50,703 nucleotides of DNA. Origin: Oscillospiraceae bacterium. GTDB lineage: Bacteria; Bacillota; Clostridia; Oscillospirales; Oscillospiraceae. Under the pieces are notes generated by a model, which did not search any database, was not told where the DNA came from, and worked only from the letters and a program-made list of their open reading frames with translations. The stretch covers positions 1 through 50,703 of the forward strand of contig JAFRQP010000084.1 in assembly GCA_017428565.1 (NCBI GenBank), in the 5' to 3' direction. This document shows, one piece after another, positions 1 to 50,703 of the stretch; position 1 is the first letter of the stretch, and every line of letters starts with the position of its first letter. The position numbers and the translations under genes are program-made.

Positions 1-2
1 TC

Positions 3-269
3 GGCGCCGGCGGAGGGGGCGGGGCCGCCAAGGGCGTCTGGGGCGGAACGCTCCTGCCCGCGGGCGCGGGCGGCGCCACAGGCGGCGGCGCGGGCGGCAG
101 CGGCGGCACCGACGAGAGTCTGGACGCCAAAAACGGCTGCCCCAACACCGGCGGCGGAGGCGGCGGCGCCAGCCGCAACAACGAGACCGGCAGCCCCGGC
201 AACTTCCCCGGCCCGGGGAAGGGCGGCTCCGGCATCGTCATTCTGAGAAACGCGAGGGAGAGTTCATGA
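3..269 (+). CDS. Glycine-rich phage tail/tip protein, C-terminal part
   Basis: Only the C-terminal 88 residues are in the window; the gene starts upstream. The sequence is dominated by Gly-rich runs and ends with a GGSGIVILR-type segment, a pattern I know from glycine-rich domains of phage tail-tip and fibre proteins. The stop overlaps the start of the next gene as ATGA (266-269), which implies translational coupling. The lysis genes downstream support a late phage structural role, probably host recognition at the tail end; this is inference. The fold and receptor cannot be judged from this fragment. Confidence 0.6.
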   Translation, partial: GAGGGGGAAKGVWGGTLLPAGAGGATGGGAGGSGGTDESLDAKNGCPNTGGGGGGASRNNETGSPGNFPGPGKGGSGIVILRNARESS

Positions 270-787
270 GCATCCGAATCACCGATTCCCAGGGGCGTCG
301 ACCCCGCTTTACCCAGTGGGACGCGGACCGCGTCCTGCGCGTCGAGGGCTGCGAGAGCCGGCCCTTCCTGCACTTTTCCAATCCGGAGCTCTCCCGGGCC
401 CTGGTGGTGCCGGCAGAGCAGGACGGCTCCCGCTGGACCTGCCGGGTGCCGAACTTCCTGCTGCAGTTTTCCTGTCCCATCCAGGTCTCCGTCTACCTGC
501 AGGAGGACGAGGGGCTCACCGCCCTCATCGAGTCCTTCCCCGTCCGCCCCCGCCCCAAGCCCCAGGACTACGCCTACACCGAGAATGTCGGCTATGTGAA
601 CTGGGTGCAGAAGAGCGCGCAGGCCCAGGCGCTTCTGGACGAGCTGGAAGCCCGGGCGGCCGGGCTCGGAAGGGAAAAGCTGGACCGGGACCAGGGCGCG
701 GCCAACGCGGGGAAATTCCTGCAGGTGGGAGCCGACGGCCTGGTGGTCCCGGCGGCCCTGGCGGTCTGGGAAGGGGGGAGCTACTGA
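266..787 (+). CDS. Phage tail accessory protein, unknown function
   Basis: A 173-residue protein between a glycine-rich tail protein and a second tail-associated gene, with ATGA overlaps on both sides (266-269 and a shared base at 785-787). The N-terminal ~100 residues look beta-rich. A PRPKPQDY motif near residue 92 leads into a helical stretch (about 105-145) and a C-terminal GKFLQVGADGLVVP segment. Such segments occur in Firmicute phage baseplate or fibre-linked proteins, where they often join a structural head to a trimeric stalk. I do not recognise a named family. The coupled layout suggests it is made in stoichiometry with the neighbouring tail proteins. Confidence 0.55.
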   Translation: MSIRITDSQGRRPRFTQWDADRVLRVEGCESRPFLHFSNPELSRALVVPAEQDGSRWTCRVPNFLLQFSCPIQVSVYLQEDEGLTALIESFPVRPRPKPQDYAYTENVGYVNWVQKSAQAQALLDELEARAAGLGREKLDRDQGAANAGKFLQVGADGLVVPAALAVWEGGSY

Positions 788-1329
788 TGCCTCTGGACAA
801 AGTGGTGGACTCCGCCGCCCTGGACGATGCGCTGGACTACACCGCCAGCCGCATCCGGGCCAGGGGCGGGGCCGCGGGGCTGATCCCCTTTGATCTGCAG
901 TGTGGCCTCGGCTTCGGCGACGCCGTCGACGCCATCCCCGGCGTGGTGAAAAAGAGCTATCGCTTTCAAAAGAGCAGTTCCGGCCGCACAGAGTATCTGC
1001 AGAATCCCAGGGCCCCGGAAGTGCCCAAGGTCATTGTCGTGCATGCGGATATGGACGACTTTCCCGCCGCCCCCACCAACGGAACCATCTCTCTGGGCTG
1101 TGAGACCTTGAACGGCCCTATGTCCAACACTGACGGATACGACAACTATCTGGCTTGTACCAGATTTTACAACAGCAGCGGAGCCGTGGCCAGCACCTAC
1201 TGCTACGAGGGCAGCTACCGCCCCGGGGTCTCCGACGACCGGCAGACCATCCGCCTGGGCGTTCGGTCGCAGACCGGCAGTGCCTTCCTGGCAGGTGTGG
1301 AGTACAGCGTGGACCTGTACTACTGGTGA
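787..1329 (+). CDS. Phage tail-associated hypothetical protein
   Basis: A 180-residue protein starting at the ATG that overlaps the previous stop. An N-terminal helical segment (VVDSAALDDALDYTASRIRAR) is followed by a largely beta, aromatic-rich domain with many Tyr residues near the C-terminus, including a YSVDLYYW end. That suits a small tail-tip or receptor-contact domain, but I see no diagnostic motif. An extended reading frame continues upstream to 316 but runs over the preceding gene, so the coupled start at 787 is preferred. The position between tail genes and the endolysin supports a late structural role. Confidence 0.5.
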   Translation: MPLDKVVDSAALDDALDYTASRIRARGGAAGLIPFDLQCGLGFGDAVDAIPGVVKKSYRFQKSSSGRTEYLQNPRAPEVPKVIVVHADMDDFPAAPTNGTISLGCETLNGPMSNTDGYDNYLACTRFYNSSGAVASTYCYEGSYRPGVSDDRQTIRLGVRSQTGSAFLAGVEYSVDLYYW

Positions 1330-1399
1330 CGGCGCGGCTTTCAGCTTGCGTGTTCAGCTTCCGAACACGGATGCTGAGCACGGAACGGAGTTGATACCC

Positions 1400-2203
1400 A
1401 TGACCGAAAACGAACTGAGAAACGAAGTGGTCCGGCAGGCACGCAGCTGGCTGGGCCGCAAGGAGGCGGACGGCTCCCACCGGGAGATCATCGACCTCTA
1501 CAACAGCATCCGGCCCCTGCCCCGGGGCTACCGCCTGGGCTACGACGAGGCCTGGTGCGCCGCCTTCATCAGTGCCTGCGCCCAGGCCTGGGGCCTCACG
1601 GGGATCCTCTTCCCCGAGTGCGGCTGCGGCCCCATGCTGGAGCTCTACCGCGAGGCGGGCCGCTGGACGGAGCGGGACGACTATCGGCCCCGCCCCGGGG
1701 ACCTGATCTTCTACGACTGGCAGGACCCGGGGGAGGGGGACTGCCTGGGCGCGCCGGACCACGTGGGCCTGGTGGCCGGGCTGGACGGCAAGCGCCTCAC
1801 CCTCATCGAGGGCAACTGCGGCGACGCGGTCTGCTGCCTGTACCGGGATCTGGACAGCCGCTTCATCCGGGGCTACGGCCTGCCGGACTATGCCAGCGTC
1901 GCCGCGGCGACGGAGGCGGCTCCAGTCGCCGCGCAAGCCGCCGGGCCCCCCGCCGAGGAGACGGAGGAGGCGCCCCGCTGCACCGTGGAGCTGCCCCTGC
2001 TGCGGGAGGGCTCCCTGGGGGGCTTCGTCCGGGCGGCCCAGGCCCTGCTGGTCCTGCGGGGCTGCCGGGTGGGGCCGGACGGGGCGGACGGGGACTTCGG
2101 CCCCCGCACCCTGGCCGCGCTCCTGACATTCCAGCGCCGCCGGGGCCTGGAGCCGGACGGAATCCTGGGGCCGGCAAGCTGGTCGGCGCTTTTGAGGGGG
2201 TGA
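1400..2203 (+). CDS. Phage endolysin: CHAP amidase/endopeptidase plus peptidoglycan-binding domain
   Basis: A 267-residue lysis enzyme that should cut peptidoglycan at the end of the phage cycle. Residues ~5-160 form a CHAP-like (NlpC/P60 superfamily) domain with the likely nucleophile Cys53 in DEAWCAAF, the His in GAPDHVGLV (about 121) and an EGN motif near 137-139. After an Ala/Pro/Glu linker (~165-190), residues ~195-265 match a PG_binding_1 domain (GADGDFGPRT, GLEPDGILGPASW). The start at 1400 is chosen for its GGAG nine bases upstream; an open frame extends back to 1280 but overlaps the previous gene. There is no signal peptide, so export should depend on the holin downstream. Confidence 0.88.
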   Translation: MTENELRNEVVRQARSWLGRKEADGSHREIIDLYNSIRPLPRGYRLGYDEAWCAAFISACAQAWGLTGILFPECGCGPMLELYREAGRWTERDDYRPRPGDLIFYDWQDPGEGDCLGAPDHVGLVAGLDGKRLTLIEGNCGDAVCCLYRDLDSRFIRGYGLPDYASVAAATEAAPVAAQAAGPPAEETEEAPRCTVELPLLREGSLGGFVRAAQALLVLRGCRVGPDGADGDFGPRTLAALLTFQRRRGLEPDGILGPASWSALLRG

Positions 2204-2207
2204 GGAT

Positions 2208-2486
2208 ATGCAGTTCACGCTTTCCTGGCAGACGGTGGTGGGCCTGGCCGGCGGCATCGCGGCGCTGGCGGCCCTGCTGGGCTATCTCTTCAAGGGCTAT
2301 GACTTTGTGAAGCGCCAGCAGCGGCAGGACGGTCTGATCCGTGCCCTGCAGGACGAGCAGCAGCTTTTGACCTGGGGCGTGCTGGCCTGTCTCAAGGGCC
2401 TGAAGGAGCAGGGCTGCAACGGCCCCGTCACCGAGGCCATCACCCGCATCGAAAAGCACATCAACGCCGCCGCCCACCGCTATTGA
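2208..2486 (+). CDS. Small phage membrane protein near the lysis genes
   Basis: A 92-residue protein with one hydrophobic segment (residues ~8-28) followed by a charged helical tail containing KRQQRQDGLIRALQDEQQLL, then a short C-terminal helix. The layout resembles small phage membrane proteins encoded between endolysin and holin, some of which act as holin-like or anchoring factors. It starts four bases after the endolysin stop, behind GGGGGTGAGG, so it is in the same operon. Exact role uncertain: a second holin, a holin partner or a superinfection protein are all possible. Confidence 0.6.
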   Translation: MQFTLSWQTVVGLAGGIAALAALLGYLFKGYDFVKRQQRQDGLIRALQDEQQLLTWGVLACLKGLKEQGCNGPVTEAITRIEKHINAAAHRY

Positions 2487-2580
2487 GCGCCCCGGCGGCG
2501 GGGACAGGGGGATGAAGGAATGAAGGAATGACCTTGGCCTCCGCCGTGGGGGCCGTCCCCCGGACGGCCCGCATGCCCCC

Positions 2581-2950
2581 AAAGGGGAAGCCTATAAGGA
2601 AAGGAACCTCATCCGTCCGCTTCGCGGACAGCTTCCCCAGAGGGGAAGCCCATAAGGAAAGGAACCTCATCAGTCCGCTTCGCGGACAGCTTCCCCAAAG
2701 GGGAAGCCTATAAGGAAAGGAACCTCATCCGTCCGCTTCGCGGACAGCTTCCCCAAAGGGGAAGCCTATAAGGAAAGGAACCTCATCCGTCCGCTTCGCG
2801 GACAGCTTCCCCAGAGGGGAAGCCCATAAGGAAAGGACCTCATCAGTCCGCTTCGCGGACAGCTTCCCCAAAGGGGAAGCCTATAAGGAAAGGAACCTCA
2901 TCAGTCCGCTTCGCGGACAGCTTCCCCAGAGGGGAAGCCCATAAGGAAAG
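2581..2950 (+). repeat. Tandem array of a 58-bp two-hairpin repeat
   Basis: Six near-identical units begin at 2581, 2639, 2697, 2755, 2813 and 2870, with a partial unit from 2928. The period is 58 bp, once 57 through loss of one A. Each unit has two perfect hairpins: CTTCCCC-AAA/AGA-GGGGAAG (7-bp stem) and GTCCGC-TTC-GCGGAC (6-bp stem). Between them lies a purine-rich AAGGAAAGGA tract. The last partial unit gives the Shine-Dalgarno of the holin gene at 2961. The stretch 2487-2580 before the array has only a GAATGAAGGAATGAAGGAATG simple repeat and no gene. Confidence 0.95.
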
Positions 2951-2960
2951 GAATAATAAT

Positions 2961-3155
2961 ATGAGCAAAGCATTCTGGAAGGCCGCCTGGATCCGCGCCC
3001 TGCGGACCCTGTGCCAGACCGCCGCCGCCACCATCGGCACCACCGCCCTGCTGCAGGAGGTGGACTGGCTGCTGGTGCTGTCCGGCGCCGCGCTGGCAGC
3101 GCTCCTGTCGGTGCTCAACAGCATCGCCACCGGCCTCCCCGAGGCAAAAGGATAA
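2961..3155 (+). CDS. Phage holin, r1t-like
   Basis: A 64-residue membrane protein. It has an N-terminal basic/aromatic segment (MSKAFWKAAWIRALRTLC), a first hydrophobic segment around residues 15-32, a VDW turn, and a second hydrophobic segment (~36-57) ending in SIATGLPE. This short two-helix layout with the VDW and TGLPE signatures matches the r1t-type holin family, which forms the membrane lesions that let the endolysin reach the wall. The ribosome-binding site AAGGAAAGGA lies eight bases upstream and belongs to the last unit of the 58-bp repeat array. It is the last phage-like gene before the tRNA operon. Confidence 0.82.
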   Translation: MSKAFWKAAWIRALRTLCQTAAATIGTTALLQEVDWLLVLSGAALAALLSVLNSIATGLPEAKG

Positions 3156-3177
3156 GAAGGAACGACGACGGTTCCCG

Positions 3178-3205
3178 CCGCGGGAGGAGCTTCCCCCTCC
3201 CGCGG
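3178..3205 (+). terminator. Hairpin after the lysis module
   Basis: A perfect 10-bp stem (CCGCGGGAGG / CCTCCCGCGG) with an 8-base loop sits 22 bases after the holin stop. The nearest T-run (TTTTTT) is about 24 bases further on and pairs with an A-run just after it. It probably ends the phage late transcript, though the T-tract is not adjacent, so efficiency is uncertain. Confidence 0.5.
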
Positions 3206-3255
3206 TCCCTGCGCCGCTCCCGGCTGCGTTTTTTCAAAAAAGCGAAAAACAGCTC

Positions 3256-3285
3256 TTGACACGGGGGCGGGAGTTATGGTATTAT
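3256..3285 (+). promoter_or_regulatory. Promoter of the five-tRNA operon
   Basis: TTGACA (3256-3261), 18-bp spacer, TATTAT (3280-3285). Predicted start is near 3292, about 20 bases before tRNA-Gly. There is no other promoter before the Lys terminator, so the five tRNAs are probably one transcript. Confidence 0.75.
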
Positions 3286-3312
3286 CTCTTGGCTGAATGT
3301 GGAACCGCCCAT

Positions 3313-3386
3313 GCGGGTGTAGTTCAATGGTAGAACACCAGCCTTCCAAGCTGGATACGTGGGTTCGATTCCCATCACCCGCTCCA
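3313..3386 (+). tRNA. tRNA-Gly(TCC)
   Basis: A complete 74-nt cloverleaf with the 3' CCA encoded. The anticodon loop has TCC between a paired CCAG and CTGG stem. The T-arm reads GGTTCGATTCC. It is the first gene of the tRNA operon and lies about 160 bp after the phage holin. Confidence 0.96.
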
Positions 3387-3413
3387 TATGAGCGCGGCGG
3401 GTGCAGCGCACAT

Positions 3414-3490
3414 GCGCCAATAGCTCAGCAGGATAGAGCAACTGCCTTCTAAGCAGTAGGTCGGGGGTTCGAATCCCTCTTGGCGTGCCA
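3414..3490 (+). tRNA. tRNA-Arg(TCT)
   Basis: A 77-nt tRNA with CCA encoded. The anticodon TCT reads AGA/AGG codons. The acceptor stem GCGCCAA pairs with TTGGCGT, with one G-T pair at the end. It is the second gene of the operon. Confidence 0.95.
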
Positions 3491-3555
3491 AAGCCAGAGG
3501 GTGGCGGCGACTTCGGCGCAGACTCTTGTCCACCCTCTCGGCGGACAAACAATAT

Positions 3556-3632
3556 GGTGGGATTAGCTCAGTTGGTAGAGCACCGGATTGTGGTTCCGGG
3601 TGTCGTGGGTTCGAGCCCCATATCCCACCCCA
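3556..3632 (+). tRNA. tRNA-His(GTG)
   Basis: Anticodon GTG. The acceptor stem GTGGGAT pairs with ATCCCAC, and an extra 5' G (G-1 at 3556) faces the discriminator C, the usual histidine identity element. CCA is encoded. Confidence 0.95.
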
Positions 3633-3706
3633 TATACAAACAACAGGCCGGCTGCGCCGGCCTGTTTCAGCAGGAGAACGGAAAAACGCCGCTGCTCCCT
3701 GCATAT

Positions 3707-3780
3707 TGGGATGTAGTGTAATGGTAACACACCGGACTTTGACTCCGATATAGTGGGTTCGAGTCCCGCCATCCCAGCCA
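3707..3780 (+). tRNA. tRNA-Gln(TTG)
   Basis: A 74-nt tRNA with anticodon TTG, acceptor stem TGGGATG/CATCCCA with a 5' T as is common for tRNA-Gln, and CCA encoded. Confidence 0.95.
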
Positions 3781-3781
3781 C

Positions 3782-3857
3782 GCCCCAGTAGCTCAGCAGG
3801 CAGAGCACCTGCCTTTTAAGCAGGGTGTCCGGGGTTCGAATCCCCGCTGGAGCACCA
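3782..3857 (+). tRNA. tRNA-Lys(TTT)
   Basis: A 76-nt tRNA with anticodon TTT and CCA encoded. The acceptor stem GCCCCAG pairs with CTGGAGC with one C-A mismatch at pair 3-70. Its last 19 bases before the final A (3838-3856) recur downstream at 4021-4039 and, with a 2-base insertion, at 4152-4171. Confidence 0.93.
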
Positions 3858-3897
3858 AAAAAAGAAGGCCCCCCCCAAGGGGGGTCTTCTTTTTTTG
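3858..3897. terminator. Terminator of the tRNA operon
   Basis: Directly after the CCA of tRNA-Lys is an A-rich/C-rich arm and its G-rich/T-rich complement, about 17 pairs with a GU wobble, ending in seven T. The symmetry would let it work on both strands. Confidence 0.9.
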
Positions 3898-3900
3898 TGC

Positions 3901-4171
3901 CCAGCGGGGATTCGAATCAAGTCCGAAAGCCACTTAGGTGGCTTTCATCCACCAGTGCAAACACTGGTGGATACCTTGATTCCGTTTTCCCGTCCCCCGC
4001 AAGGGAAAACGGAATGCAAAGAATCCCCGCTGGAGCACCCGCGGGGATTCGAATCATGTCCGCAAGCCACACAGGCGGCTTGCATCCACCAGTGCAAACA
4101 CTGGTCGATTCCTTGATTTGCGCCGATCCCCCGCAAGGCACAAATGCAAGCGAATCATCCGCTGGAGCACC
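3901..4171. repeat. Two foldback cassettes bounded by tRNA-Lys 3'-end copies
   Basis: Unit A (3901-4039) starts with CCAGCGGGGATTC, the inverse of the tRNA-Lys T-arm/acceptor, and ends with GAATCCCCGCTGG plus AGCACC, a direct copy. The 13-bp inverted ends enclose an inner stem (GAATCAAG 3914-3921 / CTTGATTC 3975-3982). That stem encloses a 9-bp hairpin (GAAAGCCAC/GTGGCTTTC) and an 11-bp hairpin (ATCCACCAGTG/CACTGGTGGAT). Outside the inner stem is a 12-bp hairpin (TTCCGTTTTCCC/GGGAAAACGGAA). Unit B (about 4040-4171) repeats the order with sequence changes, mostly keeping the pairing. No gene is present. Confidence 0.85.
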
Positions 4172-4218
4172 GGATTGCTTCGAGGTCCGTTTTTTTCGCT
4201 CCGCGCCCGCGCAGAAAA

Positions 4219-4250
4219 CCGGGGAGACGGTCCGTCTCCCCGGCTTTTTT
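4219..4250. terminator. Terminator between the tRNA locus and the Ig-like protein gene
   Basis: An 11-bp perfect stem (CCGGGGAGACG / CGTCTCCCCGG) with a 3-base loop and a following C-TTTTTT. It has AAAA on the other side, so it can also end the convergent minus-strand gene whose stop is at 4260. Confidence 0.85.
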
Positions 4251-4259
4251 GATGCTTTT

Positions 4260-5570
4260 TCACTTCTTTTTACGAAAGGCCGCGCGGAGGGAGTCGGCGT
4301 ATTCCTTGCTGCTGCGCTTCATCAGCAGCACGTAGCCGACCAGCACCAGCAGCGCCAGGAAAGCCGCCGCCACGATCACGCCCACCAGAAGCTTGCCGGA
4401 CTGGGCCTGGCCGGCGGGCTCCCGGGAGGGGATCAGCTCCGGCCCCGGCCGGAGCTCCGGCACGTCGGACTGGGAGGGGAGCACCGTGGGGGGCGTGGAG
4501 CCGCCCTGGGACGGCGCTGCGGGGACCTCCCGCACGGTCACATGAAAGCTGCACTGCAGCTCGCCCCGGCTCACAACGATCTCCTGGCTTCCGGCCCGGT
4601 CCAGCAGCAGCGGCCGGCATTCAAAGCCCTCCTCCAGGAAGCTGGGCGCGTCCCCGCCGGTCTCCACCAGCACCAGACCCCGGGTGTCCAGCGTCTCGCC
4701 CACCTGGTAGTCCAGCTTGTTGGGCAGGCGGTATACCGCGATGGCCGCGGGGGCCGCCTCCTCCTGGACCTGGACGGTGAAGCTGCAGGTCTTGTCCTCG
4801 TAGCGCACGGTGATGAGCTGCTGCCCGGGCTGGTCCAGCACCATGGGCTCGCAGAGCAGGCCCTCGACCACGTCCCGGGTGCCGTTGTTGGTGTAGACCC
4901 GGATGGAGAGACCCGTGGGATCCAGCGTGTCGCCCACCTCATAGATGATCTGGTTGGGCAGGGTCAGCACGCCGATGCCCTCGATGACCTCGGCGCCGGG
5001 CTCGATCTCCACCTCAAAGTAGCAGAGCAGCCCCTCGTAATTCACCTCGATGATGCGGGTGCCGGCCTGCTCCAGATGGATGGGGTAGAGGGAATAGCCC
5101 TCCGTGACCAGGCGGCTGCTGCCGTCGCTCATCTGCACGCGCAGGCTGAGCCCTGCGGGGTCCAGCAGGTCCCCGGCGGTGTAGAGCGTCTTGTCCGGCA
5201 GGGTCTCCACCGCGACGCTGACCGGCGCGGGCGCAGGCGCATCGCCCGCTTTCACCGTGACGGTGAGCAGGCTTTCCGTGTCGTTATAGCGGATGAACAG
5301 ATCGTAGACCCCGGGGGACGTGGGGACGCCCCGCAGATATACGTTGACGCCCACCTCGGTCTCCACCGTCTCCAGCCGCAGGCCGGGGGGGAGCTGGGCG
5401 GGATCGGTCCAGGCGGTGCCGCCGGGATCCAGGGTGGCCAGCAGGTGGTCCACCTCCTCGCCCACGACGAAATCCTCCGGCGCGGGATAGATCACGTCCG
5501 CGCAGGCGACCACCGGGATCAGAAGCATCAGCAGCAGAACCAGCGCCGCTGAGATCCATTGCTTTTTCAT
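4260..5570 (-). CDS. Membrane-anchored surface protein with three Ig-like (Big_3) domains
   Basis: A 436-residue exported protein. A signal peptide (MKKQWIS then a ~17-residue hydrophobic core ending VACA) is followed by an N-terminal beta domain (~30-120). Three repeats of about 75 residues follow, each with LPxKxxYxxGDxLDPxGLxLxV, a Leu-rich middle and a CxFxVxV end, the hallmark of Big_3 domains. A Pro/Ser-rich stretch leads to one membrane helix (~395-415) and a short basic cytoplasmic tail ending FRKKK, so it is a type I membrane protein. The start at 5570 follows AGGAAAGGG on the minus strand. It probably acts in adhesion or wall organisation; no enzyme motif is seen. Confidence 0.8.
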   Translation of the reverse strand: MKKQWISAALVLLLMLLIPVVACADVIYPAPEDFVVGEEVDHLLATLDPGGTAWTDPAQLPPGLRLETVETEVGVNVYLRGVPTSPGVYDLFIRYNDTESLLTVTVKAGDAPAPAPVSVAVETLPDKTLYTAGDLLDPAGLSLRVQMSDGSSRLVTEGYSLYPIHLEQAGTRIIEVNYEGLLCYFEVEIEPGAEVIEGIGVLTLPNQIIYEVGDTLDPTGLSIRVYTNNGTRDVVEGLLCEPMVLDQPGQQLITVRYEDKTCSFTVQVQEEAAPAAIAVYRLPNKLDYQVGETLDTRGLVLVETGGDAPSFLEEGFECRPLLLDRAGSQEIVVSRGELQCSFHVTVREVPAAPSQGGSTPPTVLPSQSDVPELRPGPELIPSREPAGQAQSGKLLVGVIVAAAFLALLVLVGYVLLMKRSSKEYADSLRAAFRKKK

Positions 5571-5634
5571 GAAGATTACCCTTTCCTGGCCCTGTTGCAG
5601 GGCAGATCGAGAGCTGTTACAATGATGTGAGGTT

Positions 5635-5663
5635 ACCATAACACATTTTTACCGTTTTGTCAA
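5635..5663 (-). promoter_or_regulatory. Promoter of the Ig-like protein gene
   Basis: On the minus strand: TTGACA (5663-5658), 17-bp spacer, TATGGT (5640-5635). It is divergent to the glucosidase promoter about 50 bp away. Confidence 0.75.
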
Positions 5664-5712
5664 CATTTTGATAATTTTTTGAAGAATTGTGGGGGAGGGG
5701 GGCGCTTTTCGG

Positions 5713-5741
5713 TTGCTTATGGGCGGCCCATGTGGTAAAAT
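5713..5741 (+). promoter_or_regulatory. Promoter of the GH13 glucosidase-ispE transcript
   Basis: TTGCTT (5713-5718), 17-bp spacer, TAAAAT (5736-5741) with an extended -10 TGG. The spacer contains ATGGGCGGCCCAT, a 13-bp palindrome that could be an operator, though no regulator is identifiable. Confidence 0.7.
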
Positions 5742-5778
5742 ACAAAGCAAATAAGCGATTCACGGAGGAGGATGCACC

Positions 5779-8043
5779 ATGGCGCGGACACAGTGGTACA
5801 AAGAGATGGCGGTCTACCAGATCTGGCCCCGCAGCTTTTGCGACGGCAACGGCGACGGGATCGGGGATCTGAGGGGCGTGCTCTCCAAGCTGGACTACAT
5901 CAAGAGCCTGGGGGTGGACGCCATCTGGTTCTCTCCCCTCTATCCCTCGCCCAACGCGGACTTCGGCTACGACATCTCGGACTACAAGAACATCCATCCG
6001 GACTACGGCGATCTGGAGCTGTTCAAGCAGGTGCTGGAGGGCGCCCATGAGCGGGGCCTGCGGGTCTTTATGGACCTGGTGGTGAACCACACGTCCGATG
6101 AGCACCCCTGGTTTCTGGAGAGCAAAAAGGGGAAGGACAACCCCTATCACGACTACTACATCTGGCGGCCGGGGAAGACCGTCCGGGGCAAGCGGAAGCC
6201 CCCCAACAACTGGACCAGCCTTTTTGAGGGCGGAGCCTGGGAATATGACGAGGGTTTGGACGAATACTATCTCCACCTCTTTGCCAAAAAGCAGCCGGAT
6301 CTGAACATGGCGAACCCCAAGGTGCGCCGGGAGGTGAAGGAGATCCTGCGCTTCTGGCTGGACCTGGGGGTGGACGGCTTCCGGGAGGACGTGGTGACCT
6401 TCATCGCCAAGCAGGAGGGCCTGCCCGACAGCTTCCCGCCCCTGCCCATGGCCAACGGCATGAAATACTATTCCAATCTCCCCGCCGCTCATGACTATCT
6501 GCGGGAGTTCAAGCGGGAGGTGCTGGAGCACTACGACTGCTTCACCGTGGGGGAGAGCCCCATGACCACGCCGGAGACCGCCCTGCGCTACATCGACGAG
6601 GAGGACGACCCGGTGCTGGACGAGATGATCGGCTTTTCCCACATGGAGGCCGACTGTCTGGCCACCGATATGATCCGCCGGCCCTTCAGTCTGCGGAAGA
6701 TGAAGAAGGCCTTCTCCCAGTGGCAGCAGAAGCTGCAGGGCCGGGCCTGGCCCGCGCTGTATCTCGAAAATCACGACCATCCCCGCATCATCAGCCGCTA
6801 CGGCAGCGAGAAGTACTGGCGGGAGAGCGGCAAGATGCTGGCGGCCATGGTCCTGCTGCAGCGGGGCACGCCCTTTATCTACCAGGGCCAGGAGATCGGC
6901 ATGACCAACCTGCGCCTGCCCTCTGTGGAGCAGTACCCGGACGTGATGACCCGCAACAATGTGCGGCTGCTGAAAAAGCTTCTGCCCAAAAAGCAGGTGC
7001 TCAAGGCGGTGCAGGAGGGCGCGCGGGACAACGCCCGCACCCCGGTCCAGTGGTCGGCGGAGAAAAACGCCGGCTTCACCACCGGCACGCCCTGGTTCAC
7101 TGTCAACGAAAATTATACCGGCGTCAACGTGGCGGCCCAGGAGGAGGACCCGGATTCCATCCTGAACTTCTACCGCAGGCTGCTGCAGTTCAGAAAGAAG
7201 CATCCGGTGGCCCTCTGGGGCGACTATGTGGAGCTTCTGCCGGAGGACAAGCATTTATACGTCTACGAGCGCAATTACGAGGGCTCCAAGCTGCTGGTGA
7301 TCTGCTCCTTCACCGATGAGCAGATCCGCTTCCGCGCCCCCGACGGCGTCGTCCTCACGGAGGAGGCGCTGGCCTTCGGCAACTACGAGTGGAACTTTGT
7401 GGTGGCCAACGGCTTCACCACCCGCCCCTATGAGCTGCGGGTCTATCTCTTCGAGCCGGCCGCCGCAAATTCGGAATTCGGAATTCAGAATTCGGAAACG
7501 GAAACCGCCTCCAACGCCTCCGACGCCGCACCCGCCCCCGGCGGCCCGCTGTCGGACGAACCCAACGCCCCCGTAGGGGCCGACGCCCCCGGCGGCCCGT
7601 GCCCTTCCCCCAGCGGGGGAAGGTGCCCCAGTGCGCACACTGGGGCGGATGAGGGAGAACCGTCGGCTCCGGACGACCCCACCGAGGACGCTATCGAACC
7701 CGACGCCGAACCCGTAGGGGCGATTCATGAATCGCCCGCCCCTGCCGAGGAAGATCCTTCGACCCGGCAAGAGGGCCCCGCTCAGGATGACAGCGCCCCC
7801 GGCGGCCCGTGTCCTTCCCCCAGCGGGGGAAGATGCCCCAGTGCGCACACTGGGGCGGATGAGGGAGAACCGTCGGCTCCGGACGACCCCACCGAGGACG
7901 CCACCGAATCCGCCATCGAACCCGTAGGGGCGATTCATGAATCGCCCGCCCCCGCCGAGGAAGATCCTTCGACCCGGCCCGAGGGCCTCGCTCAGGATGA
8001 CAGCGCGCCCCCTGCCCTCGCAAGCGAGGAGGCCGCGCCATGA
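5779..8043 (+). CDS. GH13 alpha-glucosidase with repeat-encoded C-terminal extension
   Basis: A cytoplasmic alpha-glucosidase of the GH13_31 type (oligo-1,6-glucosidase/trehalose-6-phosphate hydrolase relatives). Region I is MDLVVNH (~98-104). The nucleophile is Asp204 in GFRED, the acid/base Glu259 in TVGES, and the third carboxylate Asp333 in ENHDHPR. The enzyme proper ends near residue 559 (YELRVYLFEP), the family's usual length. Residues ~560-754 are an unrelated Pro/Ala/Glu-rich tail encoded by intergenic-type repeats, including a 210-bp (70-codon) tandem duplication. The stop overlaps the ispE start (ATGA). The start follows GGAGGAGG. Exact sugar specificity is not decidable here. Confidence 0.9.
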   Translation: MARTQWYKEMAVYQIWPRSFCDGNGDGIGDLRGVLSKLDYIKSLGVDAIWFSPLYPSPNADFGYDISDYKNIHPDYGDLELFKQVLEGAHERGLRVFMDLVVNHTSDEHPWFLESKKGKDNPYHDYYIWRPGKTVRGKRKPPNNWTSLFEGGAWEYDEGLDEYYLHLFAKKQPDLNMANPKVRREVKEILRFWLDLGVDGFREDVVTFIAKQEGLPDSFPPLPMANGMKYYSNLPAAHDYLREFKREVLEHYDCFTVGESPMTTPETALRYIDEEDDPVLDEMIGFSHMEADCLATDMIRRPFSLRKMKKAFSQWQQKLQGRAWPALYLENHDHPRIISRYGSEKYWRESGKMLAAMVLLQRGTPFIYQGQEIGMTNLRLPSVEQYPDVMTRNNVRLLKKLLPKKQVLKAVQEGARDNARTPVQWSAEKNAGFTTGTPWFTVNENYTGVNVAAQEEDPDSILNFYRRLLQFRKKHPVALWGDYVELLPEDKHLYVYERNYEGSKLLVICSFTDEQIRFRAPDGVVLTEEALAFGNYEWNFVVANGFTTRPYELRVYLFEPAAANSEFGIQNSETETASNASDAAPAPGGPLSDEPNAPVGADAPGGPCPSPSGGRCPSAHTGADEGEPSAPDDPTEDAIEPDAEPVGAIHESPAPAEEDPSTRQEGPAQDDSAPGGPCPSPSGGRCPSAHTGADEGEPSAPDDPTEDATESAIEPVGAIHESPAPAEEDPSTRPEGLAQDDSAPPALASEEAAP
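7591..8010 (+). repeat. In-frame 210-bp tandem duplication built from dispersed repeats
   Basis: Two copies, 7591-7800 and 7801-8010, lie inside the glucosidase gene. Each holds a two-hairpin element (CTTCCCCCAGCGGGGGAAG then CCCCAGTGCGCACACTGGGG), a GTAG-footed REP-like hairpin (GTAG at 7714 and 7924) and an inverted copy of the TGTCATCCTGAG...GAAGGATCT repeat. The same classes occur between genes elsewhere. Because 210 is a multiple of three and no frame has a stop in the used register, the frame stays open to ispE. Confidence 0.92.
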
Positions 8044-8909
8044 GAGAGACGACGGAAAGAGCCTGGGCCAAGCTGAACCTGTCCCTGGACGTCACCGGGC
8101 GGCGGGAGGACGGCTATCACGACCTGGCCATGCTGATGCAGACCGTCTCCGTGGGGGACGAGCTGCGTCTGCGTCTGCGGGACGACGGCAAGGTGTTCGC
8201 CTCGTCCAACCTGCGCTTCATCCCCGGGGATGAGCGGAACCTGGCGGTGCGGGCCGCGCTGCGCTTCTTCGAGGCCCTGGGGATCAGCGGCCAGGGCCTG
8301 CAGATCGACATCCGCAAGGAGATCCCGGTGGGCGCCGGCATGGGCGGCGGCTCCGCGGACGCGGCGGCTGTGCTCCGGGGGCTGAACCGGCTGTACGACA
8401 CGCCCTTTTCCCGCGCCGAGCTGGAGCGCATCTCCCAGCAGATCGGCTCGGACGTGGCCTTCTGCGTGGCGGGGGGCACGGCCCTGGCCCAGGGCCGGGG
8501 GGAGCTCCTGCGGGATCTGCGCCCCATGCCGGACTGCTTTTTCGCCCTGTGCAAGCCGGGCTTTTCCATCTCCACGCCGGAGCTGTACCAGAAGCTGGAC
8601 GCGAGCCCGGTGCGCATACACCCGGACACGGCGGGGCTGCTGGCCGCGGTGGAGGCCGGGGATCTGCGGGCCCTCTGCCGCCGGATGTACAATGTCTTCG
8701 AGGACGTGGACGACCGGCGCCTGCGCACCGTTGCGGAGATCAAGGGCCGCCTGCTGGACTACCGGGCCCTGGGCGCCGTCATGACCGGCACCGGCTCCGC
8801 GGTATTCGGCGTCTTCGAGCGCGCGGAGGACGCGGAGCGGGCCTGCGAATCCCTGCGGGGCGAGTACAAATTCTGCCGCACGGCGAAGCCGGTCCCCCGC
8901 GGGGAGTAG
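8040..8909 (+). CDS. ispE: 4-diphosphocytidyl-2-C-methyl-D-erythritol kinase
   Basis: A 289-residue GHMP kinase that phosphorylates CDP-methylerythritol in the MEP pathway to isoprenoid precursors. The N-terminus has the substrate-side ERAWAKLNLSLDVTGRREDGYHDL motif. The ATP-binding GHMP loop is PVGAGMGGGSADAAAVLRGLN (~97-117). A C-terminal MTGTGSAVFG motif (~248-257) closes the active site. Length matches the family. It starts in the ATGA overlap with the glucosidase, so its translation is probably coupled to the repeat-derived tail of that gene. A strong hairpin terminator follows at 8951. Confidence 0.95.
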   Translation: MRETTERAWAKLNLSLDVTGRREDGYHDLAMLMQTVSVGDELRLRLRDDGKVFASSNLRFIPGDERNLAVRAALRFFEALGISGQGLQIDIRKEIPVGAGMGGGSADAAAVLRGLNRLYDTPFSRAELERISQQIGSDVAFCVAGGTALAQGRGELLRDLRPMPDCFFALCKPGFSISTPELYQKLDASPVRIHPDTAGLLAAVEAGDLRALCRRMYNVFEDVDDRRLRTVAEIKGRLLDYRALGAVMTGTGSAVFGVFERAEDAERACESLRGEYKFCRTAKPVPRGE

Positions 8910-8950
8910 AGTTTTGCGCCTCTCGCCGCCCGCCCCCGGTTTCAAATCGA

Positions 8951-8999
8951 AAAACACCGTCCATACTATGTGCATCTACATAGTTTGGACGGTGTTTTT
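8951..8999 (+). terminator. Terminator after ispE that ends on the spoIIR start codon
   Basis: A 13-bp stem (AAAACACCGTCCA / TGGACGGTGTTTT), a T-T mismatch, then a 7-bp stem (ACTATGT/ACATAGT) and a 6-base loop. The T-run 8995-8999 abuts the ATG at 9000. It looks like a standard terminator, but the position makes it part of the spoIIR leader. Confidence 0.8.
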
Positions 9000-9593
9000 A
9001 TGGAAAATCGAAGAATGAGACCCTGGGAGACGGCGGCGCTGCTGGCCCTGTGTCTGACCCTGCTCTGGGGCACCTGGGCCGGGGCGCGGCAGCGGCGTCT
9101 GGCCGCGGGGCTGCTGCGGCTGCACGTGATCGCCGTCAGCGACGACGAGGCGGAGCAGAGACTGAAGCTGCGGGTGCGGGACGCGGTGCTGGACTACCTG
9201 CGCCCCCGGCTGTCGGAAGCCTCCGACCCGGCGGAGGCCCGGGCGATCCTTCTGGGGGAGCTGGAGGGCGTGGCCGCCGCGGCCGCCTCCGCCGCCGAGG
9301 GCCGCCCCGTCACCGTGAGTCTGGGACCGGAGGACTATCCCGCCCGGAGCTACGGCGGCTTCACCCTGCCCGCGGGGCGCTACGAGTCTCTGCGGGTGAG
9401 CCTGGGGGAGGGCCGGGGCCGCAACTGGTGGTGCGTGGTGTTTCCCACCCTCTGCCTGGATGCGGCCCGGCCGGAGGAGCTGCGCCGGACCCTGGCCCCC
9501 GCGGACTACGCCCTGGTCACCCGCGGGGAGGGCTATGAGCTGCGCTTCTGGCTGGTGGAGCTCTGGGGCGAGCTGCGAAACGCCCTGGGCTGA
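9000..9593 (+). CDS. spoIIR: Stage II sporulation protein R
   Basis: A 197-residue secreted signalling protein. In Bacillus it is made in the forespore and activates the protease SpoIIGA, which processes pro-sigma-E in the mother cell. An N-terminal membrane/signal segment (~12-28) precedes LRLHVIAVSDDEAEQRLKLRVRDAVL, the family's best-conserved block, and GRNWWCVVFPTLCLDA later on. Length fits the family. The start at 9000 is not preceded by a Shine-Dalgarno because the terminator stem fills the space; an in-frame ATG at 8970 lies in the hairpin loop region, and another lies at 9015. Forespore regulation is expected but I could not fit a convincing sigma-F promoter. Confidence 0.88.
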   Translation: MENRRMRPWETAALLALCLTLLWGTWAGARQRRLAAGLLRLHVIAVSDDEAEQRLKLRVRDAVLDYLRPRLSEASDPAEARAILLGELEGVAAAAASAAEGRPVTVSLGPEDYPARSYGGFTLPAGRYESLRVSLGEGRGRNWWCVVFPTLCLDAARPEELRRTLAPADYALVTRGEGYELRFWLVELWGELRNALG

Positions 9594-9748
9594 GAGGGGC
9601 GGGGCGCCTGCGCCAAATCCCGGCGCAGATCCCGCCCAAAACCCGCAAAGCCCTGCAAACACTGGGGTTCTACGATGCGTAGAGTTCCATTTTTCTCCAT
9701 TCTATCCCCGGGAGAGGCGGGTGTAGGGCGGGAGAGAGCGAGGGTAGC

Positions 9749-9777
9749 TTGCCTTTTTTCTCCCGGCGCGTTAGGCT
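9749..9777 (+). promoter_or_regulatory. Possible promoter of the DegV gene
   Basis: TTGCCT (9749-9754), 17-bp spacer, TAGGCT (9772-9777). The -10 is weak. The stretch 9594-9830 otherwise holds no gene. Confidence 0.45.
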
Positions 9778-9830
9778 GGGACTGTAAAGTGAGCGCCTAT
9801 GCGCTGTGTCTCGAAAAGGAGGAAATGAGT

Positions 9831-10712
9831 ATGGGCTTTGCTGCCATCACCGATACGTCCGGGAACCTGCCCAGCGAGCAGGTGAAGAAGGCCGACCTGA
9901 AGGTCATCGCCTTCCCCTATTTTATAGACGGCAGGGAATACACCTGCCTGGACACCGAGCAGTTTGACGGGGACGCCTTCTATGCCAAAATCAAGAGCGG
10001 CATGAAGGTCACCACCTCCCAGATCTCCCCCCAGCAGTATGCGGACTTCTTCGAGCCGTATCTGCAGCAGGGGCAGGACGTGGTGTTCGTGGCCATGTCC
10101 TCGGGCATCAGCGGCTCCTGCAATTCCGCCCGCATCGGCGCCCAGATGCTGCTGGAGCAGTATCCGGAGCGGAAGATCGAAGTGGTGGACACCCTGGGCG
10201 CCTCCCTGGGCGAGGGCCTGGTGGCGCTGGAGGCCGCCCGCCTGCGGGACGAGGGGCTGGAGGCCGGGGAGGCCGCGGCCCGGCTGCGGGATCTGGTGCA
10301 GCGCATGTTCAACGTCTTCACCGTGGACGATCTGATGCATCTGCGCCGGGGCGGGCGTCTCAGCAACGTGGCCGCCATCGTGGGGATGGTGCTGAACATC
10401 AAGCCCCTGCTGAAGGGCAACGAGGAGGGCAAGATCGTCTCCTTCGCCAAGGTGCGGGGACGGAAGAAGTCCATCGAGGAGCTGGCCGCCCGCTATGACA
10501 AGCTGGCGGTGGAGCCGGAGAAGCAGACCGTGGGCATCGCCCAGGCCGGCTGCCGGGAGGACGCCGCCTATCTGGCGCAGCTGCTGAACCGGAACCGCCC
10601 GCCCAGAGAGATCCTGACCGTGGAGTACGAGCCGGTCACCGGCTCTCACGTGGGCCCCGGCGCGCTGGCGCTCTTCTTTGCCAGCCACAACAAGGTCCGC
10701 AGCGAGAACTGA
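9831..10712 (+). CDS. DegV family fatty-acid-binding protein
   Basis: A 293-residue protein of the DegV family, which bind a fatty acid between two alpha/beta domains; some members (FakB) present it to the kinase FakA for phosphorylation. Family signatures are ITDTSGNLP near the start, MSSGISGSCNSAR (~90-102), VDTLGASLGEG (~118-128) and DDLMHLRRGGRLSNVAAIVGMVLNIKPLL (~163-191). The second of two close ATGs (9831) is chosen because AAGGAGG lies eight bases upstream, versus two bases for the ATG at 9825. No FakA-like gene is in the window. The gene is monocistronic as far as visible. Confidence 0.92.
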   Translation: MGFAAITDTSGNLPSEQVKKADLKVIAFPYFIDGREYTCLDTEQFDGDAFYAKIKSGMKVTTSQISPQQYADFFEPYLQQGQDVVFVAMSSGISGSCNSARIGAQMLLEQYPERKIEVVDTLGASLGEGLVALEAARLRDEGLEAGEAAARLRDLVQRMFNVFTVDDLMHLRRGGRLSNVAAIVGMVLNIKPLLKGNEEGKIVSFAKVRGRKKSIEELAARYDKLAVEPEKQTVGIAQAGCREDAAYLAQLLNRNRPPREILTVEYEPVTGSHVGPGALALFFASHNKVRSEN

Positions 10713-10770
10713 AGAAGCGAGAACGGATAAGGGCGAGACGGATGAAAGGGAGAACGGACAGAAGCGAAAA

Positions 10771-10832
10771 AGCCTTCCCCGCGCGCGGGGAAGGTGGCAT
10801 CCGCCGTCTCCCGCAAGGCGGATGACGGATGA
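10771..10832 (-). repeat. Single two-hairpin repeat (same class as the 58-bp array)
   Basis: Read on the minus strand: CCTCATCCGTC, then an ATCCGCC...GGCGGAT hairpin, then CCTTCCCC-GCGC-GGGGAAGG. The order CCTCATC, variable hairpin, C-TTCCCC hairpin is that of the units at 2581-2950. The rest of 10713-11084 holds degenerate REP-like hairpins (around 10843-10866 and 11008-11030) and no gene. Confidence 0.75.
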
Positions 10833-11084
10833 GGTCTCCCGCAGGGGCGGCAGCCTGCCGCCCGCGGACCCGGAGAAACACCGGCCTGCGCCGTGCGGGG
10901 GATTCAGGAATTGGCCGCACGCCCACACAAAGCTCCGGCTTCGCCGCAGAGGCCCGGCCATGGGCTCCCCGGCGGCCCGCTTGTGCGCGCAAAAACACGT
11001 CCACGCCTTAGGGGTGGGGCTTGCCCCTCCCGGTTTGTCCGCCCTGCGCGGAAAACATTTTTCACGATTCCCGCGGAAAAGGGC

Positions 11085-11113
11085 TTGACAAAGCCGCAAA
11101 ACGGGTGTATTCT
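11085..11113 (+). promoter_or_regulatory. Promoter of tRNA-Val
   Basis: TTGACA (11085-11090), 17-bp spacer, TATTCT (11108-11113), with the tRNA beginning 13 bases after the -10. Confidence 0.75.
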
Positions 11114-11125
11114 ATCCAAGCTGAC

Positions 11126-11201
11126 GGACGATTGGCGCAGCTGGTAGCGCATCCGCTTGACGTGCGGGAGGTCACAAGTTCGAGTCTTGTATCGTCCACC
11201 A
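11126..11201 (+). tRNA. tRNA-Val(GAC)
   Basis: A 76-nt cloverleaf, acceptor GGACGAT/ATCGTCC, anticodon GAC, CCA encoded. Its final 27 bases (11175-11201) recur at 11334-11360 with one change. Confidence 0.96.
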
Positions 11202-11239
11202 AAAAGAACAGTCACCCGATAGGGTGGCTGTTTCTTTTT
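11202..11239. terminator. Terminator after tRNA-Val
   Basis: AAAAGAACAGTCACCC and its near-perfect complement GGGTGGCTGTTTCTTTTT around a short loop; A-rich and T-rich on either side. Confidence 0.85.
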
Positions 11240-11253
11240 GCTGAAAGAGGCGG

Positions 11254-11360
11254 CTCGAACTTGTGACCTCGATTTGAGCCCGCGCAGCGGGCGGATTGGC
11301 AGCGGACGCCGGACGCGCAGCGGCCTGCGCCCGCAAGTTCGAGTCTTGTATCGTCCGCCA
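11254..11360. repeat. Foldback cassette ending in a copy of the tRNA-Val 3' end
   Basis: The left end has CTCGAACTTG (11254-11263), the inverse of the tRNA-Val T-arm. The right end has CAAGTTCGAG (11334-11343), which continues as a 27-bp copy of the tRNA 3' end including CCA. Inside are GC hairpins such as GCGCAG-CGGC-CTGCGC. The plan is the same as the tRNA-Lys cassettes: tRNA, terminator, inverted tRNA tail, hairpins, direct tRNA tail. Confidence 0.85.
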
Positions 11361-11365
11361 TGAAT

Positions 11366-11393
11366 TCCTCACCAAATGGTGAGGAGTTTTTTT
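11366..11393 (+). terminator. Terminator after the duplicated tRNA-Val 3' end
   Basis: An 8-bp stem TCCTCACC/GGTGAGGA with loop AAAT, then seven T. It lies just after the second CCA, so it may be the original tRNA-Val terminator displaced by the cassette. Confidence 0.85.
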
Positions 11394-11768
11394 GCCCTTT
11401 TATGGACGGCAGAACTTTGGGGATTCGTTGGGATCGCTGGCTTGCCTGACGATAACAAAAAACCCAGACCTTGTTCCAAGTCTGCGATAACTCTGTGCCG
11501 TTAGAGGGAATGAAGGCTGGGCTCATATACATTGTAGCGCAAAGGATCAATCCTATCAAGAAAAGCCTGCAGTTCTCTTACTTGTTATTATCGCGGACAT
11601 ATCGTATAATCATCGTATCATCAAGATATCATCCATGCAGGCGCCTGGATTTGCCGCGGGGACCGGGCATAACAGAAAACGCAACTTCAAGTTGCGGAAA
11701 GGCAAATTGAGGTTGGTGGAAAATCTGCCCTTCGAGCGGTATGCTCTCGGCAGAAGGAGGTTGATCCC
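11394..11768. other. AT-richer intergenic stretch, no clear gene
   Basis: No convincing coding frame. On the minus strand, CAGACTTG-GAAC-AAGGTCTG followed by GGTTTTTT (about 11460-11482) looks like a terminator. TTGATG-17-TATGTC upstream of it (around 11600-11630) is a possible promoter, so a ~120-nt minus-strand RNA is conceivable. CGCAACTTCAAGTTGCG (11680-11696) is a perfect 17-bp palindrome about 70 bp before the XRE regulator, a plausible operator. Confidence 0.35.
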
Positions 11769-12299
11769 ATGAGTTTTGGAGAAAATCTGCAGACGATCCG
11801 CAAAAAGAATCAGCTCTCCCAGGAAGGGCTGGCGGAGCTGCTTGGCGTGAGCAGACAGGCCGTGTCGAAATGGGAGCTGGGAGAGGGCTACCCAGAGGTC
11901 GACAAGCTTCTGCTCCTGTCCAAAACGCTGAACATCTCCCTGGACAGCCTGCTGGGAGAGGAGAAGGCGACGCCCGTTTCCGAGGAGGGAAAAGCTCCCG
12001 GTACGATCCGGATCGTCTCGCCCCACGAGGGCGTGATCCTGAACGCGGCAAAAGTAACCCGTTCGCAGCAGTTCAAGGGCGGCAAAAACAGTCCCCGCTT
12101 CGCACTGTATGCCTCGGACGGAAAAGAGCAGTCCCCGTGGGGGGCGCAGAATACCTTCCTTGCCTGGTACAGGAATCTGGAAGACGTCACAAAAGAGATC
12201 GCCGCCATCCAGGCGGCCCTGGACTCCGGCGCCGCGTCCTACACCCTGCAGTACAGCGTCAAGTGCAAGCAGAACCTGTTCCGGACGATAGAAGACTAA
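11769..12299 (+). CDS. XRE-family transcriptional regulator
   Basis: A 176-residue DNA-binding protein. Residues ~7-62 form an HTH_3 domain (LQTIRKKNQLSQEGLAELLGVSRQAVSKWELGEGYPEVDKLLLLSK), with SRQAVSKWE as recognition-helix signature. Residues ~80-176 form an unassigned C-terminal domain with an ISPHEG-like beta start (IRIVSPHEGVILNAAK) and a helical end, perhaps a sensor. The start follows AAGGAGG eight bases upstream. Its own target may be the 17-bp palindrome at 11680-11696 (inference). Confidence 0.85.
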   Translation: MSFGENLQTIRKKNQLSQEGLAELLGVSRQAVSKWELGEGYPEVDKLLLLSKTLNISLDSLLGEEKATPVSEEGKAPGTIRIVSPHEGVILNAAKVTRSQQFKGGKNSPRFALYASDGKEQSPWGAQNTFLAWYRNLEDVTKEIAAIQAALDSGAASYTLQYSVKCKQNLFRTIED

Positions 12300-12385
12300 G
12301 CAATCCCGCGCTTCTCCCCGTGCGGTCCGGGCCCTGCCTTTGGGCGATCGATGCTTTCGTCCCTTTTGGCGAACTGACACATCCG

Positions 12386-12423
12386 GGAAAACGCTTTTGA
12401 CTTCCGGGGCGAAGGCGTTTTCC
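12386..12423 (+). terminator. Hairpin after the XRE regulator
   Basis: A 9-bp stem GGAAAACGC/GCGTTTTCC with an inner CTTC/GAAG helix. Only four T in the 3' arm, so it is a weak terminator or a structured leader. Confidence 0.4.
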
Positions 12424-12425
12424 TA

Positions 12426-12454
12426 TTGTGATAGCCGTCGGTCTGTGCTATACT
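12426..12454 (+). promoter_or_regulatory. Promoter of the GNAT gene
   Basis: TTGTGA (12426-12431), 17-bp spacer, TATACT (12449-12454). Confidence 0.65.
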
Positions 12455-12492
12455 CAAATGGATCAATCCGGAATCGAGGAGAGGAGACCGGG

Positions 12493-12945
12493 ATGGAAGA
12501 TTTCAAGTTTCTCACCCTGCGGGACGCGCCCGCGCTGAAAGATAGGGCGGCGGAGTGGTTCCACAGCAAATGGGGCGTGCCGAAAGAGGCGTATCTGGCG
12601 TGCATGGAAAGCTATCTGGACAGGGAAACGGAATACGGATGGTATCTGTGCCTGGACGGGGACAGGATCGTCGGCGGCATGGGCGTGATCGAAAATGACT
12701 TTCACGACCGGAAAGATCTGAGCCCCAATGTCTGCGCCGTGTACACGGAAGAAGCATACCGCGGCAAAGGGATCGCGGGCCGCCTGCTCGATCAGACGGT
12801 AGAGGATCTGAGAGCCAAGGGCATCACGCCCGTCTATCTGGTGACGGATCATACCGGCTTTTATGAGAGATACGGCTGGCAGTTTCTCTGCATGGTTCAG
12901 GGGGACGGGGAAGAGGAAATGACGCGGATGTATATCCATCGCTGA
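12493..12945 (+). CDS. GNAT family N-acetyltransferase
   Basis: A 150-residue acetyl-CoA-dependent acyltransferase. Strand beta-4 (IVGGMGVIEND) leads to the acetyl-CoA pyrophosphate loop YTEEAYRGKGIAGRLLDQTVEDLRAKG (~82-108), a clear Q/RxxGxG/A motif (RGKGIA), then LVTDHTGFYERYGWQF, the usual C-terminal YExxGF-type block. The N-terminus (WFHSKWGVPKEAY) resembles small clostridial GNATs acting on unknown substrates. The ATG at 12493 follows GGAGAGGAGA. It has its own promoter and a bidirectional terminator after it. The acceptor cannot be assigned. Confidence 0.88.
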   Translation: MEDFKFLTLRDAPALKDRAAEWFHSKWGVPKEAYLACMESYLDRETEYGWYLCLDGDRIVGGMGVIENDFHDRKDLSPNVCAVYTEEAYRGKGIAGRLLDQTVEDLRAKGITPVYLVTDHTGFYERYGWQFLCMVQGDGEEEMTRMYIHR

Positions 12946-12988
12946 GCGCCTCCGCCCACGCGTCCCTTTTGGGCGAGCCCGGGGACGC

Positions 12989-13022
12989 AAAAAGCGCGAT
13001 GCAAACTTGCATCGCGCTTTTT
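12989..13022. terminator. Bidirectional terminator between convergent genes
   Basis: AAAAAGCGCGATGCAA and TTGCATCGCGCTTTTT form a long stem with a tiny loop, A-rich and T-rich at the ends. It serves the GNAT gene and the convergent lipoprotein gene. Confidence 0.92.
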
Positions 13023-13080
13023 GTCGCCGCTCCGCCTTCGAGGAGCTTTCGACGGAGGCCGTGCGGCACTCTGCCGTAGT

Positions 13081-14070
13081 TCAGCCCAGGTAGTCCCAGG
13101 CGTTGAGCTGCTCCTCGGTGGGCTCCTCGGCGGCGGTGACGCCGGGGACGAACTCGGTCACCGTGGTCCGGCCGGAGACCGGATCGATGGCATAGCGGAT
13201 CAGCGCGCCGGTGTAGGAGCGGAACAGCACCACGATCTCCTGCTCGCTGAAGGACTCGATCTCCCAGGAGACGGGATACTGCCCGGCGTCCACGATGCCC
13301 TTCAGATCCGGGTTGGAGGCGTAGCAGTAGTTCTCGATGGCGGCGAGGGCCTGCGTGTCCGTCATCCGCTGTGCGCTGCCGCGCGCCAGGACCGTAAAGC
13401 TGTGCATGAGATAGTGGAAGCGGCGGCCGAAGCCCTCGGAGGCCTCAATGGCATAGTGGGCGGTGGCCACGCGGCAGCCGTCCGGCGCGGGGATGATGTA
13501 CACCGCCTGGAGCTGGTCGGGCATGGTCAGCCCGCCCACGTCGGCGGAGGCGTCGATATGGATGCAGACGCCGACCCCGTCCAGGACACAGGCGTCGTCC
13601 CGGTGGATCTCGTAGCTCTTGGACAGCTCCGCGCCGATGGCGTCGGCGGCGGTCTGCGCGTCCTCGGCCCGGGCGGTCACTTCCAGATAGTTCTCGGGAT
13701 GCTCCGGATCGTCCCAGACGGAGATGAAGCATTCCCGGTCCGCCTCGCTGCGGCGCACGAAATTCTCGTAGTCGTAGTCCATCTCGAAGCCCAGAGTCTC
13801 GTTCCGGATGTGCTCATAGCGGACGGTCTCCTCCATGCCCTCGAGGATGATGACGGTCTCGAAGCGCTCGCCGTCCTGCCGTCCGGGCGCTGCGGCGGTC
13901 TCTTCTGTGGGCTCGGTGGAGCTGTCGGCCTCGATGATGACGGTGTTTTCGTCCGCCGCCGGGGTCTCGGGGGCCTTGGAGCAGCCGCCCAGCAGCGCCG
14001 CCAGCAGCATGACCAGGGCCAGGGCCAGAACCGGTGCCCGGTTTCCATTGTTGTTCTTTTTCATGTTCAT
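13081..14070 (-). CDS. Lipoprotein of unknown function
   Basis: A 329-residue lipoprotein. A basic N-terminus (MNMKKNNNGNR) and hydrophobic core end in a lipobox LGGC with Cys30. An acidic, Thr/Glu-rich linker (~35-65) leads to a mixed alpha/beta region. Around residues 90-180, LGFEMDYDYENFVRRSEADRECFISVWDD and a long helix with AADAIGAELSKSYEI suggest a substrate-binding fold. The C-terminal ~80 residues have a SWEIESFSEQEIVVLFRSYTGALIRYAIDPVSGRTTVTEF beta meander as in PepSY-like or NTF2-like export domains. I do not recognise a named family. The start follows AAGGAAGGA, and an excellent promoter lies upstream. Confidence 0.75.
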   Translation of the reverse strand: MNMKKNNNGNRAPVLALALVMLLAALLGGCSKAPETPAADENTVIIEADSSTEPTEETAAAPGRQDGERFETVIILEGMEETVRYEHIRNETLGFEMDYDYENFVRRSEADRECFISVWDDPEHPENYLEVTARAEDAQTAADAIGAELSKSYEIHRDDACVLDGVGVCIHIDASADVGGLTMPDQLQAVYIIPAPDGCRVATAHYAIEASEGFGRRFHYLMHSFTVLARGSAQRMTDTQALAAIENYCYASNPDLKGIVDAGQYPVSWEIESFSEQEIVVLFRSYTGALIRYAIDPVSGRTTVTEFVPGVTAAEEPTEEQLNAWDYLG

Positions 14071-14106
14071 ATGGTTCCTTCCTTTCTTGGTCTGCCTTTT
14101 GCCGGA

Positions 14107-14135
14107 ATTATAATCCCGGCGCAGGGGCTTGACAA
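14107..14135 (-). promoter_or_regulatory. Promoter of the lipoprotein gene
   Basis: Minus strand: TTGTCA (14135-14130), 17-bp spacer, TATAAT (14112-14107). Confidence 0.8.
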
Positions 14136-14154
14136 GGGACTTCAGACAAATTAA

Positions 14155-14195
14155 GAAACTGCCGGAGCGGGCACAGACCCGTCTCCGGCAGTTTC
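14155..14195 (-). terminator. Terminator of azlCD
   Basis: A 13-bp stem GAAACTGCCGGAG/CTCCGGCAGTTTC with an internal CGGG/CCCG helix. On the minus strand it lies 19 bases after the azlD stop and is followed by TTAATTT. Confidence 0.65.
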
Positions 14196-14213
14196 ATTCC
14201 GATTCGCCGCCGC

Positions 14214-14519
14214 TCACAGGGGCAGCAGCTCCAGCAGGAAGACCACCGCGCAGCAGGCGGCGGCCACGGTCATCAGATTGCCCTTGCGCCAGGAGATGGC
14301 CACACCCACCAGCAGGGCCGCCACGCCGGCATAGAGACGGTCGGTGGCCTGGACGATGGCGGGGAAGGTCATCACCGCCAGGGTCACATAGGGCACGTAG
14401 TAGAGAAAGGAGCGGATGAAGCGGCTGCGGATGGGCCTGCGGATCAGACTCAGGGGCAGGACCCGGATCAGATAGCTCACCGCCGCGGCCACCAGGATGG
14501 AAAGCCAGATCCTGCTCAT
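14214..14519 (-). CDS. azlD: Branched-chain amino acid exporter small subunit, AzlD family
   Basis: A 101-residue membrane protein with three to four hydrophobic segments. It begins IWLSILVAAAVSYLIRVLPLSL and has the FLYYVPYVTLAVMTFPAI segment typical of AzlD. AzlC and AzlD form a two-component exporter of branched-chain amino acids or analogues (family knowledge from Bacillus AzlCD and Corynebacterium BrnFE). Its start overlaps the azlC stop by four bases, a coupled pair. Substrate here is inferred only from family. Confidence 0.88.
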   Translation of the reverse strand: MSRIWLSILVAAAVSYLIRVLPLSLIRRPIRSRFIRSFLYYVPYVTLAVMTFPAIVQATDRLYAGVAALLVGVAISWRKGNLMTVAAACCAVVFLLELLPL

Positions 14520-15238
14520 GGCTGCGCCTCCTGTTCCTCCACGGGGAAGAATGCGGCGGCGCCCCCGGCGATCAGCAGGGTCAGCAGGATGATGCGGGTG
14601 CCGGAGGAGAGAAAGGCCAGCGCGGGCAGGGCCGACAGCAGCCAGCTCAGCGCGAAGCCCAGGGCCACGCAGACCCCGACTACCCGGCTTTTCCGGGCGG
14701 GAGGGATGATGATGGCCAGGAACATGCCGTAGAGCGCCACGCTCAGCGCGCTGACTACCCGGCCGGGGAGCAGATTGCCCATCAGGATCCCGAGCGCGGT
14801 GCCCACGGCCCAGAGGGGCACCGCCACGGCGATGGCGCCGTAGTAGTAGCGGGGCTCCAGATAGCCGGGGCGGGCGATGTTGATGCCGAAAAACTCATCC
14901 GTCACCGCCCATCCGAAGAGGTAGCGATGCAGGTTCGGCATGTTGGGGTCGATGCGCTGGCTCAGGGCGCAGCTCATCAGGAAATAGCGGGCGTTGGCCA
15001 CCAGCGTGACCAGGGCGATCTCCAAAAAGCCGCCGAAGGCGCCGATGCTGTTGAAGAGGGCGTACTCCCCGGCGGAGGCCACGCAGAGCAGGCTTGCCAC
15101 CAGGCCCTGCAGCGCCGTCAGTCCCGCGTTTCGGGCGGCGATGCCCAGGGAGAAGGCCACGGCGAAGTAGCCCAGGCCTATGGGAACGCCGTCCCGCATG
15201 CCCTCGAGAAAGGGGCTTTTCTGTTTGCTGTCAGACAT
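14516..15238 (-). CDS. azlC: Branched-chain amino acid exporter large subunit, AzlC family
   Basis: A 240-residue polytopic membrane protein. The conserved N-terminal block GMRDGVPIGLGYFAVAFSLGIAAR, the SAGEYALFN segment and NARYFLMSCALSQR (~80-95) followed by GWAVTDEFFGIN are characteristic of AzlC. Six to seven membrane helices can be drawn. The ATG at 15238 is chosen because AAGGA lies nine bases upstream; the open frame extends further but without a better site. With azlD it should form a BrnFE-type exporter in the cytoplasmic membrane. No Lrp-type regulator is adjacent. Confidence 0.9.
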   Translation of the reverse strand: MSDSKQKSPFLEGMRDGVPIGLGYFAVAFSLGIAARNAGLTALQGLVASLLCVASAGEYALFNSIGAFGGFLEIALVTLVANARYFLMSCALSQRIDPNMPNLHRYLFGWAVTDEFFGINIARPGYLEPRYYYGAIAVAVPLWAVGTALGILMGNLLPGRVVSALSVALYGMFLAIIIPPARKSRVVGVCVALGFALSWLLSALPALAFLSSGTRIILLTLLIAGGAAAFFPVEEQEAQP

Positions 15239-15368
15239 GGACTCAGATCCTTTGGAACGCATTGGCCGCCACGCAGGGTAGGCGAAGGCCATTGTAGCAC
15301 AAGTTTTCCCCGAGGAAAAGGGGGCAAAGCCCTTTTTTCGCCCGGAGCGGCAAAAGGGAAAGGCGGGC

Positions 15369-15396
15369 TTGTGTTTTGCGGAAAACGTGTTACAAT
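15369..15396 (+). promoter_or_regulatory. Promoter of prs
   Basis: TTGTGT (15369-15374), 16-bp spacer, TACAAT (15391-15396). Confidence 0.6.
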
Positions 15397-15458
15397 AAAA
15401 TTGTGCTATTATAAACGTCCCGCCGGCGCGGCGGGAAAACGAGAAAGGAGGTCCGACC

Positions 15459-16553
15459 ATGCAGGGTGATATCGGCTTGCTCGTTCTGGACTCCGCGGAG
15501 AAGCTGGGTTCCCGCATCAACCAGATCCTGAGCGAGTGGCGGGGCGGCGAGAATCCCCGCATCCAGGTGGAGTGCCCCCGCTTCAGCAGCGGCGAGGCCA
15601 AATGCATCATCCGCGAATCCGTGCGGGATCTGGACGTCTACATTCTGGTGGACGTCTGCAACCACTCCCTGACTTACCGCATGTTCGGGGAGACCAACCA
15701 CATGTCGCCGGACGACCACTATCAGGATCTGAAGCGGGTCATCGCGGCCTGCAACGGCAAGGCGAAGCGGATCACCGTCATCATGCCTTTCCTGTATGAG
15801 GGGCGGCAGCACCGCAAGACCACCCGGGAGTCTCTGGACTGCGCGCTGATGCTGCGGGAGCTGGAGAGCATGGGGGTCCACAGCATCATCACCTTCGACG
15901 CCCATGACCCCCGGATGCAAAACGTGGTGCCGCTGATGAGCATGGAGAACGTGTCCCCGGCGCTGCAGTTCACCCAGGCCCTTCTGACGGAGTACGAGGA
16001 CCTGGTGCTGGACGGGGATCATCTGATGTTCATCGCGCCGGACGAGGGCGCCACCGAGCGGGCCATTTTCCTGGCCTCCCTCTTTGAGGTCAGCCTGGGC
16101 ATGTTTTACAAGCGGCGGGACTATACCCGCATCGTCAACGGCAGCAACCCGGTCATCGCCCACGATTTTCTGGGCGGCTCCCTGGAGGGGAAGGACGTGG
16201 TGGTCTGCGACGATATGATCGCTTCCGGCGGCAGCATGCTGGACACGGCCCGGCAGCTGAAAGAGATGGGGGCGAAGCGGGTCTTCCTCTTCTCCACCTT
16301 CGGCCTCTTCACCAGCGGGCTGGAGAAGTTTGACAAGGCCTACGCCGCCGGCTGGTTCGACCGGGTGTTTACCACCAACCTGGTGTACCAGACGCCGGAG
16401 CTGCTGCAGCGGGAGTATTACTACTCCGTGCATATCGACCGCTACATCGCCGCGCTGATCGACACGCTGAATCGGGGCGGCTCCATCCACGATCTGACCA
16501 AGCCCGCCAAGCGCATCCGCCGGATGGTGGAGCTTTTCAAGGGCGAGGAGTAA
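15459..16553 (+). CDS. prs: Ribose-phosphate pyrophosphokinase
   Basis: A 364-residue enzyme that makes PRPP from ribose 5-phosphate and ATP for nucleotide, histidine and tryptophan synthesis. The N-terminal domain has the RESVRDLDVYILVDVCNHSLTY start and the catalytic-flap-like MPFLYEGRQHRKTTRESL stretch (~107-124). The divalent-metal segment is FDAHDPRMQN (~146-155). The PRPP-binding motif VVVCDDMIASGGSMLDTA lies at ~246-263. It is longer than the usual ~315 residues, with a C-terminal extension (VFTTNLVYQ then a basic helix) as in a divergent clostridial branch. The start follows AAAGGAGG. Confidence 0.9.
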   Translation: MQGDIGLLVLDSAEKLGSRINQILSEWRGGENPRIQVECPRFSSGEAKCIIRESVRDLDVYILVDVCNHSLTYRMFGETNHMSPDDHYQDLKRVIAACNGKAKRITVIMPFLYEGRQHRKTTRESLDCALMLRELESMGVHSIITFDAHDPRMQNVVPLMSMENVSPALQFTQALLTEYEDLVLDGDHLMFIAPDEGATERAIFLASLFEVSLGMFYKRRDYTRIVNGSNPVIAHDFLGGSLEGKDVVVCDDMIASGGSMLDTARQLKEMGAKRVFLFSTFGLFTSGLEKFDKAYAAGWFDRVFTTNLVYQTPELLQREYYYSVHIDRYIAALIDTLNRGGSIHDLTKPAKRIRRMVELFKGEE

Positions 16554-16574
16554 AACCGAGCCCGAAAACCGGCA

Positions 16575-16608
16575 AAGAAGGGCCGCGCCTTATGGCGCGG
16601 CCCTTCTT
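16575..16608. terminator. Bidirectional terminator after prs
   Basis: A 15-bp perfect stem AAGAAGGGCCGCGCC/GGCGCGGCCCTTCTT with loop TTAT, between convergent genes. Confidence 0.85.
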
Positions 16609-16625
16609 ACGCGCGAAACGGAAAA

Positions 16626-17204
16626 CTATAATCCGCCGCCGTCCGCGCCGTAATACTTCTCGATCCCGCCGTAGCCCACGATGAGGCGGCCCCGGCGGGT
16701 CTTGTCCAGAAAGCTCCGGAGCCGCTTTTGAAACTCCTCCGGCCGCTTTCGCGCCGCGTCGATATAGGCCACGCGGATGCGCTTGTAGGGCTCGGAAAAG
16801 CGCTGAAAATGTGCCCAGGCGGCCTCGTCCTGCCGGATGGCCTCCAGAATGTCCTCCGGGAAGCGGAAGGGCTCCCGCAGCAGGGGCAGCACGCTCTGGC
16901 GCACCCGGGGGAGCAGCAGGCCCCGCTCCTCCAGCCAGAGGAGCCGCTCGATATTCGGCCGGGAATAGGGGCTTCCGGGCAGCCGCGGGGAAAAGCGCCG
17001 GGCGCAGTGGGCTTCGTCCAGGCGGCGGTTGGTGCTGTCGATCCAGCCGAAGCAGAGGGCCTCCTCCACGGCGTCGTTGTAGGAGAGGCTCTCCTCCCCG
17101 GCGTCCTTGGTGGGGAAGAGGAACCAGATCTCCTCCGCCGTTTCGGAATGGGCGGCCAGCCAGGCCCGCCATTCGGCCCGGTCATGGGCGGCAAAAATCT
17201 CCAT
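16626..17204 (-). CDS. YdeI/OmpD-associated family protein
   Basis: A 192-residue protein of the YdeI-like family (sometimes called bacteriocin-protection proteins). Recognisable blocks are AWLAAHSETAEEIWFLFPTKDAG, LSYNDAVEEALCFGWIDST (~44-62), RRFSPRLPGSPYSRPNIERLLWLEERGLL (~70-98) and the C-terminal SEPYKRIRVAYIDAARKRPEEFQKRLRSFLDKTR. The ALCFGWIDS and RRFSPR motifs are diagnostic. Biochemical function is unclear; members have been linked to peptide resistance. The ATG at 17204 follows GGAGGG. It shares a strand with the DUF4234 gene upstream, 20 bp apart, so they may be co-transcribed. Confidence 0.85.
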   Translation of the reverse strand: MEIFAAHDRAEWRAWLAAHSETAEEIWFLFPTKDAGEESLSYNDAVEEALCFGWIDSTNRRLDEAHCARRFSPRLPGSPYSRPNIERLLWLEERGLLLPRVRQSVLPLLREPFRFPEDILEAIRQDEAAWAHFQRFSEPYKRIRVAYIDAARKRPEEFQKRLRSFLDKTRRGRLIVGYGGIEKYYGADGGGL

Positions 17205-17224
17205 GGCATTCCCTCCGATCTGCG

Positions 17225-17677
17225 TCACTGTTCGCCGCGGCGGTTCAGCTCCTCCTCCACCCGGTTCAGGGTGTCGAAAAAGCGCTTGGTGGCCACCATG
17301 GGGCCGCAGAGGGGCAGGCCGAAGACGTTCCAGCCGAACATGTGCCGGTAGGAGGTGTGGGGCCCCGCCACGCCCAGCTCCCGGGCCTTTGCCCGCAGCT
17401 CCTCGGCGTTGCGGGCCATCCACTTCAGCGTGTAGAGGAAGAGGTTGGGGATGCCTCGCAGGTAGGCCCGCCGGTAGGGCTCGATGGGGTGACCCAGGAT
17501 CTGCTCCAGCTCCTTCTGCAGGCCGCCCAGGGGCATGTACAGCAGGAAAAACAGCCCCGCGGTGAAGAAATCCACAAAGCCCAGCAGAAAGCCGTGCCGT
17601 TTGGTGTGCTTGTATGGCTTGGTCCGACGCGCGCTTTCGATATTTTGCCCGCGCCGTTTGCTGTGTTTGTATCGCAT
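17225..17677 (-). CDS. DUF4234-like membrane protein with a repeat-derived N-terminus
   Basis: A 150-residue protein. After a basic start (MRYKHSKRRG) come GFLLGFVDFFTAGLFFLLYMPLGGLQKELEQILGH (~30-64), then AYLRGIPNLFLYTLKWMARNAEELRAKARELG and YRHMFGWNVFGLPLCGPMVATKRFFDTLN, a pattern I associate with DUF4234 membrane proteins. The first ~28 residues contain a second copy of a 19-residue unit (N-I-E-S-x-R-x-T, then YKHxKR). The DNA behind it is a 57-bp duplication, and the ATG exists only in the upstream copy. No good Shine-Dalgarno is seen, so the start is uncertain. Confidence 0.6.
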   Translation of the reverse strand: MRYKHSKRRGQNIESARRTKPYKHTKRHGFLLGFVDFFTAGLFFLLYMPLGGLQKELEQILGHPIEPYRRAYLRGIPNLFLYTLKWMARNAEELRAKARELGVAGPHTSYRHMFGWNVFGLPLCGPMVATKRFFDTLNRVEEELNRRGEQ

Positions 17678-17703
17678 GGTATGACGCTCGCTTTCGATAT
17701 TTT
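17591..17703 (-). repeat. 57-bp tandem duplication at the start of the DUF4234-like gene
   Basis: Two units with a 57-bp period (for example GCCGTTTG at 17596 and 17653) share about 80% identity; 57 is 19 codons. Upstream, 17796-17860 holds four short CCCGCAGAAACGCG-like units in tandem. A GTAG-footed REP-like hairpin sits at 17870. Confidence 0.8.
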
Positions 17704-17951
17704 CCCGCCCCCGCGAGAGGGGGCTTTCGGGAGGCCGCCGCCTCTTTGCCTTCCCTCGTATTGTAGCAAAATCCCCCCGCTTCCGCAAGGCCCGCCCGCA
17801 GAAACGCGCCCGCAGAAACGCGCCTGCAGAAACGCCCGCAGAAGCGCGGCCGCGGACCGACATTTCCCCGTAGGGGCCCGGGCCCGTGCGTCCTTCTCGA
17901 TCTTCGCAGCTTCCGCTTCACTTTATGGTTTCCCTTTCCGCCGTTTTGTGC

Positions 17952-17957
17952 TATACT
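17952..17957 (+). promoter_or_regulatory. Probable -10 element for the zinc-ribbon/acylphosphatase genes
   Basis: TATACT at 17952-17957, 31 bases before the ATG at 17989, and GTGCTATACT is shared with the -10 region of the GNAT gene promoter. The -35 position (TTTCCC) is poor. Confidence 0.4.
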
Positions 17958-17988
17958 ATCCAAAAAGCCTACCCAAGGAGGAACGAAC

Positions 17989-18213
17989 ATGAATATTCAC
18001 GAAGAGCTGGAGCTGCAGGACTGCCCCTTCTGCGGGGGCCCGGGACTGCTGGAGGAGGAGCAGGGCTGGTGCTGGTCGGTCACCTGCATGGACTGCGGCG
18101 CCCAGACCGCCCACGCGGAGTTTCACAGCCCCGCTGAGCGGCTGGAGGCGGCCCGCAAGGTGGCCTACCTGTGGAACGTGGGCAAGGTCGTCCGCGCCGA
18201 CATCGGCGAGTGA
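17989..18213 (+). CDS. Small zinc-ribbon protein, Lar-like
   Basis: A 74-residue protein with a four-cysteine zinc ribbon: CPFCGG near residue 12 and CMDCG near 33, followed by AHAEFHSPAERLEAARKVAYLWN. The CPFCGG...C..CG...A...WN pattern resembles Lar-like restriction-alleviation proteins and related phage zinc ribbons, which are often small stand-alone genes. It begins seven bases after AAGGAGG. The acylphosphatase gene follows after seven bases. Function in a chromosomal setting is unknown. Confidence 0.65.
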   Translation: MNIHEELELQDCPFCGGPGLLEEEQGWCWSVTCMDCGAQTAHAEFHSPAERLEAARKVAYLWNVGKVVRADIGE

Positions 18214-18220
18214 GCCCGGC

Positions 18221-18511
18221 ATGAGCGAGCCTGTGCTTCGCCGGCGGTACCGCCTCTTCGGCGCGGTGCAGGGCGTAGGTCTCCGCTGGCGGCTGCGCCA
18301 CGCGGCGGAGACGCTGGGCCTGGCCGGCTGGGTGCGCAACGAGCCGGACGGCAGCGTGACCCTGGAGCTGCAGGGCACGGAGGCCGGGATCGACCGGGCG
18401 CTGCAGACCCTGGAGCAGAGCCGCTGGATCCGCATCGAGAGGCTGGAGCAAAGCTCCGTCCCCCCGGCGCCGGAGGAACGGCGCTTCTCGGTGCTGGACG
18501 ACAGATGGTGA
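18221..18511 (+). CDS. acyP: Acylphosphatase
   Basis: A 96-residue enzyme that hydrolyses acyl-phosphates such as acetyl phosphate or carbamoyl phosphate. The N-terminal YRLFGAVQGVGLRWRLRHAAETLGLAGWVRN contains the phosphate-binding loop (VQGVG), the catalytic Arg in LRWR and the Asn in VRN. The canonical GFR is GLR here. DGSVTLELQGTEAGIDRALQTLEQ matches the second half of the fold. Size fits the family. It sits between the zinc-ribbon gene and the SGNH hydrolase gene, probably one operon. Confidence 0.9.
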   Translation: MSEPVLRRRYRLFGAVQGVGLRWRLRHAAETLGLAGWVRNEPDGSVTLELQGTEAGIDRALQTLEQSRWIRIERLEQSSVPPAPEERRFSVLDDRW

Positions 18512-18542
18512 GAAAAGCGGCGCCTTGACAGGAGGAGAGACC

Positions 18543-19241
18543 ATGCGCGTCTTATTCGTCGGCAACAGCCACACCTATTTCAACGACATGCCCGCGCTCT
18601 TCGCCCGCATGTGCGCCGAGCTCACGGGAGAGCGGCCGGAGATCGCCATGCTGGCCTACTCCGGGCGCTCCCTGGCCTGGCACCGGGAGGAGTATTTCGC
18701 CCTGCGCTTCGCCCTGCTCCACGGTCACTATGATTTCTGCGTGATCCAGCAGCAGGCCCACCCCTTCCCGGGGGAGGAGAGCACCGAGGCTGGCCTCCGG
18801 GCGATCCTGCCCCTCTGCGAAAAGGGCGGGGCCAGGCCCGCGCTGTTCAGCACCTGGGCGGAGAAGGCCAAGCCAGAGCTGGCGGAGCGCCACTGCCGCT
18901 GCTACCGGCGGCTTGCCGCGAAATACGGGACGCTGCTTGCGCCGGTGGGGGAGCTCTTCGAGCGCTTCCGGGGCACGGAGGTCGAGCTCTACTGGAAGGA
19001 CGGGGAGCACGCCTCTCCCTACGGAAGCTTCCTGACGGCGGCGACTCTGGCGGGCCTGCTGTGCGGTCCGGCGGGGCTGGACAAGCTCAGCGACGGGGGC
19101 TTTGACTTCCGGGCGGTCTACGACAAGGGCAGCGGCGAGCCGCCCTGCGCCGAGGAGGACCCGGCGGCGGAGACGATCGCCCTGGACCCGGAGAAGACCG
19201 GGCGCATCAAGGCGGCGGTGGCCGCTGCCCTGGCCGGCTGA
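18543..19241 (+). CDS. SGNH/GDSL-fold hydrolase
   Basis: A 232-residue hydrolase. Block I is VLFVGNSHTYFNDM (~3-16), with the nucleophile in GNSHT. A Gly-containing LAYSGRSL segment and FCVIQQQAHPF follow. The C-terminal block V is WKDGEHASPYGSFLTA (~152-167), with the DxxH-type catalytic pair and the following Ser/Tyr typical of the family. No signal peptide is present. SGNH enzymes are esterases or deacetylases of varied substrates, so no substrate is assigned. The start follows AGGAGGAGAG and is preferred to the upstream in-frame ATG at 18525. A strong terminator follows. Confidence 0.85.
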   Translation: MRVLFVGNSHTYFNDMPALFARMCAELTGERPEIAMLAYSGRSLAWHREEYFALRFALLHGHYDFCVIQQQAHPFPGEESTEAGLRAILPLCEKGGARPALFSTWAEKAKPELAERHCRCYRRLAAKYGTLLAPVGELFERFRGTEVELYWKDGEHASPYGSFLTAATLAGLLCGPAGLDKLSDGGFDFRAVYDKGSGEPPCAEEDPAAETIALDPEKTGRIKAAVAAALAG

Positions 19242-19255
19242 GCGGCAAAAGAAAG

Positions 19256-19295
19256 AAAAAAGCATGGAGAAAAAGGTTTTCTCCATGCTTTTTTT
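19256..19295. terminator. Bidirectional terminator
   Basis: A 12-bp stem GCATGGAGAAAA/TTTTCTCCATGC flanked by A-run and T-run, between the SGNH gene and the convergent symporter gene. Confidence 0.92.
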
Positions 19296-19318
19296 GCGGA
19301 ATTGGATTTTCGGTGTGA

Positions 19319-20713
19319 TTACTTGGCGTCCTTCTTGTCGCCGATGGTCTTCATGATCTTTTTCTCATTGTACAGGCCCAGGATCACGGCGCCCAGCACG
19401 CAGAAGACTACGGCCACGATGGCGACCACCCGCAGACCCAGGGAGGAAGCGGTGATCTCGTTGGAGTTGGTGTTCTGGGTGGTACCCATGATGGCCAGAG
19501 AGGTGAAGACCAGCATGGCGATGGCCTGGCCCCACTTCATGGCGAAGGTGCGGGCCGCGAAGAACATACCCTCCCGGTTCTCGCCGGTGACAATGCCGTC
19601 AGCCTCGGCCACGTCAGCCACCACGGACTGGGGGATGATGCCCAGCAGCGCCATGGGGAAGGCGGAGACGATGCAGATGATCACGCCGAACACGATGCCG
19701 GGCAGGGGGAGGATGCCGATGAGCGCGGTGATGAGGTAGGCCGTGGCCAGCCCCAGGAAGCCGAAGATGACCAGCTTCTTCTTGCCGAACTTGTTCACGA
19801 AACCGGTGACGAAGGGATAGAAGATGGCGGAGAGCACGGTCATGCCGCCCATGAAGATCATGGTGTAGCTCTCGTCCAGGCCCATGGAGACCTTGACGAA
19901 GAAGGGCAGACCGGTCTGGAACAGGGTCAGGCCGATCCAGTACATGATATCAGAGCCGGCGAAGACCCGGAACTCCCGGTTTTTGAAGGTAGAGGCCAGG
20001 GACTTGAACATATCGGTCTCGGAGGGCTTGGTGTCCACAAACTCCTTTTCCTTCAGCAGGAAGGTGGGGATCAGCATGCACACGGCGGCGATGACGGCAA
20101 GCACGATGAAGCAGATGCGGTAGCTCCAGGCGAAGCCCACGGCCCCTCTCAGCATCCCGGCGAACACAAAGGGCGTGTAGGCCAGCATGGTGCCGGCAAA
20201 GAAGGTCAGGGAGATGGCGGTGGAGATGAACATCCGGTCCTCCTGAGTCTTGCCGAACTCGGAGATCAGCGCGTTGTAGGGGGTGCAGTACATGGTCATG
20301 AACAGGTAGAACAGGACGACGAACACGGAGATCCAGGCCACGTTCAGGCCGCTGATCTCCTTCACGGGGGCGCAGAACAGCAGCACCGTGACGATGGCCA
20401 GGGGAATGGCGGCCCGGCGCATGAAGGGGATGCGGCGCCCGTTCTTGTTGGTGCTGCGGTCGGACATGCTGGCGATCAGCGGGTCGGTGACCGCGTCGAA
20501 CACGCGGCTGAGGGCGGTGATCAGGCCCAGGATCGTCAAAAAACCGCCGATCACCAGACCGGGGGTGATGTACTGGATGGCGCCGGCGCTGATGTCGCCG
20601 TCGGTGGGCAGGTAGTAGGTCACGAACCAGGCGCCGATGATACCGCTCAGCGTAGACCAGCCCAGCTGGCCGATGGCGAAGATGATCATTTGCTTTTTGG
20701 TCAGTCTTTTCAT
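19319..20713 (-). CDS. GPH-family sugar:cation symporter
   Basis: A 464-residue, 12-helix membrane transporter of the glycoside-pentoside-hexuronide family (MelB relatives), which import sugars with Na+ or H+. The N-terminal IGQLGWSTLSGIIG and the cation-binding/loop block SRVFDAVTDPLIASMSDRS...GRRIPFMRRAAIPL (~65-105) are diagnostic. TMYCTPYNALISEF (helix 4-5) and GIIPQSVVADVAEADG fit as well. It is alone on its strand with a promoter 190 bp upstream. A 25-bp hairpin separates its Shine-Dalgarno from the ATG (see regulatory entry). The substrate is unknown; the nearest glycosidase is the GH13 enzyme 11 kb away. Confidence 0.9.
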   Translation of the reverse strand: MKRLTKKQMIIFAIGQLGWSTLSGIIGAWFVTYYLPTDGDISAGAIQYITPGLVIGGFLTILGLITALSRVFDAVTDPLIASMSDRSTNKNGRRIPFMRRAAIPLAIVTVLLFCAPVKEISGLNVAWISVFVVLFYLFMTMYCTPYNALISEFGKTQEDRMFISTAISLTFFAGTMLAYTPFVFAGMLRGAVGFAWSYRICFIVLAVIAAVCMLIPTFLLKEKEFVDTKPSETDMFKSLASTFKNREFRVFAGSDIMYWIGLTLFQTGLPFFVKVSMGLDESYTMIFMGGMTVLSAIFYPFVTGFVNKFGKKKLVIFGFLGLATAYLITALIGILPLPGIVFGVIICIVSAFPMALLGIIPQSVVADVAEADGIVTGENREGMFFAARTFAMKWGQAIAMLVFTSLAIMGTTQNTNSNEITASSLGLRVVAIVAVVFCVLGAVILGLYNEKKIMKTIGDKKDAK

Positions 20714-20722
20714 GCTCTTGCG

Positions 20723-20754
20723 AAATATTATGTCTGAGATAATATTTCCCTCCT
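20723..20754 (-). promoter_or_regulatory. Hairpin between Shine-Dalgarno and start of the symporter gene
   Basis: Minus strand: AGGAGGG (20754-20748), then a perfect 9-bp inverted repeat AAATATTAT / ATAATATTT (20747-20739 and 20731-20723) with a 7-base loop, then nine bases to the ATG at 20713. Unfolded, the Shine-Dalgarno is 34 bases from the ATG; folded, it is nine. It could equally be a protein-binding operator. Confidence 0.6.
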
Positions 20755-20821
20755 GTTCAACTTTTTTCCCGCTTCAGACCGCGGCGCAGATGACGGACGC
20801 GATGCACACACGCAGAAAGAC

Positions 20822-20858
20822 ATGGAGAAGCGGGCTGAGGACTGCCGGACTTCTCCAT
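20822..20858 (-). promoter_or_regulatory. Leader hairpin of the symporter gene
   Basis: ATGGAGAAG (20822-20830) and CTTCTCCAT (20850-20858) form a perfect 9-bp stem in the ~160-base leader. Function unknown. The rest of 20714-21047 shows no gene. Confidence 0.5.
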
Positions 20859-20878
20859 TTCAGTGTATTACTTTTTGT

Positions 20879-20907
20879 ATTATATCATTCTGCTGTGACA
20901 CTGGCAA
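20879..20907 (-). promoter_or_regulatory. Promoter of the symporter gene
   Basis: Minus strand: TTGCCA (20907-20902), 17-bp spacer, TATAAT (20884-20879). Confidence 0.78.
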
Positions 20908-21047
20908 GACCCAAAACGGATAAAAAGGGGAAAGGGAGCGAGATTCGAAACTGCTGCGGAAAAAGGGCATGCACCTGCGCCCGCTGCGCTGCCTTCTCTG
21001 TTCTATCCCGGGCCGGACGGGCATATCCTGTCCACGGGGGTGAAAAC

Positions 21048-21329
21048 ATGCCTGACAAGGAACACAATCAAAGCCCGGCGCTCTTCCACGCCCTGCACCT
21101 GGAGGGGCGGGACCGGCTCAGCGTGACGGGCGTGGAGGACGTGTCCGGCTTCGATGAGAACACGGTGCTGCTGCAGACGAGCCTGGGAGAGCTGTGCATC
21201 CGGGGGGAGGAGCTGCGGGTGGAGCGCATCGACCTGGACGCGGGGCAGCTGGAGCTGCGGGGGCAGGTCCAGGAGCTGCGCTACGACGAGCCCGCGCGGG
21301 GCGGCCTGCTGTCCCGGCTCTTTGGATGA
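21048..21329 (+). CDS. yabP: Sporulation protein YabP
   Basis: A 93-residue protein of the YabP/YqfC family, needed for spore coat or cortex assembly in Bacillus (family knowledge). Core motifs are LHLEGRDRLSVTGVEDVSGFDENTVLLQTSLGELCIRGEELRVERIDLDAGQLELRGQV, a nearly complete YabP domain, with a C-terminal LLSRLFG as in homologues. The ATG at 21048 follows GGGGGTGA. It is coupled by ATGA to yabQ and begins the conserved yabP-yabQ-divIC-yabR run. Confidence 0.92.
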   Translation: MPDKEHNQSPALFHALHLEGRDRLSVTGVEDVSGFDENTVLLQTSLGELCIRGEELRVERIDLDAGQLELRGQVQELRYDEPARGGLLSRLFG

Positions 21330-21733
21330 GCACGAGCCTGTACCGGCAGCTTGCCGCCCTGGGCACGGCGCTGGCCATGGGGACGGGCCTTGGCCTGCTC
21401 TATGACCTGCTGCGCCCGCCCCGCCGGCAGGGAGGCGGCCTGCTCGCGGCCCTGCTGGACCTGCTCTTTGCCCTCTGCGCCGGGGCGGCGGTCTTCCTGC
21501 ACGCCATGGCCGCCCCCGAGGGCCGCCTGGGCCTCTGGGAGCTCTGCGCGGCGCTGCTGGGCTTCCTCTTCTATCTCCATGCCCTGAGCCCCGTCCTGCT
21601 GCCCGTTTTGGAGCTGCCTTTTCGGGTGATGGAAAATATAATGCGTTCATGCAAAAAAGATGGAAAATTTCTTGCGGATTCCGCAAAAAAATACTTCCAA
21701 AAAACGAAGGATTGGATTATTATGAGACAGTGA
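21326..21733 (+). CDS. yabQ: Spore cortex biosynthesis protein YabQ
   Basis: A 135-residue membrane protein required for cortex formation in Bacillus. Three hydrophobic segments (~8-28, ~38-58, ~68-92) are followed by a basic C-terminal tail (MRSCKKDGKFLADSAKKYFQKTK). The early GTGLGLLYDLLRPPRR motif is typical of YabQ. It starts inside the yabP stop (ATGA, 21326-21329). The 3' third is AT-rich compared with its surroundings. Membership rests on synteny plus the GLLYDLLR signature. Confidence 0.88.
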   Translation: MSTSLYRQLAALGTALAMGTGLGLLYDLLRPPRRQGGGLLAALLDLLFALCAGAAVFLHAMAAPEGRLGLWELCAALLGFLFYLHALSPVLLPVLELPFRVMENIMRSCKKDGKFLADSAKKYFQKTKDWIIMRQ

Positions 21734-21771
21734 GCGCGGTTTTGTTCGCTGCTGTAAAGGAGGAAGAAACC

Positions 21772-22095
21772 GTGCCCGAACGCAGGGGGATCATTCGGAT
21801 CGTCATTATCCTGTTACTGGTCTACGCGTTGCTGTGCTTCGCCCGTGCCGGGCGGACCGCAGCGGAGATGGAGCGCAAGGCCGCCGCCCTGGGGCGGGAA
21901 GTCGGATCGCTGGAGCAGGAGCAGGCCGCGCTGGAGCGGCTGCTGGCCTGGCGGGAGGACCCGGCCCAGATGGAGGCGCTGGCTCGGCGGGAGCTGGGCA
22001 TGGTGATGCCGGGAGAAACCGTGTTTCTTTTTGCGGAGGAAGCAGAAACCCATTCGGAACAGACAGAGAGGAACCCATTATGCCGCTGGAAGTAG
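21772..22095 (+). CDS. divIC: Septum formation initiator DivIC/FtsB family
   Basis: A 107-residue bitopic membrane protein of the divisome. A short cytoplasmic N-terminus is followed by one membrane helix (IIRIVIILLLVYALLCFARAG) and a heptad coiled coil (TAAEMERKAAALGREVGSLEQEQAALERLLAWREDP). The family's C-terminal block ALARRELGMVMPGETVFLF comes next. A GTG start (21772) is chosen because AAAGGAGG lies eight bases upstream; no ATG start fits as well. The 3' end overlaps yabR by 16 bases. Order after yabQ matches Bacillus. Confidence 0.9.
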   Translation: MPERRGIIRIVIILLLVYALLCFARAGRTAAEMERKAAALGREVGSLEQEQAALERLLAWREDPAQMEALARRELGMVMPGETVFLFAEEAETHSEQTERNPLCRWK

Positions 22096-22535
22096 GAAAC
22101 ATTGTAGAAGGAAAAATTACCGGAATCACCAAGTTTGGGGCTTTTGTCGCCCTTCCCGGGGGGAAGAGCGGCCTGGTCCACATCTCCGAGATCGCCAACA
22201 GCTTCGTCAGCGACGTGCATGAGCACGTCCAGATGGGGCAGACGGTGAAGGTGCGGGTGCTGAACGTCACGGAGGACGGGAAGATCAACCTGTCCATCAA
22301 GCGCGCGCTGGAGGAGGTCATGGCGCAGGGGTCGCAGGGCCCTGCCAGACGTCCCGCGCCGCGGCCCCAGAGCCCGCAGCCTGCCAGACCCGTGCCGGAG
22401 CGTACGGCGGCCGACGGCCCCAGCAACAACGCCGATTTTGAGGATCGGCTGAAAAAATTTATGCAGGAGTCGGACAGCCGCATCGCGGACAACCGGATCT
22501 ATTCCGAGCACCGCAGCCGGAGCCGGCGCCGCTAG
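22080..22535 (+). CDS. yabR: S1-domain RNA-binding protein YabR
   Basis: A 151-residue protein. Residues 1-76 are an S1 RNA-binding domain (VGNIVEGKITGITKFGAFVALPGGKSGLVHISEIANSFVSDVHEHVQMGQTVKVRVLNVTEDGKINLSIKRA). A Pro/Ala/Arg-rich linker follows, then a C-terminal segment FEDRLKKFMQESDSRIADNRIYSEHRSRSRRR with a basic end. YabR-like proteins are often next to divIC in Firmicutes. The ATG at 22080 lies within the end of divIC and has GAGAGGA upstream. An RNA-linked role is inferred from the domain. Confidence 0.9.
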   Translation: MPLEVGNIVEGKITGITKFGAFVALPGGKSGLVHISEIANSFVSDVHEHVQMGQTVKVRVLNVTEDGKINLSIKRALEEVMAQGSQGPARRPAPRPQSPQPARPVPERTAADGPSNNADFEDRLKKFMQESDSRIADNRIYSEHRSRSRRR

Positions 22536-22571
22536 GACGAGGAGAACAGCCTCGTCCGGAAGGAGAGAGAA

Positions 22572-23879
22572 ATGGCGGATTTCGGGAAAATGTACGAGGC
22601 AAAGCGCACCACGGCGGAGGAGCTGGCTGCGTGGGTTGAGAGCGGATGGCTCCTTGGCATGGACGCGGGCGCGGCCCAGACGCCGGCCATCCTGGGCGCT
22701 CTGGCGGAGCGGGCCAGGAAGGGCGAGGTGCAGGGCGTGAAGGTGCAGTCCCTGCTGGACGTGTACCCGCTGGACTTTCTGGCGGACAACAGTCTCTTCG
22801 GGAAGCTCACCAGCGAGGCCTGGTTTTCCGGCGGCGGTTCCCGCAGGGCCATCAACGGCGGCTTTGGCGACATTATCCCCAACTATTACCGGGACGTTCC
22901 CGGGCATATCCGGCGCATGTACGAGTATGACGCCTTTCTGGTCCAGGTCTCGCCCATGGACAAGCACGGCTGGTTTTCCCTGGCCACCGTCAGCTCCTAC
23001 AGCCCGGCCATGATCGAAAAGGCAAAACGCGTTTTTCTTGAGGTCAACGATCAGCAGCCCCGTGCCGTCTGCGGCGCCCAGATCCACATCAGCCAGGTGG
23101 ACGGACTGGTGGAAGTGAGCCACGCCCTGCCCACCCTGCCTCCCACGAAGATCGACGCGGTGAGCGAGCAGATCGGCGGCCTGATCGCCGAGCGCATTGA
23201 CGACGGCTCCTGCATCCAGCTGGGTATCGGCGCCATTCCCGACGCGGTGGGCGCGGCCCTGACGGCGAAGCACGACCTGGGCATCCATACCGAGATGTTT
23301 ACCGACTCCATGGTGGAGCTCATAGCGTGCGGCGCGGTGAATAACAGCAAAAAGCAGATCCACCGGGGGCAGAGCGTCACCACCTTTGCCTTCGGCTCCC
23401 AGCGGATCTATGATTATATCGACGATAACCCGGGCATCGCCATCCTGCCGGTGGACTATGTGAACGATCCCAACGTCATCTGCCAGAATGACAACATGAT
23501 CTCCATCAACGCCGCTCTGGAGGTGGATCTCTGGGGCCAGGTCTGCGCGGAGAGCGTGGGCACCAAGCACATGTCCGGCACCGGCGGCCAGGTGGATTAC
23601 GTCCGGGGCGCCTGCCAGTCCCGGGGCGGCAAGAGCTTCATCGCCTTCACGTCCACCACCAAGAACGACACCATCAGCAAGATCAAGTCTACCCTGACGC
23701 CCGGCGCGGTGGTCACCACCAGCAAGAACGACGTGGACTACATCGTCACCGAGTACGGCGTGGCCCATCTGCGGGGCGAGCCCCTCAGCAGCCGGGCCCG
23801 GCAGCTCATCGCCATCGCCCATCCCAACTTCCGGGACGAGCTGCGCTTCGAGGCCAAAAAGCGCGGCATCCTCATCTGA
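22572..23879 (+). CDS. Family I CoA-transferase (butyryl-CoA:acetate or 4-hydroxybutyrate type)
   Basis: A 435-residue enzyme of the acetyl-CoA hydrolase/transferase family that swaps CoA between carboxylic acids. Diagnostic blocks are AVSEQIGGLIAERIDDGSCIQLGIGAIPDAV (~196-226), the catalytic Glu241 in HTEMFTDSMVEL, the Gly-rich SGTGGQVDYVRGA and YGVAHLRGEPLSSRARQLIAIAHPNFRDEL at the end. In gut Firmicutes such proteins use butyryl-CoA plus acetate or 4-hydroxybutyrate; the two cannot be separated here without alignment. The start follows GGAAGGAGAGAG and a terminator follows. It is the main hint of butyrate-type fermentation in the window. Confidence 0.9.
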   Translation: MADFGKMYEAKRTTAEELAAWVESGWLLGMDAGAAQTPAILGALAERARKGEVQGVKVQSLLDVYPLDFLADNSLFGKLTSEAWFSGGGSRRAINGGFGDIIPNYYRDVPGHIRRMYEYDAFLVQVSPMDKHGWFSLATVSSYSPAMIEKAKRVFLEVNDQQPRAVCGAQIHISQVDGLVEVSHALPTLPPTKIDAVSEQIGGLIAERIDDGSCIQLGIGAIPDAVGAALTAKHDLGIHTEMFTDSMVELIACGAVNNSKKQIHRGQSVTTFAFGSQRIYDYIDDNPGIAILPVDYVNDPNVICQNDNMISINAALEVDLWGQVCAESVGTKHMSGTGGQVDYVRGACQSRGGKSFIAFTSTTKNDTISKIKSTLTPGAVVTTSKNDVDYIVTEYGVAHLRGEPLSSRARQLIAIAHPNFRDELRFEAKKRGILI

Positions 23880-23901
23880 AAAGCCGGGGAACCTGACAAT
23901 C

Positions 23902-23940
23902 AAAAAACATCCCGCACCCCTCCGGGTGCGGGATGTTTTT
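23902..23940. terminator. Terminator after the CoA-transferase gene
   Basis: AAAAAACATCCCGCACCC and GGGTGCGGGATGTTTTT with loop CTCC; A-run and T-run make it bidirectional. Confidence 0.92.
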
Positions 23941-23966
23941 GTATGAGAGGAGTCTGCTTCCGCCGT

Positions 23967-24929
23967 TCAGTCCACGTACTCCTGCACGTCGGAGTAGTAG
24001 AAGGAGTAGTCCACCGTGGAATTGCCCTGGGTCAGCGGCGCCAAGGCCAGCGCGTCGAAGCTGGGGTGGCTGCTCAGGGTGAAGGAGAAGCTGGCGTACT
24101 CGTTGTAGGCGTCGGTGCTGAGATAGAAGGTGTCCAGCCGCTGCCAGCGCCCGTTCAGATCCCGGCCGTAGAGGCCCCAGGAGCCGAAGGGATCGCCGGT
24201 GTAGGCGGTGACCTTCATGTGCAGCGTGATGCGGAAGCAGCGGTTGACCGGATCGTTCAGCAGATAGGCATGGGAGCTGTCGGTGCCGGTGAGGGAGATG
24301 GTGGCGGAGTCCATTTCGCCGGACAGGGAGCCGACCCAGCCCTTGCGATTGCCCTGCTGCCGGCCGCAGCGGGAACAGGTCTCCGGCGCGTCGTAGGTGG
24401 CCGGCTGCCAGTCGTGGCCCAGGGCGGGGGAGACGGTCTGGCCGCAGCGGGCGCAGACAGAGGGCTCGGTGCAGGTGGCCGCCGGGGCGTCATGCCCCAG
24501 AGGGCTGCCGTTTTCCAGGCCGCAGCGGGAGCAGGTCTCCGGCTCGGTGCAGGTGGCACTCTGCCAGTCGTGGCCCAGGGCGGGGGCGAGCTCCCGGCCG
24601 CAGCGGGTGCAGACAGAGGGCTCGGTGCAGCTGGCGGGAGACGCGCTGTGGCCCAGGGCGGGGGCGCCCTCCCGTCCGCAGATGCGGCAGACGGCGGGCT
24701 CGGTGCAGGTGGCCGGGATCCAGTCGTGATAGGTGAAGACGAAGATCGCCGCGCCCACCGCCAGCACCGCCAGGGCCACCAGGGTCCAGACCCACCAGTA
24801 GCTCTTGCGCCGGGGCGCGGGCGCAGCCGCCCCGGATGCAGGGTCCGCGGCGGGGCGGGGCAGGCCGCACTCCGTACAGAAGCGTGCCTTGTTGTCATTT
24901 TGGATTCCGCAGGAAGGACAGTACCACAT
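23967..24929 (-). CDS. Zinc-ribbon membrane protein with five 26-residue Cys repeats
   Basis: A 320-residue protein. An N-terminal zinc ribbon (CPSCGIQNDNKARFCTECG, residues 4-22) and an Ala/Pro linker precede one membrane helix (~44-66). Five tandem repeats follow, each starting with H-D/S (mostly GHDW), then xATCTEPxxCxRCGxxxxPALG (about 68-195). Each carries C...CxxC and could bind a metal. The C-terminal ~120 residues are beta-rich (SYSFYYSDVQEYVD end) like a sugar-binding or jellyroll domain. The ribbon would be cytoplasmic and the repeats outside. Function unknown. It has its own promoter at 24998-25027. Confidence 0.75.
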   Translation of the reverse strand: MWYCPSCGIQNDNKARFCTECGLPRPAADPASGAAAPAPRRKSYWWVWTLVALAVLAVGAAIFVFTYHDWIPATCTEPAVCRICGREGAPALGHSASPASCTEPSVCTRCGRELAPALGHDWQSATCTEPETCSRCGLENGSPLGHDAPAATCTEPSVCARCGQTVSPALGHDWQPATYDAPETCSRCGRQQGNRKGWVGSLSGEMDSATISLTGTDSSHAYLLNDPVNRCFRITLHMKVTAYTGDPFGSWGLYGRDLNGRWQRLDTFYLSTDAYNEYASFSFTLSSHPSFDALALAPLTQGNSTVDYSFYYSDVQEYVD

Positions 24930-24997
24930 GCGAGGGCCTTCTTTCGTATCGGGATGTTTCCAAGGGGATTCAAGGAATCCTTGTTTTCTTCGCTGCT

Positions 24998-25027
24998 ATT
25001 ATACAGGAGCGGGGGGAGGCTTGTCAA
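24998..25027 (-). promoter_or_regulatory. Promoter of the Cys-repeat protein gene
   Basis: Minus strand: TTGACA (25027-25022), 18-bp spacer, TATAAT (25003-24998). A palindrome CAAGGAATCCTTG lies downstream at 24971-24983. Confidence 0.78.
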
Positions 25028-25034
25028 TTCCGGC

Positions 25035-25733
25035 TCAGACGAAGAACTTTTTGTGCAGATTCTCCCGCAGCGGGGGGCACAGACCGATGATGACCAGCAT
25101 CAGCCCCACCAGGAACAGCACCGCCAGCGGGTACAGCGACCACCAGAGCATGGGGATGCCGAAGCTGAGCTGCAGCAGGAATTCGATCAGCACGGTGAGG
25201 CCGCCCAGGGCAATGAAGCCGCCGCCCAGGATGTAGAGCGCCCGGTGGGGATGGGGGCCTACCGTGTGGCGCAGGAGCACGATCAGCGCCTCGATCAGCA
25301 GCAGCAGCGCCCCGCCCAGGGGGAAGGCGAAGGGCAGGAACCAGCGCCCGCCGGTCTTCAGCGAGACATAGAGCGCCAGACCCAGCAGCGCCGCCATGGA
25401 CACGGGGAAGAAGACCACGGGGCTGCGCCGCCGGAACCACAGCGGCAGACAGAAGATGGCGTAGGCCGCCAGCAGCCCGAAGGACACGTAGCCGCTCCAG
25501 GTCACGCCGCCGTTCATGTTCCGGTCGATGAGCAGACAGATCACCAGGGGGATGGCAAAGAGGAAGCTGAGGATGAAAAGCAGCCCGCCGTTGGAGACGC
25601 TCTCCTCCGCGTAACGGGGGTAAGAGGGCGCCTCCGGCTCCTCGCGCAGCTCGGGATGGAAGACCCGCAGCCCGCAGAGAGGGCAGCGCTCCGCGCCCTT
25701 TTGCAGCTCCACGCCGCATTGTACACAATACAT
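25035..25733 (-). CDS. Zinc-ribbon polytopic membrane protein (DUF6320-like)
   Basis: A 232-residue protein. An N-terminal zinc ribbon (CVQCGVELQKGAERCPLCG, residues 3-21) precedes six to seven membrane helices from residue ~48 onward. The layout, and the position three bases after a condensation-fold acyltransferase gene, match DUF6320 proteins, which I know as partners of such acyltransferases in clostridia. It probably assists synthesis or export of an acylated membrane product (inference). The start follows the upstream gene's stop closely, so translation is likely coupled. Confidence 0.7.
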   Translation of the reverse strand: MYCVQCGVELQKGAERCPLCGLRVFHPELREEPEAPSYPRYAEESVSNGGLLFILSFLFAIPLVICLLIDRNMNGGVTWSGYVSFGLLAAYAIFCLPLWFRRRSPVVFFPVSMAALLGLALYVSLKTGGRWFLPFAFPLGGALLLLIEALIVLLRHTVGPHPHRALYILGGGFIALGGLTVLIEFLLQLSFGIPMLWWSLYPLAVLFLVGLMLVIIGLCPPLRENLHKKFFV

Positions 25734-25736
25734 AGG

Positions 25737-27026
25737 CTAATCCTTTCCGTTGGTTTCCAGCTTCACGTGGAAGCCCTGCCGCACCAGCTTGGTAAAGAAG
25801 ATCCGCTCCAGCCGGGGTTCCCGACTGTTGCGCACCAGGTGGATGCAGGTCTGCCCCTGCCAGGAGCTGACGCTGCAGTTGTAGGGGGAGCTGGCCTGGG
25901 GGCCCAGCACGAACTCCACCCGGGTCACATAGGGGGCCATGGCCTCCGGCAGCTTCACGTCTCCCAGGTTCGAGAGACTGAGACAGGCCACCCGCTCGCC
26001 GATGCTGTCGAACACCATGCGCATGATGAGGGTCTTCAGCCCCAGGGGCACCACCTTCAGGAGAGGGTTGGCCTCGTCGTTCACGTTGGGGGTAAAGATG
26101 GCGCGCATGTTCTTCTCCGTGATGGTGAGCTTCATCTGGTAGTGGACGATCTTCACCAGCTCCTCGAAGCTGTAATCCCCCAGCCGGGGGTCCACCCCCA
26201 CGTTGGCCACGGCCACAAAGTTGCGCATGGTCTCGCCGCCGTAAAGCTGGCGCAGGTTCACGGGGATCTGCACCTTTACCGGGCGCTGCTTCCGCCGCCG
26301 TGGCTGCTCGGCGGCCTGCATCTCCAGCAGGGACTGGAGCATCAGCGCGGTGAGCCAGGCCGTCACGGTCACGCCCAGCGCCCTGGCGCGCTCGCGGAGC
26401 TGGACGCTGTCCACCAGACCCAGGGTCACGTGCAGGAAGCGGTCCGGCTCCAGCTCGCCCCGGGGGCGGTACACGTCCCGGCTGTCCCGGGGCGCGGCCA
26501 CGGGGCCGGCGTTTCGCTGAAAGCTGTCCTCCAGCTCCCCGGGCGGGGGAGCCTCGTCCAGATCCTTGATCCCGTATTCCGCCGGGACCTCCGCCCCGTA
26601 GCGGAGCCGGACATACTCCGCCGCCAGGGTCTTGGCAAAGACCAGGCCGCCGGTGCCGTCGGTGACGGCGTGGAAAAACTCCACCGCCATGCGGCTGCGG
26701 AAGTACAGCACCCGGATGGCGCAGCGGCGGATGTCCGCCCGGCTCATGGGCACCAGGGGCTGATGGCTGTCCTCCCGCACCCGGGGGGCCTTGTCCAGCT
26801 CCTCCAGGTAGTACCAGAAGGCGCTGCGCCGCAGCCGCACGCAGACGGAGGGGAAGCGGAGGGCCGTCCGGTCCAGCGCCCGCTGCAGCAGCGCGGGGTC
26901 CACCGGGTCGGCAAAGGAGAAGGAGATCCGAAAGGCGTTGCTCCAGTGCCGCCGCTGGGAGGCGGGGAAAATGAGAGCGGCGTTATCCAGGCGCATCCAG
27001 CGCAGCTTCCGCGTTTCGCTGTCCAC
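25737..27026 (-). CDS. Condensation-superfamily acyltransferase (alcohol acetyltransferase-like)
   Basis: A 429-residue enzyme of the chloramphenicol acetyltransferase/condensation superfamily. The catalytic motif HxxxDG is visible as FFHAVTDGTGG (about residues 116-126). A second conserved segment, RKQRPVKVQIPVNLRQLYGGETMRNFVAVANVGVD (~244-278), lies near the usual DFG-like tunnel region, and LSLSNLGDVKLP (~350) completes the floor loop. A GTG start at 27026 follows GGAGG on the minus strand. With the downstream DUF6320-like gene it forms an operon. The acyl donor and acceptor are unknown; polyketide or lipid esterification are known roles of relatives. Confidence 0.78.
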   Translation of the reverse strand: MDSETRKLRWMRLDNAALIFPASQRRHWSNAFRISFSFADPVDPALLQRALDRTALRFPSVCVRLRRSAFWYYLEELDKAPRVREDSHQPLVPMSRADIRRCAIRVLYFRSRMAVEFFHAVTDGTGGLVFAKTLAAEYVRLRYGAEVPAEYGIKDLDEAPPPGELEDSFQRNAGPVAAPRDSRDVYRPRGELEPDRFLHVTLGLVDSVQLRERARALGVTVTAWLTALMLQSLLEMQAAEQPRRRKQRPVKVQIPVNLRQLYGGETMRNFVAVANVGVDPRLGDYSFEELVKIVHYQMKLTITEKNMRAIFTPNVNDEANPLLKVVPLGLKTLIMRMVFDSIGERVACLSLSNLGDVKLPEAMAPYVTRVEFVLGPQASSPYNCSVSSWQGQTCIHLVRNSREPRLERIFFTKLVRQGFHVKLETNGKD

Positions 27027-27059
27027 AGGCAGCCTCCTTCCTTTTTTGTTGCTTGTGAT

Positions 27060-27088
27060 ATTATACGCTCATTCTCCGCTCGCGTCCA
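27060..27088 (-). promoter_or_regulatory. Promoter of the acyltransferase operon
   Basis: Minus strand: TGGACG (27088-27083), 17-bp spacer, TATAAT (27065-27060). Confidence 0.65.
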
Positions 27089-27095
27089 GCCCGAG

Positions 27096-27124
27096 TTGAC
27101 AGATGGAGAGCCTTGCGCTATGCT
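27096..27124 (+). promoter_or_regulatory. Promoter of the DUF1653 gene
   Basis: TTGACA (27096-27101), 17-bp spacer, TATGCT (27119-27124), divergent from the acyltransferase promoter with -35 boxes only seven bases apart. Confidence 0.72.
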
Positions 27125-27177
27125 GAGTAGAGAGCGCTCCGAAGAGTAGAGCGGGCGCAGAGAGGAGTGGAAACGCC

Positions 27178-27402
27178 GTGGAGGAGATCAAGCCGGGCCG
27201 TTATCGGCACTTCAAAGGCGGAGAGTATGAGGTGCTGGGGCTGGCCACCCATTCCGAGACCGAGGAGCCCATGGTGGTCTACCGCCCGCTGTATGGGGAG
27301 CGGGGACTCTGGGTGCGCCCGGCCGCCATGTGGAACGAGACCGTGGAGCGGGACGGGAAGACATTCCGACGCTTTACCTATCTCGGCGACGGAGAGAAGT
27401 GA
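27178..27402 (+). CDS. DUF1653 domain protein
   Basis: A 74-residue protein consisting of one DUF1653 domain: GRYRHFKGGEYEVLGLATHSETEEPMVVYRPLYGERGLWVRPAAMWNETVERDGKTFRRF. The G-x-Y-x-H-Y/F-K-G and VVYxxLY signatures are diagnostic. Domain function is unknown; stand-alone copies are widespread in bacteria. The GTG start at 27178 follows AGAGGAG. It appears monocistronic. 27403-27491 after it holds nothing I can name. Confidence 0.9.
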   Translation: MEEIKPGRYRHFKGGEYEVLGLATHSETEEPMVVYRPLYGERGLWVRPAAMWNETVERDGKTFRRFTYLGDGEK

Positions 27403-27491
27403 AGGAAGGGCCCCGCGGGCCAATTGCGGCGCAGCCGCGCTCCCTTTCTTCATGAGTGCGGCGGCTTCCTTTCTTTGTTCGCGCTTTTTCC

Positions 27492-27519
27492 TTGCAATTC
27501 GCCGCAGGCGTGGTAAAAT
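27492..27519 (+). promoter_or_regulatory. Promoter of the beta-lactamase-fold membrane protein gene
   Basis: TTGCAA (27492-27497), 16-bp spacer, TAAAAT (27514-27519) with an extended -10 TGG. Confidence 0.65.
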
Positions 27520-27564
27520 ACTTAAGTTAACGCACGCGACTTTTTTTTTACTCGGGAGAGAGAT

Positions 27565-29403
27565 ATGAGACAGATCAAATGCCTGCTGTGCCTGCTGCTG
27601 GCGCTGTGCGTCCTGCTGCCGGCCCTGCCCGCCGCCCGGGCGGAGGCGCCGGAAACGCCCGCGGAAGGGGACGCCGGCCCCGCGCCGGAGACGGAGGAGA
27701 ACATCCTGGACGATGAACGCTTCGCCGGAAAGACCTGGGACGAGGTGGTGGACGAGTTTCTGCGCAGCTGGGGCACGGACCCCAAAAACGTGGCCATCGG
27801 CTACTACAACACCGTCACCGGCGAGGAGCACTATGTGAACGCGGACCAGTACATGGTCTCCGCCAGCATGTACAAGGTGCCCCTGAACATGGTGTTCCTG
27901 GACCGCCTTTCCCGCGGGGAAATGGACTGGGACACCAATATTTCCGGCTACCCCTATGAGATCGTGCTGGAAAAGACCATCGTCAACTCCAACAACGAGA
28001 TGGCCCAGAACATGGTCCGCTGGGAGCTGGGCAAGGGCAAATGGCAGGAGGGCCGGCGGGTCATGTCCGCCTACTGCGGCCTGGAGCCCGAGACGGCGGA
28101 GTGGAAGTTCCTGGAGAACAACTACTCCACCCCGCGGCAGATGATCTACTGCCTGCGGCTGCTGTACGAGAACCCGGACCGCTTCCCCCGCCTGATCGAG
28201 ACCATGCAGCGGGCCGAGCCGGAGGGCTACTTCAAGATGCGGGAGCAGCGCTTCAACATCGCCCACAAGTACGGCTTTTTGACCACGGAATACCACCTGT
28301 ACATGAACGACTGCGGCATCTGCTTCACGGACGAGCCGATCCTCATCGTGCTGTTTACGGACAACGTGACCAAGGCCTATGACGTGTTGACGGAGTTCTG
28401 CACCCTGATGTGCGACTACGCCCAGTACCACCACGCGCTGCGCCTGGAGGAAGAGGCCGCCGAAGCCGAGCGCCGCCGCCAGGAGGAAGAGGCGGAGGCC
28501 GAGCGCCGCCGTCAGGAGGAAGAGGCCGCGGCCGGACAGGACCAGCAGCCCGAAGGCGGCGCCCCCACCCCGGGGGAGGACGGCGCCGGGCCTTCCGGCG
28601 GCGGGAACAGCGGCGCGGAGACCGGGCAGAGCTCCCAGCGGGAGCGGCTGCGCCCCGGGGAGAAGAGCCTCTCGCCCACGGTGCTGATCGCCGGCGCCGT
28701 CGCCCTGCTGGGCGGCCTTGCCGCGATGATCGTCCTGGCGGCGCTGGGGCGGAAGTACCGCCTCCGCTCCCGGATCCCGGTGCTGATCGCCCTGATCCTG
28801 AGTCTGGCCTGCCTTGGCCGCATTGCCTGGCCCGCCTGGCAGCAGCTGCGGGACAAGCCCTCGGGCGATCCCCGGGAGACGGTGCTGGAATTCTTCGACG
28901 CCCTCTCCCGCCAGGAATACGAGACGGCCTATGCCTGTCTCTATGGGGTGGAGAGCCTGGGGCTGGAGCAGCGCCCCGCCCGGCAGAGCGACGCGATGGT
29001 GGTGGACGCCATGCGCGCCCAGCTCTCCGCGGAGCTCTACGGGGAATGCAGCGTGAACGGCGAGACCGCCTATCAGCAGGTGAACTGCCGCTATTTCGAT
29101 CTGAACAAGCTGGAGGCCGAGGCCGGGACCCTGGCCCTCATCAACGTCAGCCGCTATGCCAGCACCCATCCGGTGGGGGACCTGTACAACGAGAACGGGA
29201 ACTACCGGCCGGAGCTGCTGCGGGACGCCTGGGACCAGGCGGTGGCGGAGCTGCTGCAGCATCCGGAGAGCTACCGGAGCTCCGGCGGCCTGCAGCTGGA
29301 GCTGCGCTGGTACGAGGGCCGCTGGCGCATCGTGCCCAATGAGAAGCTGCTGCAGCTGCTCTGCGGCGGCGTGGAGCTGAGCGGGAAGGGGGGACTGTCA
29401 TGA
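27565..29403 (+). CDS. Exported class A beta-lactamase-fold protein with two membrane helices
   Basis: A 612-residue protein. A signal peptide (cleavage about ARA-EA, residue 26) precedes a serine beta-lactamase-like domain (~50-290). It has SxxK as SASMYK (Ser101, Lys104), an SDN-like SNN (142-144) and a KTG-like HKYG (234-237); the last differs from true lactamases. A charged coiled segment (~296-325, EEEAEAERRRQ repeats) and a Gly/Pro linker lead to two membrane helices (~368-388 and ~395-412). A C-terminal ~190-residue NTF2-like or stress-type domain (ETVLEFFDALSRQEYETAYACLYG) follows. Likely a peptidoglycan-related hydrolase or sensor; lactam resistance is not implied. The next gene overlaps by ATGA. 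Confidence 0.72.
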   Translation: MRQIKCLLCLLLALCVLLPALPAARAEAPETPAEGDAGPAPETEENILDDERFAGKTWDEVVDEFLRSWGTDPKNVAIGYYNTVTGEEHYVNADQYMVSASMYKVPLNMVFLDRLSRGEMDWDTNISGYPYEIVLEKTIVNSNNEMAQNMVRWELGKGKWQEGRRVMSAYCGLEPETAEWKFLENNYSTPRQMIYCLRLLYENPDRFPRLIETMQRAEPEGYFKMREQRFNIAHKYGFLTTEYHLYMNDCGICFTDEPILIVLFTDNVTKAYDVLTEFCTLMCDYAQYHHALRLEEEAAEAERRRQEEEAEAERRRQEEEAAAGQDQQPEGGAPTPGEDGAGPSGGGNSGAETGQSSQRERLRPGEKSLSPTVLIAGAVALLGGLAAMIVLAALGRKYRLRSRIPVLIALILSLACLGRIAWPAWQQLRDKPSGDPRETVLEFFDALSRQEYETAYACLYGVESLGLEQRPARQSDAMVVDAMRAQLSAELYGECSVNGETAYQQVNCRYFDLNKLEAEAGTLALINVSRYASTHPVGDLYNENGNYRPELLRDAWDQAVAELLQHPESYRSSGGLQLELRWYEGRWRIVPNEKLLQLLCGGVELSGKGGLS

Positions 29404-29849
29404 GCCGGGAGAACGATCTGGATCTGGACGCCATTCTGGCGGAATTCTCCGCAGGCGAACAAGGCCCGACCCAGCCCGCAGCCGAGCCTGCGCCCCGGCG
29501 GCGCAGGGCGGAGCCGGTCCCGCCTCAAGCGGCGCCGGAGGAGCAGGACTTCGTCTCCCTGCCCCGGGAGCCCCGGCGGCCTGCCGCCCCAGCCCGGGAG
29601 CGGAGCGCGGCGAAAAGCGAGCCGCGGCCGCAGCCCGGTCCGGAGCGCCGCCAGGCCTCCCGCAGGGCGAAGGGCAGAGTCCGCATGGCCGTGGTGCTTG
29701 CGGCGCTGATCGCCCTTCTGGCGGGGATGCTGTTCTGGTCTTCCCGGGCCGAGCGGCAGCGCGCCGGCCTGGAGCCGGAGCCGCTGCGCCTGGAGCTGGG
29801 GCAGGAGCTGGAGGACTATCTGGACCACACCGCCACCACCACGCGATAG
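29400..29849 (+). CDS. Single-pass membrane protein, unknown function
   Basis: A 149-residue protein starting in the ATGA overlap with the beta-lactamase-fold gene. It opens with SRENDLDLDAILAEFSAGE, a short acidic helix that I have seen at the N-terminus of several clostridial membrane proteins. A long disordered Pro/Arg/Glu region (~22-95), a membrane helix (RMAVVLAALIALLAGMLFWS, ~98-117) and a short outer tail follow. The topology suggests a cytoplasmic linker tethering to the upstream membrane protein. No family assigned. Confidence 0.6.
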   Translation: MSRENDLDLDAILAEFSAGEQGPTQPAAEPAPRRRRAEPVPPQAAPEEQDFVSLPREPRRPAAPARERSAAKSEPRPQPGPERRQASRRAKGRVRMAVVLAALIALLAGMLFWSSRAERQRAGLEPEPLRLELGQELEDYLDHTATTTR

Positions 29850-29852
29850 AAT

Positions 29853-29896
29853 GAACCCCCCACCGGAGCTGTGAGCATCACAGCTCCGGTGGGGGT
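29853..29896 (+). terminator. Terminator after the beta-lactamase-fold operon
   Basis: A near-20-bp stem (GAACCCCC...ACCGGAGCTGTG with its complement) and a five-base loop, then CAGTTTTGAGTTTT. Confidence 0.75.
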
Positions 29897-29931
29897 TCAG
29901 TTTTGAGTTTTGAGAGAACGGGGGACGCAGG

Positions 29932-30167
29932 GGGTTCCCGCATCCTCAATGTGTAGACAAACCCCAAAGCATGTCATTGCGAGCCAGTGCTCACACTGGC
30001 GTGGCAATCCGTTCTTTTTCAAAAAAGCTGTATTTTCAAGGCTTTTAGAATGCGGATCGCCACACCGCTTTTTGCTTTCGGCAAAAATGCAGACATCGGT
30101 CACTGGTTCGCGATGACAGAATACCTACTTTGTCTACAGTCTGAGGACGCGGGGGGTTCCCGCGTCC
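29932..30167. repeat. Palindromic ~235-bp element with TGTCATTGCGA arms
   Basis: Nested inverted repeats. Outer hairpins GGACGC(A/G)GGG...CCCGC(A/G)TCC occur at both ends. Inside lie TGTAGACAAA (29952-29961) and TTTGTCTACA (30129-30138), then TGTCATTGCGA and TCGCGATGACA, and a central GCCAGTGCTCACACTGGC hairpin with GTGGCAATCC. It resembles the widespread TGTCATTGCGAG...GTGGCAATC intergenic repeats. 29897-30209 holds no gene. Confidence 0.8.
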
Positions 30168-30209
30168 TTCGTCTTGTGAGGCTTGGGCGGATTCCGGCCG
30201 CCGGGCGCT

Positions 30210-30602
30210 TCACTTGCCCTTCGCCAGGGCTTTTTCCAGAAAGCGGGCGTTGTCGATGACGAAGCGCTGGTGCGTCCCCTCGCCGATCAGCTCCTCGCCG
30301 GCCCAGGCGCGGACGGTGAAGCTGAGCTTCCGGCGATCCACGGCAACAAGCTCGCTCTCCGCCCGGACGGCAAGGCCCAGGGGCGTGGCGGCCAGGTGGC
30401 TGACCTCCAGACGGGTGCCCACCGTGCCCTCGCCCTCGTCCAGGAAGGGCTGCACGGAGCCGGCTGCGGCCTGCTCCATCAGCGCCAGCATGGCGGGGGT
30501 GGCGAAGACCGGCAGCAGCCCGCTCCCCATGGCGGCGGCGGTGTTCTGTTCGTTCACGGTGGTTTCGGCATGACCCTTCAGGCCGATGGGCAATTCCTTC
30601 AT
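30210..30602 (-). CDS. Hotdog-fold thioesterase, FlK-like
   Basis: A 130-residue protein of the fluoroacetyl-CoA thioesterase-like family. GLKGHAETTVNEQNTAAAMGSGLLPVFATPAMLALMEQAA (~8-46) carries the Thr and Glu positions of the FlK triad. VGTRLEVSHLAATPLGLAVRAESELVAVDRRKLSFTVRAWAGEELIGEGTHQRFVID follows, with the His in SHLAATPLG. The GTH(Q/E)R ending is typical. It should cleave a small acyl-CoA in the cytoplasm, substrate unknown. The start follows AAGGAGAG. It lies 11 bases after the MBL gene on the same strand. Confidence 0.85.
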   Translation of the reverse strand: MKELPIGLKGHAETTVNEQNTAAAMGSGLLPVFATPAMLALMEQAAAGSVQPFLDEGEGTVGTRLEVSHLAATPLGLAVRAESELVAVDRRKLSFTVRAWAGEELIGEGTHQRFVIDNARFLEKALAKGK

Positions 30603-30613
30603 ATGCTCTCTCC

Positions 30614-31324
30614 TTATCCCCGGCGCAGCAGCCGCGCCAGCAGGTTCTTTTTCTCTGCCTTCGGTTCCGCCGCGGCCAACTCGCCCCAGGCCGCCGGGCC
30701 CAGGTATTTCAGCACGGCCACCTGGGGCTCCATGTCCGCGGTGACCTCAAGGGTATCCGTGTCATAGCGGTGGATAAAGGCGTCCGCGTCAAAATACTTG
30801 ATGAACTCCTCCACGCTCTCCAGCCGGTGGGCGCCCCGGTTCTCGTCCCGGTAGTGCATGGGGACGATGACCTTGGCCATGATCTCGTCCGTGGCCCGCT
30901 TGGCCTCCTGGGAGGGCAGGGCCGTGGCGGAGCCGGCGCAGATCATGCACAGGTCGGCGCCGAAGAGCCGGGAGATCTGCCCGCCGTCCAACTGGGTGCC
31001 CAGATCGCCCATGTGTACCAGCTTGAGCCCGTCCGCCTCCAGAATGTGGATCAGGGTGAAGCCGCGCCAGTTGCCCATCTTGAACTCGTGGGGCGCCTTC
31101 AGGGCGGTGATGGTGAAAGGACAGTCCGATTCCGGCCTTCCGGAGAGCGCCACGCCCTCCCGGTAGTTGTGGCCGAAGTGCTCGTGGCTCACCAGCAGCT
31201 TGTCCGCGCGGATGCGCAGCTTGGGGTAGCCGGCGGTGTAGTCGCTGTTGTAGGGGTCGATGACAACGGTGTATCCCTTGTGGGTGATGGCAAAGCAGGC
31301 ATGCCCCAGCCATTGGATGGTCAT
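30614..31324 (-). CDS. MBL-fold metal-dependent hydrolase, UPF0173-like
   Basis: A 236-residue metallo-beta-lactamase-fold protein. The N-terminus MTIQWLGHACFAITHKGYTVVIDPYNSDY matches YtkL/UPF0173 proteins. The metal motif reads VSHEHFGHN: the three His of HxHxDH are kept but Asp is replaced by Gly, which may affect the second metal. Further ligands are in HMGDLG (~105) and VPMHYR (~156). A C-terminal ~40-residue tail (YLGPAAWGEL...LLARLLRRG) is extra. The ATG at 31324 has GGAG nine bases upstream, in the last unit of the 64-bp repeat array; a TTG at 31330 is a weaker alternative. Confidence 0.82.
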   Translation of the reverse strand: MTIQWLGHACFAITHKGYTVVIDPYNSDYTAGYPKLRIRADKLLVSHEHFGHNYREGVALSGRPESDCPFTITALKAPHEFKMGNWRGFTLIHILEADGLKLVHMGDLGTQLDGGQISRLFGADLCMICAGSATALPSQEAKRATDEIMAKVIVPMHYRDENRGAHRLESVEEFIKYFDADAFIHRYDTDTLEVTADMEPQVAVLKYLGPAAWGELAAAEPKAEKKNLLARLLRRG

Positions 31325-31335
31325 TTCCAATTACT

Positions 31336-31494
31336 CCTTCCTTGTAGGCTCCCCTGCCTAAGGGGAGCTGTCTGGCCGAAGGCCAGACTGAGGGGTATTC
31401 CTTCCTTGTAGGCTCCCCTGCCTAAGGGGAGCTGTCTGGCCGAAGGCCAGACTGAGGGGTATTCCTTCCTTGTAGGCTCCCCTGCCTAAGGGGA
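31336..31494 (-). repeat. Tandem array of a 64-bp two-hairpin repeat
   Basis: Units begin at 31336, 31400 and 31464 (period 64; the third is truncated near 31494). Read on the minus strand each unit is CCCCTCA, a GTCTGGCC-TTC-GGCCAGAC hairpin, a GCTCCCCTTAGGCAGGGGAGC hairpin and CTACAAGGAAGGA. The order and the purine tract equal those of the 58-bp array at 2581. The unit next to the MBL gene supplies its Shine-Dalgarno. Confidence 0.94.
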
Positions 31495-31794
31495 ATTGCG
31501 GCTTCGCGCTGCCAGTGGCAGAAGAAGCGAAGCCGGAATTTCCGCAGCGGTCGAAAAACGCGAGGAAGAGCGTAAGCCCGATGCGTTTTTCGGGCACCGC
31601 AAGGCGGACGCTGTCAGCCGCCGTCTCACGGAAGGCGGATGACTGAGGGGTTTGTCAGATCTTAGAGCGGTTATGGGAGGCTGCTAGAGAATGCGTATCC
31701 CCCCGCCTCAGTTTGCGAACTGGGGCACCCCCTTTCGGCAAGGGGGGCAAACCTCTCCGGCCTTCGGCCACCTCCCCTTGCAGGGGAGGCTCGC
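31495..31794. repeat. Mixed hairpin repeats between the array and the DUF4037 gene
   Basis: About 300 bases without a gene. They include further members of the two-hairpin class: GCCGCCGTCTC...GGCGGATGACTGAGGGG near 31615-31650, and CTCCCCTTGCAGGGGAGG with GGCCTTCGGCC near 31760-31790. Also present are a TGCCAGTGGCA hairpin near 31510 and a CCCCTTTCGGCAAGGGG hairpin near 31730. Confidence 0.7.
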
Positions 31795-32709
31795 TTATCC
31801 TTCCATGATATGCAGCGCGCGGATCTCCGGGTTTTGGATCCTGCCCTGCACGGCGAAGGCGTGGGGCTCCAGATAGTCCCAGCTCCCGTCGGAGAGACCC
31901 TGGGCGCGCAGCTCCCTTGCCACGGTGGCGCAGACGTCCTCGATGACGCCCTGCCGCAGGGCTGTGTCGTTTTCCCCGGTGAGCAGGAACTCCAGCGCCG
32001 TGCGTAGATTGCCCAGCTTCTCAAGCCGCTCCATGCCCCGCAGCATCCACTTGGTGTAGGGCATGTGCCGCCGCTCCAGCAGATAGATCGCGCCGCAGGC
32101 GGCGCGGACGAAGTCGCTCAGCTCCAGGGCGGCCGCTCCCGCCTCTCCGTGGCGGAGACAGCGGTCGTAATTATACTGGCCGCTCTGGGCCATTTCGATG
32201 AGCCGGGCGGCCAGATGCTTTTTCCGCACGTCCTCCGGCATGCCGTGGAGAAGCCGCTCCCGGATGGCGGTGAACTCGCCCAGATCGTCCCGGAAGACCT
32301 CCCCGTTGGTGGCCTCCGCCAGAGCGTAGGCGGGCAGGGAGAGCCATTGCTGCCAGCTCTCCGGCGCGCCGGGGGAGCCGGTGTAGCGCCGGTAGAAGAA
32401 GGCCGTGCGCCGCACGCCGCAGTTATCCTCCGCCAGAGCGCTGCGCTCCGCGGCCGCGCCCAGGGGAAGGCTGCGGTAGGCCCGGCTCAGGGCCACGCCG
32501 TAACGCAGATCGTCCTCATCCGTCAGCCACAGGCAGAAGCCCCGGGCAAAATCGTGATCCCGGGAGATCTGGTCGTCAAAGCCGTAGCACTCCGAGCCAT
32601 GCCCCACAAGGCCCACGGCCACCCGCCCCTCCAGCTCCGGGAAATCCCGGTGCAGCAGAGGGCGGCCGTACTCCTCATAGAGCGCCCGGGCCTCTTTAAG
32701 ACCTTGCAT
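31795..32709 (-). CDS. DUF4037 domain protein (nucleotidyltransferase-like)
   Basis: A 304-residue protein. GLVGHGSECYGFDDQISRDHDFARGFCLWLTDED (~32-65) is the DUF4037 signature, in which a G-S-x-x-x-G-x-D-D pattern recalls nucleotidyltransferase active sites. YNYDRCLRHGEAGAAALELSDFVRAACGAIYLLERRHMPYTKWMLRGMERL (~180-230) fits the helical C-terminal part. Catalysis is not demonstrated for the family. The start overlaps the upstream TPR gene by 14 bases, so the two genes are coupled; this pairing recurs in Firmicutes to my knowledge. The 3' end is just after a two-hairpin repeat. Confidence 0.85.
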   Translation of the reverse strand: MQGLKEARALYEEYGRPLLHRDFPELEGRVAVGLVGHGSECYGFDDQISRDHDFARGFCLWLTDEDDLRYGVALSRAYRSLPLGAAAERSALAEDNCGVRRTAFFYRRYTGSPGAPESWQQWLSLPAYALAEATNGEVFRDDLGEFTAIRERLLHGMPEDVRKKHLAARLIEMAQSGQYNYDRCLRHGEAGAAALELSDFVRAACGAIYLLERRHMPYTKWMLRGMERLEKLGNLRTALEFLLTGENDTALRQGVIEDVCATVARELRAQGLSDGSWDYLEPHAFAVQGRIQNPEIRALHIMEG

Positions 32710-33511
32710 AGATCTCCTCCGCCCTTTCCTTCAGCTCTTTCGCATAGAGAAAATAGCCGAAATAATCAAAGCTGGGGGCGCACTTCGAGATTGTGAAGGC
32801 GTGGTAGCCGTCCCGGGGCAGGCCGGGGGCGTTGAGACAGTCCCAAGCCTTTTCCATGCAGTCCCCGATCCGGGGATCCTCCGGGTCCTGCCGGTCGTAG
32901 AGCTCCGCCAGGTTGCACCAGGTCACGGCCAGCTCGTTTTCCGGGTGCCGGCTGTGGCCGATGACCCCCAGGGCCAGGCGGAAGCAGCGCTCCGCCCCGG
33001 CGAAGTCGCCTACGTCCTGATAACTCAGCGCCATGTTGTTGTAGAGCCCGGCGAAGCGGTAGTCTGTGGGATCCAGGTTGTCGGCATAGATCCGCGCCGC
33101 ATGCTTGAAGATGGGCAGGGACTCCCGCGCCCGTCCAAAGGCCTTCATGGTGGTGGCGGCGTTGAGGAGCACGGTGGCGCCGGAGACGGTGCTGCCCAGA
33201 CGGTGGATGCGGATGAGATCCAGAGCCTCGTTCACGGCGCGCATGGCCTTCTCCCGGTCTCCGTCCCGCCGGTGGTAGCCCAGCAGCTCGCTGAGCATGC
33301 TCAGCTCTCCCCGCCAGTCCCCGATGGCGCGGGCTTCGTCCCGCTGCCGCTCCAGAAAGGCGCCGGCCTCTTGCTCCCGGCCGCTGTTGTAGAGCCCGTC
33401 CAGCTTCCGGATGGCGGCGGGCACGTCGATGCTCTGCCGGCAGGGCTCCGCGTCGGGCGTGCCGGTGTACAGGCTGCTGTCAAAGCAGCAGCAGGGTTCC
33501 AGATAGTCCAT
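32696..33511 (-). CDS. Tetratricopeptide-repeat protein
   Basis: A 271-residue soluble helical-repeat protein. Several TPR-like helix pairs are seen: LSELLGYHRRDGDREKAMRAVNEALDLIR, ATTMKAFGRARESLPIFKHAARIYADN, YNNMALSYQDVGDFAGAERCFRLALGVIG and WCNLAELYDRQDP. The N-terminus (YLEPCCCFDSSLY) and C-terminus are not repetitive. TPR proteins mediate protein contacts; here the partner is presumably the DUF4037 protein encoded downstream with 14-bp overlap. The ATG at 33511 follows GGAGGGGAG; an upstream extension to 33619 crosses the promoter and is unlikely. Confidence 0.85.
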   Translation of the reverse strand: MDYLEPCCCFDSSLYTGTPDAEPCRQSIDVPAAIRKLDGLYNSGREQEAGAFLERQRDEARAIGDWRGELSMLSELLGYHRRDGDREKAMRAVNEALDLIRIHRLGSTVSGATVLLNAATTMKAFGRARESLPIFKHAARIYADNLDPTDYRFAGLYNNMALSYQDVGDFAGAERCFRLALGVIGHSRHPENELAVTWCNLAELYDRQDPEDPRIGDCMEKAWDCLNAPGLPRDGYHAFTISKCAPSFDYFGYFLYAKELKERAEEIYARS

Positions 33512-33530
33512 AAAAAGCTCCCCTCCGTGC

Positions 33531-33559
33531 TTGATTGCGAGGTGGAAAACGGGTATAAT
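33531..33559 (+). promoter_or_regulatory. Promoter of the YyaL-like gene
   Basis: TTGATT (33531-33536), 17-bp spacer, TATAAT (33554-33559). Confidence 0.75.
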
Positions 33560-33580
33560 GATACAAATAGTATACTGCAA
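33552..33580 (-). promoter_or_regulatory. Promoter of the TPR-DUF4037 operon
   Basis: Minus strand: TTGCAG (33580-33575), 17-bp spacer, TATACC (33557-33552). Its -10 overlaps the -10 of the divergent promoter, so the two probably exclude each other. Confidence 0.62.
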
Positions 33581-33611
33581 AACCGCAGCGCTGTAAATAA
33601 GGAGAATCGCC

Positions 33612-35660
33612 ATGCCCAATCATCTTGCCGGGGAACGCTCGGCCTATCTGCTGCAGCATCAGGACAACCCCGTGGACTGGTACCCCTGGGGAGAGGAGGC
33701 CTTTGAGAAGGCCCGGCGGGAGCGGAAGCCCGTCTTCCTCTCCATCGGCTACGCCGGCTGCCACTGGTGCCATGTGATGGCGGCGGAATCCTTTGAAAGC
33801 CCCGCCGTGGCGGAGATCCTGAACCGGGCCTTCGTTTCCGTCAAGGTGGACCGGGAGGAGCGGCCGGACGTGGACGCGGTGTATATGGAGGCCTGCATGG
33901 CCATGAACGGCAGCGGCGGCTGGCCTCTCACGGTGATCCTGACGCCGGAGAAGAGCCCCTTTTTCGCGGGCACCTATCTGCCTCGGGAGAACCGGGGGCG
34001 ACAGCCGGGCCTGATCCCCCTGCTGCGGGCCGTGGCGGCCCGCTGGCAGCGGGATCCCGCCGGGCTGGAGAAGGCAGCCGGGGAGCTCACCGCCTTCCTG
34101 CGCCGGGAGGCCGCGGTACAGCCCGCCGACCCGGACGAGCGTCTGCTCCGCCGGGCCTATGAGCAGCTCAAGAACTCCTTTGACGCGGAGTACGGCGGCT
34201 TCGGCGCGGCGCCCAAGTTCCCCGCGCCCCAGAACCTGCTCTTTTTGCTGCACTACGCCGCCCTCGCGGGGGAGAAGGAGGCCCGCCGCATGGCGGAGCA
34301 GACCCTGCAGCAGATGGCCCGGGGCGGGATCTACGACCAGATCGGCGGGGGCTTCGCCCGCTACGCCACGGACCGGGAGTGGCTGATCCCCCACTTTGAA
34401 AAGACCCTGTACGACAACGCCCTGCTGGCGCTGTGCTACACCGAGGCCTGGCAGGAGGGGCACTTCGCCCTCTACCGCCGGGTGGCGGAGGAGACCCTGG
34501 ACTACTGCCTGCGGGAGCTCAGGAGCGAGACCGGCGGCTTTTACAGCGGCCAGGACGCGGACAGCGAGGGGGAAGAGGGCAAGTTCTACCTGCTGAGCCC
34601 GGAGGACGTGAAGCGCGTCCTGGGCGAGGACGAGGGGCGGCACTTCTGCGAGTGCTACGACATCACCGCCGAGGGCAACTTCCGCGGCAGGAGCATCCCA
34701 AACCTGCTGCTGAACCAGCGCTGGAACCTGCTGCCCGAGGGCTACGGGGACTATCGCCGCCGCCTGCGGGAGGACCGGGCGGCGCGGATGACGCTGCGGA
34801 CGGACCGGAAGCTGCTCACCGCCTGGAACGGCATGCTGCTGCTGGCCCTGAGCCGGGCGGCACGGGTCTTTGAGCGGGAGGACTACGCCGAGGCAGCCCG
34901 CGGGCTGGGGCGCTTCCTGCTGGAGACGGCGGGGGCAAAAACGCCGGAGGCGTTGCAGGCCGTGTGCTACGAGGACGCCGCCTGTCATCCTGAGCGCAGC
35001 GAAGGATCTCGGGCCAACCAGAGCGTCGGCCCCTACAAGGCCGAGGAGGGCCCCGCCTTCCCCGCCCAGCTGGACGACTATGCCTTCGCGGCCCTGGGGC
35101 TGCTGGCCCTCTACGGCCTGGACTACGACCCGGCGCTGCTGCCGGCGGCCCAGGCCCTGGCCGAGCAGATCCCGGCCCGCTTCGCGGCGCCAACCGGCGG
35201 CTTCTACCGGGTGTCCGACCGGGCGGAGGCGCTGCTGAAGCGCCCGCTGGAGCGCTACGACGGGGCGGCCCCCTCCGGCAACAGCGCGGCCCTGGTCCTC
35301 TTCGACCGGCTGCGCCGTCTCAGCGGGCAGGAGCGCTGGCGGCAGGCGGCGGAAAAGCAGGCCGCCTTCCTTTGCGGCGCCGCGGGGGACTACCCCGTGG
35401 GCAGCGCCTTCGGTTTGCTGGGCGTGATGGGGCAGCTCTACCCCACCCGGGAGCTGGTCTGCGTCGCGGAGACGGAGCCCGCCCTGCTGCGCCGGGCCGC
35501 GGCCCGCTTCGATCCGGCGCTGAGCCTGCTGCTGAAAAAACCGGGGGATGAGCGGCTGGCCGCCTTCGCCCCCTTCACCGCGAGCTGCGGACAGAAGGAC
35601 GGCAAGCCTTCTTTCTACGTCTGCGAAAACGGCGCCTGCCGGCTGCCCTTTACGGAATGA
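33612..35660 (+). CDS. Thioredoxin-fold/six-hairpin protein, YyaL (DUF255) family, with in-frame repeat insert
   Basis: A 682-residue protein. The thioredoxin-like N-terminal domain (~1-160) has [38 protein letters not shown] (CxxC) and DREERPDVD, both signatures of this family (spermatogenesis-associated protein 20 in animals). The rest is an (alpha/alpha)6 barrel as in N-acylglucosamine epimerases, e.g. [33 protein letters not shown] and [15 protein letters not shown]. Residues ~458-478 ([20 protein letters not shown]) are a repeat-derived insertion just before the conserved LDDYAF segment. Function of the family is not established. The start follows AAGGAGA. Confidence 0.88.
34983..35036 (+). 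repeat. Dispersed repeat inserted in frame in the YyaL-like gene
   Basis: TGTCATCCTGAGCG...AGCGAAGGATCT at the left, then GGGCC...GGCCCCTAC, the inverse of a GTAG-footed REP-like unit. The same modules lie between genes (e.g. 43503-43606). The 54 bp encode 18 codons without a stop. Confidence 0.85.
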
Positions 35661-35717
35661 AGAAACCGCCGGCGCTTCCGGCGGATCAGGAAAAAGAGAG
35701 AGTGAGGAGAGATCGAT

Positions 35718-36890
35718 ATGAAGCGTGATTTGTTCAAGACGTGCCTTGGCAGAGCCCTTGTCCTGAGCCTGGCGGCCCTGTTGCTTCTGGGCTCCCTCGC
35801 CGGCTGCTCCCACAGCCCTGCGGAGTTCCTGAGGCTTCCCGCTTCCTCCGACGCGCCGCAAGCCCCTGCTTCGACCCCGGCGGAGCCCGCGATCCAGCCC
35901 GAGGTCACCGCCGCTCCCCAGCCCTCCGCGGAGACTGAAGCTCCCGCGGAGCCCGAGATCCCCGCTGCTCCGGCTCCCGAGCAGCTGCTGGGCCGCTGGG
36001 AGGAGGACCAGGGCCGCGCCGAGCTCTGGATCCAGGAGGAAAAGGAGGGGGACATCCTCTTCAGCCTCTTCATCCCCGGCTCCGCGGCCGTCAACAACGC
36101 CCTGGCATTGGCGGCGGAGGACGGCTTTTTCTTCTATCAGGATCCCTATCTGGAGGGCGTGGGCACTTCCGGCGCGCTGCGGCTGGAAAACGGCCTGCCC
36201 GTGCTGACCTTCGGGGAGAGCCGGATGGAGTTTCCCGCCGGAACGGAGCTGCGCTTCTCCCGCCACAGCGACAGACCGGACTACCGCACGCTCTACGCCC
36301 CGGTCTTCGAGGCCTGGCAGGACTTTGAGCTGGCGGGCGGCGGCCTGGAGAACTGGTACGGCGACGAGCCGGGCTATGTCCACTCCGGCCTCTACGGCAC
36401 GGATCACTTCGGCTATCAATTCTGGGATCTGGACCGGGACGGCAGCCCGGAGCTGATCGTGGGCGCGATCTATCCCCCGGAGGAGACCGCCGGGGACGAG
36501 CTGGGCCTGGGGCTCTACCAGCACAACCTGATCGTGGACCTCTTCACCCTGAAAAACGACGCGCCGGTCTATGTGGTCAACAGCGGCGACCGCTACCGCT
36601 ACAGCCTGACCAGCGACGGGCAGATCTACTATGAGGGCTCCGGCGGTGCGGCCTACACGGACGTGGCCACCTATATCCTCCGCGACGGGGCTCTGGAGAT
36701 GGTCAACGGCATTTCCTCGGAGGAGGGGGCCTGGTACAGCATGGAGGACGGCTTCAACCCGGAGCATGGGGGCTATAACCCCATCCCGGAGGCGGAGTTC
36801 CAGTGGCTCTTCGACCAGATGTTCGACCTCTACCGCTACGAGCGCTTTGCCGAGCTGCAGCTGCGGCCCTTCCTGGTCAGCGAGGCCTGA
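35718..36890 (+). CDS. Lipoprotein of unknown function
   Basis: A 390-residue lipoprotein. A signal peptide ends in a lipobox LAGC with Cys30. A Pro/Ala/Ser/Glu linker (~35-90) precedes a folded part. Residues ~95-180 form a beta-rich domain (LLGRWEEDQGRAELWIQEE, then FGESRMEFPAGTELRFSR). The remainder contains FWDLDRDGSPELIVGAIYPPE (~236-256), a calcium-loop-like DxDxDGxxE motif as in FG-GAP or VCBS-like repeats, and a C-terminal SEEGAWYSMEDGFNPEHGGY stretch. No known family is clear. The start follows GAGGAG. A 7-bp hairpin without T-run lies between it and the YyaL-like gene. Confidence 0.72.
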   Translation: MKRDLFKTCLGRALVLSLAALLLLGSLAGCSHSPAEFLRLPASSDAPQAPASTPAEPAIQPEVTAAPQPSAETEAPAEPEIPAAPAPEQLLGRWEEDQGRAELWIQEEKEGDILFSLFIPGSAAVNNALALAAEDGFFFYQDPYLEGVGTSGALRLENGLPVLTFGESRMEFPAGTELRFSRHSDRPDYRTLYAPVFEAWQDFELAGGGLENWYGDEPGYVHSGLYGTDHFGYQFWDLDRDGSPELIVGAIYPPEETAGDELGLGLYQHNLIVDLFTLKNDAPVYVVNSGDRYRYSLTSDGQIYYEGSGGAAYTDVATYILRDGALEMVNGISSEEGAWYSMEDGFNPEHGGYNPIPEAEFQWLFDQMFDLYRYERFAELQLRPFLVSEA

Positions 36891-37357
36891 GCGGAAGGGA
36901 TGAAGTGCTTAGTGCTTAGTGCTTAGTGCGTAGGGCGTAGGGAGGCATGCCTTCATGCCTCCGGTGACACGGGGAGAATTCGGAATTGGGGGAAACGTGG
37001 GTTCACCCCCGTAGGGGCCGTTCACGAACGGACCGCGCGTCCCTCGTCCCCCGTAGCGCCGAGCATTGCTCGGCACCCGTCCCGCGCAAATGTCCGTCTC
37101 CCCCGTAGGGGCCGGCGTCCAGCCCGTGGCCGGGCTCGCTTCTTCTTGGCTCGCCCCCGCGCGAAGCGCGAGGGGAGAGCTGGCGCGGCAGCGCCTGAGA
37201 GGGGAAACCCGTAGGACAAGCGGCCCCTCTCCGTCGCTTCGCGACACCTCTCCCCGACGCGGGGAGAGGCAAGTCTTCACCGTAGGGGCGGGGCATAGCG
37301 ACGCGCGAGAAACGCGCGACGATCCCAGCTCTGCTTGCCCCTCCCGCCCCCGTCCGG
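36891..37357. repeat. Repeat-rich intergenic region
   Basis: No gene. It has a short-period repeat (GTGCTTAGTGCTTAGTGC near 36905), a GAATTCGGAATT run, and GTAG-footed REP-like hairpins at 37011, 37053, 37105 and 37282. The one at 37053 carries GCCGAGCATTGCTCGGC. Two members of the two-hairpin class lie near 37140-37200 (minus) and 37225-37268 (plus, GTCGCTTCGCGAC then CCTCTCCCC...GGGGAGAGG). Confidence 0.8.
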
Positions 37358-37387
37358 GCAAAAAAATAACGCCCCCAACGGGCGCAT
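37358..37387 (-). terminator. Minus-strand terminator-like hairpin
   Basis: Minus strand: GCGCCC-GTTGG-GGGCGT followed by TATTTTTTT. There is no coding gene on the minus strand just upstream of it, so it would end a non-coding transcript or is relict. Confidence 0.55.
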
Positions 37388-37418
37388 AAACAAGATGCGA
37401 TCAACCGGGGCAACGATG

Positions 37419-37557
37419 ATTCGATCGGCGAGAGCGAGTCCCGAGAGAATTTGTGTTCTGATGATGGCACTTTTTCGCAGGAATACTTTGTGTATTTCAA
37501 GAAAAAGTGACGAAATCAGGACGCAAATTGTCCGGGAGGCACAGACGGCGATCGGAT
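37419..37557. repeat. Long imperfect foldback (~66-bp arms, 5-base loop)
   Basis: The left arm (37419-37486) and right arm (37492-37557) are inverse copies with about 70% pairing. Matched blocks include ATCGATC-like ends, TCCCG, AATTTG(T/C)GT(T/C)CTGAT, CACTTTTTC and GAATAC/GTATTTC around the loop TTTGT. It shows no coding potential I trust. Confidence 0.7.
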
Positions 37558-37575
37558 AGGAGTTTCCCCCAAAAA

Positions 37576-37639
37576 AGCAAAAAAAGAAGCAGCCCTTGAC
37601 TGTGACACGTCCGATTTTTCACACAGTCAAGGGCTACTT
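37576..37639 (-). terminator. Strong minus-strand terminator
   Basis: GAAG(C/T)AGCCCTTGACTGTG (37586-37604) and CACAGTCAAGGGCTACTTC (37621-37639) form a 19-bp stem. On the minus strand the 3' side continues TTTTTTTGCTTTTTT. Confidence 0.8.
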
Positions 37640-37866
37640 CTCAGTGTTCTTGGTATCTAACATCCTGGTTACCTCTCTTTCTTCAGATTTTTTGCTGCTG
37701 TGTCGTATACGGGACTCGCAATCGGCGTTCTCAGTGGGGATCTCTGCCCCATCCTCAAAAGTGAGGTATGCTTTTGGCCGTCGTTCCCGCTGGCGCATCC
37801 CCAGCAGCTGCAACAGGTTCCCGTTCCTCGGATCGTTCCTATATGTAACGGACCTTCATCCTTTGT
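37576..37866 (-). ncRNA. Candidate ~290-nt minus-strand transcript
   Basis: Bounded by a good promoter (37901-37873) and the strong terminator at 37576-37639. A frame ending at 37634 could encode GMRQRERRPKAYLTFEDGAE then ~37 further residues from an internal ATG, but that ATG has no ribosome-binding site. A short MKVRYI reading frame at the 5' end is out of frame with it. It may be a small RNA, a small-protein mRNA or a frameshifted remnant. I recognise no RNA family. Confidence 0.4.
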
Positions 37867-37872
37867 GGCTAT

Positions 37873-37901
37873 ACTATAACAATTTACCGAAGAAAAAGCA
37901 A
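37873..37901 (-). promoter_or_regulatory. Promoter of the candidate minus-strand transcript
   Basis: Minus strand: TTGCTT (37901-37896), 17-bp spacer, TATAGT (37878-37873). Confidence 0.6.
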
Positions 37902-37986
37902 GAGCAAATTTATACAAAAATCACAAACGGAACTTGTAAAAAACAGATGATTTTGTAGATTATCCGTTAAAATGCCCAAAGCGGTC

Positions 37987-38016
37987 TTGACATTTCCCGC
38001 GCTTTCGGGTTATGAT
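37987..38016 (+). promoter_or_regulatory. Promoter facing directly into a terminator
   Basis: TTGACA (37987-37992), 18-bp spacer, TATGAT (38011-38016). The predicted transcript of ~42 nt would end in the hairpin at 38032-38064, with no gene in between. Confidence 0.55.
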
Positions 38017-38031
38017 AAATCCGTTGGGGCC

Positions 38032-38064
38032 AAAACCCGGCTGTCGTTTGACAGCCGGGTTTTT
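38032..38064. terminator. Bidirectional terminator after mutY
   Basis: A 14-bp perfect stem AAAACCCGGCTGTC/GACAGCCGGGTTTT with loop GTTT and a further T. It also lies about 60 bases past the mutY stop on the minus strand. Confidence 0.85.
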
Positions 38065-38124
38065 GGCGTGATGGGAGCCGCGCGGACTGCTGGCCGGCGG
38101 GCACAGCGTTTCACAATGCCATGG

Positions 38125-39162
38125 CTAAGTGATCTGCGCGAGATATGCTTTCAGTGCCGTGGGGACGGAGTAGCGGGCCCGGATCTCCCCGGCGCGCTCC
38201 CACACAAGGCCGTCCAGCTCTTCGGGCAGCTCCACGAGCCAGCCCCGCATGTGCCACTCCACATGGGTGAAGACGTGCTTTGCCTCGCCGCAGGGGACGA
38301 TGGCGAGGGCCTGGGGGAAGCGCTCCCGCAGCGCCGCCTCGTCCGGGCGGCCCGGCTCGTTGGGAAACTCCCAGAGCCCGGCCAGCAGGCCCTTTTTCTC
38401 CCGCCGGCGGATGGCCCAGCGATCCCCGCAGCGCAGCAGCAGCACCGTCCGCTGTTCCACGCGCCGGGGCCGGGGCGGGGCCTTCACCGGGTAGTCCTCC
38501 GCCGTGCCGGCCTGCCCGGCGCGGCAGAGGCCGCGGAGAGGGCAGAGGGCGCACTTGGGCGCGCCGTTGGGAAGACAGACCGTCTCGCCCAGCTCCATCA
38601 GCCCCTCGGTGACGAGGGCGGCGGCCTCGCCGGAAGGATAGGCCGCCCGCAGCAGGGCGGTCATGGCCTTTTTGACGGCGGGGGAGAGCACGTCCTCCCC
38701 GCTCTCCAGCAACCGGGACAGCACCCGCAGCACGTTCCCGTCCACGGCGGGCTCCGGCTCTCCGCAGGCGATGGAGGCGATGGCCCCGGCGGTGTAGTCT
38801 CCGATGCCGGGGAGCGTTTTCAGCTCCGCCGCCGTGCGGGGCAGCTCGCCGCCCCAGTCCCGCAGCACGGTCTCAGCGGCTTTTTTCAGATTCCGGGCCC
38901 GGCTGTAATAGCCCAGGCCCTCCCAGAGCTTCATCAGCCTGTCGTCCTCCGCCGCGGCCAGAGCCGAAATGTCCGGCAGCTCCGCGAGGAAGCGGCGGTA
39001 GTAGGGGATCACGGCCTCGATGCGGGTCTGCTGCAGCATGATCTCGGAGATCCACACCCGGTAGGGCGTGGGCTCCTCCCGCCAGGGCAGCACACGGCGG
39101 CTGAGAGAATACCAGTCCGCGATCCGCGGCAGGGCTGCTCGTATGATTTCAGCGTCTTCCAT
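38125..39162 (-). CDS. mutY: A/G-specific adenine glycosylase
   Basis: A 345-residue base-excision repair enzyme that removes A mispaired with 8-oxoG. The catalytic domain has WISEIMLQQTRIEAVIPYY with the catalytic Glu, and the helix-hairpin-helix LKTLPGIGDYTAGAIASIACGEPEPAVDGNVLRVLSR with the catalytic Asp. The [4Fe-4S] loop is CLPNGAPKCALCPLRGLC (C-x8-C-x2-C-x5-C). The C-terminal NUDIX-like domain (~225-340, RREKKGLLAGLWEFPNEPG and HVFTHVEWHMRGWLVEL) reads the 8-oxoG. The ATG at 39162 follows AAGAGGTG; the open frame runs on upstream through REP-like repeats, which is not credible as protein. Confidence 0.96.
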   Translation of the reverse strand: MEDAEIIRAALPRIADWYSLSRRVLPWREEPTPYRVWISEIMLQQTRIEAVIPYYRRFLAELPDISALAAAEDDRLMKLWEGLGYYSRARNLKKAAETVLRDWGGELPRTAAELKTLPGIGDYTAGAIASIACGEPEPAVDGNVLRVLSRLLESGEDVLSPAVKKAMTALLRAAYPSGEAAALVTEGLMELGETVCLPNGAPKCALCPLRGLCRAGQAGTAEDYPVKAPPRPRRVEQRTVLLLRCGDRWAIRRREKKGLLAGLWEFPNEPGRPDEAALRERFPQALAIVPCGEAKHVFTHVEWHMRGWLVELPEELDGLVWERAGEIRARYSVPTALKAYLAQIT

Positions 39163-39230
39163 GGCGCACCTCTTTTCTGCCCCGATGATACCACAGCCCT
39201 GGCGGAAGCGCAAGCCGGGCGTGCCCTCCT

Positions 39231-39470
39231 CCTGTAGGGACGACCATTGGTCGTCCGCTGACATGAGCGCTGGTCGGACAGGCGGACGAGCAATGCTCGT
39301 CCCTACGGCGCAGACCGGTGTTCCCCGTAGGGGCGATAGCCGAATCGCCCGCCGACATGGACGCGTGTCAGACAAGCGGGCGGGGACAAGCCCCGCCCCA
39401 ACGGCGCAGGCCCACGTTCCCCCGTAGGGGCGATAGCCAAATCGCCCGCCGACATGGGCGCTGCCCCTAC
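39231..39470. repeat. BIME-like cluster of alternating REP-like units
   Basis: GTAG-footed hairpins point right at 39234, 39327 and 39424, and left (CTAC) at 39306 and 39470, with a variant inverted unit near 39376-39400 whose foot is degenerate. Examples are GGACGACC-ATT-GGTCGTCC and GGGCGAT-AGCCGA-ATCGCCC. The spacers share a CGACATG(G/A)(A/G)CG...TCAGACAAGCG core. 39163-39230 and 39471-39520 hold no gene. Confidence 0.88.
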
Positions 39471-39479
39471 AAACACAGG

Positions 39480-39506
39480 AAGCCGGAGGCGGGGCCTCCG
39501 GCTTTT
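39480..39506. terminator. Terminator after the M56/beta-helix gene
   Basis: An 11-bp stem AAGCCGGAGGC/GCCTCCGGCTT with a GGG loop. It has TTTT on the plus side and lies 15 bases past the minus-strand stop at 39521. Confidence 0.65.
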
Positions 39507-39520
39507 CTGTGCGATAGAGT

Positions 39521-42500
39521 TTAGGGCGCTGGGGTGGGCGCGGGGGAGGCGTCCCTGACGTAGACGGTCATCTGCCGGCTGACGCCGCGGTATTCCGCCG
39601 TCAGGGTCACGCCGCCCTGCACGGGCCGCAGCGCCTCGATCCGGCAGTAGCGCCCGTCCGGGCTCGGCTCGATCTGCAGAGCGTCGGGATCGCTGACCGT
39701 CCAGCTGATCTCCGCGTCGGGGAAGAGACCCAGGGGGTAGATCCGTGTGGACAGGGTGACGGCGTCGCCCTTGTTCAGCGTGAACTCCGTCATTTCCATG
39801 GGCCCGTTGAAGACCCGCAGAGGCTCGGGCGTCCGGTTGTCCGGCATGGGTGCGGCGAGAGAGACGGCGGTAAGACGCAACAGAGGCGCGGCGTCGGCAG
39901 TCCGATCCTGCCCGAAGGCCAGATAGCCGCCGCAGAAGGTGTTGCCGAAGAGGGACGCGCCGAAGCTGTCCAGAGGAGCGTCCGCGATCTGCCGCCGGAA
40001 CTCCGGCGTCAGCAGAGCGTCCAGATCCAGGGCGAGAAAGTCCTCCGGGCTCAGCGCGTCGATGGACCTGGTGCCGGTCAGGATATGGAAGGGATAATAG
40101 AGCTGCTCGCTCAGCGCCTCCCAGTTGCCCTCGGCGATGTTTTGCTGGATCTCGCCGGCAAAAACGAAGACTTCATCCGTAGGCGTGCCATTGGGAATAA
40201 AGTCCCGGGGCGGCAGCAGATCGAAGGGATAGATCGACTCGGGATAAACCTCGGCGTAGCCGTCGGCGTTGGACACGTTCTCCAGCTCCAGAAGGGTGCC
40301 GTCGGCGCCCAGGTCGTACATCTCGCCGGTCATGGGCTCGCCGTTCCAGCTCTTGTCGCCGCATTCCCGGAGATTCAGGGCGGGGCTGGGCACGTCGTGG
40401 ATATCGCAGCCTTCAAAGCGGACGCCGTCGGTTCGCCACATATACACGCCGCCCTGGGAGCAGTCGTAGATCTCGCAGTCCTTGGCGCTGAGGCCGGTGC
40501 AGCTCCGGCATTCCAGCCCCAGCACGCCGCAGCCGTAGAGCCGGCAGGAATACAGCTGAATGTCGTGGCAGCCGTCAAAGTACAGCACGCCGCCGCTGCA
40601 CTCGCCGGGCGCCTCCGTATGGCCGGCGGTGAAGCCCTCCAGGCGGATGTTCTCGCAGTCCCGGAAAGTCAGAACGTTTGCGAAGCGGGGTACGGCGGCC
40701 AGGGTAGTGGCGGCGGGATCGTCGGAGGCCGCCCGGATGCTCAGCCCGGTGACGCCGGTGATGACCAGCGCCGGGCCGTCGGGGCCTTCCGCCCAGTAGT
40801 AGTACTCCGTGCCCATGCCGCCATAGTTGGCGGCGGAGGAGAGGTCAAAGAGCGCCCCGTCCAGTACAATGGTCCGGTCCGGCCCGATGGCGGCCAGCAG
40901 CTCGTCCACGTTTTTGACGGTGACGCTGCCGCCCGCGGGCAGATCCAGCGCGGAGGCGGCGGGCTGGGGAGCCTGCACCGTAACCGGGTCGATCTGCCGG
41001 TATTCCATGGCCTGCAGGGCCGCGGCGTCCAGCGCCCGCCCTTCGGCGTCCACGGGGAAGACGCCGCTGCCGTAGACCCAGCGCCTGGCCTCGTTGCCCC
41101 GGAAGCTGCAGCCGTCCACGGTGACGGGGTAGCGCTCCATCTGGAACATGGTGGTGTAGAATTCATTGTCCTCCACGGTGTTGGAGAGGAAGAGCACGCC
41201 CTTGGAGAGGGTGGAATTCAGCAGGATCTGGCTGAGATTGCCGTGGATGCGGCAGCCGGTGATGACGAAATCCTCGCTGTCGTAGGCGGTGAAGAGATTG
41301 ACTGCCGCGGAGCCCTCGAGCTTGGTGCCGTTGCGCTCGATCTCGCAGTTTTCCACCAGCGCCTGCCGGCACTGGCTGACGCTGACGGCGCTGTAGCTGC
41401 ACTCGTAGAGATGGCAGCCCGTCACGCTCAGGCCGGTGCATTCGTTGGCGTCCACGCCGATGGTGCCGCAGCCGAAGAGCCCGCAGGCGTCCACGGCCGC
41501 GTCGCGGCAGCCGTCGAAGCGGAGCACCCCGCCCATGCAGACGCCGGGGGCCTGGGTATGCCCGGCGGTGAGAGCTTCCACGCGCAGCTCCCAGCAGTTC
41601 ACAAAACGCAGGACGTTGGCGTAGCGGGGCGTGGCGGAAATGACCGTCTCCCCCTCTCCGGCGCCCCGGAGGATCAGATTCTCCGCCCCCAGGATCTGCA
41701 GCTCGTAGCCGGGATGGTCGGGATCACCGGCCGGAACCTTGACCCAGCTGTAGTAGGGATTGTTGCTCTCCTGCCCGTAGTCGGACGCGGCGGAGAGCTC
41801 GTACTCGCCGGGGGCGAGAATAACGGTGGTGTTGGGGGCGATGGCGGCCAGCAGGCCGTCCACGTCGGAGACCTCTACCGTGGCCTCCTCCCGGGGGACG
41901 ATGGTGGCGTCGCTTCCGCCTTCCGCCGGGCCTGCCGCAACGCCGCAGCCGCAGAGCAGCAGCAGGGCCAGCAAGGCGGCCAGAACGCGCCCCTTGCTCT
42001 TTTTATAGTGCATGATTTGCTCCAATCTTTCTTTCAGATTCCTCTTCTCCGTGGAGAAGGTGGTGGCGACCACCCCGGCGGGCAGGGCGGTGCTGGCCGC
42101 CATGCGCAGCAGGGTCTCGCCGTAAGCCTGCTTCTCCGCCCGGTCCATGGAGCGCAGCAGCGCCTCGTCGCAGCTCAGCTCGCAGGCCCGGTTCAGCTCC
42201 CGGCGGATCAGCCAGGAGAGGGGGTTGAACCAGTGCAGGCTCAGTACCGCCGCGGCGAACCACTTGTACAGCGGGTCCCGCCGCCGGTAGTGGCAGAGCT
42301 CATGGCGCAGCACGTTCCGAAGCCGCTCCGGGTCCTCCGTCTCCGCCGGCAGCACGATCCGGGGCCGGAGAACGCCGAACATCAGCGGCGTGGGCAGGCC
42401 GGGGCAGAGATACAGCCTGGGCTTGCGCCCGGGAATGGCGGCATAGAGGGCGGCGAGGGCCTCTCCCGGCTCCCGCAGACGTCGGCGCAGGGCGGCGGTG

Positions 42501-42967
42501 AAGCGCAGATAGCTCACCAGCGGCCAAAGGAAGCACAGCGCGGCTCCCAGCCCCCACAGGGAGAGCCAAAGGGCGGGCGAGCGCCAGTCAAAGCCGGCCT
42601 TGGTCTGGGGCGCGGGAGCCTCCGCAAGCTGGGGCGCCTGAGGCTGCGCGGTCTCCTGAGTCGGCGCCGTCTCCGGCGCGGGCGCCTGGGCGGAAACGGC
42701 GGGCTGCACGGCCACGGGAAAGGCCGTGTCCGCCGCCTCCACATAGGTGTTTTCCTGCAGCGGAGCAGGCGTGGGCAGCGCCGGCGCGGGCTCGCTCTGC
42801 CCCGTGGGGATCAGCCCCGGCAGGGGCAGGAGAAAGCGCAGCAGCACCAACAGCCAGGCATAGTAATACACGGCGCTGGGCAGCCTTCGGCGCAGCAAAA
42901 GGCGCAGGCAGAGCAGCAGCAGGGCCAAGGCGCTGCCGCTGAGCGTCAGAGAGAGCAGCGTCTCCAT
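39521..42967 (-). CDS. BlaR1-like M56 metallopeptidase fused to two right-handed beta-helix domains
   Basis: A 1148-residue membrane sensor-protease. Residues ~1-335 form an M56 (BlaR1/MecR1) unit: membrane helices near 8-27, 32-52, 132-152 and 327-341, the zinc motif HELCH (222-226) and the downstream CELSCDEA (262-269). The last helix ends LLLCGCG, like a lipobox. Then come two parallel beta-helix domains (~362-650 and ~690-905) rich in short GC-LYxCxxxGVxxxxCxGLSVxxCxIYxC coils, as in NosD/pectate-lyase-type repeats. An Ig-like C-terminus (~1050-1140) follows. BlaR1 relatives cleave the BlaI repressor upon ligand binding; the beta-helix part replaces the penicillin-sensor. The blaI-like gene precedes it, 3 bases apart. 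Confidence 0.82.
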   Translation of the reverse strand: METLLSLTLSGSALALLLLCLRLLLRRRLPSAVYYYAWLLVLLRFLLPLPGLIPTGQSEPAPALPTPAPLQENTYVEAADTAFPVAVQPAVSAQAPAPETAPTQETAQPQAPQLAEAPAPQTKAGFDWRSPALWLSLWGLGAALCFLWPLVSYLRFTAALRRRLREPGEALAALYAAIPGRKPRLYLCPGLPTPLMFGVLRPRIVLPAETEDPERLRNVLRHELCHYRRRDPLYKWFAAAVLSLHWFNPLSWLIRRELNRACELSCDEALLRSMDRAEKQAYGETLLRMAASTALPAGVVATTFSTEKRNLKERLEQIMHYKKSKGRVLAALLALLLLCGCGVAAGPAEGGSDATIVPREEATVEVSDVDGLLAAIAPNTTVILAPGEYELSAASDYGQESNNPYYSWVKVPAGDPDHPGYELQILGAENLILRGAGEGETVISATPRYANVLRFVNCWELRVEALTAGHTQAPGVCMGGVLRFDGCRDAAVDACGLFGCGTIGVDANECTGLSVTGCHLYECSYSAVSVSQCRQALVENCEIERNGTKLEGSAAVNLFTAYDSEDFVITGCRIHGNLSQILLNSTLSKGVLFLSNTVEDNEFYTTMFQMERYPVTVDGCSFRGNEARRWVYGSGVFPVDAEGRALDAAALQAMEYRQIDPVTVQAPQPAASALDLPAGGSVTVKNVDELLAAIGPDRTIVLDGALFDLSSAANYGGMGTEYYYWAEGPDGPALVITGVTGLSIRAASDDPAATTLAAVPRFANVLTFRDCENIRLEGFTAGHTEAPGECSGGVLYFDGCHDIQLYSCRLYGCGVLGLECRSCTGLSAKDCEIYDCSQGGVYMWRTDGVRFEGCDIHDVPSPALNLRECGDKSWNGEPMTGEMYDLGADGTLLELENVSNADGYAEVYPESIYPFDLLPPRDFIPNGTPTDEVFVFAGEIQQNIAEGNWEALSEQLYYPFHILTGTRSIDALSPEDFLALDLDALLTPEFRRQIADAPLDSFGASLFGNTFCGGYLAFGQDRTADAAPLLRLTAVSLAAPMPDNRTPEPLRVFNGPMEMTEFTLNKGDAVTLSTRIYPLGLFPDAEISWTVSDPDALQIEPSPDGRYCRIEALRPVQGGVTLTAEYRGVSRQMTVYVRDASPAPTPAP

Positions 42968-42970
42968 CCC

Positions 42971-43348
42971 TCAGTCCTCCACGCGGAACATCTGCCGCAG
43001 CTCGTCCAGGTCGTCCCGGCTCAGCCCCTCGGAATGCACCAGGGCCGCCACCAGATCCTTGGCGCTGCCCCGGTACAGGCGACGGATCAGCTCGCCGGTG
43101 GCCCAGGCGTTATATTCCTCCTGCGAAATGGCGGGGGAGTAGTAGAAGACCTTGCGCTTTTCCTGCAGCAGGGCGCCCTTGCTCACCAGACGGGAGACCA
43201 GGGTCTTCACGGTGGTGGCCTCCCAGCCCCGGCTGCGCTGCAGCGCCTCCCGGATCTCCGTGACGGGCAGGGCGTCCCCCGCCTGCCACAGGAGTTTCAT
43301 GACCTCCAGCTCGGAGTCGGAAATTTTATCGGCCAGGGGATTGTTCAT
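42971..43348 (-). CDS. blaI: BlaI/MecI/CopY-family repressor
   Basis: A 125-residue winged-helix repressor. ISDSELEVMKLLWQAGDALPVTEIREALQRSRGWEATTVKTLVSRLVSKGALLQEKRKVFYYSPAISQEEY is a full BlaI domain, including the wing and the segment where BlaR-type proteases cut. The C-terminal helices (LIRRLYRGSAKDLVAALVHSEGLSRDDLDELRQMF) mediate dimerisation. It is co-transcribed with the M56 fusion gene, the usual repressor-sensor pair. The operator-like TGTA/TACA repeats at its own promoter suggest autoregulation. Penicillin as signal is not implied. The start follows AAGGAGG. Confidence 0.93.
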   Translation of the reverse strand: MNNPLADKISDSELEVMKLLWQAGDALPVTEIREALQRSRGWEATTVKTLVSRLVSKGALLQEKRKVFYYSPAISQEEYNAWATGELIRRLYRGSAKDLVAALVHSEGLSRDDLDELRQMFRVED

Positions 43349-43382
43349 GGGAAGAACCTCCTTTTAAAAATGCAGGATAGAT

Positions 43383-43407
43383 TACACATGTAGTCCGGAC
43401 GCCTACA
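43383..43407 (-). promoter_or_regulatory. Probable BlaI operator
   Basis: TACACATGTA (43383-43392) and the dyad TGTAG-9-CTACA (43389-43407) overlap the -10 and start point of the blaI promoter. BlaI/MecI boxes are built around TACA/TGTA, so the fit is good but unproven. Confidence 0.65.
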
Positions 43408-43435
43408 CCATAGCACGGGAGACTATATTTGTCAA
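43407..43435 (-). promoter_or_regulatory. Promoter of blaI and the M56 fusion gene
   Basis: Minus strand: TTGACA (43435-43430), 17-bp spacer, TATGGT (43412-43407). A palindrome ATTCTTAAGAAT lies eight bases upstream (43444-43455). Confidence 0.78.
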
Positions 43436-43502
43436 CCGGGAAAATTCTTAAGAATCGCAAAAGCCAAAGGCGGGGAGGAAGGAAGGAAGAAATAACCCCT
43501 CC

Positions 43503-43606
43503 CGTGTCATCCTGAACGAGCGAAGCGAGTCGAAGGATCTCGCCCCCGGCGCAAGGGCGGACAGGGACGCGGGTCAGACAGAGAGACGAGCGATGCTCGT
43601 CCCTAC
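43503..43606. repeat. TGTCATCCTGA-type repeat next to a REP-like unit
   Basis: TGTCATCCTGAACGAGCGAA with GTCGAAGGATCT (43503-43541), then a GACAGGGACGCGGGTCAGACA spacer and an inverted REP-like hairpin (GGACGAGC-type arms, foot CTAC at 43603). The same combination occurs in frame in two genes of the window. Confidence 0.85.
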
Positions 43607-43630
43607 GGCCCGGACGGCGCTGCCCCAACA

Positions 43631-43670
43631 AACACAGAAGCCGGAGGCCCTTGCCTCTGGCTTCTGTGTT
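43631..43670. terminator. Terminator after the beta-helix lipoprotein gene
   Basis: An 18-bp stem AACACAGAAGCCGGAGGC/GCCTCTGGCTTCTGTGTT (one G-T pair) with loop CCTT, 33 bases past the minus-strand stop at 43703. T-runs are poor. Confidence 0.6.
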
Positions 43671-43702
43671 CTATGGATTTTTGCCGCGTCTTAGTCTCGC
43701 GC

Positions 43703-45847
43703 TCAGCGCGCGCTGATGCGCACGGGGATCTCACAGCGCCCGTTTCCGCAGTCCGCGCTCAGGTTCAGATCGCCGTCCGCAGCCTTCAGCGCCTTGACGA
43801 TGCACTGCCGTCCGCCGTTGATGGGGGTCAGCTGCAGATAGGCCGTCCCGTCGCAGCTCCATACGCTGGCCATCTGCGCCTGCTGGCCGTAGCTGCCGAA
43901 GCCCTTGGCCGTCAGGATCACGCTGTCCTGCTCCTTCAGATCCAGAGAGAGCAGCTCCTGGTTCTGGTAGTAGATGCAGAGCTCTTCCAGAGGAAAGTCC
44001 TCCCGCAGCTCCGCATAGGAGAGATCGGAGGGCAGGGGGATCAGACTGCCGTCGTGCCGATCCACGTTGTACTGGCCGCCCTGCTGGGACTCGCCGTTCC
44101 AGGTGACGCGCAGGCAGTTGTACAGCGCCAGAGCGGGGCTGGGCACGTCGTGAATGTCGCAGTCAAGGAAGCTTGCGTCCTGCACCTCGTAGAACAGGAC
44201 CCCGCCGTCGGAGCAGTCGTAGATCTCGCAGCGCTCCAGGGAGATCCAGCTGCTGTCGGTAGCGTTCAGGCCCAGCACGCCGCAGCCGTAGAGCCGGCAG
44301 TCCGTCAGCGCCAGGCCGCTGCCGTAGCGGAAGTCCACCACGCCGCCGGCGCAGCTGCCCGCGCCCCGGGTGTGACCCAGGGTGAAGCCCTCCAGCGTTA
44401 CGTTATGACAGCCGCAGAAGCTGAGGACATTGGCGTAGCGGGGCACGGTCACCAGACTGGTTGCCGCCGGGTCCGGATTCGCCGCGCGGATGTGGAGATC
44501 GGAGACCCAGGAGATCACCAGCTCCGGCCCGTCGTAGCAGGAGGCCCAGCGGTAGTAGGGGCTCTCGGAGACCCCGAAGCCCTTGGCGGCGCTGAGATCA
44601 AAGACCTCCCCGTCCAGCACGATGGTGCGGTTGGGGCCGATGGCGTCCAGGAACTCATCCGCCGTGGTGACGGTGATGGTCTGCTCGGGCCCGGGCTCCT
44701 CCCGCAGGGGAAGTCTGCCCGCCGGGTCGATGGCGGCGTAGACCATGGAGAAGAGCTCCCGCTCGCTCAGCGACTTGCCCGTCAGATCCGCGGGGGGCAG
44801 CCCCTCGGGGCTTGCCCAGGCGTAGACCGCGCCCTCCGGGCCGCTGAAGCTGCAGCCGTCCACCACGCAGGGATTGTCGTAGTTCTGGAAGCCGTAGACC
44901 AGCACGTTGTTGCTGACCCGGTCGGACAGGAAGAAGCAGTTGCGGCTGCCGGTGCTGAGGAAGAGATAGTTGGCGCGGTTGCTGTAAACGGAGCAGTTGG
45001 TGACGACGAAGCCGTCGGTGTCGTTGGCCTGGAAGAGGGCATAGGCGCTGAAGTCCTCGCTGCCGATCTCATAGACCTCGCTGCCGTCCACCCACAGGTC
45101 CCGGCAGTTTGCGGCCTGCACGGCGGCGCTGCTGCACTCGTAGATCTGGGTGTCCAGGACGGTGAGCCCGTCGCAGCCCTGCGCGTAGACGCCCACGGTG
45201 CCGCAGCCGAAGAGACCGCAGCCCTGCACCTTCGCGTCCGTGCAGCATGCAAAGTCCAGCACGCCGCCCATGCACTCGCCGCGATCCGGGCTGTGACCGG
45301 CGGTGATCCCCTCCACGGACACGCCGCTGCAGTTGCGGAAGGTGATCACGAACACATAGCGGGGCAGGGCGTTGAGGAAGCTGACGCCCCGGCCGGCGCC
45401 CCGGATGGTCAGGCCCTCCACATCATGGATCTCCAGGCCGAACTCCGGCTCGTCATAGGTCGGCGCCATGTTCCAGGTATAGTAGGGGGAGGCGTCAAGC
45501 CTGCCGTAGTTCACGGCCACGGAGAGATCATAGACCCCGGGGGCCATTTCGATGACGGTGTTGGGCGCGATGGCGTCCAGCAGCTCGTCCACATTGGAGA
45601 CGGAGACCGTGACGGGCTCCGGCGTGGGCTCCGGTGTGGGCTCCGGCGCGGGGGCCTCCGTGGGCGCGGGCGCGGGGGAGTCGGTGGGCGCGGGCTCCTG
45701 AGTCTCGGCGGCCTCGGCCTCCTGGCTCTCGGGCTGGGGAGCCTCGGCGCCCTGGGGCTGGGCGGCCTCCTGCGCGCCGCAGCCGCAGAGCAGCAGCAGA
45801 GCCAGCAGGGCCGCCAGCGTCCGCAGCAGTTTTCCGGTTTGTTTCAT
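43703..45847 (-). CDS. Lipoprotein with two right-handed beta-helix domains, paralogue of the M56 fusion
   Basis: A 714-residue lipoprotein. The N-terminus LRTLAALLALLLLCGCG carries a lipobox Cys23 and matches the fourth membrane segment of the neighbouring M56 fusion almost letter for letter. A Pro/Glu/Ala linker (~25-80) is followed by two beta-helix domains (~82-370 and ~385-610), again with VDELLDAIAPNTVIEMAPGVYDLS, FRNCSGVSVEGITAGHS, GLFGCGTVGVYAQGCDGL and CEIYDCSDGGV, and an Ig-like end. Beta-helices of this type bind or cut polysaccharides; I see no clear catalytic residues. The ATG at 45847 is chosen over the upstream extension because it begins the signal peptide. Confidence 0.82.
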   Translation of the reverse strand: MKQTGKLLRTLAALLALLLLCGCGAQEAAQPQGAEAPQPESQEAEAAETQEPAPTDSPAPAPTEAPAPEPTPEPTPEPVTVSVSNVDELLDAIAPNTVIEMAPGVYDLSVAVNYGRLDASPYYTWNMAPTYDEPEFGLEIHDVEGLTIRGAGRGVSFLNALPRYVFVITFRNCSGVSVEGITAGHSPDRGECMGGVLDFACCTDAKVQGCGLFGCGTVGVYAQGCDGLTVLDTQIYECSSAAVQAANCRDLWVDGSEVYEIGSEDFSAYALFQANDTDGFVVTNCSVYSNRANYLFLSTGSRNCFFLSDRVSNNVLVYGFQNYDNPCVVDGCSFSGPEGAVYAWASPEGLPPADLTGKSLSERELFSMVYAAIDPAGRLPLREEPGPEQTITVTTADEFLDAIGPNRTIVLDGEVFDLSAAKGFGVSESPYYRWASCYDGPELVISWVSDLHIRAANPDPAATSLVTVPRYANVLSFCGCHNVTLEGFTLGHTRGAGSCAGGVVDFRYGSGLALTDCRLYGCGVLGLNATDSSWISLERCEIYDCSDGGVLFYEVQDASFLDCDIHDVPSPALALYNCLRVTWNGESQQGGQYNVDRHDGSLIPLPSDLSYAELREDFPLEELCIYYQNQELLSLDLKEQDSVILTAKGFGSYGQQAQMASVWSCDGTAYLQLTPINGGRQCIVKALKAADGDLNLSADCGNGRCEIPVRISAR

Positions 45848-45911
45848 CGGGTTTCGCCTGCCTTTCCAAGCAATCAAAAAAGAAAAATCGGGATCAGAGA
45901 AAAAATGTCCC

Positions 45912-45932
45912 GTCAGGAAGGAGCTTCCTGAC
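45912..45932 (-). promoter_or_regulatory. Leader hairpin of the beta-helix lipoprotein gene
   Basis: GTCAGGAAG and CTTCCTGAC form a perfect 9-bp stem with a 3-base loop, just after the predicted start point on the minus strand. Role unknown: RNA stability or attenuation. Confidence 0.45.
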
Positions 45933-45939
45933 AAAAACT

Positions 45940-45968
45940 ACTGTATCACGCGCCGCGGCGCTTGTCGA
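45940..45968 (-). promoter_or_regulatory. Promoter of the beta-helix lipoprotein gene
   Basis: Minus strand: TCGACA (45968-45963), 17-bp spacer, TACAGT (45945-45940). TTCTTAAGAA lies upstream at 45987-45996, the same 10-mer as upstream of the blaI promoter. Confidence 0.55.
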
Positions 45969-46057
45969 GAACGAGAGTGTGAAGATTTCTTAAGAACGCC
46001 CCGGAAAGAATCCGGGGGAGAAACAGATGGTTGCGTGCAAATTCCGCCGCGCTGTGG

Positions 46058-46063
46058 TATAGT
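46058..46063 (+). promoter_or_regulatory. Extended -10 element of the XRE/zinc-ribbon regulator gene
   Basis: TGG-TATAGT at 46055-46063, about 22 bases before the ATG. The -35 position is poor (GTGCAA), which an extended -10 can compensate. Confidence 0.5.
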
Positions 46064-46084
46064 ACAACCAAAGGAGGTGCTCTT

Positions 46085-46849
46085 ATGAATACAAAAGATG
46101 TGATTTACGGCCTGCGGACGAAGCACGGCCTGTCCCAGGACGAGCTGGCGGAGAAGCTTTTCGTGACCCGGCAGGCGGTGTCCCGCTGGGAAAACGGGGA
46201 GACCGTGCCGAATACCGAGACGCTGAAGCTGCTGTCCCGGCTCTTCCGCGTTTCCATCAACACCCTGCTGGGTTCGCCCCGGCAGCTCATCTGCCAGTGC
46301 TGCGGCATGCCCCTGGAGGACGAGATCCTGGGCCGGGATAAGGACGGGGCGCTGAATGAGGACTACTGCCAGTGGTGCTACGCCGACGGGAGCTATACCT
46401 ACAGCGACATGGACGAGCTGATCGAGGTCTGCGTCCCCAACATGGTGAGCCAGGGCTTCTCCGAGGAGCGGGCCAGGGCCTGGCTGCGGGAGAGTCTGCC
46501 GGAGCTGGACTACTGGAAGCGGCACGAGGAGCTGGCGGGAGACGGGCAGTTCGAGGCGCTGAAAAAACAGCTGGTGGAGGAGATCAACGCCCTGGGCGTG
46601 CCGGGCATGCCGAAGGTGGAACGGCTCAACGCCCTGGTGGGCAGCTATGTGAACCTGGCCTACCCCCTCCCCGGCGGGGCGGCGGTGAAGTTCCTGGACG
46701 ACAGGACCACCTATCTGGGGACCCAGCTGGAGCCGGAGGACGGCGGGGAGCGCTGCTTCGGCGTCCTGGCCAATGTGGACTTCATCCTGGTCTGCACCTA
46801 CGGCTGCGAGGGGAGCGATCCGGAGCTGCTGCTCTATAAGAAACGGTAA
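46085..46849 (+). CDS. XRE regulator fused to a zinc-ribbon domain
   Basis: A 254-residue protein. Residues ~4-60 form an HTH_3 domain (YGLRTKHGLSQDELAEKLFVTRQAVSRWENGETVPNTETLKLLSRLF). Residues ~70-150 contain CQCCGMPLEDE and CQWCYADG, a putative zinc ribbon as in the DUF family often found with XRE domains, then YSDMDELIEVCVPNMV. The C-terminal ~95 residues (LNALVGSYVNLAYPLPGGAAVKFLDDRTTYLGTQLEPEDGGERCFGVLANVDFILVCTYGCEG) look like a small ligand-binding beta domain. It could sense a metal or small molecule. The start follows AAAGGAGG. It has its own terminator at 46864. Confidence 0.85.
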   Translation: MNTKDVIYGLRTKHGLSQDELAEKLFVTRQAVSRWENGETVPNTETLKLLSRLFRVSINTLLGSPRQLICQCCGMPLEDEILGRDKDGALNEDYCQWCYADGSYTYSDMDELIEVCVPNMVSQGFSEERARAWLRESLPELDYWKRHEELAGDGQFEALKKQLVEEINALGVPGMPKVERLNALVGSYVNLAYPLPGGAAVKFLDDRTTYLGTQLEPEDGGERCFGVLANVDFILVCTYGCEGSDPELLLYKKR

Positions 46850-46863
46850 AACCGGAACTACGC

Positions 46864-46892
46864 AAAAAGGACGCCCTCGGGGCGTCCTTTTT
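46864..46892. terminator. Bidirectional terminator
   Basis: AAAAAGGACGCCC/GGGCGTCCTTTTT with loop TCG, between the XRE gene and convergent iorB. Confidence 0.93.
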
Positions 46893-46919
46893 GTCGTGCT
46901 TATGCAGTTTTTCTCAGCC

Positions 46920-47495
46920 TCAGACCGCCTCGTAGCCGGCGCGGTAGGCCTTCAGGTTCAGCTCCTTGAACTTGGCGGGGACGGTCTCGGCGATGACGGC
47001 CTCCCAGTCGATATCGTCCATGTGCAGGGCCTTGACCATGCCGCCGAAGAGGACGATGTTCATGCACTTGGCGTTGCCCAGCTCCTCGGCGATCTTCTCC
47101 GCGTTCAGAACCAGGCAGCGGTAGTTCTTCTGCATGGCCTCCAGGCAGCCCTGGGGGTACTCGCAGAGGCCCGCGGCGATGCTGGAGGAGGCCATCTCGT
47201 AATCGTTGATGACGGCCACGCCCTCGGGCTTCAGGAAGTCGGCATAGCGGACGGCTTCCATCTTCTCAAAGGCCACGATGATATCCGCCGCGCCCTTGCC
47301 GATGACCGGGGACCAGACCTTCTCGCCCCAGTGGACCTGGGTGGAGACGCTGCCGCCCCGCTGGCTCATGCCGTGGACCTCGGACATCTTCACGTCGTAG
47401 CCGGCCTTCATCAGACCGTTCACCAGCACCTTGGCGGTGAGGATGGCGCCCTGGCCGCCGACGCCCACCAGCAGCGCGCTCTTGCTTTCCTTCAT
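46920..47495 (-). CDS. iorB: Indolepyruvate ferredoxin oxidoreductase, beta subunit
   Basis: A 191-residue subunit of the oxygen-sensitive enzyme that oxidatively decarboxylates aryl-pyruvates to aryl-acetyl-CoA with ferredoxin. The N-terminal LLVGVGGQGAILTAKVLVNGLMKAGYDVKMSEVHGMSQRGGSVSTQVHWG is the gamma-domain signature (GVGGQG and SEVHGMSQRGG). The rest (VIGKGAADIIVAFEKMEAVRYADFLKPEGVAVIND) matches the family. It begins five bases after iorA's stop, behind GGAG, so the two subunits are made together. Confidence 0.94.
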   Translation of the reverse strand: MKESKSALLVGVGGQGAILTAKVLVNGLMKAGYDVKMSEVHGMSQRGGSVSTQVHWGEKVWSPVIGKGAADIIVAFEKMEAVRYADFLKPEGVAVINDYEMASSSIAAGLCEYPQGCLEAMQKNYRCLVLNAEKIAEELGNAKCMNIVLFGGMVKALHMDDIDWEAVIAETVPAKFKELNLKAYRAGYEAV

Positions 47496-47500
47496 GCCGC

Positions 47501-49249
47501 TCACTCCTTCCTCATAATGGCGCCCTTGGGGCAGACCTGGGCGCAGACCGTGCAGCCCACGCACTGATTCTGGTCGATGCGGGCCTTCTTGTTCTCCACC
47601 AGGATGGCGGGGCAGCCCACGCGCAGGCAGCTCTTGCAGCCGATGCACTTGTCCGCGTCCACCACGCACTTGCCGATGTCGTGCTTGATGCCCTTGATGA
47701 GCAGGCAGGGACGCCGCACCACGATGGCGGCGGGGACCTCGGAGGCGGCGGCCTTCACCACGGCCTCGTCCATGGCCTTCAGATCCTGGGGATCCACGAT
47801 CTGGATGAACTGGTAGCCCATGGACTCCAGCACCTTCTCGATGCGGATCTTCTCGGCGATCTCGCCCTGGAGGGTCTTGCCGGAGCCGGGGTTGTCCTGG
47901 TGGCCGGTCATGCCGGTGATGGAGTTGTCCAGCACCACGGGGATCATATGCCCCTTGTTGTAGATGATCTCGGCGGCGCCGGTCATGCCGCTGTGGAAGA
48001 AGGTGGAGTCGCCCACCACGCCGAAGACCTTGCGGGGGTCGCCGGTGAGCTCCAGGGTCTTGGCCAGGCCCATGCCCACGCTGAAGCCGGCGCCCATGCA
48101 CACGCAGGTGTCCGCCGCGTTCAGGGGAGCCGCGCCGCCCAGGGTGTAGCAGCCGATGTCGCCGGTGACGATGAAGTTCTTGTGCCGGGACATGGTGTAG
48201 AAGAAGCCGCGGTGGGGGCAGCCGGGGCAGAGAGCGGGGGGACGGGACACGGCGCTGACGCCCAGATCGGGAGCCTCGTATTTCTCGCCGAAGAGCCGCT
48301 CCTTCAGCAGCTGGGGATTGAACTCATAGAGCTTGCCGGTGAGCTCCTTGCCCACGCAGTCGATGCCGGCGGCCTTGATCTGCTCCTCCATAAAGGGATC
48401 CAGCTCCTCGATGACGTAGAGCTTCTCCACCTGGGAGGCAAATTCCCGGATGAGCTTCATGGGCAGGGGGTTGGTGAGCCCCAGCTTCAGGAAGGAGGTG
48501 TCCTCGGGGAACACGTCCTTGGCGTAGAGATAGGCGATGGAGGCGGTGATGACGCCGATTTTGTGGCCCTTGATCTCCATCTTGTTGAGGCAGCAGGTAT
48601 TGCCGTACTCCTCCAGCGCGGCCATGTTCTTCTCCACCTTGGGGTGGTTGCGGTAGGCCAGCGCGGGGGTGCAGGAGAATTTCATGGGGTTGCGGACGTA
48701 GGGCTTCAACTCCGGCTCCTCCCGCTGGCCCAGGCACACCAGGCTCTTGGAGTGGGAGACGCGGGTGGTGGTGCGGAAGAGCACCGGCGCGTCAAACATC
48801 TCGGAGATCTTGTAGGCCTCCTTCATGAAGTCCTTGCACTCCTGGGAGTCGGAGGGCTCCACCAGAGGGATCTTGGCGGAGCGGGCGTAATGCCGGTTGT
48901 CCTGCTCGTTCTGGGAGGAGTGCATGCTGGGATCGTCGGCGCTGACGATGACCATGCCGCCGTTGACGCCGTTGTAGGCGGCGGTGAACATGGGGTCGGC
49001 GGCCACGTTGAGACCCACGTGCTTCATGGCGCAGAGGCTGCGCACGCCGGCGATGCTGGCGCCGTAGGCCACCTCGGTGGCGACCTTCTCGTTGGGAGCC
49101 CATTCGCAATAGAGCGCGTCCTTGTATTGGGGAAGATTCTCGAAGATTTCGGTGCTGGGGGTGCCGGGATAAGCCGAGCAGAGCTTGACACCGGCTTCAT
49201 AGGCCCCGCGGGCGATAGCCTCGTTCCCGGAAAACAGAACCTTGTCCAT
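47501..49249 (-). CDS. iorA: Indolepyruvate ferredoxin oxidoreductase, alpha subunit
   Basis: A 582-residue subunit. The N-terminal pyrimidine-binding part has KLCSAYPGTPSTEIFENL and EWAPNEKVATEVAYGASIAGVRSLCAMKHVGLNVAADP. The thiamine-diphosphate site is GDSTFFHSGMTGAAEIIYNKGHMIPVVLDNSITGMTGHQDNPG (GDS ... N, ~413-455). Two [4Fe-4S] motifs lie at the C-terminus (CIGCKSCLRVGCP and CVGCTVCAQVCP). The enzyme should release aryl-acetyl-CoA from Trp/Tyr/Phe-derived 2-oxo acids, with energy yield as CoA esters. The start at 49249 follows AAGGAAG; an upstream extension to 49285 is less likely. Confidence 0.95.
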   Translation of the reverse strand: MDKVLFSGNEAIARGAYEAGVKLCSAYPGTPSTEIFENLPQYKDALYCEWAPNEKVATEVAYGASIAGVRSLCAMKHVGLNVAADPMFTAAYNGVNGGMVIVSADDPSMHSSQNEQDNRHYARSAKIPLVEPSDSQECKDFMKEAYKISEMFDAPVLFRTTTRVSHSKSLVCLGQREEPELKPYVRNPMKFSCTPALAYRNHPKVEKNMAALEEYGNTCCLNKMEIKGHKIGVITASIAYLYAKDVFPEDTSFLKLGLTNPLPMKLIREFASQVEKLYVIEELDPFMEEQIKAAGIDCVGKELTGKLYEFNPQLLKERLFGEKYEAPDLGVSAVSRPPALCPGCPHRGFFYTMSRHKNFIVTGDIGCYTLGGAAPLNAADTCVCMGAGFSVGMGLAKTLELTGDPRKVFGVVGDSTFFHSGMTGAAEIIYNKGHMIPVVLDNSITGMTGHQDNPGSGKTLQGEIAEKIRIEKVLESMGYQFIQIVDPQDLKAMDEAVVKAAASEVPAAIVVRRPCLLIKGIKHDIGKCVVDADKCIGCKSCLRVGCPAILVENKKARIDQNQCVGCTVCAQVCPKGAIMRKE

Positions 49250-49294
49250 AAGCGGTACTTCCTTTCTCGTCCAAATGAGGATCATGCTGGTCTT

Positions 49295-49323
49295 ATCTTA
49301 CAAAAGGACTTGAAATGTGTAAA
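49295..49323 (-). promoter_or_regulatory. Promoter of iorAB
   Basis: Minus strand: TTTACA (49323-49318), 17-bp spacer, TAAGAT (49300-49295). Confidence 0.6.
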
Positions 49324-49338
49324 ACACTTCCTTATAAT
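49310..49338 (+). promoter_or_regulatory. Promoter of the LysR gene
   Basis: TTGAAA (49310-49315), 17-bp spacer, TATAAT (49333-49338). It overlaps the -35 of the divergent iorAB promoter. GTGT-AAA-ACAC lies between (49317-49327). Confidence 0.75.
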
Positions 49339-49344
49339 AGGGGC

Positions 49345-49359
49345 ATAAGAAACGCTTAT
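49345..49359. promoter_or_regulatory. LysR-type box
   Basis: ATAAG-AAACG-CTTAT, a perfect dyad containing the T-N11-A spacing of LysR sites, just after the LysR promoter -10 and between the divergent genes. It suggests autoregulation and control of iorAB. Confidence 0.6.
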
Positions 49360-49381
49360 TGCCATAAGAGAAGGTGATTTT

Positions 49382-50287
49382 GTGACCACGACGCAGGCTC
49401 TTTACGTACTGGAGGTGGCGGCCTGCCGCAGCATGTCCCGGGCGGCCCAGCGGCTCTACGTGTCCCAGTCGGCCATCTCCCAGCAGATCCAGCGGCTGGA
49501 GCAGGAGCTGGGCTGCGCCCTCTTCACCCGCACGGTCCACGGGCTGGAGCCCACCGCCGCGGGGGAGCGCTTCTGCCGCCAGGCCCGCCCGGTGATCGAC
49601 GCCTGGCAGAAGCTCTGCCGGGACGTCCAGGCCAGCAACCCCACCGCCCGCAAGCAGCTGCGCATCGGCCTGGGCTCCCGGGTCTACTCCAACAGCCTTT
49701 TTGAGGACATCGTGCGCTATTTCGAGGGGCAGCCGGAGATCGAAGTGTCCTTTTTCACCGAGGCGGGCATGGACTTTCTCATGGCCCTGCGGCAGCAGCA
49801 GGTGGATCTGGTGCTGGACCGGCTCCCCACGGAGGACTATCTGGACCGGCAGAGCGAGTACAGCAGCATCCCCCTGGTGCGGGAGCGGCAGTGCGTGCTC
49901 CTGTCCCGGCTGGACCCCCTGGCCGGGCGGGAGCGCATCGCCATCCGGGAGCTGGAGGGGACCACGGTGATCTCCGGCCTGGAACACTCCGCCGAGGACC
50001 GGCAGCTCAAGGAGCTCTGCAGCCGCCACGGCTTCACGCCCCGGCGGATCTACCGCTCCGACAGCATCGAGACCAACATGAGCCTGACCCGCAGCGGCGT
50101 GGGGGTGGTGCTGGGGCCGGAGTCCTTTGCCCGCTACTACAACGTGGCGGCGGTGCCCCTGGAGCCGGAGACGGAGGCCAGCCTGCGCTTCGTGTGTCTC
50201 AAAAACCTGCTGCAGCGCCGGGAGATCCGCCAGTTCCGGGACTTTCTGGTGGAGACCTGCCGGGCGCACAAGCTCCTGGCGGAATGA
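49382..50287 (+). CDS. LysR-family transcriptional regulator, probable regulator of iorAB
   Basis: A 301-residue regulator. An N-terminal winged HTH (LYVLEVAACRSMSRAAQRLYVSQSAISQQIQRLEQELGCALFTRTVHGLEPTAAGERF, ~8-65) is followed by a two-domain periplasmic-binding-like effector domain (~90-290; LRIGLGSRVYSNSLFEDIVRYFEGQPEIEVSFF and GVGVVLGPESF). The GTG at 49382 follows GAAGGTG. The divergent position to iorAB and the T-N11-A dyad between them are the usual LysR-target layout. The effector is likely an aromatic 2-oxo acid or amino acid (inference). Confidence 0.9.
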   Translation: MTTTQALYVLEVAACRSMSRAAQRLYVSQSAISQQIQRLEQELGCALFTRTVHGLEPTAAGERFCRQARPVIDAWQKLCRDVQASNPTARKQLRIGLGSRVYSNSLFEDIVRYFEGQPEIEVSFFTEAGMDFLMALRQQQVDLVLDRLPTEDYLDRQSEYSSIPLVRERQCVLLSRLDPLAGRERIAIRELEGTTVISGLEHSAEDRQLKELCSRHGFTPRRIYRSDSIETNMSLTRSGVGVVLGPESFARYYNVAAVPLEPETEASLRFVCLKNLLQRREIRQFRDFLVETCRAHKLLAE

Positions 50288-50568
50288 AGGAATGAAGGAA
50301 TGAAGAAATGAATAATGAATAATGAATAATGAATATTGAATAATTATGGTGTCGGCTGCGCCGACGGATTGAAAAAGCTCGGTCCGGACGCCGTAGGGGC
50401 GCTTCACGAAGCGCCCGGGGACACAGGGCGCGGTTGGTCCGGGCGCCGTAGGGACGGGCATTGCCCGTCCGCCGTCCCGCGGCAACGTTGGTTTGCGCCG
50501 TAGGGGCGGCAACCTGCCGCCCGCGGATACGGGGCCAGCCGGTCCCCGCGCCGTAGGGACGGGCATTG
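50288..50568 (+). repeat. Simple repeats and a direct array of REP-like units
   Basis: After the lysR stop lies a GAATGAAGGAATGAAG/AATGAATAATGAATAATG low-complexity run (to ~50350), then a GTCGGCTGCGCCGAC hairpin. GTAG-footed hairpins follow at 50393, 50448, 50500 and 50553, all in the same direction, spaced 52-55 bp. Their palindromes differ (GGGCGCTTCACGAAGCGCCC, GGACGGGCATTGCCCGTCC, GGGCGGCAACCTGCCGCCC). The last one is cut at its centre. No gene. Confidence 0.9.
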
Positions 50569-50703
50569 TGTCAAGGGAAACATGGTAAACAGCAGTGAAG
50601 GGACATGGTATACACATTCACAACCTTGAAATGGAACGGTTGAGGAGCTTACCGTCTTCAACACGGTATTCCGCAATTTTGAAGTTTCTATAGCAAAGCA
50701 AAA
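50569..50703. mobile_element. Left end of a probable insertion sequence, IS21-like
   Basis: From 50569 (TGTCAAGGGAAACATGG) the composition changes from GC-rich to AT-richer and a REP-like palindrome is interrupted. Two direct copies of an AAGGGA(A)ACATGGTA(A/T)ACA-type motif lie within the first 50 bases, which recalls the multiple terminal repeats of IS21-family elements. The transposase would be beyond the window. The family call is tentative. Confidence 0.5.

Follow-up and report, generated by a model that had tools for sequence, protein, structure and literature searches.

A putatively autoregulated BlaI/M56 operon of Oscillospiraceae whose beta-helix receptor gene may also encode a free lipoprotein

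The closest described relatives of the locus analysed here are the BlaR1/BlaI and MecR1/MecI systems of Staphylococcus aureus and Bacillus licheniformis, in which a repressor gene adjoins the gene of an M56 receptor with gluzincin residues and an autocleavage Phe, an outer domain follows the last membrane helix and operator-like sites lie over the promoter. Passages of a study of BlaR1 (PMC9834060) place autocleavage of the receptor at Ser283/Phe284 and shedding of its sensor by the signal peptidase I SpsB at Gly331, and name its residues D210, Y261 and R294. The same layout was found in a window of 50,703 nucleotides (the whole stretch of DNA analysed, contig JAFRQP010000084.1 of an Oscillospiraceae bacterium), where a BlaI-family repressor gene adjoins an M56 gene.

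The repressor gene, blaI (42971..43348 (-)), encodes a BlaI/MecI-type protein of 125 aa (Pfam Penicillinase_R, E 3e-30) which matches solved MecI/BlaI chains. Directly 3' of it, behind the same promoter with two operator-like sites, is an intact ORF of 1148 aa (39521..42967 (-)) in which an M56 protease/receptor (Peptidase_M56, residues 3-318, E 1.9e-47) is fused to two beta-helix domains (Beta_helix, matched in two stretches, E 1.5e-21). ORFs and Pfam matches thus agree with a sequence-only reading of this DNA that had placed a BlaI repressor and an M56 protease with beta-helix domains here, and the domain matches also support its claim that the two beta-helices replace the penicillin-binding sensor; domain searches found no penicillin-binding domain in the M56 protein, which scores 93 bits with the NCBIfam model blaR1_generic against a cut-off of 400. 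A chance ORF or assembly artefact was ruled out by 74 homologous fusion ORFs in one genus.

The predicted HELCH zinc site lies at 42290..42304 (-), and H222/E223/H226, E263/D267, D231, Y282 and R314 are invariant in 27 aligned fusions, with D231, Y282 and R314 mapping by alignment to the BlaR1 residues named in those passages of PMC9834060. The HEXXH and EXXXD patterns were each present in 73/74 fusions, the fusion missed by HEXXH (L231) being an ORF that begins at the first bases of its contig. Thr303-Phe304 (42056..42061 (-)) aligns with the BlaR1 autocleavage site, and the Phe is present in 74/74. At the BlaI cleavage place, Leu takes the P1' position, where BlaI/MecI have Phe, in the 70 blaI rows that precede fusions (61 scored by pattern and 9 by eye). 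The BlaI/BlaR1 logic claimed for the operon is therefore retained in its catalytic residues, autocleavage Phe and conserved operator, but not in the cleavage site of BlaI, where the usual Phe is missing.

Dyads of the TACA-TGTA type are typical of BlaI boxes. The window promoter carries an operator-like site, O1 (TTGACAAATATAGTCT; 43420..43435 (-)), overlapping the -35 box, a probable -10 box TATGGT (43407..43412 (-)) 17 nt from TTGACA (43435-43430), and an operator-like dyad, O2 (GACTACATGTGTAATC; 43380..43395 (-)), at the promoter where an operator had been anticipated, with a gap of 24 nt to O1 and a conserved spacing. O1 was matched at no fewer than 12 of 15 positions in 67/67 testable blaI promoters before fusions (those with at least 120 nt upstream; one further fusion promoter, of L239, was too short), and its score was under threshold in 7 unrelated blaI promoters. 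The best O2 match after O1 (10-15 of 16 positions) followed a gap of 24 nt in 42 promoters, 20 nt in 18 and 19-25 nt in 7. Exact O1 sites were found at 23 places in 41 genus genomes (1 for a reversed-pattern control), 22 of them before blaI-M56 and one before a free beta-helix gene, L160, with a pattern so narrow that the site of the window itself, at one mismatch, escaped it and only 22 of the 41 genomes gave a match. When O2 was searched with at most one mismatch, in the window's own genome only, its own promoter was the only site (4 sites for the reversed-pattern control). As these tight-pattern scans gave almost no target besides the operon itself, the operon may regulate mainly itself; weak or variant operator targets may exist beyond such patterns. 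Only L160 and L276 passed the operator threshold among 52 free beta-helix genes tested. When 19 loci were searched for a third operon gene as output, with a greedy ORF choice rather than a true gene finder, no downstream gene recurred except between close relatives, and the few downstream genes with matches elsewhere were common to close relatives or showed no pattern.

The ectodomain comprises beta-helix domain 1 with a connecting region (residues 361-680; 40928..41887 (-)) and beta-helix domain 2 (residues 681-900; 40268..40927 (-)). Each domain has one invariant His and three invariant Cys (His470, Cys477, Cys500 and Cys523; His783, Cys790, Cys813 and Cys836) with the spacing 7-23-23 in 44 aligned members, and by eye the motif can also be recognised in members of the family from beyond the genus (L183-L186, L199). 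Over the 44 members, Pfam gave Beta_helix in 44, NosD in 40, Pect-lyase_RHGA_epim in 3 and Glyco_hydro_28 in 2; the window domain pair reached 22.3 bits with NosD, under the curated cut-off of 23.6. Searching the sequences of solved structures with an ectodomain profile returned nothing up to E 0.01. The variable C-terminal tail (residues 901-1148; 39524..40267 (-)) is possibly Ig-like at its end, but the Ig-like end read there earlier drew no Pfam match (best only E 0.18 for the 249-aa tail), and similar C-terminal tails are present elsewhere in genomes of the genus.

The architecture is not unique to the window: the 74 fusion ORFs (69 distinct sequences, 34 of the ORFs running to the end of the DNA stretch examined) come from 69/102 genomes of one genus, and no M56-beta-helix ORF was present in the DNA stretches examined from 15 other genomes of the order. 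No description of a system with a beta-helix sensor was found in the open-access literature, searched mostly at title/abstract level, as the sequence-only reading had expected. A further 54 beta-helix ORFs of the genus are free, in secreted or lipoprotein forms, 5 of them running to the end of their stretch; at least one of the 54 belongs to a fusion, being the second piece of L070 (G013:C22), which is split into two frames in the assembly and was counted from its M56-bearing piece, and L077 is probably the end piece of a fusion that was cut. One free lipoprotein gene is the neighbour of the window operon (43703..45847 (-); signal peptide ...LAALLALLLLCGC); it has the same two beta-helix domains, is 46% identical to the window fusion over 540 aa, and showed no operator in a check of its promoter. 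This gene was absent from the earlier reading.

Sequence comparison indicates that loss of blaI-M56 has repeatedly given rise to free beta-helix genes. Some of these start at the equivalent of Met319 of the window fusion, with M56 codons serving as leader, and L282, which falls within a fused clade of the beta-helix tree (4 of 128 beta-helix ORFs left out as too short), reads KRNLKERLLQI before its ATG. The M56-derived leader and ATG were kept in 15/50 free genes at P<=0.05 and 7/50 at P<=0.005 after correction for ATG choice (16/50 and 6/50 without correction for the best of several ATGs), not all independent since members such as L068/L283 are sisters; blaI starts gave 6/80 and 0/80.

The codons around Met319 carry a nucleotide-level signal within the fusions themselves, at an A-rich AATCTGAAAGAAAGATTGGAGCAAATC followed by ATG (42011..42040 (-)), which we propose as an internal translation start region. 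In codons -10 to -3 of Met319, 286 GC-ending codons were counted against 440 expected (z -15.5), and in a scan of whole genes the lowest of 996 windows was residues 310-317 (z -14.5), with windows elsewhere between -8.0 and +7.8; these z values overstate certainty, as the 74 fusions are related and z elsewhere spreads from -8 to +8. M56 controls without beta-helix (30 rows, at least one gene being held twice, L068/L127; 9 with the Met) gave 172 against 159 expected (z +2.0). Among 59 conserved two-fold codons, K312 has the highest rank for AT ending and E313 the next, and Arg314 is AGA/AGG in 80% of fusions (at most 20% in the other 7 conserved Arg columns). The AT profile at Met319 resembles the starts of 80 blaI and 27 free genes and is unlike that of 989 other Met codons, and local RNA structure is weaker than in synonymous recodings (mean percentile 0.24). 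Shine-Dalgarno strength before Met319 was no better than in synonymous recodings (mean percentile 0.58), and neither GGAG nor AGG precedes it in some fusions (e.g. L154, L155, L229). In third-position composition and AT profile, the codons around Met319 look like a true start.

Met319 opens the last M56 transmembrane helix (41945..42013 (-)), which may double as a lipoprotein signal peptide with lipobox Cys341 (codon 41947-41945). A lipobox ends this helix in 65/74 fusions (60/69 distinct sequences), its Cys standing 22 residues from the invariant Met in 42 fusions and 23 in 23, and in these 65 the helix fits the bacterial lipoprotein signal layout, with a charged n-region, a hydrophobic core and the Cys at about 20-25 residues. 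By itself the motif lacks specificity, because the same pattern occurs in 14/42 non-beta-helix M56 helices, in some only mid-helix. The 9 fusions without a strict lipobox, including L043, among the closest relatives, keep the A-rich codons. A signal peptidase I site replacing the lipobox in these was considered and dropped, the same pattern being present in 52/65 lipobox fusions, whose linker is rich in Ala and Pro.

Taken together, we consider it probable, on sequence grounds, that this BlaI/M56 operon controls its own expression, that its regulated product is mainly the beta-helix surface protein encoded in it, and that the receptor gene contains a second coding unit, for a free lipoprotein. 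BlaI would bind two operators over its own promoter, and the M56 protein would be a BlaR1-type receptor whose cytosolic zinc site cuts BlaI while the double beta-helix faces outward. The last membrane helix of the receptor would at the same time serve as a full signal peptide for a lipoprotein, with an internal start region at Met319 ahead of it, so that one gene may yield both the entire receptor and a free beta-helix lipoprotein anchored by lipid; autocleavage at Phe304, as in BlaR1, with signal peptidase II cleavage at Cys341 could detach this same part from the receptor. By sensing whether or not its beta-helix has ligand bound, the receptor would adjust how much beta-helix the surface carries. 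On balance, if by a small measure, we also favour the specific form of this proposal in which the last BlaR1-type helix serves as both transmembrane helix and signal peptide, the internal start yields a second, lipid-anchored protein equal to the ectodomain, and the operon monitors and adjusts how much of its own surface protein there is.

In one rival reading there is a single product: a BlaR1-type receptor whose ectodomain would be cleaved by signal peptidase II at the lipobox, and by autocleavage inside, leaving a lipid-anchored beta-helix, with the codon patch having another cause. The Phe304 in every fusion and the lipobox in most are in keeping with this, as is L143, an M56 protein with a terminal lipobox and no Met at the conserved place, and there is a precedent in the SpsB shedding and autocleavage of BlaR1 reported in the cited passages of PMC9834060. 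We nevertheless regard it as rather unlikely, as it leaves unexplained both the nucleotide-level bias at Met319 and why several M56-less free genes start exactly at the Met319-equivalent. The patch might instead be a translational pause, or an RNA or DNA element aiding membrane insertion of the last helix, as the rare AGA/AGG codons just before the helix and a Shine-Dalgarno strength not above the null would allow; its absence from the 30 rows of M56 genes without beta-helix, including an RCC1 version (L062), the continuation of the AT profile past the ATG as at a real start, and its retention as leader in several free genes make this very unlikely.

Two further alternatives concern what the ectodomain does. 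Glycan binding is frequent among proteins of the beta-helix fold. A receptor that senses the wall or a glycan, in which the beta-helix binds polysaccharide, M56 cuts BlaI, a response is induced and the helix is a membrane anchor only, would draw on this general property of the fold, on the intact BlaI/M56 logic and on the few Pect-lyase_RHGA_epim and Glyco_hydro_28 matches. Against it, the patterns used found almost no target besides the operon itself, the same domains exist free (the 54 ORFs, with the reservation for L070 and L077), and no glycan-enzyme family is matched by most members; we hold it to be quite unlikely. Of the glycan-sensor reading made earlier, the pure sensor role fits poorly, given few or no other targets, the free beta-helix forms, and a start-like region and signal peptide in the receptor gene, while the glycan part is neither shown nor excluded by the Pfam matches; a more limited version, in which the beta-helix is sensor and product at once, agrees with the autoregulated surface-protein operon preferred here. 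Sensing of metal or thiol through the His/Cys set of each domain (one His, three Cys) is suggested by the invariance of these residues in both domains and beyond the genus, by matches to NosD, a periplasmic copper-binding family, in most members, and by a score of the window repressor with the CopY model, though below cut-off. Cys in such a position can form a ladder with a structural role in the beta-helix, and the sub-threshold NosD match of the window protein may reflect shared fold only, so that we think this unlikely.

With this operon, BlaI/M56 control reaches beyond antibiotic resistance to a large surface protein of gut bacteria. If the proposal is true, a single gene compactly provides a receptor together with an unattached copy of the ectodomain, and the free genes make visible an evolutionary path from receptor to lipoprotein, in which the front of the gene is deleted and the receptor helix becomes a signal peptide. 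The codon signature seen at Met319 offers a screen that could be applied to M56 receptors whose ectodomains differ.

Among known systems, NosD (Pfam PF05048) and Beta_helix (PF13229) repeat proteins share the fold family, with the window protein under the NosD cut-off. The free lipoproteins and secreted proteins of the genus, such as the neighbour of the operon, share with the fusion the two beta-helix domains, the His/Cys pattern and a similar signal peptide, but have neither M56 nor BlaI in the gene. The M56-RCC1 operon of G019 (L062) has promoter, operator sites, BlaI and M56 chassis as in the window and an M56 domain 50-55% identical; its ectodomain, in contrast, is an RCC1 beta-propeller, it has no lipobox and its codons at the Met are GC-rich rather than A-rich, and the gene that follows it codes separately for a free RCC1 lipoprotein. 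This locus counts in favour of the two-product proposal. Compared with BlaR1 and MecR1, the window receptor has two beta-helix domains instead of a penicillin-binding domain, a start-like region within the gene and no separate output gene found, its BlaI has Leu rather than Phe at the P1' place, and where the outer domain of BlaR1 is shed by signal peptidase I, as those passages of PMC9834060 describe, the fusion has a signal peptidase II-type lipobox after its last helix.

On the minus strand of the window, blaI (43348-42971) is followed after a gap of three bases by a 1148-residue ORF (42967-39521, minus strand) with the order M56 domain, double beta-helix, variable tail, and the sequence-only reading was right in its observation of blaI, an M56 ORF and beta-helix domains. 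Its interpretation as a sensor was incomplete; most likely the locus is a receptor operon that regulates itself and holds a lipoprotein gene inside the receptor gene. On this reading translation would also initiate within the M56 fusion gene, the internal product would be lipidated, BlaI would act at the operon and the receptor would have a ligand. Upstream, also on the minus strand, lies a gene for a free lipoprotein that shares both beta-helix domains of the fusion, and directly downstream (38125-39160, minus strand) is what we take to be a MutY-like adenine glycosylase gene. By eye, the intergenic regions flanking the operon (39260-39480 and 43560-43660) carry dispersed, GC-rich stretches that look like repeats, GTAGGGACGAGCATTGCTCGTC and its relatives, and resemble REP or MITE elements. 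The source genome is a 2.69 Mb draft in 105 contigs.

An alignment of the ectodomain (the double beta-helix part) was run against all 102 available genomes of the genus and matched 89. ORFs were counted in the window and loci L043-L082, L142-L161 and L229-L308, a part of all ectodomain matches, giving 74 M56 plus beta-helix ORFs (fusions) and 54 beta-helix ORFs without M56 (free forms), a few of the latter being parts of split or cut fusions (the second piece of L070, probably L077). Fusions were found in 69 genomes, free forms in 54 and both in 38. At L070 (G013:C22) the fusion is broken into two frames in the assembly, through pseudogenisation or sequencing error. In the order, 16 of 295 genomes matched, own genome included, and the stretches retrieved from the other 15 gave no match to M56; within this survey the architecture is therefore frequent in one genus and absent from the stretches examined beyond it. 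Ten relatives from named records are MAGs of Oscillospiraceae, Ruminococcaceae or Clostridiales, and six of the record titles mention an organ of the gut from sheep, roe deer or yak.

A lipobox ends the last M56 helix in 65 of the 74 fusions, with its Cys (Cys341 in the window) 22 or 23 residues past an invariant Met (Met319), from which the helix looks like an ordinary lipoprotein signal peptide. The lipobox pattern also occurred in 14 of 42 distinct helices from M56 proteins that lack a beta-helix, in approximately eight of them near the helix end by eye; other kinds of M56 protein (L164, L167, L143) have a last helix ending lipobox-like (VAAGC, AAVAC). Codons around the internal Met depart most strongly, within the gene, from each gene's own usage, with weaker bias at other strongly conserved residues and no such departure at the corresponding place in 30 rows of M56 without beta-helix. 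The AT profile there is like that of 80 blaI and 27 free-gene starts and unlike that of 989 other Met codons. RNA structure was weaker than in synonymous recodings, and Shine-Dalgarno strength before the Met was not above them.

An ectodomain tree of 124 sequences (72 fused, 52 free; a quick method, with some long branches and four short ORFs omitted) required at least 12 fused/free switches on well-supported branches. Free gene L282 is nested in a fused clade, its leader DNA still spelling the M56 end up to the start codon, and similar M56-like leaders are kept in L066, L068, L276, L277 and L283, several of which we read as retaining a decayed blaI promoter; only L276 of these five passed the operator threshold. 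Corrected for ATG choice, an M56-derived leader was detected in 15/50 free genes at P<=0.05 and 7/50 at <=0.005, against 6/80 and 0/80 for blaI starts. Together, the switches, retained leaders and leader test suggest that deletions removing blaI and the bulk of M56 have, on more than one occasion, produced a lipoprotein gene starting at the internal Met.

The operator-like site O1 (43420-43435, minus strand, in the window) was present in 67/67 testable blaI promoters preceding fusions, with O2 (43380-43395, minus strand) at a near-constant gap; five promoters were too short to be counted. Thirteen other blaI promoters had enough DNA, and six of these had O1: L062 (an RCC1 fusion), L064 and L159 (cut by the contig end), and L070, L261 and L264, which do precede fusions and were overlooked by the distance rule. 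The seven without it were L068, L142, L143, L144, L146, L150 and L151. Exact matches to O1 numbered 23, spread over 22 of 41 genomes (one for the control pattern), 22 before blaI-M56 and one before the free gene L160. The pattern is narrow: the window's own site differs from it by a single base and was missed. In the window's own genome, O2 at up to one mismatch was found only at its own promoter (four sites for the reversed control). Two of 52 free genes, L160 and L276, passed the operator threshold. As L160 (G061:C126) stands behind its own O1-like operator, BlaI may control a second copy in that species. No recurrent downstream gene was found among 19 loci, save between close relatives. The most economical interpretation is an operon that chiefly regulates itself, with weak or variant targets possible.

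In both beta-helix domains one His and three Cys are invariant and spaced 7-23-23, by our own reading one Cys per 23-residue coil, and the pattern is visible by eye in members outside the genus (L183-L186, L199). These residues may form a metal or thiol site, or may be a structural ladder of the beta-helix.

BlaR1 active-site and autocleavage residues, as defined in PMC9834060, map to invariant residues in the fusions, and the BlaI cleavage place has Leu instead of the usual Phe in the 70 blaI rows preceding fusions. The same study describes shedding of the BlaR1 sensor by signal peptidase SpsB directly beyond the last helix, a precedent for outer-domain release. At L062 (G019) the promoter, BlaI and M56 are those of the fusions, but an RCC1 beta-propeller replaces the beta-helix (M56-RCC1 gene at 4957-8641 of the locus), and the next gene encodes a separate lipoprotein with a very similar RCC1 part. 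This single case fits an operon supplying fused and free ectodomain copies; there the free copy has its own gene and the M56-RCC1 gene has neither lipobox nor A-rich codons, whereas both occur in most of the beta-helix fusions.
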